A stretch of DNA of 34,300 nucleotides. Origin: Nitrospirota bacterium (GTDB lineage Bacteria; Nitrospirota; 9FT-COMBO-42-15; HDB-SIOI813). The position numbers and the translations under genes were made by a program. Positions 1 to 34,300 of this stretch are shown piece by piece. The notes below the pieces were generated by a model, which searched no databases, was not told the origin of the DNA, and saw only the letters and a list, made by a program, of their open reading frames with translations. Positions within the stretch are counted from its first letter, which is position 1; each line of letters opens with the position of its first letter. The stretch is from the NCBI GenBank assembly GCA_023248395.1, contig JAHFEQ010000008.1:1-34300 (forward strand). Reading direction: 5' to 3'.

Positions 1-917
1 AGGGTCTTTACATGCTGGAGGAAGTTCAACTGCTTGTTTGAAGTGGTCGCCGAAAAGTCCTGACGCTCGTAGATCAGGGACTCCCTGCCCGCCTTCCCCT
101 CTCCGTTAACGATGGTAATGCTGCTCTTCTTGCCAAAGGGTGGATTGGTCAGGACGATATTGAAACGGTCCCCAGGGTCCGAGATCAGGGCATCTCCCAC
201 CTCGATCAGGCTCTCCTCTCCACCAATCCCATGAAGGTAGAGGTTCATGACGCAGAGTCTTGCCACATTGTCGACGATGTCCTTTCCTTTAAAGGTATGG
301 TATTTGAGAAGCCTCTTCTGTTCTATATCCAGCTTATAATGTTTTGACAGATATTCATGGGCCGCCAGGAGAAACCCTCCCGTGCCGCAGGCAGGATCGC
401 AGATCGTCATGCCGGGCTGCGGCCTCGTCACCTCAACCATCGCCCTGATGAGCGGCCTCGGCGTGAAGTACTGCCCTGCACCGCTCTTGATATCCTCGGC
501 ATTCTTCTGCAGGAGCCCCTCATAGATCTCCCCCTTGACGTCGATGTCCATCCCCACCCATGTCTCGCCGTTGATGAGTTCAATCAGGCGTCTCAGTTTT
601 GCAGGGTCCTGGATCTTGTTCTGAGACTTTCTGAAGATGACCCCGAGCATCCCCTTGTCTTTTCCTAGGGTCTCGAGGATATGGCGGTAATGCGCCTCAA
701 GGGCATCCCCATCCCTCTCAAGGAGGCTCTGCCAGTCATAGCCTTTCGGAATGTTGGAAGGCTTGTTGAAGGGCGACCTCGTCTGCTCATCGGCCATCTT
801 CAGGAACAGAAGGTAGGTCAACTGCTCTACATAATCACCATAACTGACGCCGTCATCCCTCAGGACGTTACAGTAATTCCAGAGCCGCTGGACAATAGCG
901 GCGGATTCATTTGGCAT
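1..917 (-). CDS. hsdM: Type I restriction-modification DNA methyltransferase subunit HsdM (C-terminus off the window)
   Basis: Own minus-strand reading from ATG at 915-917: MPNESAAIVQRLWNYCNVLRDDGVSYGDYVEQLTYLLFLKMADEQ...GQYFTPRPLIRAMV...TICDPACGTGGFLLAAHEYL...NIVLTNPPFGKKSS; contains DPACGTGGFL and NPPF methylase motifs. Missing from the ORF track because it is partial. Confidence 0.95.
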   Translation of the reverse strand, partial: MPNESAAIVQRLWNYCNVLRDDGVSYGDYVEQLTYLLFLKMADEQTRSPFNKPSNIPKGYDWQSLLERDGDALEAHYRHILETLGKDKGMLGVIFRKSQNKIQDPAKLRRLIELINGETWVGMDIDVKGEIYEGLLQKNAEDIKSGAGQYFTPRPLIRAMVEVTRPQPGMTICDPACGTGGFLLAAHEYLSKHYKLDIEQKRLLKYHTFKGKDIVDNVARLCVMNLYLHGIGGEESLIEVGDALISDPGDRFNIVLTNPPFGKKSSITIVNGEGKAGRESLIYERQDFSATTSNKQLNFLQHVKT

Positions 918-1266
918 AAACGATCTCCCCTTCTTTGGCATAGGAGGCAATCAGGGAGGTCTCACTTTCATATTCCTCAGGGGTCATAGTGATGATATCC
1001 AGAGGGACCATAAATTTTTTGATGGTCATGATCTCAGCATCTTTAGTTAATTCTATTCTTTTAAAGATGTCTTTCCTCCTGAAATCCGCTGACACAATGA
1101 CAAGATCAATGTCACTTTCATCGGTCGCTCCACCCTTTGCATGGGACCCGAAGAGTATAATCTTTGAAATGTTTAACCCTCTTTCTCTTAAAATGCCTTC
1201 GAGGAATTTAATTATTCTGGTAACCTTGCTTTTAGACATTCTTAAGTTTTCTTTTTTGCTTTTCAC
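907..1266 (-). CDS. MNT-type nucleotidyltransferase domain protein
   Basis: IILFGSHAKGGATDESDIDLVIVS matches the GSxxxG...DxD minimal nucleotidyltransferase motif; overlaps hsdS and hsdM ends. Confidence 0.85.
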   Translation of the reverse strand: MKSKKENLRMSKSKVTRIIKFLEGILRERGLNISKIILFGSHAKGGATDESDIDLVIVSADFRRKDIFKRIELTKDAEIMTIKKFMVPLDIITMTPEEYESETSLIASYAKEGEIVYAK

Positions 1267-2702
1267 AAGACTTTCTCTTTGGTTATCTTCGCCTTCCTAT
1301 TACTTTCCAATTTTGCCTTTTCTGCCTTGATTCGTTCGAGCAACTTCTCAGCGGGTTCATCTGATGGGTCCTGAGGCACCAGCTTCCCCTCAAAGGCCCT
1401 TTTCAAGATGCTCTGCCGCAGCCTCTCCGCCTGCTTGAGGCTCTGCTCCACCACCTTCTCCACCTCATCCGCCACAGAGAACCGGCGTTCGATCTCTTCA
1501 ATGATCTTGTGCTGTTCGGGTAGAGGAGGGAGGGGAATGGGTATGTTCATAATAGTATCCCTATCAATTCCCGGGACAGTTGAACCAGCACCTAATCTTT
1601 GAAATAAATGAAAACTAAAATGTACAAAAAAGAAAACATAGCTGGGATTTACATACCATCCTCGAACTGCCATCAATTGCCGGCTAATAGCTGCGTCTTC
1701 AAGATGAAGAATATTTACCTTACCTACGCCTGCCCCTTTTACTGTTATTAAAATATCATTCTTCTTGGCTATAGCCTTGGGTTTTGTAGTCCATTTCGAA
1801 ATAATGGGGTATTTTAAACCAAAATCAGCCGGCCCTGTTAAATAAGGCACGCCTATAGAATCAAAATTATAATCTCCCGTTAGTATATGTTGTCCTGAAA
1901 CTAAATCCGAAATCTCCTCAATCCTCGTCCAAACCCAACCCACTGGTAATTCAAGCAGGTCGTCATTGTGAGCCGAAGGCGAAGCAATCTCATCTTTTAA
2001 AATCGCTTCGGTCATTTTACTCCTTCGCAATGACGGGCGAGAGGACTTTCCTTTTGTATCCTTTTCCCGTTCCTCTTCAATACGCATCAATAACTCAGAA
2101 GCAGGCTCAATCTTACCTTTATTCGCCTTCCGCCATTCCTCGGTCAACTTCCCCTCAAAAGCATACTTCAAAACCGCCTGACGATACCGCTTCAACTCCA
2201 CCTTCACCTTCTTCAGCGCCTCAACCCCAGCATCCAGCTTCGTAAAAACCTCCTCAATCTTGGCAACAATGCGATATTGTTCGGGGAGAGGGGGGAGGGG
2301 GAGTGATGATTTTTCTAAAAACTGAAAATGTCTAGCATATCCTTTATCAGGCAATTGGATAGCCTGCAAAAAATAATAAAATAGTTTTGGATAAAATACT
2401 TCTAAAGGCTTTATGACTTTGACACCATCAGCACCTGCAATAAATTCAAAGTCAACATACTTAACAACTTTTGTATGGTCACCAAAAATTATTACAGGCA
2501 ACTCACATGAAATTTTAAATTTCTCTTTATTTGTATATCCGCCTATAAAAGATTGTCCTTGGTCAATAACTGGCAGTCGCCCTTTTTCCTGATACTCGCT
2601 CTGTTTTAACTTTTTACCAGTTAGTGAAACTTTTTTAACAATCTCCCCCATCCTCGTCCACACCCAGCCTTTGGGGAGAGAAGGATAGTTATTGCTATTC
2701 AT
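1263..2702 (-). CDS. hsdS: Type I restriction-modification specificity subunit HsdS (two TRDs)
   Basis: Two half-repeats, each starting LP.GWVWTR and ending PLPPLPEQ(Y/H)(R/K)I...(L)K.AFEGKL. Confidence 0.95.
   Translation of the reverse strand: MNSNNYPSLPKGWVWTRMGEIVKKVSLTGKKLKQSEYQEKGRLPVIDQGQSFIGGYTNKEKFKISCELPVIIFGDHTKVVKYVDFEFIAGADGVKVIKPLEVFYPKLFYYFLQAIQLPDKGYARHFQFLEKSSLPLPPLPEQYRIVAKIEEVFTKLDAGVEALKKVKVELKRYRQAVLKYAFEGKLTEEWRKANKGKIEPASELLMRIEEEREKDTKGKSSRPSLRRSKMTEAILKDEIASPSAHNDDLLELPVGWVWTRIEEISDLVSGQHILTGDYNFDSIGVPYLTGPADFGLKYPIISKWTTKPKAIAKKNDILITVKGAGVGKVNILHLEDAAISRQLMAVRGWYVNPSYVFFFVHFSFHLFQRLGAGSTVPGIDRDTIMNIPIPLPPLPEQHKIIEEIERRFSVADEVEKVVEQSLKQAERLRQSILKRAFEGKLVPQDPSDEPAEKLLERIKAEKAKLESNRKAKITKEKVL
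1961..2035. repeat. 75-bp palindromic MITE/REP-like repeat (cgtcattgtgag...cttcgcaatgacg) inside hsdS
   Basis: Imperfect inverted repeat with CGTCATTG/CAATGACG ends and inner gaagcaatc.../...atcgcttcg; in frame within the HsdS inter-TRD linker (SSRPSLRRSKMTEAILKDEIASPSAHNDD). Confidence 0.8.
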
Positions 2703-4578
2703 CTTTTGCTTTCTTTATATTTTCCATCCTACCCTCAAGGTATCTTTTCGTTTGTTCTATTCTATGCCTTATGTGATTTGGATAATCAGTAAGGTTCAAC
2801 TTTCTAAGGTTTTTTAATAGGGTCTCAATTATCCCCAAATTACTGCTTTCTCGCAGGAGTAAAAGCTTATAAGATTCATCTATAAACATATGCACATCTA
2901 TTCTGAATAGATTTTCGATTTCATATCTCTGCGTTTTATTATCATGCAATATGTCATTAAGAAACTTGGCGAAGAAGGTAACACGAGTATCTGTATCAAA
3001 CATTGCCTGTCTAATAGCTTCCTCTCTTCTTTGCAGATTTGCATTGAGAAAGCAAAGAAGCATAGCACGTTTGACTTGGTAGTTCAGTTCTTCATTAAAG
3101 AGATTCCAAAGACGTATCATATTCCGAGCAGATAACTGGAAGTAAGATAATGCCATTAAACAGTTTGCTCTTATTGACCAATGCATTTTTACATCAGTTG
3201 CATACCTATACAAGGTGGCTTCCAAGGAAGTTGGAAGGTGATTTTTATACCTGTAGATTTCTACAAAGCGTGCGATTTGATATTCAAAAATTTCATCATG
3301 ATTTTTGACAAAGGATAAGACATTCTCTGGGATTTTTTCTCCCTGGTGGAAACCTTTAAAGTATTTTACTATTTTATCTGTGAGAGCAGGGGTGTCTTCC
3401 ATCGCGCTAAAACATCTATAAATGGCACTCCTACTTTTTATCAGAGTTAATGCAGTGAGTAATCTTTTGAATAATCTCACATCCTTTGATTTCAGTTTTC
3501 GAGGAATTTGTTTTAAATATACCTTTAACTTTGCTTCATATTCCTCACACTCCTGTCTGGTTAGCTTACCTGCCTGAGCATTCTTTTGAATATCATCTAC
3601 TATGGGAGACAATTGTTCAAATCTTTCATCATGGATATACGAGAACAATTCAGGGTCGGTATAGATATCTGTTTTCGCTGTCTGAACATTTAAATGCAGC
3701 CCTCTTAACTCTCTATTTAAAACAAATAAGGCCCTTCTGGCATCATTTTTGGTTTTTGCTAATATCTTTACATCATCCATATAGCGGAGGTATTTGATAC
3801 CATGCTCTTGTTCAATTTTTGTAAGCACACGGTCTAATGGAATCAAATAAACATTTCCAAGATAACTACTGATATCGTTTCCTTGAGGGATTCCTCTATC
3901 AACGCGATTTCCCTGAGGAGGTAGCACAGTCCATTGTCCTAAGATATCGACAAGAAGATTGACTGGATAATGATCAGGACTGCCAATACAAGATATCAAT
4001 GTGGATTTAAGAACCTCATGGTTAATGTTCTCAAAATAGGCGGTAATGTCCGTTGTTGCCAAAAAATGATATCCCTCATTGAGGATATACTCTTTCATTT
4101 TTTGATCGAATGCCGGCCATGCATTATACCAATCTTCAAATTGTTTAATCTCTTTTCTTTGTTCGATTGGAAGGAGCGAAATATCTCTATCTTCGAACAG
4201 CCGGTCAGTTTTGCGTTTTTCTTTTGGAATGACTCTGCAGGAATAGACATTATCTGGTAAATCTTTATCAATCTCGTCTGCTATCACGTTGATTATCGCA
4301 TAGAGAACGATAAAGTCTTCAAAGTCAATCACTGTACCTGGTCTTGTTGCAAGGCCAGACTTTGGAACTTCAACTTCTAAAGGAACTTTTGGCCTATATT
4401 GTCTTTGTAATAACTTGTTCCTAAGCTCACTTAATAGACGTTTGCTGCTATGAGTATAATCTTGATGTCTGACAAGGTCTGGAATGAAGAATCGTTTTGC
4501 TCCATCTTTTGCGTAATTAAAAGCAAGTTTAAGATTATCTAAGGATGCAATCTGTTTAAGAAGTGTGCTTTCACTCAT
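2695..4578 (-). CDS. Reverse transcriptase with long C-terminal helical extension (Abi/UG-like candidate)
   Basis: Motif A TTDITAYFENI, motif GIPQGND, catalytic YMDD (3772-3783) in KYLRYMDDVKIL; roughly 350 aa follow YMDD, mostly predicted-helical in appearance. No maturase/endonuclease motif recognised. Confidence 0.9.
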   Translation of the reverse strand: MSESTLLKQIASLDNLKLAFNYAKDGAKRFFIPDLVRHQDYTHSSKRLLSELRNKLLQRQYRPKVPLEVEVPKSGLATRPGTVIDFEDFIVLYAIINVIADEIDKDLPDNVYSCRVIPKEKRKTDRLFEDRDISLLPIEQRKEIKQFEDWYNAWPAFDQKMKEYILNEGYHFLATTDITAYFENINHEVLKSTLISCIGSPDHYPVNLLVDILGQWTVLPPQGNRVDRGIPQGNDISSYLGNVYLIPLDRVLTKIEQEHGIKYLRYMDDVKILAKTKNDARRALFVLNRELRGLHLNVQTAKTDIYTDPELFSYIHDERFEQLSPIVDDIQKNAQAGKLTRQECEEYEAKLKVYLKQIPRKLKSKDVRLFKRLLTALTLIKSRSAIYRCFSAMEDTPALTDKIVKYFKGFHQGEKIPENVLSFVKNHDEIFEYQIARFVEIYRYKNHLPTSLEATLYRYATDVKMHWSIRANCLMALSYFQLSARNMIRLWNLFNEELNYQVKRAMLLCFLNANLQRREEAIRQAMFDTDTRVTFFAKFLNDILHDNKTQRYEIENLFRIDVHMFIDESYKLLLLRESSNLGIIETLLKNLRKLNLTDYPNHIRHRIEQTKRYLEGRMENIKKAKDE

Positions 4579-4589
4579 AATTTAAGGAG

Positions 4590-5717
4590 CTATGCGACAT
4601 CTCGAAACTTCTGAATGTCCCTCTCCGGGCAAAATTCATCTGGAATAAGTTCTAACACGGTTGTCTTAAGCCTATTCAAGTTTCTCTGGCTAAGAAAGTC
4701 ATGGTGCTGGAGAATACCAACAACAATGGTCGGACTTATTTCAAATTCCTGCGCACAATTCAAAACCCTATCCATTGAAATATATCTTTTATAGGGTTCA
4801 AAATATCTTAATATCTCTTTTGCCTTAAGTATCTTTTCAGCAAACTTATTCGCCGCTTTCTCTTTTTCTGTATTTAGGTCATCCAGATTATCTATAAAGC
4901 GGTCATCTTGCTTTTTAAGATGCAATAGGATATGTGCAATTTCATGGGCAAGAGTAAACCAGAAATTATCTATTCTGTCATGTCTGGCTGTATAAACAAT
5001 GACCGGATTTGAGTTATCAAAAAAGGACGCCCCGTCTATGTAGGTCTTCTGAAGGTGGCTCAGGGCAAAGAACTTGATACCACTTTCATTGAGTTTCTTA
5101 AGAACGGTTTCCACTCCATCTTCTAAGATGGTATATCTAAAGAGATAGTCAGCCAGGACTTGTAACGCATCCTTGTCGTATTTCTTTACTTTATAGAATC
5201 TTGCACATCTCTGGGCCATCTTAAACCAGGTATAGGCATAGTACTTATTGTATTGTGTGAAGGCTTCAGACTTTCTAAAGTTCATTGAAGCATCATCTAT
5301 AAAAGAAAAATCTAAAGTGGGGATCCCCCAGAATTTTTTTATTTCATTAACCAAATCATCAATAGTCTTAAGAGATTTTAACCAACCTTTTTTAATCATT
5401 TCCTTAACAGGCATGTATTTATAGATATTCGCCCTAATTTTCACATCTTTTTCTTCAACCCCCTCTTTTTGGAGCCTCAATCTATAATTTGTATCAAGAT
5501 TAATCCAGTATTGCGGAGATTGTCCAAAAGCCTTGCTTAACAGCTTTGCGGTTTCGATAGTAATAGCCTGCTTATTTATAATAAGCTTGTTCACATTCTT
5601 TAAAGAGATCCCAAGTATATCCACCAGGTCTTTCTGTCGCCAATTACGGGCCTCCAGTTCTTCTTTGATGAATTTACCTGTTCCAATGTTTAAAAAAGGA
5701 GCATATTTATTTCCCAT
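4590..5717 (-). CDS. XRE-family HTH + ImmA/IrrE-type metallopeptidase domain protein
   Basis: N-terminal HigA-like HTH (WRQKDLVDILGISLKNVNKLIINKQAITIETAKLLSKAFG), C-terminal FWFTLAHEIAHILLHL (HExxH). Confidence 0.88.
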   Translation of the reverse strand: MGNKYAPFLNIGTGKFIKEELEARNWRQKDLVDILGISLKNVNKLIINKQAITIETAKLLSKAFGQSPQYWINLDTNYRLRLQKEGVEEKDVKIRANIYKYMPVKEMIKKGWLKSLKTIDDLVNEIKKFWGIPTLDFSFIDDASMNFRKSEAFTQYNKYYAYTWFKMAQRCARFYKVKKYDKDALQVLADYLFRYTILEDGVETVLKKLNESGIKFFALSHLQKTYIDGASFFDNSNPVIVYTARHDRIDNFWFTLAHEIAHILLHLKKQDDRFIDNLDDLNTEKEKAANKFAEKILKAKEILRYFEPYKRYISMDRVLNCAQEFEISPTIVVGILQHHDFLSQRNLNRLKTTVLELIPDEFCPERDIQKFRDVA

Positions 5718-5774
5718 GATTAATCCTCATTTAGGAAGTGTTTTAATATGTTTTGTCCGTATCTTATCAGCTTG

Positions 5775-7166
5775 TCAATTCCCTGTCTCCTCAATTATTT
5801 TTCTCCCTCGTCCTGTGAGAATATACCTACCACCTTTATCAGGCCCGATTCTCTCAAGCAGGCCTTTCTCTTTGAGGTTTCTAATATTTTCTTTAATTTT
5901 CCTTTCAGAAATTCCTACTATAGAAGATAATTTATTTGCCGTTATATATTCATATCTCCTAATCTCTCCTAAAATCCTGATCTGGTTTTCAGTGACCTTT
6001 TCAGTGACCTTTTCAGTGACCTTTTCAGTCTTACCGGCAATCTTGAAATATTCACGGCTTGGAGTGAAGGTTATATAAAAATAATTTTCATTATATTCTA
6101 TTTTTGGATAAGGAGTATTTTCTTTTCTACATATTCTCCTCATTCTACCTATTCCCGTCCCCATCTTTTCACCAAAATGGATTCGGGAAAATAGATCAAC
6201 AATCAGGTGATTTCTTCTAAAGACTGTTTCACCGAGTGTAAAGTGCCGAGGTTTTAGCCAGAAGTTCTCAATTTTTATTTTGCCGGGTAGAAATTTTAAG
6301 ATATTGTTATGTCCGTGCTCGAAATAATACTTATGCATAACCGAATTGATTACGGCCTCCCTTATAGCCTCGAACGGATACTCATATATCTCTTCCCTCT
6401 GTGGTTTTCCGGTAAATCTGTAAGCAACCTTGGAATAAAGTTTTACAAAGTCCATCACCTGTTGAACTATCTCAAAGAGACCACCACCTATCTCTTTCCT
6501 GTCAATGACATCCACCCCCTCTATATCCTTGAATAAGGCGACTGTAAAAACAGACCAGGGTGTAAATCTCTGCGGTTCCCTGGCGAAAAATAGTACCCCT
6601 GCATTGTTGAAATATAGCTTGCCTTCCTGTTTTTCTGCGACACCTAAATTAAGCAGGATCGTCTCAGTATTCGTCGATTTTGAGAGTCCAGCGAGTTCTA
6701 AAAATCTCAACAGTTTATTCTTATCAAAATCCTTTGGATAATTAAACTTCAGATCTATCAGTTCATCAAATCTTATTTTCCCTTCAGATTTGAAAAAGTC
6801 AATGATTTCGTCCCTTGTCATCTTCTGTGAGTTAGGACCTAACCTCTTGAAAAACCCGGCAGAGCACTCATATGGCTTCTCATCGCCCTCCCTGACATGG
6901 ACTATCAGGATGTTTTCAAATTCATCAAACAAAATTTTTACTTTGGGCCGGCAGTTGTTTGCGATGTCCTGGATCTGTGATTTCAATCTATTGGAAATCT
7001 GAACACCTTTTATTTTACCATCATCAGTTATACCAATGAAAATTCTGCCACCTGATGCATTGGCAAAAGCAATGATCTCTTTGTCCAAACCGTTTGTATT
7101 CTCCTTAAATTCAATCTTGTAGCCTTCACCTTCTTGCAGAATTAATTGAAGTTCCTTTTTATTCAT
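5775..7166 (-). CDS. AlbA_2/Schlafen-type putative ATP/DNA-binding protein with C-terminal winged helix
   Basis: EFKENTNGLDKEIIAFANASGGRIFIGITDDGKIKGV is a typical AlbA_2 signature; C-terminal HTH-like ITANKLSSIVGISERKIKENIRNLKEKGLLERIG. Confidence 0.85.
   Translation of the reverse strand: MNKKELQLILQEGEGYKIEFKENTNGLDKEIIAFANASGGRIFIGITDDGKIKGVQISNRLKSQIQDIANNCRPKVKILFDEFENILIVHVREGDEKPYECSAGFFKRLGPNSQKMTRDEIIDFFKSEGKIRFDELIDLKFNYPKDFDKNKLLRFLELAGLSKSTNTETILLNLGVAEKQEGKLYFNNAGVLFFAREPQRFTPWSVFTVALFKDIEGVDVIDRKEIGGGLFEIVQQVMDFVKLYSKVAYRFTGKPQREEIYEYPFEAIREAVINSVMHKYYFEHGHNNILKFLPGKIKIENFWLKPRHFTLGETVFRRNHLIVDLFSRIHFGEKMGTGIGRMRRICRKENTPYPKIEYNENYFYITFTPSREYFKIAGKTEKVTEKVTEKVTENQIRILGEIRRYEYITANKLSSIVGISERKIKENIRNLKEKGLLERIGPDKGGRYILTGRGRKIIEETGN
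5986..6030. repeat. 12-bp tandem repeat (ttttcagtgacc, about 3.7 copies)
   Basis: ttttcagtgacc x3 + ttttcagt; encodes (TEKV)n linker of the AlbA_2 protein. Confidence 0.9.
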
Positions 7167-9979
7167 GCCGCCAGCACCTCGTTCAGATCCTCAAGGATAC
7201 GGTTCACCTCCGGCCCAAAGAGCTGGTGAATCCTGACAGGGCCACCCTTCTCATAGAACGGCGCTAATTCAAGGTCTTCCATGCTGATGCTCAGGGAGGT
7301 GGCGATGTGCTCTTTGATCATCGAGAGCCATTCCCTCTGTTCCGGAGTGAACCGTTTCCCGGCCTTTTCATGATCCAACAGCCATCTGCTAAATCTCCGG
7401 TCCACGGTCTCTGAGAAGGGTTCAAGGATGTTGCTCTCTCCTACGGCAAAGCGGATCAGGGAGATGATGTTGGTCAGGAGCTTTTGCGGCCCTACCCCTC
7501 TGACCTTTGCTTTCTCCAGGTGTTCATAGGCCTGCCAGAGGAGTTCAGGGGTGAGGTTATAGGGCGGTCTTTTGATGGCATCCGCAAGTTCCTTGATCTC
7601 TTCATACACGATGTGACGTCTGCGATAGGGTTTACTGTAGATGATCTGGAGCGCCGATAGCTCATCCCTTTTCTCTTCTATGAATCGCTTGAAGGTATCC
7701 ACAACGGTCCGGGCCTTCTCCTTTGCCTTCTCATCGAAGCCGGCAAAGAGGAGCGCATCTTTGCTTACCGTATCGATGATCTGTTCACTCCTCTTTTTGA
7801 TCTCGATCAGGGTATTTCTCAATACCGGATTGTCAAAAGGGGAACAGGCCACCTTCACCAACTCGTCTGAGGCCTGACGGATCTGCTCTTCTGTCGGCAC
7901 ACCGGTCTTGAAAATCTCCCGTGCCTTCTCTATCTTTTTATCCGGGTCCACGGCATCCAGCAGGTTGTTGATGATCTCTTTTAAGGGCTTCCCATCGGCG
8001 GCAGTCTCTATCTCTCTCCCGTCCTTTTCATCGATCTCTTTCGCCAGCCTTGCAAGCCTTCCGGCCAATGAAATAAGTGTATCCTCGTCCCTATTCCCGA
8101 GGGCAACCGACAGTATGAGTTTATCAAAGGGGATGCCCCTCTTACGCTCCAGCGGCCTTGAGTCTGTCTTGTCATTCTCACAGACCCCCACGGCATCGAT
8201 GATCACAAAGTGGGTTTTATGAACGGCATCGCGTGTGACCGCGTTCAGATCTGTAGGAGAAATAACTCTCGTGCCCCGCCCTTTCATCTGCTCAAAGTAG
8301 ACCCTCGATTTCACATCCCGCATAAATAAGAGGCACTCGAGGGGCTTTATATCCGTGCCTGTTGAGATCATGTCTACGGTCACGGCGACGCGGGGATTGT
8401 AGGAGTTACGAAAACTGGCGATGAGGTCTTCAGGCTTTTCGCCTGTCGTCTTATAGGTGATCTTTTTGCAGAAGTCATTTCCCTTACCAAATTCTTCCCT
8501 GACGATATGGACGATATCTTCGGCGTGGGAATCGTCTTTGGCAAAGATGAGGGTTTTGGGGACATCATTTCTGCCGGGGAATATCTCTGTAAAGAGCTTT
8601 TCCTTAAAGGTCCTGATTACAGTCCTGATCTGATCGGGCGCCACCACATCCCGGTCTAACTGGATCGGTGCATACGCCAGCTCTTCGTCTAATTGCTCCC
8701 ATTTGGTCTTTCTTGTGAGCTTGTCCCTCCTGTCGACATAATAGCCGGCATCCACCTTACTCCCCTTTCCCGTGATCTCGGTCTCGATCCGGTAGACCTC
8801 GTACCCCACATTGACACCGTCTGCAACGGCACGCTCATGGCTATACTCCATGACCAGGTTCTGGTTGAAAAAGCCGAGGGTCTGTTTCGATGGTGTTGCG
8901 GTAAGCCCTATGATAAAGGCGTCAAAATATTCGAGGACCTGTCTCCAGAGATTATAAATAGAGCGGTGGCATTCATCGGTGACGATAAAGTCGAAGGTCT
9001 CAATTGGAATCTGAGGGTTATACAGGACCTCCCTTGCCCTCTCCTCTTCAGGTAAGATATCGAACAGGGACCGCTCTTCCAATTCTGCATCTAACCCCGG
9101 CTCCCCCTTTAGCATGGAATAGAGCCTTTGAATCGTGGTGATGCAGACCCGGCTGACAGGATCGAGGGTATTGGAGGCGAGGTGTTGGACATTGTAGAGT
9201 TCTGTAAACTTCCTCCCGTCATCGGGTGTGACATACTGCTGGAATTCCTTCTTCGCCTGACGCCCCAGGTTACTCCTGTCGACCAGGAACAGGATCCTTC
9301 TTGCATTAGCGAATTTGATCAACCGGTAAATGAAGCTCACGGAGGTATAGGTCTTGCCGCTGCCGGTGGCCATCTGGATGAGCGCCCTCGGTCTTGCCTC
9401 TGAAAAGGATAGGTCGAGGTTTTTGATGGCCTCGATCTGGCAGTCCCTTAATCCCCCCCTTCCCGTTGCAATGCTTCGCAGCAACGAGAACCCAGCCCCT
9501 TTACTAAAGGGGGGTGAGGAGGGAATCAGAGGCGGCATTTGCTTCAGTCTTGTTCGGAGGGTGGCGCTGTTTGAAAGCCACTCTTTCAGGGTCTCCGGCT
9601 TATGAAAGGCAAACACCCTTCGGGAGCGTGTTTCGGGGTCCCGCAGATCCCTGAAAAAGGTCTCAACACCGGTACTCTCATAGGCAAAGGGGAGGGGCTC
9701 CTGGACATGGGGGAGATTCTCAGGGACTCCAACCAGGTAGGCCTGAGATTGCTCTGCCACGCCGCTTAATGTCGTTCCTTCTGGCTTTGCCTCTACAACA
9801 CCAGCCGCCTTTCTATCCACGAAGAGGAGATAATCGGCAGTACCGGATTCGAGAGGAAACTCCCGGACAGCGATACCCAGGGCGGCACTGAGATTTAATT
9901 CCCTCAGGTCTTGCACCTTCCAGCCAGTGGCTTCCAGCAACTTGTCTATATTTTTCCTTGCCTTTTCCTCAGGTTTCAT
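7163..9979 (-). CDS. hsdR: Type I restriction endonuclease subunit R (EcoEI-like)
   Basis: GLRDCQIEAIKNL, Walker A MATGSGKTYTS, DECH box (VTDECHRSIYNLWRQVLEYFDAFIIGLTATP), C-terminal EcoEI-like region. Confidence 0.95.
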   Translation of the reverse strand: MKPEEKARKNIDKLLEATGWKVQDLRELNLSAALGIAVREFPLESGTADYLLFVDRKAAGVVEAKPEGTTLSGVAEQSQAYLVGVPENLPHVQEPLPFAYESTGVETFFRDLRDPETRSRRVFAFHKPETLKEWLSNSATLRTRLKQMPPLIPSSPPFSKGAGFSLLRSIATGRGGLRDCQIEAIKNLDLSFSEARPRALIQMATGSGKTYTSVSFIYRLIKFANARRILFLVDRSNLGRQAKKEFQQYVTPDDGRKFTELYNVQHLASNTLDPVSRVCITTIQRLYSMLKGEPGLDAELEERSLFDILPEEERAREVLYNPQIPIETFDFIVTDECHRSIYNLWRQVLEYFDAFIIGLTATPSKQTLGFFNQNLVMEYSHERAVADGVNVGYEVYRIETEITGKGSKVDAGYYVDRRDKLTRKTKWEQLDEELAYAPIQLDRDVVAPDQIRTVIRTFKEKLFTEIFPGRNDVPKTLIFAKDDSHAEDIVHIVREEFGKGNDFCKKITYKTTGEKPEDLIASFRNSYNPRVAVTVDMISTGTDIKPLECLLFMRDVKSRVYFEQMKGRGTRVISPTDLNAVTRDAVHKTHFVIIDAVGVCENDKTDSRPLERKRGIPFDKLILSVALGNRDEDTLISLAGRLARLAKEIDEKDGREIETAADGKPLKEIINNLLDAVDPDKKIEKAREIFKTGVPTEEQIRQASDELVKVACSPFDNPVLRNTLIEIKKRSEQIIDTVSKDALLFAGFDEKAKEKARTVVDTFKRFIEEKRDELSALQIIYSKPYRRRHIVYEEIKELADAIKRPPYNLTPELLWQAYEHLEKAKVRGVGPQKLLTNIISLIRFAVGESNILEPFSETVDRRFSRWLLDHEKAGKRFTPEQREWLSMIKEHIATSLSISMEDLELAPFYEKGGPVRIHQLFGPEVNRILEDLNEVLAA
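9450..9527. repeat. Palindromic repeat (aatcccccccttccc...ccctttactaaagggg...gggaatc) with nested hairpin, inside hsdR
   Basis: CCCCTTTACTAAAGGGG-type palindrome and internal CGTTGC AATGCTTCGCA GCAACG hairpin; encodes IPSSPPFSKGAGFSLLRSIATGRG between MPPL and GLRDCQ. Confidence 0.75.
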
Positions 9980-10281
9980 AATATTAATTCCTGGGTAGGT
10001 AGTTTATGGGCCAATTCTACTGAGGAATTGAAGCCAGGTCAAGGAAAAGTCCCGATTGATAGTAACCTCTCAGTGGAGCAAGGGTGGGGTCGTTGCCCTG
10101 AGTGACTTGCCAGGGAGCAGTTGGGCAACTGTCTTTTTAAAATTGGGGCGGCAGGCGGAGCCAAAGTTTACACATGGTTTTTTTTATCTGGATGTGCTAA
10201 TTTTTATATTGTAAAAGGAAAAATGTGTTTGTTTCGGCTGATATATGTCAGCCGAGGCAATGAGGGGGAAGGGGGTCGAAG

Positions 10282-10914
10282 ATGGAACTCAGGGAAAAGG
10301 CGTGCGAGATTCTGCGCCGCTTGAGAAGGGAGTATCCCTCCCCAAAAGTTGCCCTTAATTTTAATACCCCTTTTGAATTGCTTGTGGCTACGATCCTCTC
10401 CGCACAAACAACGGATGTCCATGTCAATAAGGTGACTGAGAACCTTTTCAAGAAATATAGATCGGTTAAGGACTATGCAGATACCCCGATCGAGAATCTT
10501 CAGAAAGATGTAAGCTCTGTCAACTTCTATAAGACGAAGGCGAGGAATATCCAGGGGACGGCGAGGATGATCATAGAAAAATTTCACTCAGAGGTCCCGA
10601 AGACGATGGATGACTTGATAAGCCTGCCAGGGGTTGCCCGTAAAACAGCCAATATCGTGCTCTCAAACGTCTACGGTATCGATGAAGGGATTGCTGTAGA
10701 TACCCATGTGAAGAGGGTGTCCTACAGGCTTGGGCTTACGAAAAACGAGGACCCTGTCAGGAGCGAGAGGGATCTGATGGCGATCACCCCCAGGGAGGAA
10801 TGGGGGAATCTATCCCATCTCCTGATATTTCATGGAAGAAAAATATGCCAGGCCAAAAAGCCGAAACATCAGGAATGTGTATTGTATGACATATGTCCGT
10901 CGAATAAGATATGA
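10282..10914 (+). CDS. nth: Endonuclease III
   Basis: HhH LPGVARKTANIVLSNVYG, VDTHVKRVSYRLGL; Fe-S region CQAKKPKHQECVLYDIC. Confidence 0.95.
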   Translation: MELREKACEILRRLRREYPSPKVALNFNTPFELLVATILSAQTTDVHVNKVTENLFKKYRSVKDYADTPIENLQKDVSSVNFYKTKARNIQGTARMIIEKFHSEVPKTMDDLISLPGVARKTANIVLSNVYGIDEGIAVDTHVKRVSYRLGLTKNEDPVRSERDLMAITPREEWGNLSHLLIFHGRKICQAKKPKHQECVLYDICPSNKI

Positions 10915-11483
10915 AAATGGAAAAGCCACAACTCAGAGTCTTTGAACCCAGGAAAAAGGTCGGCCTTGTTGTTGTGATTACAGGCGGTGGAAAGGGAAAG
11001 ACCACCTCGGCACTGGGCATGGCATTACGGGCAGTGGGTTATAACATGAAGGTGTGTATCATCCACTTTATAAAGGGGGATATGTATTCAGGAGAGCTGG
11101 ATGGCATCAGGAGGCTATCCCCTAACGTAGAGGTCCATCTGACAGGTAAGGGGTTCTGCGGGATCATGGGTGACCCGTATCCTTTTGAAGAACACAGGGC
11201 AAATGCCCAGGATGCCATAAGACTCGTGAAGGACAAAATATCTTCAGGAAATTTTGATATTGTCATCCTCGACGAGATAAACAATGCCCTGAAACTTGAA
11301 CTGATCGATCTTCCGCAGGTCTTAGATATTATCGATAATAAGCCGCCACTGATGCACCTTATCCTGACAGGCAGGGATGCCCATCCTGAGGTGATTAAGA
11401 AGGCCCACACCGTCACTGAGGTGAAGGAGATAAAACATGCCTTCCGGCAAGGAATAGAGCCCCAGAAGGGTATTGACTACTAA
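10911..11483 (+). CDS. Cob(I)alamin adenosyltransferase (CobA/BtuR-type)
   Basis: P-loop GGGKGKTTSALGMALRAVG, IVILDEINNAL, LILTGRDAHPEVIKKAHTVTEVKEIKHAF. 4-nt overlap with nth. Confidence 0.9.
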   Translation: MKMEKPQLRVFEPRKKVGLVVVITGGGKGKTTSALGMALRAVGYNMKVCIIHFIKGDMYSGELDGIRRLSPNVEVHLTGKGFCGIMGDPYPFEEHRANAQDAIRLVKDKISSGNFDIVILDEINNALKLELIDLPQVLDIIDNKPPLMHLILTGRDAHPEVIKKAHTVTEVKEIKHAFRQGIEPQKGIDY

Positions 11484-11526
11484 AGCAATTCAGTCACGCC
11501 CACCGTGTCCACTCCAGGCTACCAAT

Positions 11527-12219
11527 TTACAGCAATCCTTTATCTGCAAAGCTCAAAAACCCTCCGTCACCCAGGATGACATGGTCTAAGACCTTTATCC
11601 CGAGGAGGTCGCCGGCGGCCACCAGTCTCTTTGTGATCTCGATATCTTCCGGGCTTGGTGACGGGTCCCCGCTCGGGTGATTATGCAGAAAGATGACCGA
11701 TGCCGCTGAATTTTTAATGGCCTGGATATAGACCTCTCTCGGATGAACAATGCTGGACGTGAGGCAACCCTCTGAGACGGTATAGTCAGCAAAGATCCTG
11801 TTTTTCCCATCCAGCATCAAAAGTCTGAAGACCTCTTTCTTCAGCCCATGGAAATATTGTATATAATGACGGGAAACGTCATAGACATCCCTGCTTGAGA
11901 GTATGCGTCTCTTTTTGCCCAATGGAAATGCGGCAGCCCTTTTGCCTATCTCAAGGGAGGCCTTTATCTGGGCGGCCTTAGCCAAACCTACTCCCTTTAT
12001 AGAACAGAGTTCGTGGATGGTAGCCCCTGCCAGGGCCTTTAAATCTCCATAATGCTGTAATATCTCCATAGCCAGTTCCACAGCGCTCTTCCCTGCGCTG
12101 CCGGTGCGCAGGACTACGGCAAGCAGATGTGCCGTAGAGAGATGATCTTCCCCCTCCTTGATTAATCTTTCCCTCGGCCTCTCATCCTCGGGCCAGTGAT
12201 TGATGCCAACCTTTTTCAT
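11527..12219 (-). CDS. radC: RadC family JAMM-domain protein
   Basis: HNHPSGDPSPSPED JAMM motif; HhH SIKGVGLAKAAQIKA; start reassigned to MKKVGINHWPEDERPRERL. Confidence 0.93.
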   Translation of the reverse strand: MKKVGINHWPEDERPRERLIKEGEDHLSTAHLLAVVLRTGSAGKSAVELAMEILQHYGDLKALAGATIHELCSIKGVGLAKAAQIKASLEIGKRAAAFPLGKKRRILSSRDVYDVSRHYIQYFHGLKKEVFRLLMLDGKNRIFADYTVSEGCLTSSIVHPREVYIQAIKNSAASVIFLHNHPSGDPSPSPEDIEITKRLVAAGDLLGIKVLDHVILGDGGFLSFADKGLL

Positions 12220-12268
12220 AATTGGAATTGTATTTTCTCTCCACATCCTATATACTTTTTTTATTATC

Positions 12269-12865
12269 ATGGCCAGATTTAACCGGATATATAAGGAGCT
12301 CAGTATCGCCTTAGAGGGGCTTAAAAAGGGGATCCTGGAGATAGCGATTACCACAAGCGAAAATACGCAGGTGGCAAAGCTCCTTTTTCAAGTATTCGAA
12401 CTGGAGAAAAAGACAGACAGCCTCTACATCGATATTGGCAAAACGGTTTTTGAACTCCGCCATCTCACCTTTAATGAGATCTTAGATAACAAGGATGTCA
12501 AAGATTACATCCATTCAATCCATTCAATCCAGCAGGATATCCAGACTATAGAAAAAGAGATCAACCTCCTGAGAGAAAACCGTGTCAAGTCCAGGATGGA
12601 GGAAATACAGAGATATATGCGGCGGGGAAACTATACCATTGAGGAGCTTAGGGTAGAGAAAGATTCTCCGGTGACTGGTAAGGAGATCGGCAAACTAAAG
12701 ATTCCTTCCGGAGTTATTATAATATCTGTAATCCACCATGATCTCTTTGCCATGCCGAAAGATAGTCTGTGTCTCACTGAAGGGGACAGGGTTTTTATCT
12801 TAGGTTCAAGGGACAAGATTAATGAAGCGGCATTATTCTTCTCTCCCTCTAAGCACCCTGCCTGA
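12269..12865 (+). CDS. Protein with C-terminal TrkA_C (RCK_C)-like domain
   Basis: C-terminal EELRVEKDSPVTGKEIGKLKIPSGVIIISVIHHDLFAMPKDSLCLTEGDRVFILGSRDKI resembles RCK_C; start reassigned to MARFNRIYKEL. Confidence 0.7.
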   Translation: MARFNRIYKELSIALEGLKKGILEIAITTSENTQVAKLLFQVFELEKKTDSLYIDIGKTVFELRHLTFNEILDNKDVKDYIHSIHSIQQDIQTIEKEINLLRENRVKSRMEEIQRYMRRGNYTIEELRVEKDSPVTGKEIGKLKIPSGVIIISVIHHDLFAMPKDSLCLTEGDRVFILGSRDKINEAALFFSPSKHPA

Positions 12866-14185
12866 CAGGCTGTCATTCACCATACCTGACAATTGGACCT
12901 TAATGAATCCTCCCTTACCCCCTGACACCCCCCCTTTTTCCCCCTTTATTAAAGTGGGATTGACCAGCACCTTTAAATAGTTTCCCGTATATCCCTTAAG
13001 CAGGCCGGTCATCTCATCTTCCTCTTCCTCAATCAGGACATCAACGACCTTCCCAATGTATCTGTTCTTAAACTCCCTGTTCTTTCTCTCTCCCAGCCCC
13101 CTTATGGCATCACTCCTCTTTCGCTTAACATCCCCTTTTACGGTCTCTCTCACATCATAGGCGGCTGTCCCATGCCTCGGCGAATAGGCAAAGACATGCA
13201 GGTAGGTTACAGGAAGCCTTCCTATAAAACTGTGTGTATTCCTGAAATGGTGATCTTCCTCTCCAGGATATCCAACCATGACATCGCATCCTATCCCCGC
13301 ATCTTCAATCCTCCCTCTGATCTTTAGTATCAGATCCCCGAAGAATTCCGGTGTATAGTTTCTGTTCATCTTCAGGAGAATATCCTCATCTCCGCTCTGG
13401 AGAGGGATGTGGAAGTGTTTGCAGATCCTCTCCTCTGAGGCCACAAGGTCTATCAACTTATCCGTGATCTCTCTCGGCTCTATGGAAGACAGTCTGACCC
13501 GCTGTATATCTGTCTCTGTCAACATCCTTTCAATGAGGGACGACAGAGAGGCCTTTGGAGCGAGGTCCCTCCCGTATCCGCCGAGGTGTACCCCGCATAG
13601 CACGATCTCCTTATATCCGGATTGATCCAACGATCTTACCTGCCTTACGGCATCATCCGGGTTCAGGCTTCTGCTCTCTCCTCTCGCAAACGGCACAATG
13701 CAGTAGGAACACCGGCTATCGCACCCATCCTGAACCTTTACAAAGGCCCGTGTCCGTGCCGGGAATTCAGTGAAACCGGGTCGTGATATCATCAATGTAT
13801 GAGAGATATCACCCACAAAAATCTTATGGTCATTCGAATCATCCTCATAATTTTTTAAATAGTCCATAAACGCATACTTCTCTTCATTCCCTAAGACCAT
13901 AGAGACACCTTCAACCTTTGCGATCTCTTCAGGCCTTGTCTGGGCATAACACCCTGTCACAATGACCCGTGCCTTATTGTTTCTCCGGATGGCCCTTCTG
14001 ATAAGCCTTCGTGACTCCACATCCCCTTTCCCTGTCACAGTGCAGGTATTGACGACATAGATGTCTGCCTCATCATCGAATGGGACGATGGTATAGTCCC
14101 TGCTGCCACTGATGGAGGACTGTATCGCAGCGGTATCATATTGATTCACCTTGCATCCTAAGGTAGAAAAGGCTATTCTCATCAA
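12833..14185 (-). CDS. mtaB: tRNA (N6-threonylcarbamoyladenosine(37)) methylthiotransferase MtaB
   Basis: IAFSTLGCKVNQYD, QDGCDSRCSYCIVPFARGESRS (radical SAM), C-terminal TRAM-like region. Confidence 0.93.
   Translation of the reverse strand: MMRIAFSTLGCKVNQYDTAAIQSSISGSRDYTIVPFDDEADIYVVNTCTVTGKGDVESRRLIRRAIRRNNKARVIVTGCYAQTRPEEIAKVEGVSMVLGNEEKYAFMDYLKNYEDDSNDHKIFVGDISHTLMISRPGFTEFPARTRAFVKVQDGCDSRCSYCIVPFARGESRSLNPDDAVRQVRSLDQSGYKEIVLCGVHLGGYGRDLAPKASLSSLIERMLTETDIQRVRLSSIEPREITDKLIDLVASEERICKHFHIPLQSGDEDILLKMNRNYTPEFFGDLILKIRGRIEDAGIGCDVMVGYPGEEDHHFRNTHSFIGRLPVTYLHVFAYSPRHGTAAYDVRETVKGDVKRKRSDAIRGLGERKNREFKNRYIGKVVDVLIEEEEDEMTGLLKGYTGNYLKVLVNPTLIKGEKGGVSGGKGGFIKVQLSGMVNDSLSGRVLRGREE
12906..12961. 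repeat. Palindromic repeat (aatcc...ctttattaaagtgggatt) inside mtaB
   Basis: AATCC/GGATT ends and CCCTTTATTAAAGTGGG core; encodes NPTLIKGEKGGVSGGKGGF inside the TRAM region. Confidence 0.7.
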
Positions 14186-14562
14186 TCAGAAACCCTCCTG
14201 AACACCTTTCTTTTAATAAATACCGCCGTCATGGCCATTATGGCCCCAAACCCGTCTGCAGCAACGTCCTTAATATCCGACGTTCTTGTTGGGACAAAGG
14301 ATTGATGAAACTCGTCACTCACACCATAACCCAGAGTAATGACCACAGTAAAAAGGACAAGCAACAGAAAGTTTACCCCACTCCAGGTGCCACTCAGGGC
14401 ACGAAACAGGAGCGTTGCAAATATGGCATACTCTGACACATGGGCCACCTTGTCAAAAAATGGAAACGGGGCTTTTTTCAAAGGGAAGGGCATGGATGAT
14501 AACAGAAACACAAGGACAGCAAAGATGATCACAGGGCCCCAAAGAGAAATCATCTTCTTCAT
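14182..14562 (-). CDS. VanZ-like membrane protein
   Basis: DKVAHVSEYAIFATLLFRAL...GVSDEFHQSFVPTRTSDIKDVAADGFGA. Confidence 0.85.
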   Translation of the reverse strand: MKKMISLWGPVIIFAVLVFLLSSMPFPLKKAPFPFFDKVAHVSEYAIFATLLFRALSGTWSGVNFLLLVLFTVVITLGYGVSDEFHQSFVPTRTSDIKDVAADGFGAIMAMTAVFIKRKVFRRVSD

Positions 14563-14573
14563 AGCGGATACAC

Positions 14574-15914
14574 TTACCTGATTACCTCTCCCTTCAAAGA
14601 TGCAAGGGTCGCTGAGGTGATCCTGACTGTCAGAATATCGCCTGCCGAGATATCGTCCTCCCTGGGTATATGGACAATCTTAGTCCCCCTGGTACGGCCC
14701 GTCATATTCCCTTTATCCCTCTTACTCTCCCCTTCTATCAAGACATTAAATTCCCTGCCGATACAGGCCTGATTTTTTTTCAGGGTGATACGGTTCTGTA
14801 TCTCTAATACCCTGTTTAGCCTGTCTTTGCCGGTCTCGTGGGGGACCTGTTCTTCATAAAGGCGTGCAGGTGTGTAGGGCCTCTTTGAATATTTAAAGGC
14901 AAAGATGCTATCGTATTGAAGCTCTTCTAATGCCTCAAGGGTCTTATTAAAGTCATCCTCTGTCTCTCCCGGAAATCCTGTAATAATATCCGCTGTAATG
15001 GTAACATCCGGGATGGCCTCACGTAACTTTCTGATCTTCTCTTTATATTCCGGGTAGGTATAATTCCTCTTCATCCGCTCAAGTACACGATCCGAACCCG
15101 ATTGCAACGGCAGATGGAGGTGCTCGCATACCTTCGACAGCTTTACCATGGCATCAATCAGTCTGTCCCCAAAATCCGCCGGATGCGAGGTGATAAATCG
15201 AATCCTCTTAATACCGGAGATGTCATTGATCATGTGGAGCAGATCCGCAAGATCGACATTATTCCCCAGATCCTTTCCGTAGGAGTCTACATTCTGGCCC
15301 AGCAGCGACACCTCTTTATAACCGGCGGATGCAAGCCCCCGGATCTCGCTGCATATCTCCTCTGGCTCCCTGCTCCTCTCGCGCCCCCGTGTATGAGGGA
15401 CCACACAAAAGGTACAGAACTTATCACACCCATCCACAATATTTACATATCCCATCATAGGGTGATTTCTCAGCACGGGAAGACTACTGACCTTTTCCGT
15501 CTTTAACGTCAATCCCTTCCTCCGCCTCTCTGTAGATACACGGCCCTTTGATGTCTCCACCTTTTTCTCAAGGAGCTTTGGGATGTCCGAAATATTATCT
15601 GTCCCGAACACCATGTCCACATAAGGGGCCTTCTTCACGATCTTCCCGCCCTCCTGCTGGGCCACGCAACCCCCCACCCCTATCAGCAGGTCTGGGTTCT
15701 TCTTCTTAAGCTCCAGCAGTCTCCCCAGGTCACTGTAACACTTATACTCTGCCTTCTCCCGGACGCTGCACGTATTGAGGATAATCATGTCGGCGCCATC
15801 CGGAGAATCCGTCAGGGAGTAACCTAATTCGGACAGTACCCCGGCGATCTTCTCTGTGTCGTGCTCATTCATCTGGCAACCAAAGGTCTTGATAAAAAGT
15901 TGCTTCGCCATCAA
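14574..15914 (-). CDS. miaB: tRNA-2-methylthio-N6-dimethylallyladenosine synthase MiaB
   Basis: IKTFGCQMNEHDTEKIAG, VDGCDKFCTFCVVPHTRGRERSR, HLPLQSGSDRVLERMKRNYT. Confidence 0.95.
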   Translation of the reverse strand: MMAKQLFIKTFGCQMNEHDTEKIAGVLSELGYSLTDSPDGADMIILNTCSVREKAEYKCYSDLGRLLELKKKNPDLLIGVGGCVAQQEGGKIVKKAPYVDMVFGTDNISDIPKLLEKKVETSKGRVSTERRRKGLTLKTEKVSSLPVLRNHPMMGYVNIVDGCDKFCTFCVVPHTRGRERSREPEEICSEIRGLASAGYKEVSLLGQNVDSYGKDLGNNVDLADLLHMINDISGIKRIRFITSHPADFGDRLIDAMVKLSKVCEHLHLPLQSGSDRVLERMKRNYTYPEYKEKIRKLREAIPDVTITADIITGFPGETEDDFNKTLEALEELQYDSIFAFKYSKRPYTPARLYEEQVPHETGKDRLNRVLEIQNRITLKKNQACIGREFNVLIEGESKRDKGNMTGRTRGTKIVHIPREDDISAGDILTVRITSATLASLKGEVIR

Positions 15915-16117
15915 TAATTAACCTCCCCATCTAAAATACCTTGTCCTGCCTAAAAATGCAATATCTGTGCTCAATGAAAAACCCCGCAGCCAACGGAGGT
16001 ATTCAATCTCCCCTCCCTTGATGTACAACACCTTTCTGTGCATCTTATACCCTGAGCAGCATAGGTCCTTGTGCATATTTGCCTTTCATGCTCTCTTTCG
16101 TGTAATATCTCTTTAAG

Positions 16118-17017
16118 ATGGATAGAGACCTTAGTGATGCACTATCCCGGTTCCTCAACTACATTACCGTCGAAAAGGGTCATTCACAAAACACGATAGA
16201 GTCCTACAAAAGGGACCTCACCCGATACATCTCCTATCTTACGGATAGAGATATTAATTCTCCGGACAAGATCACCATTCATCTCCTGAGGGAATACCTC
16301 TCAGAGTTAATGAAACAATCTTTGTCTGTCTCTTCCATTAAGCGGTATATAGCGGCTATACGGCACTTCCACAAATTTATGGTCAGAGAGGGGCTCACAG
16401 ATTCAGATCCTACTGAATATCTTGAAACGCCGAGGGGGTGGCACAGGCTCCCAAAGACGCTCTCTTTCACCGAGGTGGAGTCCCTGCTCAAACAGCCCCG
16501 GGAGAATACTCCCATGGGTCTGAGGGATGGGGCCATGATAGAGCTCCTCTATGCCACGGGATTGCGGGTCTCGGAGCTGATAAAACTCAAACCCAGCAAT
16601 ATCAATTTAGAGGTAGGGTTTATCACGGCCGTTGGAAAGGGTGGAAAGGAGCGGGTAGTCCCGATGGGAGAGTATGCCCTGGAAAAGGTAAAACAATATA
16701 TCGAGCGGGCAAGATCCACCCTATTGAAAGGACGCTCCACTCCTTATGTCTTTGTCTCTACCTGGGGCAGGGGCCTGACACGGCAGGCCTTCTGGAAGAT
16801 CATAAAAAAGTATACACGGCTGGCCGGGATACAGAGGGATATCTCCCCTCACACCTTAAGACACTCCTTTGCCACCCACCTCCTCGAGCGTGGGGCCGAC
16901 CTCCGCTCAGTCCAGATGATGCTCGGCCATTCCGATATCTCCACCACCCAGATCTACACCCATATCAACCGGGAGCGGCTTAAGAAGATCCATGCCGAGT
17001 GCCATCCGAGGCCGTGA
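16118..17017 (+). CDS. xerD: Tyrosine recombinase XerD/XerC-type
   Basis: YATGLRVSELIKL, SPHTLRHSFATHLLERGADLRSVQMMLGHSDISTTQIYTHI. Confidence 0.9.
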   Translation: MDRDLSDALSRFLNYITVEKGHSQNTIESYKRDLTRYISYLTDRDINSPDKITIHLLREYLSELMKQSLSVSSIKRYIAAIRHFHKFMVREGLTDSDPTEYLETPRGWHRLPKTLSFTEVESLLKQPRENTPMGLRDGAMIELLYATGLRVSELIKLKPSNINLEVGFITAVGKGGKERVVPMGEYALEKVKQYIERARSTLLKGRSTPYVFVSTWGRGLTRQAFWKIIKKYTRLAGIQRDISPHTLRHSFATHLLERGADLRSVQMMLGHSDISTTQIYTHINRERLKKIHAECHPRP

Positions 17018-17088
17018 CTCTATCAAGAGCCTATTTTGAGATATAGAATCTGTTACAGATATTTAACAAGGATGGTAAGGAGGATGAC

Positions 17089-17538
17089 ATGAACATCAAT
17101 TTTACAAACCGGGAGTACGAAGCACTGCTGGACATGATCTATCTGGCTGATTGGATGCTGCATTCATACGACACAGAAAAATCCGATGACATCTATCAAG
17201 CGATTGAACAGAAGATCCTGGGTTACGCGAAGGACTTCGGATGTGGGGACAAGATCGTATTTGATCCGAAACTCCAACAACATTTCCCGACACGTGCGTA
17301 CGAAGAATCGAAAGAGATTCAAGGCGTTATCGATGACTACGATAACGAGACGTTCTGGGATGAGCTTATCGACCGATTGGCTACCCGCGATTTGGTGCGA
17401 CAATACGGAGCCGAAAAGCTCGATTCCATGACACCCACGGAACGGATTCATGCTTTCTTCGAGGCCGAGTCGCCGTATGCTGACGAATTCGAGACAAACG
17501 GGTTGGACAGAGTAGAAATAAGAAAGGCCCAACAATAA
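17089..17538 (+). CDS. Hypothetical protein
   Basis: 149-aa ORF with a plausible start; no family recognised. Confidence 0.6.
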   Translation: MNINFTNREYEALLDMIYLADWMLHSYDTEKSDDIYQAIEQKILGYAKDFGCGDKIVFDPKLQQHFPTRAYEESKEIQGVIDDYDNETFWDELIDRLATRDLVRQYGAEKLDSMTPTERIHAFFEAESPYADEFETNGLDRVEIRKAQQ

Positions 17539-17647
17539 AATGAGGCGGAATTATATAGACCGTTTTCTGAAGGAAAGAGCAGTTTCGAGAGGTTTGCCTT
17601 TTAGACCTATCCTGGTGTAATATTCAGAATAAATACGAGTGTCTCTA

Positions 17648-17690
17648 TGTTCCCCCCTCACCTTAATCCTCTTCCCTGTGGGGAGAGGAA
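17648..17690. repeat. REP-like repeat (cccccctcaccttaatcctcttccctgtggggagagga)
   Basis: Resembles the common CCCTCACCCTAACCCTCTCCC.GGGGAGAGGG interspersed repeat; lies just upstream of the DHH gene start. Confidence 0.5.
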
Positions 17691-17722
17691 ACAGCAAGGA
17701 GCTTTGGCGAGCGAGAAATATT

Positions 17723-20353
17723 ATGGAGATCATTACCACCCATACCAATGCCGATTTTGATGCGGTAGCCGCGATGATTGCCGCCAAGAAGCTCTATCCT
17801 GAGGCGAGGCTGATATTCCCCGGGACGCAGGAGAGGAATGTCAGGAACTTTATTGCCCAGAACCACATTGAATTTGATAAGATCAAGGACTTATCTCTGG
17901 GTAAGGTCACACGCCTGATTATCGTGGACTGCAAGAATGCCGGACGGATAGGTAAGCTATCAGAGATTTCCGAGAGGAAGGATGTCAGTCTCCATATCTA
18001 CGACCATCATCCCATCACCCCTGGCGACCTCCGGGGCGAATTGGAGATGATCAGCGAGGTCGGCGCTACGACCACTCTTTTTGTAGAGCTGTTAAAAGAA
18101 AAACATATCCCGGTATCTCCGGTTGAGGCGACACTATTTGCCGTGGCAATCTATGAAGAGACCGGTTCTCTGACCTTTCCATCAACCTCATCGAGGGATC
18201 TCATGGCCATTGCGCACCTGCTGTCCTGCGGTCTGGATCTCAGGGCCGTATCACGTTATCTGATCCATGAGATGGATGCGGACCAGATCGCCCTCTTAGA
18301 TGAACTGATACACAATGCCAAAACATACTATATCGACAGTCTCAAGATTGTGATCGCAAGGGGTGAGACTGAGAAATACCTCTCTGAGCTCTCGACGATT
18401 ACCCATAAGGTCAGGGATATGGAAGACATAGACGTCCTCATTGTCCTTGTCAGGATGGAGGACAAGATCCAGTTGGTCGCCCGCAGCAGGCTCCCGGATG
18501 TCAATGTGGGAGAGATCGCACGGGAATTTGGAGGAGGGGGTCATGCCACGGCGGCATCCGCAAGTATCAAAGAGCTCACCACCATTCAGGTTGAAGAAAG
18601 GATCCTGGAACTTCTTAACAAGAGGATTAAACCCTTCAAAACGGCAAAGGAGATCATGACCGCCCCTGTTAAGACCGTTCAAAAGGATGTGACCGTAAAG
18701 GATGCAGGAGACCTGATGACGCGATACGGGGTCAATGTACTCCCTGTCATTGACGGAGAGAGGCTGATCGGGCTTATCACGCGCGAAATTATACAAAAAA
18801 CGATCTTTCATAAGTTTGGCGATCTGCCTTTGACTGATTTTATGTCTACGGAGTTTCATCGGGTCACTGCAGGTACACCGTTCAGAGAAATAGAATCCAG
18901 TATGATCGAGCACAGCCAGAGGTTTATGCCGGTTGTGGAAGACGAAAGGATTGTTGGAGCCATAACGCGGACCGACATTATGAGGGCGCGTCATGAAGAT
19001 ATCACAGGGACACTGGAAGCCTCTGCTCAGAGAATCCCCAAAAGGCCTCATGAGAGAAATCTGAGAAGCCTGCTCAGGGAACGCCTCCCGGAACGTATCG
19101 AAAGGCTTCTCCAGGACATCGGTGCAACCTCTGACAACATGGGAGTTGTTGCCTATGCGGTAGGTGGCTTTGTAAGGGACCTCCTGTTGGGAGTAGAGAA
19201 TTACGACATTGATATCGTGATCGAGGGAGATGGTATCGCCTTTGCCGAAAATTTCGCAGCGGCTACTGGGGCGAGGGTGAGGAGCCATCAGAGATTCGGA
19301 ACCGCTGTGATCATCTTCCCGGATGATTTTAAGATGGATGTTGCCACCGCCAGGACCGAGTATTATGAATATCCCACGGCCCTTCCTACGGTAGAGCTAT
19401 CTTCGATAAAAAGGGATCTCTACCGAAGGGATTTTACGATTAATACCCTTGCTATTAAGTTAAACCAAAAGGACTTTGGCTATCTGATCGATTTTTTTGG
19501 AGGTCAGAGGGATCTCAAGGAGAAGACGATACGGGTATTGCACAACCTCAGTTTTATTGAAGACCCGACGCGCATCTACAGGGCGATCCGGTTTGAGCAG
19601 AGATTGGGTTTCAGGATCGCACGGCACACACAAGGTCTCATCTGGAGCGCCACCAAGATAGACCTGTTTCACAGGCTTGCAGGGAGGAGGCTCTTTACAG
19701 AGCTTGTTCTTCTCTTGTCTGAAGAAGATCCGGCAAAACCTGTTGCACGGCTGTCCGAGTTTGACCTGTTGAGGTTCATCCATCCCTCTCTCCAGTGGGA
19801 TGAGGATACTGCAATACTCTTTCAACATATAAAGGATGCCATAGCATGGTACCGGCTGCTATTTCTCAATAAAAAATATGAACCCTGGCAGATATACTTC
19901 TTTGGTCTCATAGACAAACTATCCCCGAAGGGGACAGGAGAGATGTGCCATAGATTGAGTATAAGAGAGGTCCTGCTCAAAAAAATCCTGACGACAAAGA
20001 GAGAGTCCAATGATATCCTTGACAGGCTTTGCAAGATGAGAACTGTAAAACCGAGCCGGCTGTTTGGAACCCTCAAGGGATATCCTCAGGAGACCCTGGT
20101 CTACATGATGGCAAAGGCTACCCAGGAAGAAGCCCAAAAGGGCATCTCACTATATCTTAGCCATCTGCAGGATACGAGGCCTTCCATCACCGGAAAAGAC
20201 CTGTCACAACTGGGTATAAAACCGGGCCCCCTCTATGGTAAAATCATGGGACAGATACTCTGGGCAAAGATTGACGGTCTTGTGAAGACCAGAGAGGAAG
20301 AGCTTGAGTTTGCAAAAGGAATTTTGGGGAAAAAGAATGGGAGATTACTATGA
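17723..20353 (+). CDS. DHH/DHHA1 - CBS x2 - CCA/polyA polymerase fusion protein
   Basis: THTNADFDAVAAMI and YDHHP (DHH), GGGGHATAAS (DHHA1), two CBS units, VGGFVRDLLLGVENYDIDIVIEGDG (Pol beta NTase), RRDFTINTLAI. Start reassigned to MEIITTHTNADFDA. Confidence 0.92.
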   Translation: MEIITTHTNADFDAVAAMIAAKKLYPEARLIFPGTQERNVRNFIAQNHIEFDKIKDLSLGKVTRLIIVDCKNAGRIGKLSEISERKDVSLHIYDHHPITPGDLRGELEMISEVGATTTLFVELLKEKHIPVSPVEATLFAVAIYEETGSLTFPSTSSRDLMAIAHLLSCGLDLRAVSRYLIHEMDADQIALLDELIHNAKTYYIDSLKIVIARGETEKYLSELSTITHKVRDMEDIDVLIVLVRMEDKIQLVARSRLPDVNVGEIAREFGGGGHATAASASIKELTTIQVEERILELLNKRIKPFKTAKEIMTAPVKTVQKDVTVKDAGDLMTRYGVNVLPVIDGERLIGLITREIIQKTIFHKFGDLPLTDFMSTEFHRVTAGTPFREIESSMIEHSQRFMPVVEDERIVGAITRTDIMRARHEDITGTLEASAQRIPKRPHERNLRSLLRERLPERIERLLQDIGATSDNMGVVAYAVGGFVRDLLLGVENYDIDIVIEGDGIAFAENFAAATGARVRSHQRFGTAVIIFPDDFKMDVATARTEYYEYPTALPTVELSSIKRDLYRRDFTINTLAIKLNQKDFGYLIDFFGGQRDLKEKTIRVLHNLSFIEDPTRIYRAIRFEQRLGFRIARHTQGLIWSATKIDLFHRLAGRRLFTELVLLLSEEDPAKPVARLSEFDLLRFIHPSLQWDEDTAILFQHIKDAIAWYRLLFLNKKYEPWQIYFFGLIDKLSPKGTGEMCHRLSIREVLLKKILTTKRESNDILDRLCKMRTVKPSRLFGTLKGYPQETLVYMMAKATQEEAQKGISLYLSHLQDTRPSITGKDLSQLGIKPGPLYGKIMGQILWAKIDGLVKTREEELEFAKGILGKKNGRLL

Positions 20354-21189
20354 AAGTCTTAAAAACAGTGATAGGTTATTCTTTAGCAGGTTTCGTTATT
20401 ATGTCTTGTAGTAGTATATTCCTGTTTCCGTATAATCTCAAGGCAGAAGAGAACCATACAAAACAGCACCATCCTGCTAAAACCGATAGTCCCAAAGGTA
20501 AAAAGATAGAGGGGATGGTCTTTGTCAAAGGGGGCTGTTTTCAAATGGGAGACCTATTTGGAGATGGATATACAGGTGAAAGACCGGCGCATGAAGTCTG
20601 TGTGAATGATTTTTATATTGGGGAGAGAGAAGTGACCCAGAAAGAATGGGAAGCCGTCATGGGCGCTAACCCATCGGTCTCCAATACCGGGGATAATTAT
20701 CCTGTAGATTCGGTAGAATGGGAGGATGCCCAGAAGTTTATAGAAAAATTGAATAAGAAGAGGGGCAGAAAATATCGTCTGCCGACAGAGGCGGAGTGGG
20801 AGTATGCCGCAAGGAGTGGTGGAAAGAAAGAGAAATTTGCCGGGACGAACAGTGAGTCAGAACTTGGAGAATATGCATGGTATGATGATAATTCTGAGGG
20901 TGTGACCCATCCTGTAAAAGAGAAGAAACCAAATGTCATCGGGCTCTATGACATGTCAGGCAATGTCTGGGAATGGGTGTATGATTTTTATGACGGTGAT
21001 TATTATGCCACGAGCCCTAAAGATAATCCCACAGGCCCAGCCACAAGAACTTCTTATCACATCCTTCGGGGCGGTTCCTGGTACAGCGAGGCCAGGAATG
21101 TCCGTACCACCGATCGCTTCTGGTCGGATGTCGATGTTGCAGGCGCTGACTCCCTGTTTGGCTTCCGCCTGGTATTATCGCCTGAGTAA
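20350..21189 (+). CDS. SUMF1/FGE-sulfatase domain protein, probably secreted
   Basis: FVKGGCFQMGD, YRLPTEAEWEYAARSG, GLYDMSGNVWEWVYDFY, LRGGSWYSE...FGFRLVLS. Confidence 0.93.
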   Translation: MKVLKTVIGYSLAGFVIMSCSSIFLFPYNLKAEENHTKQHHPAKTDSPKGKKIEGMVFVKGGCFQMGDLFGDGYTGERPAHEVCVNDFYIGEREVTQKEWEAVMGANPSVSNTGDNYPVDSVEWEDAQKFIEKLNKKRGRKYRLPTEAEWEYAARSGGKKEKFAGTNSESELGEYAWYDDNSEGVTHPVKEKKPNVIGLYDMSGNVWEWVYDFYDGDYYATSPKDNPTGPATRTSYHILRGGSWYSEARNVRTTDRFWSDVDVAGADSLFGFRLVLSPE

Positions 21190-21192
21190 GAT

Positions 21193-21369
21193 TTAAGCTG
21201 CTGGCAATGGACCTGCGGCAACAAGTTTTTTTAAGCGAGAGTCAACTGTTAAATTAAGCCCTCCTAAAGTTCTTGCGCCAAGTAAGGGCATATCGCCTTC
21301 TTCGCCGAATACAACTTCATCAATTGTAAAACATTCGCCAATAAGCCCTCCTTTTTTTAAATTTTCCAT
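21193..21369 (-). pseudogene. Truncated retroviral-like aspartyl protease family ORF (C-terminal half only)
   Basis: Own minus-strand reading: MENLKKGGLIGECFTIDEVVFGEEGDMPLLGARTLGGLNLTVDSRLKKLVAAGPLPAA*; resembles the C-terminal half of clan-AA aspartyl protease proteins; the catalytic DTG half is absent. Confidence 0.6.
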
Positions 21370-21499
21370 ATAACGTAGAAGTCAGTGAATCGAACCACTG
21401 AAGCTCATCAAAAAGCAAAAAACTGATTTGCATACCTCAAGCTATCACAGGCTAAAAAAATGACCTGTGGTTCGATTTCACTGCACTGACTGGTTGGGT
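21368..21499 (-). other. attC-like recombination site 1
   Basis: Minus strand: R'' ACCCAAC (RYYYAAC) ... GTTATAT (GTTRRRY with one mismatch), 132 bp; arms AGTGAAATCGAACCA / TGGTTCGATTCACT with one unpaired A; inner cacagg...cctgtg hairpin. Confidence 0.7.
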
Positions 21500-21507
21500 G
21501 GTCTTAA

Positions 21508-21690
21508 TTAAGATGCTTTTGCTCTCACCACAACCGCAGCCCGCTTTGCCGGTAGCGATACTACTTTTCGTCCACCTCTTTTTTGTTGTTTCTTCAGATC
21601 TTGATATATCGCATCCAGATTGTAATTAAATTTCGCTGCATGCTCCTCGCGTACTTTCCTTACATCTTCTACTATGCTATCTTTCCACAT
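21508..21690 (-). CDS. Putative antitoxin of a PIN toxin-antitoxin pair
   Basis: MWKDSIVEDVRKVREEHAAKFNYNLDAIYQDLKKQQKRGGRKVVSLP; small ORF immediately after the PIN gene. Confidence 0.75.
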   Translation of the reverse strand: MWKDSIVEDVRKVREEHAAKFNYNLDAIYQDLKKQQKRGGRKVVSLPAKRAAVVVRAKAS

Positions 21691-21694
21691 AGTT

Positions 21695-22165
21695 TTATCC
21701 TCCCATGAGTTCTTCCGGTGTGCATATAATCGGAGGTTCAAAATGGTTTCTGCGGCATACTGCAGCTATAGCATGTTCTTTTTCAGCATTGGCTATATGT
21801 TTACAGTTCCATGTTAATAAATAATCCATACCATGAATTACAGCAACAGCAATATGCAAAGCGTCTTCCACTGCTTTTGGTGGTAAAGCTTCATCTATCA
21901 TGATACGAGCTAAAGATATTACTTTCTCATTCAACTCAAGTAACGGAATTGATTCAAGGATGTCCAGACGTTTTTGTGCTGCATTTTTGTCGCCTGCTTT
22001 TGCTTCTTGAATAACAAGCTGGGAAATAAATAAATCAAAACGTTTCCTACGATTCTCCCACCATTCATTTGTCAATTCCTGATGCGCAGCAATGATAATA
22101 TCCCTGCTTGGTCTCGCAGCAAGATAACTGATAATAGATGTTTCTAAATATACCTTTTGCTTCAT
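21695..22165 (-). CDS. PIN-domain (VapC-like) toxin
   Basis: VYLETSIISYLAARPS, acidic DALHIAVAVIHGMDYLLTWNCKHIANA typical of PIN proteins. Confidence 0.85.
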   Translation of the reverse strand: MKQKVYLETSIISYLAARPSRDIIIAAHQELTNEWWENRRKRFDLFISQLVIQEAKAGDKNAAQKRLDILESIPLLELNEKVISLARIMIDEALPPKAVEDALHIAVAVIHGMDYLLTWNCKHIANAEKEHAIAAVCRRNHFEPPIICTPEELMGG

Positions 22166-22245
22166 TTCATAATGTCCGTAATAATCGAACTATATCAACT
22201 TAATGTCCTTCTGAAGCGTGCCAGGATTGGATTCTATAGCTTTCA

Positions 22246-22376
22246 TCAAAACGCAAAACTGACTGATGCGTACCATGAACGATAACAACCAGCATAAAAC
22301 TGATTGGCAAACCACAGGGCATGACAGACTGAAAAAGTGTCCTGTGGTACGCATTCAGTCCAGTGCCGGGTTAGGC
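22246..22376 (-). other. attC-like recombination site 2
   Basis: Minus strand: R'' GCCTAAC (RYYYAAC) ... GTTTTGA (GTT only partly consensus), 131 bp; arms ACTGAATGCGTACCA / TGGTACGCATCAGT with one unpaired A; end-segment lengths identical to site 1. Confidence 0.65.
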
Positions 22377-22395
22377 TTTTGCCTCGTCAACTTGT

Positions 22396-22644
22396 TTACA
22401 TCAAAGCTGTTGTTTGAAACTCTAATCCAAATATCATGAAATGCCGTCTGCATTTCTTGAATTGCCCAAGGAATTGTTCAAGTTGGCGAATCGCATCTGT
22501 CGCCACAACATAGTTTATCACTCGAGAACCTGAATCAATTGTACTTTTGCCATAACCCACACTTTTTTTCATGATATTACTGATATTATTTATAATCTGT
22601 CCACTTGTTAAATAATTTTTCCCCTTCATTGCAGAATTACTCAT
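22396..22644 (-). CDS. Hypothetical ORF, possible first cassette gene
   Basis: 82-aa ORF directly upstream of attC-like site 2 in the same orientation; no family recognised. Confidence 0.4.
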   Translation of the reverse strand: MSNSAMKGKNYLTSGQIINNISNIMKKSVGYGKSTIDSGSRVINYVVATDAIRQLEQFLGQFKKCRRHFMIFGLEFQTTALM

Positions 22645-22675
22645 TTTTTTTTGAGGTCGCTAATCTTAATCATCA

Positions 22676-23063
22676 CTATTCTCCAACATGCTCCATTATT
22701 CTATAAGCATAACTATTGTTTATATAGTTTCTGTATAACACACCTGATGCTTTCACAATGCGTCCGCAGGACTGCGCACGACTGCACACGCCTTTGCCTC
22801 CTCGGTTTAGCACATGGGTGTAACTCATTGTCATCTTAACGTTCTTGCGACCAAGTAGTTCCTGAACTGTCCGGATGTTGTAGCCGTCCCCGAGCAGATA
22901 AGTCGCAAATGAGTGGCGAAAGACATGGGCGGACAGTGATCACCGCCCTGACTTCTTCATGCGCCTTGACCACAGGTACGTGCTTTGACCTGCGGGCTCG
23001 GATCACTTCCTCGATCTCGCTAATCTCCAGACCAAGCACGTGTCGATATAGAAACAGTAATGC
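22676..23063 (-). pseudogene. intI: Degenerate integron integrase (IntI) fragment with internal deletion and frameshift
   Basis: Own minus-strand reading: [42 protein letters not shown], then in another frame [52 protein letters not shown]...; these match the regions of IntI ending ...LPVVLTxEEVRALL and [47 protein letters not shown]. Confidence 0.85.
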
Positions 23064-23082
23064 ACTTCAGTCTCTCTTTTCG

Positions 23083-23601
23083 CTACTTCTTCAATGTCAC
23101 CTTCTTCATCACATCCCCGACCTTGACCTTCTGGATCACGTCCAATCCCTCTGTCACCTGACCAAAGACAGTGTATTTGCCATCCAGAAAAGGCTGCGGG
23201 GCAAGGCATATATAAAACTGGCTATCTGCACTGTTGGGGTCCATGGCCCGCGCCATGGCCACAGTACCTGTGCCATGCGTTTTGTTGTTAAACTCTGCCG
23301 GCAGCTTTACCCCGCTCCCTCCTGTGCCGTCACCCTTCGGGTCTCCACCCTGTATCACAAAACCCGGCTCTACCCTGTGGAAGTTCAGACCATTGTAAAA
23401 TCCGGTCTCTATGAGATGCGATATCCTCGCTACAGTCTTTGGCGCGACATCCGGATACATCTCAAATACGATCTTCCCTCTATCCATCTCTATAGTAACC
23501 ACTGGTTTATCTCCCCCTTTCTTTGCGCTTTCTGCAGCAAAGGTAGTCACTGCGAAAAAGGTTAATACCCCAACGACAAGCGATAAAACGATTCTCTTCA
23601 T
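23083..23601 (-). CDS. Cyclophilin-type peptidyl-prolyl cis-trans isomerase, exported
   Basis: Signal peptide; FYNGLNFHRVEPGFVIQGGDPKGDGTGGSG; MARAMDPNSADSQFYICLAPQPFLDGKYTVFGQV. Confidence 0.95.
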   Translation of the reverse strand: MKRIVLSLVVGVLTFFAVTTFAAESAKKGGDKPVVTIEMDRGKIVFEMYPDVAPKTVARISHLIETGFYNGLNFHRVEPGFVIQGGDPKGDGTGGSGVKLPAEFNNKTHGTGTVAMARAMDPNSADSQFYICLAPQPFLDGKYTVFGQVTEGLDVIQKVKVGDVMKKVTLKK

Positions 23602-23643
23602 GTCCCCTCCTCTTTTTTTATTATTTCTGTTACCTTTTCTTTT

Positions 23644-24798
23644 CTATTCTCTCTTACCTTCATCAGCGTCTGCGCTGTTTGGGTACACTACTGTATATCC
23701 TTTCCTGAGTGTTTGCAAGAAGATTTCTTTTTCATCATAAAAATAGACCCAGAGGCGTCTCGCGGAGTAAACAGGGATTGAGTATACAAGCTGGGCAGTT
23801 CCACGCGGTGGTAGCTGTACCTCCTGTCCATGACCATCATAGAATACATGAATGGCACGTTTCCTGTCCTCATGATTCCAGAGATTGATGGTAAAGGTCG
23901 CCGTCGCCCCAGTCATGTATATCTCATTGTCTGACTGAACAGAAAAGCCGATCGGTGGCAATGCCTCTGGCAAAACAGGGTCTGTATGTTTCACAGGAGG
24001 TCTTTTAGGGGCAGAAGGGTTTAAAGATAGCCCCGTCCATCTGAGAAGGCTTGAAAACAGCGCTATTTCATCCCATGTGGCACGTGAATGGAGATAGGCC
24101 CAATCGGTAAATAGAGCGCTGGCAATGACACTGCCTCTGCCATGTTTGTAGATAAGCATCACAGGTTGCCCGCTAATACTATTCCGTAACAAAGGCCTCC
24201 CATTCCGTGGATAGGAGGTAAAGAGACCATCGATATTCAGGTGAGGTTTTGATGTCATTAGCCCTGAGACTGCGGTATGCCGGAGGGTCAATATTGCGGA
24301 ATGTGTCAGGGCGCTCTGGTCTTCAAGCCACCCATATCCATTGAGAGACTCACCTGGTGAGAAGGGAAGGAGGGCATAATCTCTACCAACTTTCTGGGAG
24401 AATACAAACAATATCCCGCCACCTTCCACAAACCTGCTTAAGGCCGCTCTAAATCCCTCCGGGTCTCTAAGAGAGGAGAGTCCGCCGGATGGGACAATCA
24501 ACAAGGATACTGACGAGGCTTGAGCAGAAAACTCTGTCTCTTGAACAACCCTTACGGGTAAATATAATCCAAAAAATAGTTCCGATTCTCTCCCATATCC
24601 ATTATCCAGAACAGCTATCCTCGATTTTGCGTCGACATTCGTTGAGATCTCTTCTAAATGGGTGGGGTATATTGCATCCCCAAGCGTGAAGCTTTCATCA
24701 GGCTGATCAGCGCCAGGATTGTCAATGGAGGTGGCGAAGGAAGGGGTTACAGAAATAAAGGCAGCGAAGAGAATAAATATTGTAATGACAGTTTTCAA
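23644..24798 (-). CDS. Secreted hypothetical protein, possible GATase1-like N-terminal half
   Basis: Signal peptide MKTVITIFILFAAFISVTPSFA; SLLIVPSGGLSSLRDPEGFRAALSRFVEGGGILFVFSQ; no firm family call. Confidence 0.6.
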   Translation of the reverse strand: MKTVITIFILFAAFISVTPSFATSIDNPGADQPDESFTLGDAIYPTHLEEISTNVDAKSRIAVLDNGYGRESELFFGLYLPVRVVQETEFSAQASSVSLLIVPSGGLSSLRDPEGFRAALSRFVEGGGILFVFSQKVGRDYALLPFSPGESLNGYGWLEDQSALTHSAILTLRHTAVSGLMTSKPHLNIDGLFTSYPRNGRPLLRNSISGQPVMLIYKHGRGSVIASALFTDWAYLHSRATWDEIALFSSLLRWTGLSLNPSAPKRPPVKHTDPVLPEALPPIGFSVQSDNEIYMTGATATFTINLWNHEDRKRAIHVFYDGHGQEVQLPPRGTAQLVYSIPVYSARRLWVYFYDEKEIFLQTLRKGYTVVYPNSADADEGKRE

Positions 24799-24814
24799 TG
24801 TCTATTTTAGAAGT

Positions 24815-25771
24815 CTAAGACAATCTATTGTACAGGTCTATCACCAGCCCCTCCCGCAGGCCGCTATCACTGACGACGATCTCAGGAAACCTAAACCACT
24901 CCATGACCTTATCCACAACGACAGCGCCTGTAATGATGATATCCTCCCTCCCATTCTCAATGCCAGGGAGATCTTTCCTCTCTTTTATCGTCATGTCCGA
25001 AAGCGTCCGGCGGATCTCTCCGATCCTATCCTTGCTGATATGATATCCATTGATCTTACCTGGATCATAGACAGCCATCTTCTGTTCGATAGCCGCAAGG
25101 GTGGTCACGGTGCCGGCCGTGCCAATAAACATCTCTTTAGGGAAACGTTGCGAGTCAACGTCCCCGAAAGACGGGAGCTCTTTTAGACGCGCCTCAATAG
25201 CCGGCTCTAGTAATGCCAACTCTCTCTTTTCAGGGGGGTCAGAGAGTATATACTGCTCTGTAAATCTGACAACCCCGATATCTGTGCTTACCTTAAAAAG
25301 TATCTTGCCGCATGAAGCAGCGATAAATTCCGTACTCCCTCCGCCTATATCCATTAAAAAGATATCCTTGTCCTCTATATCCAGACCGGATGCAACACCG
25401 AGCAGGGTCAGTCGTGCCTCTTCATCACCGGAGATAATGTCAACATCCAGGCCAGTCCTTGTCTTGACCATTCTGATAAAATCAGCCCCGTTGGATGCCT
25501 CCCTCACAGCGCTTGTGGCCACGGCATAGGTACCATCCAGTGGATATTTACTGCAGATTTCAGAGAAGCCTTCTAACACCCTTACCGTCCTCTCCATCGG
25601 CTCAGGCTTCAGCCTCCCTGTCCTGGAAATATCTTCTCCCAGCCTGGTGATATGCCGGCCTGATTCTATTTTATGATATCTGCCATCAGGAGAAAATCGT
25701 ACTATCAGCAGCCTGAGGGTATTCGTGCCTATGTCAATCCCTGCGAGCGTCAGCAAATCTTTCCTCACCAT
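24815..25771 (-). CDS. Ppx/GppA-type exopolyphosphatase/phosphatase
   Basis: AGIDIGTNTLRLLIVRF, DIGGGSTEFI, GTAGTVTTLAAIEQ, SDSGLREGLVIDLY. Confidence 0.93.
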   Translation of the reverse strand: MVRKDLLTLAGIDIGTNTLRLLIVRFSPDGRYHKIESGRHITRLGEDISRTGRLKPEPMERTVRVLEGFSEICSKYPLDGTYAVATSAVREASNGADFIRMVKTRTGLDVDIISGDEEARLTLLGVASGLDIEDKDIFLMDIGGGSTEFIAASCGKILFKVSTDIGVVRFTEQYILSDPPEKRELALLEPAIEARLKELPSFGDVDSQRFPKEMFIGTAGTVTTLAAIEQKMAVYDPGKINGYHISKDRIGEIRRTLSDMTIKERKDLPGIENGREDIIITGAVVVDKVMEWFRFPEIVVSDSGLREGLVIDLYNRLS

Positions 25772-25780
25772 GGTTTAGAA

Positions 25781-25829
25781 CGCAGGCTAAAGCCTGCGAC
25801 TACGGTCTGCGACTACAGCTTGCGGCTAC
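25781..25829. repeat. Short interspersed repeat (cgcaggctaaagcctgcgactac ggtctgcgactac agcttgcggctac)
   Basis: GCAGGCTAAAGCCTGC palindrome followed by about three degenerate 13-mers. Confidence 0.75.
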
Positions 25830-26443
25830 TTCTTTATATCGAATTCGAACTCTTCTTCAACTCCACCGAGTTCAACCCTTAATCTTAAACCTTTTCCATA
25901 CGTAATCGCCTTCCGGAAATAGACAAAACCACGGACCTGAGAATTTGGATAGATTAGGGCCTCCGGGAGGGATAGGATTGATATATTACTAAAAGGTTTT
26001 CTCAAATAGGCAGGGACTTCAAATCCGTAGGTATAGGGGGGCCTTGTCTCTTCAAATCTGAAGAATATATCCGCCCTATCCCCATAGAGATCCCTTGTAG
26101 CCATCATGTATTCCGCGCCCTCCGGGGGGATTGCCTCGAACTGGTTTCCATGTTCATCAAAGAGCAGAAAACCACTATACTTTATGGCAATCTTATTTTC
26201 TGTATTGTTTCTTATTAGGAACAGGAACGGGGTAAAGTAGTCATTGAGCGCGTAGGGTGGATATCTCCACTCCTCTGTCTGCACCGACATCTTTATCCCG
26301 CTCTTCTCTTTTGTGATGATATTCGACTCTACGTCAACCAATCCGGACTGACCTGTCCTTGGAATTATCCTGGGTGCACAGGCCGTTATGAACGAACAAA
26401 AGATGAGACTCGCTATAAACAGGCGCTTATGGAAGCATTTCAT
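25826..26443 (-). CDS. Putative lipoprotein
   Basis: MKCFHKRLFIASLIFCSFITACAPRI lipobox-like; start reassigned. Confidence 0.65.
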   Translation of the reverse strand: MKCFHKRLFIASLIFCSFITACAPRIIPRTGQSGLVDVESNIITKEKSGIKMSVQTEEWRYPPYALNDYFTPFLFLIRNNTENKIAIKYSGFLLFDEHGNQFEAIPPEGAEYMMATRDLYGDRADIFFRFEETRPPYTYGFEVPAYLRKPFSNISILSLPEALIYPNSQVRGFVYFRKAITYGKGLRLRVELGGVEEEFEFDIKK

Positions 26444-26457
26444 CTTATCCCCTCTTT

Positions 26458-26583
26458 GACGACTTCGTAAAAAGTCCATCTGCGGCGTTGCGCTGCATCC
26501 TTCGTCATTGCGGCGTACCTAAAAGTACGTCTCATTCCTCAGGATTTACGCGCCTTGCATATGGAGCTTTTTACGAAGTCGTC
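26458..26583. mobile_element. 126-bp MITE-like imperfect palindrome
   Basis: Ends GACGACTTCGTAAAAAGTCCAT and ATGGAGCTTTTTACGAAGTCGTC are inverted repeats; imperfect pairing extends to a central GTACctaaaaGTAC. Confidence 0.85.
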
Positions 26584-26615
26584 CACTTTCTATACTTTTT
26601 ACGAGGCCATCTTCT

Positions 26616-26939
26616 TCAACCCTTCTGTAAATCTCTCAGGTTATCTAATTCCTTCCTGTATTTCTCTTCCTCCATCTTTATTGTCTCAATCTTTTCCATG
26701 GTAGCTTTCACCTCAGCCCTTGAAAGAATATCGTAATCTTTTCTCTCTACCGCCTCGATAAACCTTTCCCCAAGCTCCTGATAAAGTTCAGAGAGATGGG
26801 TTTGAACCTTGGACGCATCAAATCGAAACTTCAGCATATCCATCTCCGTCATCGTTTTAAGAAACAGGGAGGTCCCCTCCCTTCTCAAGACTGAAATCCC
26901 CTCTGTCACGTCATTCTGTATCTTTCTAAACACATCCAT
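26616..26939 (-). CDS. Hypothetical coiled-coil-like protein
   Basis: MDVFRKIQNDVTEGISVLRREGTSLF...; helical, charged ORF; start reassigned. Confidence 0.6.
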   Translation of the reverse strand: MDVFRKIQNDVTEGISVLRREGTSLFLKTMTEMDMLKFRFDASKVQTHLSELYQELGERFIEAVERKDYDILSRAEVKATMEKIETIKMEEEKYRKELDNLRDLQKG

Positions 26940-26989
26940 AGATTGTATATTACAAGATTGGTCGGGCAAAATCAAGATAACAAATCCCT

Positions 26990-29086
26990 CTAAATCGTCG
27001 CCAGTTCAAGCTTATCCCGCCACTTTCGTTCCATAGCATGCCGTAGTAATCCATGTTCTGGCTTATCCAGCGAAGGATCCTTTTTAACAATCTCAAAGGC
27101 CTCTTTCTTTGCTGCCTCTAATATCTTTGCATCCCTGAGTATATTGGCTACCTTAAGCTCCGGAATCCCTGACTGTCTCGTCCCAAAGAATTCACCAGGT
27201 CCTCTGATCGATAAATCCTCCTCTGCGATCTCAAACCCGTTATTCGTCCTCTCCATAGTATTTAACCGGCGCCTTCCCTCCTCTGTGATTCCTCCACTCG
27301 TAAGGAGCAGGCAATAGGATTTATCCCCTCCCCTCCCGACCCTTCCGCGCAACTGATGGAGTTGAGACAACCCAAATCTCTCCGCATGTTCTATAATCAT
27401 CACGGTTGCATTCGGGACATCAACACCCACCTCTACAACTGTCGTTGAGACAAGGAGCTGTATTTCATTTCTCTTAAATTGCCCCATAATCTCCTCTTTT
27501 TGGGCAGACTTTATCCTCCCATGAAGGAGACCCGCCCTGTTTTCAGGAAAGGACTTCTGCAGCTTCTCTGCCATCTCCGTTGCCCCCTTGAGGTCAACCT
27601 TCTCAGACTCTTCTACAAGCGGGTATACCACGTAGACCTGTCTTCCCTTCCTTAGCTCCTCCTGCATGATGTAGTAGGCCTCTCTCCTCCTGTCCCCATA
27701 AAGCCATCTCGTGATAACCGGTATACGGCCTGGCGGCAACTCCCCGATAACCGACAGATCCAGATCCCCATAGACGCTCATGGCCAGCGTCCGGGGGATC
27801 GGGGTTGCTGTCATGATTAAGACGTCAGGGTTGTACCCCTTTTTCTTCAATGTAGCCCTCTGGAGGACGCCAAACTTGTGCTGCTCATCAATCACGGCAA
27901 ATCCCAGGCGTTTAAACATCACCCCTTCCTCAAGCAGGGCATGTGTCCCTATAACGATATTTACATTGCCCTCTGAGATATTTTGCAGAAGATTCCCCCT
28001 CTCTTTGGATTTTACACCACTGGTAAAGAGACATGCTGTAATGTTGAGCTGATCCAGATAGGTACTGATGTTTCGATAGTGTTGTTCAGCCAGCACCTCG
28101 GTGGGGGCCATAAGGACGGCCTGATACCCGTTTTCAACAGCAATAAGCATTGCGGTTAGTGCAACGATCGTCTTACCGCACCCAACATCCCCCTGAAGGA
28201 GTCTATTCATGGGATGAGGACTGGCCATATCCCCCCTTATTTCATCAATCACCCTCTGCTGGGAGAGTGTCAGTTTATACGGTAAGCGTGAGTGAAGCCT
28301 CCTGATAACAGGACCATCCACATTGAAAACAATGCCGCTCTCTTTTGTCACCACGGACTTCTTCATGGCCAGTCCAAGCTCCAGGAGCAGAAACTCTTCA
28401 AAGGATATCCGTTTGTGTGACCGCGTATCTCCCTTGTTCAGCCTTTCAATATCAGACCCTTCAGGCGGAAAATGGATATTATGGATAGCCTCACGATGTG
28501 CAGGGAGATGGTATTTCTCAAGCAGCTCTTTGGAAAGTATCTCAGGCCTATTGTATAGATCAAGAACACCCTTAAGGATACTTCTGACAACCTTCTGTGT
28601 AAGCCCATGGGTCACATGATATATTGGCACTATCCTGCCGGTATGAATAAGCTCACCATCCTCTGTGTCAATAATCTCAAATTCCGGGCCATCCATATAA
28701 AGTCCATAGCCATACTGGTCTGCCCGTACATGCCCGCTTAATACGACCTGCCTCTCTTTCTTTAAGACCTCTTTAAGAAAGGCCTGATTAAACCACTTTG
28801 CGGTGATGTACCCCGAGCCATCTGCTATCGTTGCCTCGAATATCTTTTTTCTCTGTCTCGGCGTAATGATAACCCTCGTAGCAATGACCTTTCCCTGAAC
28901 CGTTTGAAAGGTGTCGCCACTGTTTTGGGATATCTCACGGATCGGTCTTATATTCCCCCGATCTTCGTATCGAAAGGGTGTGAAATAGAGGAGGTCCTCT
29001 GCCGTATGTATTCCTAACCTGTTGAACAGTTTGGCCCGGGCAGGGCCTACGCCTTTGATATATTGTATGTCTTTTTGGAGGTCCAT
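26990..29086 (-). CDS. recG: ATP-dependent DNA helicase RecG
   Basis: LLQGDVGCGKTIVA, AVIDEQHKFGVLQR, HAERFGLSQLHQLRGRVGRG. Confidence 0.96.
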   Translation of the reverse strand: MDLQKDIQYIKGVGPARAKLFNRLGIHTAEDLLYFTPFRYEDRGNIRPIREISQNSGDTFQTVQGKVIATRVIITPRQRKKIFEATIADGSGYITAKWFNQAFLKEVLKKERQVVLSGHVRADQYGYGLYMDGPEFEIIDTEDGELIHTGRIVPIYHVTHGLTQKVVRSILKGVLDLYNRPEILSKELLEKYHLPAHREAIHNIHFPPEGSDIERLNKGDTRSHKRISFEEFLLLELGLAMKKSVVTKESGIVFNVDGPVIRRLHSRLPYKLTLSQQRVIDEIRGDMASPHPMNRLLQGDVGCGKTIVALTAMLIAVENGYQAVLMAPTEVLAEQHYRNISTYLDQLNITACLFTSGVKSKERGNLLQNISEGNVNIVIGTHALLEEGVMFKRLGFAVIDEQHKFGVLQRATLKKKGYNPDVLIMTATPIPRTLAMSVYGDLDLSVIGELPPGRIPVITRWLYGDRRREAYYIMQEELRKGRQVYVVYPLVEESEKVDLKGATEMAEKLQKSFPENRAGLLHGRIKSAQKEEIMGQFKRNEIQLLVSTTVVEVGVDVPNATVMIIEHAERFGLSQLHQLRGRVGRGGDKSYCLLLTSGGITEEGRRRLNTMERTNNGFEIAEEDLSIRGPGEFFGTRQSGIPELKVANILRDAKILEAAKKEAFEIVKKDPSLDKPEHGLLRHAMERKWRDKLELATI

Positions 29087-29169
29087 TATTGTACTTGCCT
29101 TTTATTTTTCAATTATGATAATATTACAAAGTTTTATATACAAGTCCCCAAATTTTCAGGAGGTGTCGA

Positions 29170-29361
29170 GTGGCCAGGAGATGCTCAGTATGTGGCAAAG
29201 GAAGAACTGTTGGCAATAATGTCAGTCATGCCAATAATAAGTCAAAGAGGGTATTCCAACCCAATCTGCAACGGGTAAGGGTCATTATTAACACGGCCCC
29301 GAAACGTGTCAGGGTGTGTACGCGTTGTTTGCGTTCTAATCGCGTTCAAAAGGCGCTATAG
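29170..29361 (+). CDS. rpmB: 50S ribosomal protein L28
   Basis: [41 protein letters not shown] start. Confidence 0.95.
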
Positions 29362-29728
29362 CAATAGCCTCTATCTCTACCTCTGCATCCTTTGGTAAAC
29401 GTGAGACTTCAACAGTAGATCTGGCGGGTGGACTACTCACAAAATATCTTTTATAGATGTTGTTAACCTTCTCAAAGTTCCCAAGATTCTTGAGATAGAG
29501 GGTTGTCTTTACAACATCTTCCAACCCCATACCAGCGGCCTCAAGAATTGCCTTTACATTTTTCAGGACCCTTTCGGCCTGTTCTTCGACATCCCCCTTT
29601 ATTAATTCCCCGCTTTCCGGATCAATGGGGATCTGTCCTGAGATAAAAAGGAGATTACCACTTCTGATTGCTTGTGAATAAGGACCTATGGCTGCCGGAG
29701 CCTTTGAGGTTGATATTATCTTTTTCAT
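29336..29728 (-). CDS. ridA: RidA family protein
   Basis: [34 protein letters not shown]; start reassigned to [15 protein letters not shown]. Confidence 0.95.
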
Positions 29729-29765
29729 TAACCCCCCATTGTCATTAGAAGGTTCCCCGATGGAT

Positions 29766-30524
29766 TCACCGGGAATTGTTGCCACTCTTCTTTTCTATCA
29801 GCATGGCGGTGATGTGTCCTATCTTGATCTTACTTTCCATCATCACCGGCATCCTGGAGGTATCATCCGTAAACCATACCAGCACATCCCCCTTGTTTAC
29901 GAACAGGCCTTCATATTTTATCAGCGCCTTTATCTTTATCGTATTAAAGGTACCGGCAGGGGTCCATAGCTTCTCTCTTTTTAATACCTGAATCACCAGA
30001 GTCCAGTTCTTTCCTCCGTCAAATACCTCAACCTGTATATCTTTCCCCACCTCTGCAGGAAGGGTACGAAAGAAGTACACGACAGACAGAGGATCCTGTA
30101 CTATGGGTGAAACCTCAGACGTATGTCTCTCCACGCCAGCCTGATGATTGATAAACGTTGCCGTCTTTTTCTCCCTGTCAAAGAGGATCTCCTTATCACT
30201 GGCATAGGAACCCTCCTGCTGTCGCGATCTAAAGCGATAAGGATAGAGATTCATGACATCCATGTAGGTCTCAACGACATCATTGACTGGATAGAACATC
30301 GAAATAAATTTATTGGAGCGCGTCGTGGAAGTTATCTTATACACCGGGCGGCCTTTGTCGATCTCTCTTTTCACCTCCATGATGGAGGTCCCGCCGCTCA
30401 TCCCATACCAGGAGAGGTCAAAGACCAGCCGTTCTCCGTCAATAAACGTATCGGCAAAGGAAAAAAATGGGCTGCAAATCAGAAGCGCTACAACTAGAGT
30501 TATACATTTAGCGAGATATTTGAT
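29766..30524 (-). CDS. DUF3108-like exported protein; proposed non-canonical ATC start
   Basis: ORF track starts at 30401, but the open frame extends upstream encoding (I/M)[50 protein letters not shown], a signal peptide. Confidence 0.7.
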
Positions 30525-31462
30525 CCTGGAATCCCCATCCTCTTTTTAAAGTATTCTATCGTGTGCTGTAATCCTTCCTTTAACCCCACACGCGGTTCCC
30601 ATCCAAAGATCCTTTTTGCCCGTGTAATATCAGGCTGCCTTACCTTGGGATCATCCTCCGGAAGGGGCAACTGTACTATCGCACTTTTACTCCCTGTAAG
30701 GGCGGCAATCTCCTGTGCTAACCCCATCACAGTCATCTCCTGTGGATTCCCTATATTCACAGGGAGATTGTAATCAGATCTCAGCAACCTGTATATCCCC
30801 TCGACCAGATCCGTGATATAACAAAAGCTGCGGGTTTGGGTCCCATCTCCAAATACGGTGACATCCTCTCCCTTTAGGGCCTGAGCAATAAAGTTTGGTA
30901 TAGCCCTGCCATCCTTTATCCTCATCCTGGGACCATAGGTATTAAAGATCCTTACGATCCGGGTATCCACCTTGTGGTATCTCTGATAGGCCATGGTGAG
31001 CGCCTCTGAAAAGCGCTTTGCCTCATCATAGACCCCGCGTGGACCTATCGGGTTTACATTTCCCCAGTAGTCTTCATTTTGCGGGTGAATGAGGGGATCT
31101 CCATAGACCTCGGATGTGGATGCAAGCAGGAATCTTGCCCTTTTCTCTTTCGCAAGGCCAAGTGCCTTGTGAGTACCGAGAGAACCTACTTTTAAGGTCT
31201 GTATTGGATATTCCAGGTAGTCGAGGGGGCTGGCGGGACTAGCAAAGTGGAGTATGTAATCGAGCTTTCCCTGAACATACATATAGTTGGTTACATCATA
31301 ATGGATAAAGGAGAATTGACTATCCTTGATATGCCCGATATTATCAGCGCTTCCAGTGATAAGGTTATCGATACAGATAACCTCACAACCTTCCTTAAGA
31401 AACCTGTCGCATAGATAAGACCCTATAAACCCGGCACCGCCTGTAACAAGCACCCTCGGCAT
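30500..31462 (-). CDS. NAD-dependent epimerase, UDP-glucuronate decarboxylase-like
   Basis: [69 protein letters not shown]. Confidence 0.92.
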
Positions 31463-32229
31463 TATTTACCCTCCTGGCTATTTGGGACTTTGGTATTGTC
31501 TGTCTTATCCTGCGGTTGTTCTTTTACGGCGCCACCAGTGCTCCCCTGCATCTTATTTAATTTAGCTGCGGCATCCTCCCTCCAGGGAGAGTTAGGAAAT
31601 GTCTTTACAAGAGACTCATATTTCTCTATGGCTGAAACCTTATCTCCGGTTATCTCATAGGTACGGGCTATTTCATAGATTGCCCGGTCAGTCACTAATG
31701 AGTTCTTCAGTGTCGATGCCTCCTTAAAGGCAGATAGTGCATTACTATAGTCCTTTTTATTCATGTAGGCATAACCAAGGTTCATGTAGACGAGGGGCCG
31801 GGTCGTATCCTGATCCCTGCATTTTTCTATGAACTTTTGATAAGCCTCAATGGCCTGGTCTGTCTGTCCAAGACCTAAATGACTATTGCCGGTATAATAC
31901 ATGGCAACTGGCATACTCTTAGTAGAAGAATAGTCTGTTACGATCTCCTGATATTTAGAAAGCGCCTCCTTATAGTTCCCTTCCAGGTAATAATTATAGG
32001 CGCTGTTCTCCATCAGGGAAGCCTCTTGATCCCATTTTTGGGCCAGGTAATAATAGGCTACGCCTGCACCAGAGAGGATCACTAAGAGGGCTATAGAGAC
32101 GACCGCTATCAAACGGTTCCTTTCAAGGGTCTGGCCTACCTTTGAAGAGATATCATGTACGATACCCCGTATTTCCTCTGATTCGACGACATCCTTCTTT
32201 TTTGGAGCCCGTTTCTTTATGATCTTCAT
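31462..32229 (-). CDS. Membrane-anchored TPR-repeat protein
   Basis: TM segment [23 protein letters not shown] followed by TPR units ([35 protein letters not shown]). Confidence 0.8.
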
Positions 32230-32313
32230 GGTTCACCTCTGATAACAAACTTAAAGATATTAGGTAAATTATTCCCTCTTGTCAAGTGCTCATTGATATG
32301 GTATTTTTATCTA

Positions 32314-33111
32314 ATGGAAAAACCTTACATAAAGGAGCTCCAGGCCATAGAAAAAAAGAGGCGGGAACTCCTGAGCCTTGAAGTTGGGATACTGGTCTTA
32401 TTAACAACTGCCGTCATTGTCCTCTCTATTCTCGAACAGAAGTTTCTGACGTTATTTTTCCTGGGTCTCCTTACGGCACTATTCTCAATATACATCATCA
32501 GCAAGGAAAAGGAATTAAAAAGGTTAAATAACACCCTTACGGAAGAGCAGTTCAAAAATATCGAGGAACGCATCCGGTCAGCCTCCCTTAAGGAGCGTTT
32601 AAGTGAAGTCGTCGTGCTATACAGGGTCGGGCGTATCAGCGTATCTTTGTTAACCTTGCAGAGGAAGCTTGATAAGATTTTATCCCTTGCCTTCCACTTA
32701 GTAAAGGCAGACAGGGCCTCTATTATGCTCCCTAATGAAAAGGTCGGAACCTTTATTATAGCCAGCTCTATAGGCCTCGAGAAGGAGATTGTGGATGCAA
32801 AGTCCCCAAAGATAGGTGAGGGTGTTGCCGGCTGGGTTTTCGAGAACAAGACCCCTCTGATCCTTTTCGGAAGAGTGGAGGACAGCCGGTTTAAAAACTT
32901 TGTTCAAAAGACCAGTGAGATTAACTCAGCAATATCTCTCCCTATAAAGCTGAAGGGAAGGGTCATGGGAATCCTTAATTTAAGCTATTTGAAGGGGACT
33001 GAAAGGGCTTTTACAGAACGTGATTTGAGAGTGCTCTCGCTATTTGCAAGATATATATCCACGGCTATAGAACATACCCAGCTTCACCTGAATAAACAAC
33101 TGGTCCGCTAA
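32314..33111 (+). CDS. GAF-domain protein with N-terminal TM segments
   Basis: RASIMLPNEKVGTFIIASSIGL...GEGVAGWVFENKTPLIL...GRVMGILNLS. Confidence 0.85.
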   Translation: MEKPYIKELQAIEKKRRELLSLEVGILVLLTTAVIVLSILEQKFLTLFFLGLLTALFSIYIISKEKELKRLNNTLTEEQFKNIEERIRSASLKERLSEVVVLYRVGRISVSLLTLQRKLDKILSLAFHLVKADRASIMLPNEKVGTFIIASSIGLEKEIVDAKSPKIGEGVAGWVFENKTPLILFGRVEDSRFKNFVQKTSEINSAISLPIKLKGRVMGILNLSYLKGTERAFTERDLRVLSLFARYISTAIEHTQLHLNKQLVR

Positions 33112-33120
33112 AATTCCTCC

Positions 33121-33876
33121 CTAACTTATCCCGAATTCTTCCTTCTTGCCATGGGTCTCTCTGCAGAAGATCCTGGCCCCAATAATACCGATCTCATAAA
33201 GGACTAGGAGGGGACCCGCCATCAGTAACTGGTTAAATATATCCGGGGTTGGAGTCAGTATCGCTGCAATGATAAAGTTTATGAGTATCGCATACTTCCT
33301 GTTCCTCGATAAGAACTCAGGGGTAACTATTCCTATCTTAGTCAGGAAAATAATGATGAAGGGGAGCTCAAAAATGACCCCAAAGGCCAGCATAAATCTG
33401 ATTACAAAGTCAAGATAGGACCCTATTGAGATCATAGGGGTAAGACCAGCCGTCTTATACGTTAAGAGAAAATTCATGGCAAACCTGAGCACCACGATAT
33501 AACAGAAGGTGAGGCCTAAACCAAAGAAGATCAAAGCCAGAATAAGAAATGGAATGGCATAACGTCTCTCCTTTTCACTGAGGCCAGGGGAGACAAACCT
33601 CCAAATCTCGTATAATAAAACAGGCAGAGCCAGGATGAGACCGGCAAAGAAGGCCACTTTAAAGTTGCTCCAGAGCGCCTCTGCAGGAGACAGAAATATA
33701 AACGTGTTTTTCTTATCAGAAGTAACAAGGCTGGTCAAAAATTTGAGGATGCTTTCAGAGAAGTAAAAGGAGGCCATAAAACCCACCCCAATGGCTAAAA
33801 TAGAAATAATCAAGCTTTTCCGTAACTCAGCCAGGTGCTCTATCAGGGGCATCCTCTTTTCATCGATCTCTTTCAT
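33121..33876 (-). CDS. tatC: Sec-independent protein translocase TatC
   Basis: MPLIEHLAELRKSLI, FVSPGLSEKERRYAIPF, FGVIFELPFIIIFL. Confidence 0.95.
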   Translation of the reverse strand: MKEIDEKRMPLIEHLAELRKSLIISILAIGVGFMASFYFSESILKFLTSLVTSDKKNTFIFLSPAEALWSNFKVAFFAGLILALPVLLYEIWRFVSPGLSEKERRYAIPFLILALIFFGLGLTFCYIVVLRFAMNFLLTYKTAGLTPMISIGSYLDFVIRFMLAFGVIFELPFIIIFLTKIGIVTPEFLSRNRKYAILINFIIAAILTPTPDIFNQLLMAGPLLVLYEIGIIGARIFCRETHGKKEEFGIS

Positions 33877-34121
33877 TTAGCCCTGGCCTTCTCCTTGTTC
33901 CCTTCTATCTTTAATATCTCCATCATCTTGTCTTTGGCGAGAAGTTTTTCCTTCTGCATGTTTTTCCTCAAGACTTCTTCTTTTGGGGTTAGAGTATTCT
34001 TTCTATTCAGGTCTCTTATCCCGCGCTCAAGCCTATTATGCCTCTCCTCCCAGGAAAAAAACTCATCATTCTCCCGGCGTAATCTCTCGATCAGCGCCAT
34101 ATTCTTAACTGCCATATGCAT
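33873..34121 (-). CDS. DUF465/YdcH-like small protein
   Basis: ENDEFFSWEERHNRLERGIRDLN...LTPKEEVLRKNMQKEKLLAKDKM. Confidence 0.7.
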   Translation of the reverse strand: MHMAVKNMALIERLRRENDEFFSWEERHNRLERGIRDLNRKNTLTPKEEVLRKNMQKEKLLAKDKMMEILKIEGNKEKARAK

Positions 34122-34152
34122 GTCTCCTTTCTTTTTTATATGATTTTAATCA

Positions 34153-34300
34153 TTAAATTATCTCTAATCCCATCACCCAGGCATCTTCTTTAGGGTTTCT
34201 GTAGTATTTTGACCTGCGTGTTATTAATCGGAAACCGAATCTCTCATACAGCCTGCGGGCGACCTCATTAGATTCTCTGACTTCCAGGTATGCGTTCTCA
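34153..34300 (-). CDS. RimI-like N-acetyltransferase, C-terminal part (start off the window)
   Basis: Own reading: ENAYLEVRESNEVARRLYERFGFRLITRRSKYYRNPKEDAWVMGLEII*. Confidence 0.85.
   Translation of the reverse strand, partial: ENAYLEVRESNEVARRLYERFGFRLITRRSKYYRNPKEDAWVMGLEII

Follow-up and report, generated by a model that had tools for sequence, protein, structure and literature searches.

The window, a 34,300-nucleotide stretch of DNA, carries on its minus strand an operon whose order (5' to 3') is hsdR, Schlafen AlbA_2, XRE-ImmA, reverse transcriptase (RT), hsdS, MNT nucleotidyltransferase and hsdM. The first gene is an EcoEI/EcoAI-like hsdR (7163..9979), followed by a gene for a protein with Schlafen AlbA_2, HATPase_c_4 and winged helix-turn-helix domains (5775..7166) and by a HigA/PD-Lambda-2_B-like gene combining an XRE helix-turn-helix with an ImmA/IrrE (Peptidase_M78) domain (4590..5717). 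The RT, of 627 amino acids (2695..4578), precedes an hsdS specificity subunit with two Methylase_S stretches (1263..2702), an MntA-like MNT-type nucleotidyltransferase without a HEPN partner (907..1266) and the N-terminal part of hsdM (3..917), which is incomplete because the contig starts at the first base of the window. Since hsdR, hsdS and hsdM all lie on one strand, the locus is a type I restriction-modification (R-M) operon, as the initial annotation had proposed, although the MNT gene between hsdS and hsdM had been missed there.

The RT gene is an open reading frame with intact catalytic motifs (motif A TDITAYFEN, RGIPQGN and RYMDD) and an RVT_1 domain match at residues 161-309 (6e-15). 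As previously described, it sits between the XRE-ImmA gene, whose stop lies 11 nt upstream, and hsdS, whose start shares 8 nt with the RT stop (ATGAATAG). The gap of 57 nt that had also been assigned to its surroundings separates the Schlafen and ImmA genes, and the flanks of the RT are +11/-8 nt. Stop/start overlaps are common throughout the operon, with the hsdR stop overlapping the Schlafen start (ATGA) and the GTG start of the MNT gene overlapping the hsdS stop (GTGA). Therefore, the RT/hsdS overlap is not special. In promoter and terminator scans, the counts differed from those of shuffled sequences by no more than about 1.5 sd.

The window's hsdR contains a 21-aa in-frame insert at ~residues 154-174 (near 9450-9520; SPPFSKGAGFSLLRSIATGRG), which is missing from four homologues and resembles an interspersed repeat through which the frame stays open. 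In hsdS, the two target-recognition domains are separated by a spacer that contains a repeat-like stretch near 1961-2060, with an 83% copy in L099; this stretch could change the length of the spacer.

Family of the reverse transcriptase

The best profile for the window RT was PADLOC RT_UG21, which aligned residues 12-534 with positions 3-489 of 503 (1e-113); UG19 came second (1e-71). Relatives were collected by an alignment-based scan of genome contigs, a single-sequence scan having returned none, and the UG21 profile was matched by all 19 full-length relatives aligned. In a maximum-likelihood tree, a 20-row UG21 clade was separated from UG19 with a support of 100/100. The window RT shares with PADLOC RT_UG21 the near full-length profile match, the domain order and the conserved motifs, but differs in being embedded between hsdR and hsdS together with XRE-ImmA and Schlafen genes. 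By contrast, it scored only 99.6 bits against the group II maturase model TIGR04416 (cut-off 300) and 37.3 against the St85 retron RT model (cut-off 235), and no further Pfam domain, HNH and maturase domains included, was found in it. A group II maturase was rejected on these scores and on the lack of a maturase/HNH domain, and a retron RT on the score, the +11/-8 nt flanks and the lack of an Rfam retron match. The earlier assignment to the UG/Abi-type RTs, rather than to maturases or retrons, was thus borne out.

The RT of the closest sister operon (L019) has ~68-69% amino acid identity with that of the window, and nonsynonymous divergence is ~1/10 of the near-saturated synonymous divergence. 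As judged from this comparison, the RT is conserved as a protein and under purifying selection. No close UG21 match was found among phage records, plasmids or viral contigs, and we found no report of an activity, product or phage phenotype of a UG21 RT in the literature. UG21, a DRT family predicted to be anti-phage, seems not to have been characterised so far. Its neighbourhoods may already be listed by Mestre et al. (2022). At L017:6190-9136 (G027:C4), a UG21 RT was observed in pieces with an IS3-like transposase inside.

The hsdR-hsdS interval and the R-M genes beside UG21 RTs

The window's hsdR is present in 51 of 396 genomes of its phylum, and we compared an operon family of 39 members (37 from the phylum in addition to the window and L019). 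The hsdR-hsdS interval, which in the window spans 4460 nt (2703..7162, minus strand) and holds the Schlafen, XRE-ImmA and RT genes, was empty in 18/39 operons, the two genes overlapping (mostly by 4 nt) or lying <=2 nt apart. The content of filled intervals differs between operons and includes ParE and HigB toxins, a PIN protein, AAA proteins and a transposase-like ORF; within the family, the RT occurs in the window and L019 only. In several operons with a filled interval, the 3' end of hsdR recurs within that interval, and this copy outscored every shuffle. The L019 copy (53 nt, 92%; 9135-9187 and 9908-9960) flanks an MNT-HEPN pair on both sides and stops about 40 nt short of the RT; the duplication was also observed in L111, L116, L117, L119, L120, L121 and L127, and weakly in L099. 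No such copy was found in the hsdR-hsdS interval of the window. The duplicated ends look like the trace of a recombination event in which a cassette was gained, and suggest a possible route of cassette arrival. Overall, the window RT appears to be exchangeable additional cargo and not an integral component of the restriction enzyme.

The initial annotation considered an RT as an internal cistron of hsdRSM unusual, but there are precedents for defence genes in the hsdR-hsdS interval, namely TgvAB (PMC11411939) and DarTG2 (PMC12255303). The window resembles TgvAB, DarTG2 and RloF in having defence cargo at the hsdR/hsdS interval of a type I R-M operon, and differs in that the cargo includes an RT. 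AbiA-type RT-HEPN proteins were noted in R-M operons in 2013 (PMC3710099); they are likewise defence RTs encoded within such operons, whereas the window RT belongs to a different RT family and has no fused HEPN, some of its relatives having separate HEPN genes. The window adds to these a UG21 RT carried as cargo inside a type I operon, UG21 being a family that has joined R-M genes repeatedly. The cargo slot illustrates a way in which R-M operons may acquire defence genes, and the operon family supplies naturally occurring controls with and without cargo.

Among 19 non-redundant full-length UG21 loci, window included, an R-M gene directly adjoins the RT in 10. In six of the 19 this neighbour is hsdS or an hsdM-hsdS fusion: hsdS lies beside the RT in the window, L024 and L026, the RT of L027 is adjoined by hsdS and hsdM, that of L032 lies 260 nt from hsdS, and that of L037 lies beside the fusion. 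A type IIG gene is the neighbour in L022, L020 and L029, and a mod-like N6_N4 methylase follows a 70-aa ORF in L031. R-M genes are further off on the same strand in L019, L025 and L036, and a same-strand R-M gene was absent from the fetched stretch in L021, L023, L028, L030, L034 and L035, some of these contigs being short. UG21 RTs are thus paired with R-M systems of type I, type IIG and, likely, type III, and at loci other than the window the RT comes after hsdS or the IIG enzyme, or before the mod-like gene. The adjacency to hsdS seen in the window therefore recurs in related genomes. Methylase_S is rare in the relatives (99 genomes gave about 119 domain matches, in fewer genes), and under random placement it would be very unlikely for 6/19 loci to lie beside hsdS (1e-15 with p set to 0.0006, 2e-8 with p 0.01 and 2e-4 with p 0.05, an assumed defence-island rate).

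Related RTs adjoin different R-M types, as the IIG-associated L029 neighbours the type I-associated L024 and L026 on the tree, indicating that the pairing has been remade repeatedly. Clustering of the R-M labels on the tree was no stronger than in shuffles (7 changes, shuffled mean 8.7, 82/500 as low). As a control, 2/7 UG19 loci adjoin R-M genes versus 10/19 UG21 loci; this difference is not significant (Fisher p 0.39), so R-M attachment may not be specific to UG21. L062 and L014 are type I and type III examples in UG19. The recurrence of UG21 RTs beside type I, IIG and likely type III systems suggests a link between innate restriction and a DNA-synthesising abortive defence.

A coupling specific to hsdS, as the initial annotation had read the 8-nt overlap, was rejected: in the sister operon L019 (~69% identical RT), two genes stand between RT and hsdS and the overlap is not kept, overlaps are general in the operon, and the slot is empty in 18/39 operons. 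The hsdS of L019 is itself split into two ORFs of 255 and 206 aa (14598-16045).

Predicted structure and space for an ncRNA

An AlphaFold2 model of the RT, based on the 19-relative alignment, reached a pLDDT of 87 and a pTM of 0.87. The palm and fingers occupy residues ~1-310, and beyond ~residue 310 the chain is modelled entirely as helices, with a predicted alpha-helical repeat domain at ~316-626, in line with the long helical tail expected from the initial annotation. When the PDB was searched with Foldseek, the model matched DRT6 (E 8.6e-12), DRT4, UG15, Abi-P2 and AbiK best over its full length, whereas DRT9, DRT2 and group II RTs ranked later or matched chiefly the RT part. DRT4 is a single-gene, template-independent maker of random ssDNA, and DRT6 is its relative (PMC13213688, PMC13314766). 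The window RT is like DRT4/DRT6 and Abi-P2/AbiK in joining an RT to a predicted alpha-helical repeat with no adjacent ncRNA, but it differs in its low identity to them (12-16%) and in moderate TM-scores (0.40-0.53 to DRT4/DRT6, by query). By sequence, the nearest solved RTs over the RT domain were group II RTs and then Drt2, and in profile comparisons of this domain Drt2 scored higher than UG15/DRT4, while structure favours DRT6/DRT4. By analogy with its best structural matches, the window RT probably performs template-independent DNA synthesis; since at the sequence level its RT domain resembles DRT4 less than it does group II RTs or Drt2, this is a reading that we infer, and the catalytic mode is uncertain.

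Flanking gaps of UG21 RTs are often below 85 nt or negative, on both sides in many loci, with overlaps in several. Rfam scans gave chance-level matches only in the operon and nothing credible beside the RT in five relatives. There is no room for an adjacent ncRNA at the window RT or at most relatives, and the earlier statement that an msr-msd would not fit held for both. At L032:21371-21469, a DUF3800-V RNA (Rfam) was observed about 9.5 kb from the UG21 RT, in a locus that also carries a DUF3800 gene.

Proposed function of the RT and alternative explanations

The best-supported reading, which we consider reasonably probable, is that the RT is an accessory defence RT of the abortive type, probably template-independent, which is cargo of the type I R-M operon, co-expressed with it and probably working independently. 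The UG21 RT would oligomerise and, upon phage infection, may synthesize template-independent, protein-primed DNA as DRT4, DRT6, AbiK and Abi-P2 do; the product would then arrest or kill the infected cell. The RT would thereby constitute a second, mostly independent defence layer against restriction-evading phages. Its placement with R-M genes would serve co-expression and co-transfer, and direct contact between the RT and HsdS would not be required. The R-M association of UG21 exceeds that of purely random cargo, which counts against the cargo reading, as does the lack of an hsdR-tail copy in the window. Taken together, the observation made in the initial annotation was confirmed, and its interpretation was partly supported; for the RT it had proposed a part in the R-M function or an abortive backup triggered when restriction fails.

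Such a backup would be wired to the R-M system, with restriction breaks, stalled HsdR or inhibition of HsdS/HsdM activating the RT, so that R-M acts as sensor and the RT as fallback effector. PrrC with PrrI offers a precedent (PMC3506569), and UG21 RTs adjoin the target-recognition genes of several R-M types (hsdS, IIG, likely type III mod), related RTs standing beside differing types. We nevertheless regard this wiring as unlikely, because 6/19 full-length loci have no nearby R-M gene, gene order and partner vary, the closest sister RT is not beside hsdS, and the protection given by embedded TgvAB did not depend on HsdR activity (PMC11411939). Synthesis from an RNA template, in which an ncRNA or part of the operon mRNA would be copied into repetitive or toxic cDNA in a class 2-like manner, as in DRT2, DRT9 and DRT10, would suit the RT domain sequence, which has more in common with group II RTs and Drt2/DRT9 than with DRT4, and the intact QG and YMDD motifs. 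It appears quite improbable given that neither flank exceeds about 85 nt in many loci, the lack of a credible Rfam match and best full-length structural matches that are template-independent RTs.

It would be distinctly speculative to consider UG21 RTs as dedicated R-M partners, activated by restriction breaks or a blocked target-recognition subunit and adding untemplated DNA at breaks or making toxic ssDNA, which would turn failed or overwhelmed restriction into abortive defence. A non-defence RT, left in the operon as the remnant of a maturase-like enzyme, a retron or a mobile element, is very improbable, the weak likeness to the TIGR04416 and St85 models being far under their cut-offs and opposed by the clear UG21 match, the purifying selection, the absence of an HNH/maturase domain and the lack of msr-msd room.

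Regarding possible partners of the RT as cargo, the window has no effector-like gene directly downstream of it, the XRE-ImmA and Schlafen genes being upstream. Effector-like neighbours of other UG21 RTs are a Cap4 nuclease (L025), SLATT_5 (L035) and the HEPN-like Ymh (L024). In the sister operon, a trypsin-like protease and PRTase-CE follow the RT (L019:11918-14558) and resemble components of retrons XI and III-A.

Follow-up and report, generated by a model that had tools for sequence, protein, structure and literature searches.

The window analysed here is a stretch of 34,300 nucleotides at the start of contig JAHFEQ010000008.1 from a Nitrospirota bacterium (assembly GCA_023248395.1). Read along the minus strand, the end of a peptidyl-prolyl isomerase gene (ppi, stop at 23083) is followed by an integron integrase (intI) pseudogene, a short broken coding region, a first attC site (attC1), a gene encoding a PIN-domain protein, a 60-codon gene, a second attC site (attC2) and a 58-codon open frame. 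The gene that converges on this frame from its far side appears, from a reading of its sequence, to encode a protein resembling formylglycine-generating enzymes. The features of the locus are as follows.

22781 to 23090, minus strand: intI pseudogene in two fragments that lie in different frames and match TIGR02249; the central ~137 codons and the N-terminus are missing.
22396 to 22644, minus strand: short open reading frame (ORF) ahead of attC1, with broken frames around it.
22246 to 22376, minus strand: attC1, R'' box GCCTAAC and R' box GTTTTGA, recognised by structure, scanner and covarying arms.
21374 to 22251, minus strand: toxin-antitoxin cassette of 878 bp, from the G/TT of attC1 to the G/TT of attC2.
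21695 to 22165, minus strand: PIN-domain (VapC-like) toxin gene, 156 amino acids; Pfam PIN E-value 2.7e-4, slightly below the curated cut-off.
21508 to 21690, minus strand: small partner gene, 60 amino acids, presumed antitoxin; the same type of small protein follows the PIN gene in other cassettes.
21368 to 21499, minus strand: attC2, R'' box ACCCAAC and R' box GTTATAT, recognised by structure, scanner and covarying arms.
21193 to 21369, minus strand: 58-codon open frame that begins at attC2 and resembles the tail of a gene.

The boundaries of the cassette and the G/TT cut points were inferred from attC biology. Family searches returned no match for the ORF ahead of attC1, which probably represents a first cassette whose gene is broken. 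The 58-codon frame begins inside the end of attC2, has no NCBIfam match and is perhaps a truncated next cassette; its C-terminus (MPLLGARTLGGLNLTVD) resembles, by eye, the end of a retropepsin-like protease. Elsewhere in the window (907 to 9979, minus strand) lies a run of genes that resembles a defence island, with the specificity and restriction subunits of a type I restriction system, a reverse transcriptase between them that is nearest to DRT class UG21 (E-value 1e-113), a helix-turn-helix/peptidase protein similar to PD-Lambda-2_B, an AlbA-type protein and a nucleotidyltransferase.

The original prediction had placed two attC-like sites of nearly equal length around the cassette, and most of its structural detail holds. 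The minus-strand positions were borne out, with lengths of 131 and 132 nt, as were the 36-nt left segments and the fit of both R'' boxes to RYYYAAC; the right segments, counted from TGGT, are 30 nt long and not 32 nt as claimed. The predicted covariation of the arms was recovered in full: all arm pairs (18 out of 18) are formed in both sites and six of them differ by compensatory double changes, whereas sliding the partner arm by one to three columns leaves no double change. With bulged bases in brackets, the arms read ACT[G]GACTG[A]ATGCGTACCA / TGGTACGCATCAGTCAGT in attC1 and AGT[G]CAGTG[A]AATCGAACCA / TGGTTCGATTCACTGACT in attC2. The first pairing tried contained one mismatch in attC2, which is abolished by shifting the first bulge by one base. 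The invariant AAC and GTT are present at the ends of both sites and pair in addition to the arms, which are flanked on both sides by 5-nt spacers. An unpaired A does occur at the same place in the two sites, but it is not the single unpaired base that had been described, since a G is also bulged, giving two extrahelical bases per site at identical positions, the G first and the A six positions on. Described attC sites carry an extrahelical bottom-strand G followed by a T 6–8 nt further on (PMC2727003); both sites here have the bottom-strand T at 6 nt from the first extrahelical base, which is itself a bottom-strand C instead of the described G.

A purpose-written scanner for attC-type structures gives the two sites its two highest scores in the window (19.1 and 18.1), and none of its hits reaches 14 in 2.06 Mb of random sequence with matched dinucleotide composition. 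The same scanner recovers the attC arrays that adjoin intact integrases in other genomes. Energy folding of the bottom strands, which had been proposed as a check, is consistent with an attC structure (z of −2.4 and −5.1 against shuffled sequences) and constitutes weaker evidence than the scanner and the covariation. At this locus the gene precedes the attC site on the same strand.

Two observations had been named as counting against the original prediction: similar palindromes in this genome that are not linked to cassettes, and the lack of a hit with an attC covariance model. The former are absent, as a covariance model made from attC1 and attC2 (R1) matches exactly these two sites in the 2.0-Mb genome. 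As to the latter, neither site is matched by the generic attC models R2 and R3, both built for this analysis and run with default filters. R2 likewise returned no match on the window with its filters off, a result that carries no weight for sites this long because filters-off runs shorten long sites (a 91-nt site drops from 21.5 bits with default filters to 11.4 bits).

When R1 was applied to nine further members of the family, no copies were detected. A search of 395 genomes from the same phylum gave matches in 45, well over 100 in total and nearly all of them full length, which define a subfamily of sites of ~132 nt. Within the loci that were examined, 46 sites fall into eight arrays, each array confined to one strand, with a median spacing of 848 bp; one array that was read through (L207) has mostly one ORF per interval between sites. 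Among 70 aligned members of the subfamily 92.5% of the pair cells are formed and double changes are seen at 18 out of 21 pairs. The alignment reaches a covariation score of 0.451, compared with 0.135 for shuffled and at most 0.063 for slid alignments; these statistics lean towards structure because the alignment was fitted to the model. The first extrahelical base is a top-strand G (bottom-strand C) in 61 out of 68 sites, and the distance from the stem to the AAC and GTT ends is constant. The strongest evidence that the sites of this subfamily are attC sites is their linkage to integron integrases. Four of them lie beside a full-length intI (4709 to 5650) in locus L212, a full-length intI also adjoins subfamily sites in three further loci (L259, L260 and L271), an intI with one internal TGA does so in L258, and in L270 a site is found 6 kb from an integron integrase. 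In integrons with attC sites of this subfamily, intI is arranged divergently, as is usual.

These distributions bear on two alternative explanations. The palindromes could belong to a REP- or MITE-like repeat family, unrelated to integrons, that flanks the toxin pair by chance, as their imperfect symmetry, homologous loops and ~68% identity to each other might suggest. Such a family is very hard to reconcile with only two copies in the genome, conserved AAC and GTT ends and a strictly same-strand arrangement elsewhere at cassette spacing and beside intI, and we consider it highly improbable. The palindromes could otherwise be transcription terminators or structured RNA elements that control the toxin pair: each follows directly on a coding region, and either strand folds better than most or all shuffled sequences (z of −2.4 to −5.3). 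No Rfam family, however, came near its threshold or reached the gathering threshold in a search around both sites, the element is also found behind unrelated genes in the arrays, and its AAC and GTT ends keep a constant spacing from the stem; this explanation, too, is almost certainly wrong.

The R' boxes had been recognised as the weak point of the attC assignment. They are GTTTTGA in attC1 and GTTATAT in attC2, as originally read, and neither fits GTTRRRY. Only 17 out of 69 R' boxes within the subfamily fit GTTRRRY, so that the strict consensus is no requirement in this subfamily. GTTATNN is common among them and GTTATAT itself recurs, which makes attC2 an ordinary member and largely removes the objection. 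The GTTTTGA of attC1 is unusual in the subfamily. It may reflect decay or, as these bases are contributed by the following cassette, just the 5' end of that cassette.

The intI pseudogene, which was absent from the original prediction, lies directly upstream of the cassettes. TIGR02249 positions 61–121 match at 22908 to 23090 and positions 259–310 match at 22781 to 22936; the two pieces abut in different frames, ~137 codons having been lost between them, and no NCBIfam model matches the C-terminal fragment better than TIGR02249. Together with the same-strand arrays and the linkage to intI within the phylum, this adjoining pseudogene supports the claim that attC sites surround the PIN cassette. 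No integrase above the TIGR02249 cut-off was identified anywhere in the genome (assembly 95% complete), so that, short of the arrival of an integrase, the cassette is probably immobile. In its orientation, towards the cassettes, the relic differs from the intI of the divergent integrons that share its attC subfamily. Its closest relative in the data set is the integrase of another genome of the phylum (G033), to which the two pieces are 66% and 58% identical; there an intact intI has its cassettes downstream on the same strand and the attC sites are of a different, short type. The array in that genome (L030) comprises at least eight attC sites downstream of intI, a rare facing layout within the same phylum. 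A relative from the family (G001) carries two apparently intact integron integrases with no recognisable attC adjoining them (L031 and L032).

The orientation of the relic leaves room for a third alternative, that an integrase acting elsewhere inserted a stray, CALIN-like cassette beside what is left of an integron or recombinase unrelated to it, in which case the two were never one unit. The facing layout in an attC subfamily of divergent integrons, the different, short attC sites of the nearest integrase relative and the lack of a complete intI in the genome agree with such an insertion. The relic and attC1 lie only ~400 bp apart, however, in an interval that is short among relatives, two tandem cassettes suggest an array, and the G033 integron itself combines the facing layout with cassettes. 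On balance a stray insertion is unlikely, and the common origin of relic and cassettes as parts of one integron is preferred.

A comparison with relatives places the integron remnant at the end of ppi. The ppi and cca genes closely face each other in two relatives, with a gap of ~115 bp in G008 and ~260 bp in G004, and a third (G005) has unrelated genes there; because the flank in G004 contains a run of N, G008 provides the cleaner uninterrupted junction. In the window, the integron remnant and one additional gene lie between ppi and cca. Similarity to G004 ends at 23079, just past the ppi stop and within ~15 bp of the start of the integrase similarity. Members of the family carry a methyltransferase-like gene, a nucleotidyltransferase/HEPN-like pair or nothing after ppi (L067 in G007 and L065 in G005), suggesting that the region downstream of ppi is a small insertion hotspot.

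The two genes of the intact cassette are presumed, from their sequences, to be a type II PIN (VapC-like) toxin-antitoxin pair. A homologue of the PIN protein from a cassette array passes the Pfam PIN cut-off and a plasmid homologue is annotated as a VapC family toxin; the 60-amino-acid partner belongs to no Pfam family. The cassette shares 90.5% DNA identity over 790 bp (22173 to 21384) with a contig of Thermodesulfovibrionia DeMMO2_3 (L073), and this similarity is limited to the cassette interval. MiaB is only 51% identical between the two genomes, indicating that the cassette moved horizontally, and recently. The pN/pS of the toxin gene is 0.1 by a crude estimate. On the DeMMO2_3 contig a different attC-like site lies upstream of the PIN gene (1512 to 1602, E-value 0.013), and the contig also carries an integrase N-terminus. 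Among 80 loci with PIN homologues, a generic attC model detected 12 sites located 157–306 nt downstream on the same strand, compared with 0.46 expected; four of these 12 had been used in building the model and eight had not. They derive from the Cyanobacteria (8), Acidobacteriota, Gemmatimonadota, Calditrichota and Desulfobacterota, and a similar small protein follows the PIN gene in nearly all 12 loci. One array (L169 in G177) unites several toxin-antitoxin genes, the PIN pair being followed by genes for a CopG-type antitoxin and a BrnT-type toxin, each separated by an attC site. A literature search of open-access papers did not find the PIN/60-amino-acid pair as a cassette of many phyla, which does not prove that it is absent from the literature.

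Overall, the locus is very likely the remnant of a chromosomal integron. Against this reading stand the failure of R2 and R3 to match the sites, the atypical GTTTTGA, the orientation of the relic and the fact that no attI was identified. The element is of a known kind; its lineage, its attC subfamily and the breadth of its PIN cassette are what is new. It resembles sedentary chromosomal integrons with long attC sites of VCR-like length in its homologous sites of ~130 nt with R and L boxes, an unpaired central spacer, two extrahelical bases and a long terminal structure (features that define attC sites; PMC2727003), in its one- or two-gene cassettes and in the proximity of intI, and differs from them in having intI as a pseudogene and no more than one intact cassette. 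The sites themselves depart from described long attC sites in the identity of the first extrahelical base, a bottom-strand C and not G, and in the frequent GTTATNN of the R' boxes of their subfamily. In decayed integrons, for example in Xanthomonas, cassettes were kept despite the loss of intI through a deletion, a frameshift or a stop, and one survey found that about a third of intI genes are pseudogenes (PMC2426708; PMC12444791); the same combination of a broken intI and a kept cassette is seen here in another phylum, with the array down to one intact cassette. The relic that faces its cassettes recalls the Treponema integron, in which intI faces cassettes located downstream on the same strand (PMC3607928), a layout that G033 displays with an intact intI in the same phylum; unlike in the Treponema type, intI is broken here and the attC subfamily is elsewhere tied to a divergent intI. 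Toxin-antitoxin cassettes with two ORFs are among the commonest cassette functions (PMC8618304), represented here by the PIN/60-amino-acid pair.

The proposed history of the remnant begins with an integron integrase that would have captured at least two cassettes at this position through the folded bottom strands of attC sites, presumably by IntI recombination of the bottom strand with cleavage at G/TT. The intI gene would then have lost its start and ~137 central codons, and the array would have shrunk to a degraded first cassette with attC1, the intact PIN cassette with attC2 and perhaps the end of one more gene. Lacking an integrase, the remnant would now be immobile, and the toxin-antitoxin pair may have been retained because its loss would free the more stable toxin.

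The list of phyla with integrons in a 2021 review omits the Nitrospirota (PMC8618304). It could be, with our confidence evenly divided, that the phylum has its own widespread attC subfamily of ~132 nt, with a bottom-strand C at the first extrahelical base and TAAC/GTTA-type boxes, which generic models can miss so that integrons are under-counted, and that at the same time the PIN/60-amino-acid pair is a travelling cassette of at least six phyla that persists after integrase decay. The locus adds integron cassettes to an uncultivated lineage in which they have scarcely been described, and links the exchange of cassettes among many phyla to one family of toxin-antitoxin pairs. The locus also provides a case of a toxin gene under purifying selection after the decay of the integrase, which bears on the question of whether toxin-antitoxin cassettes stabilise arrays.
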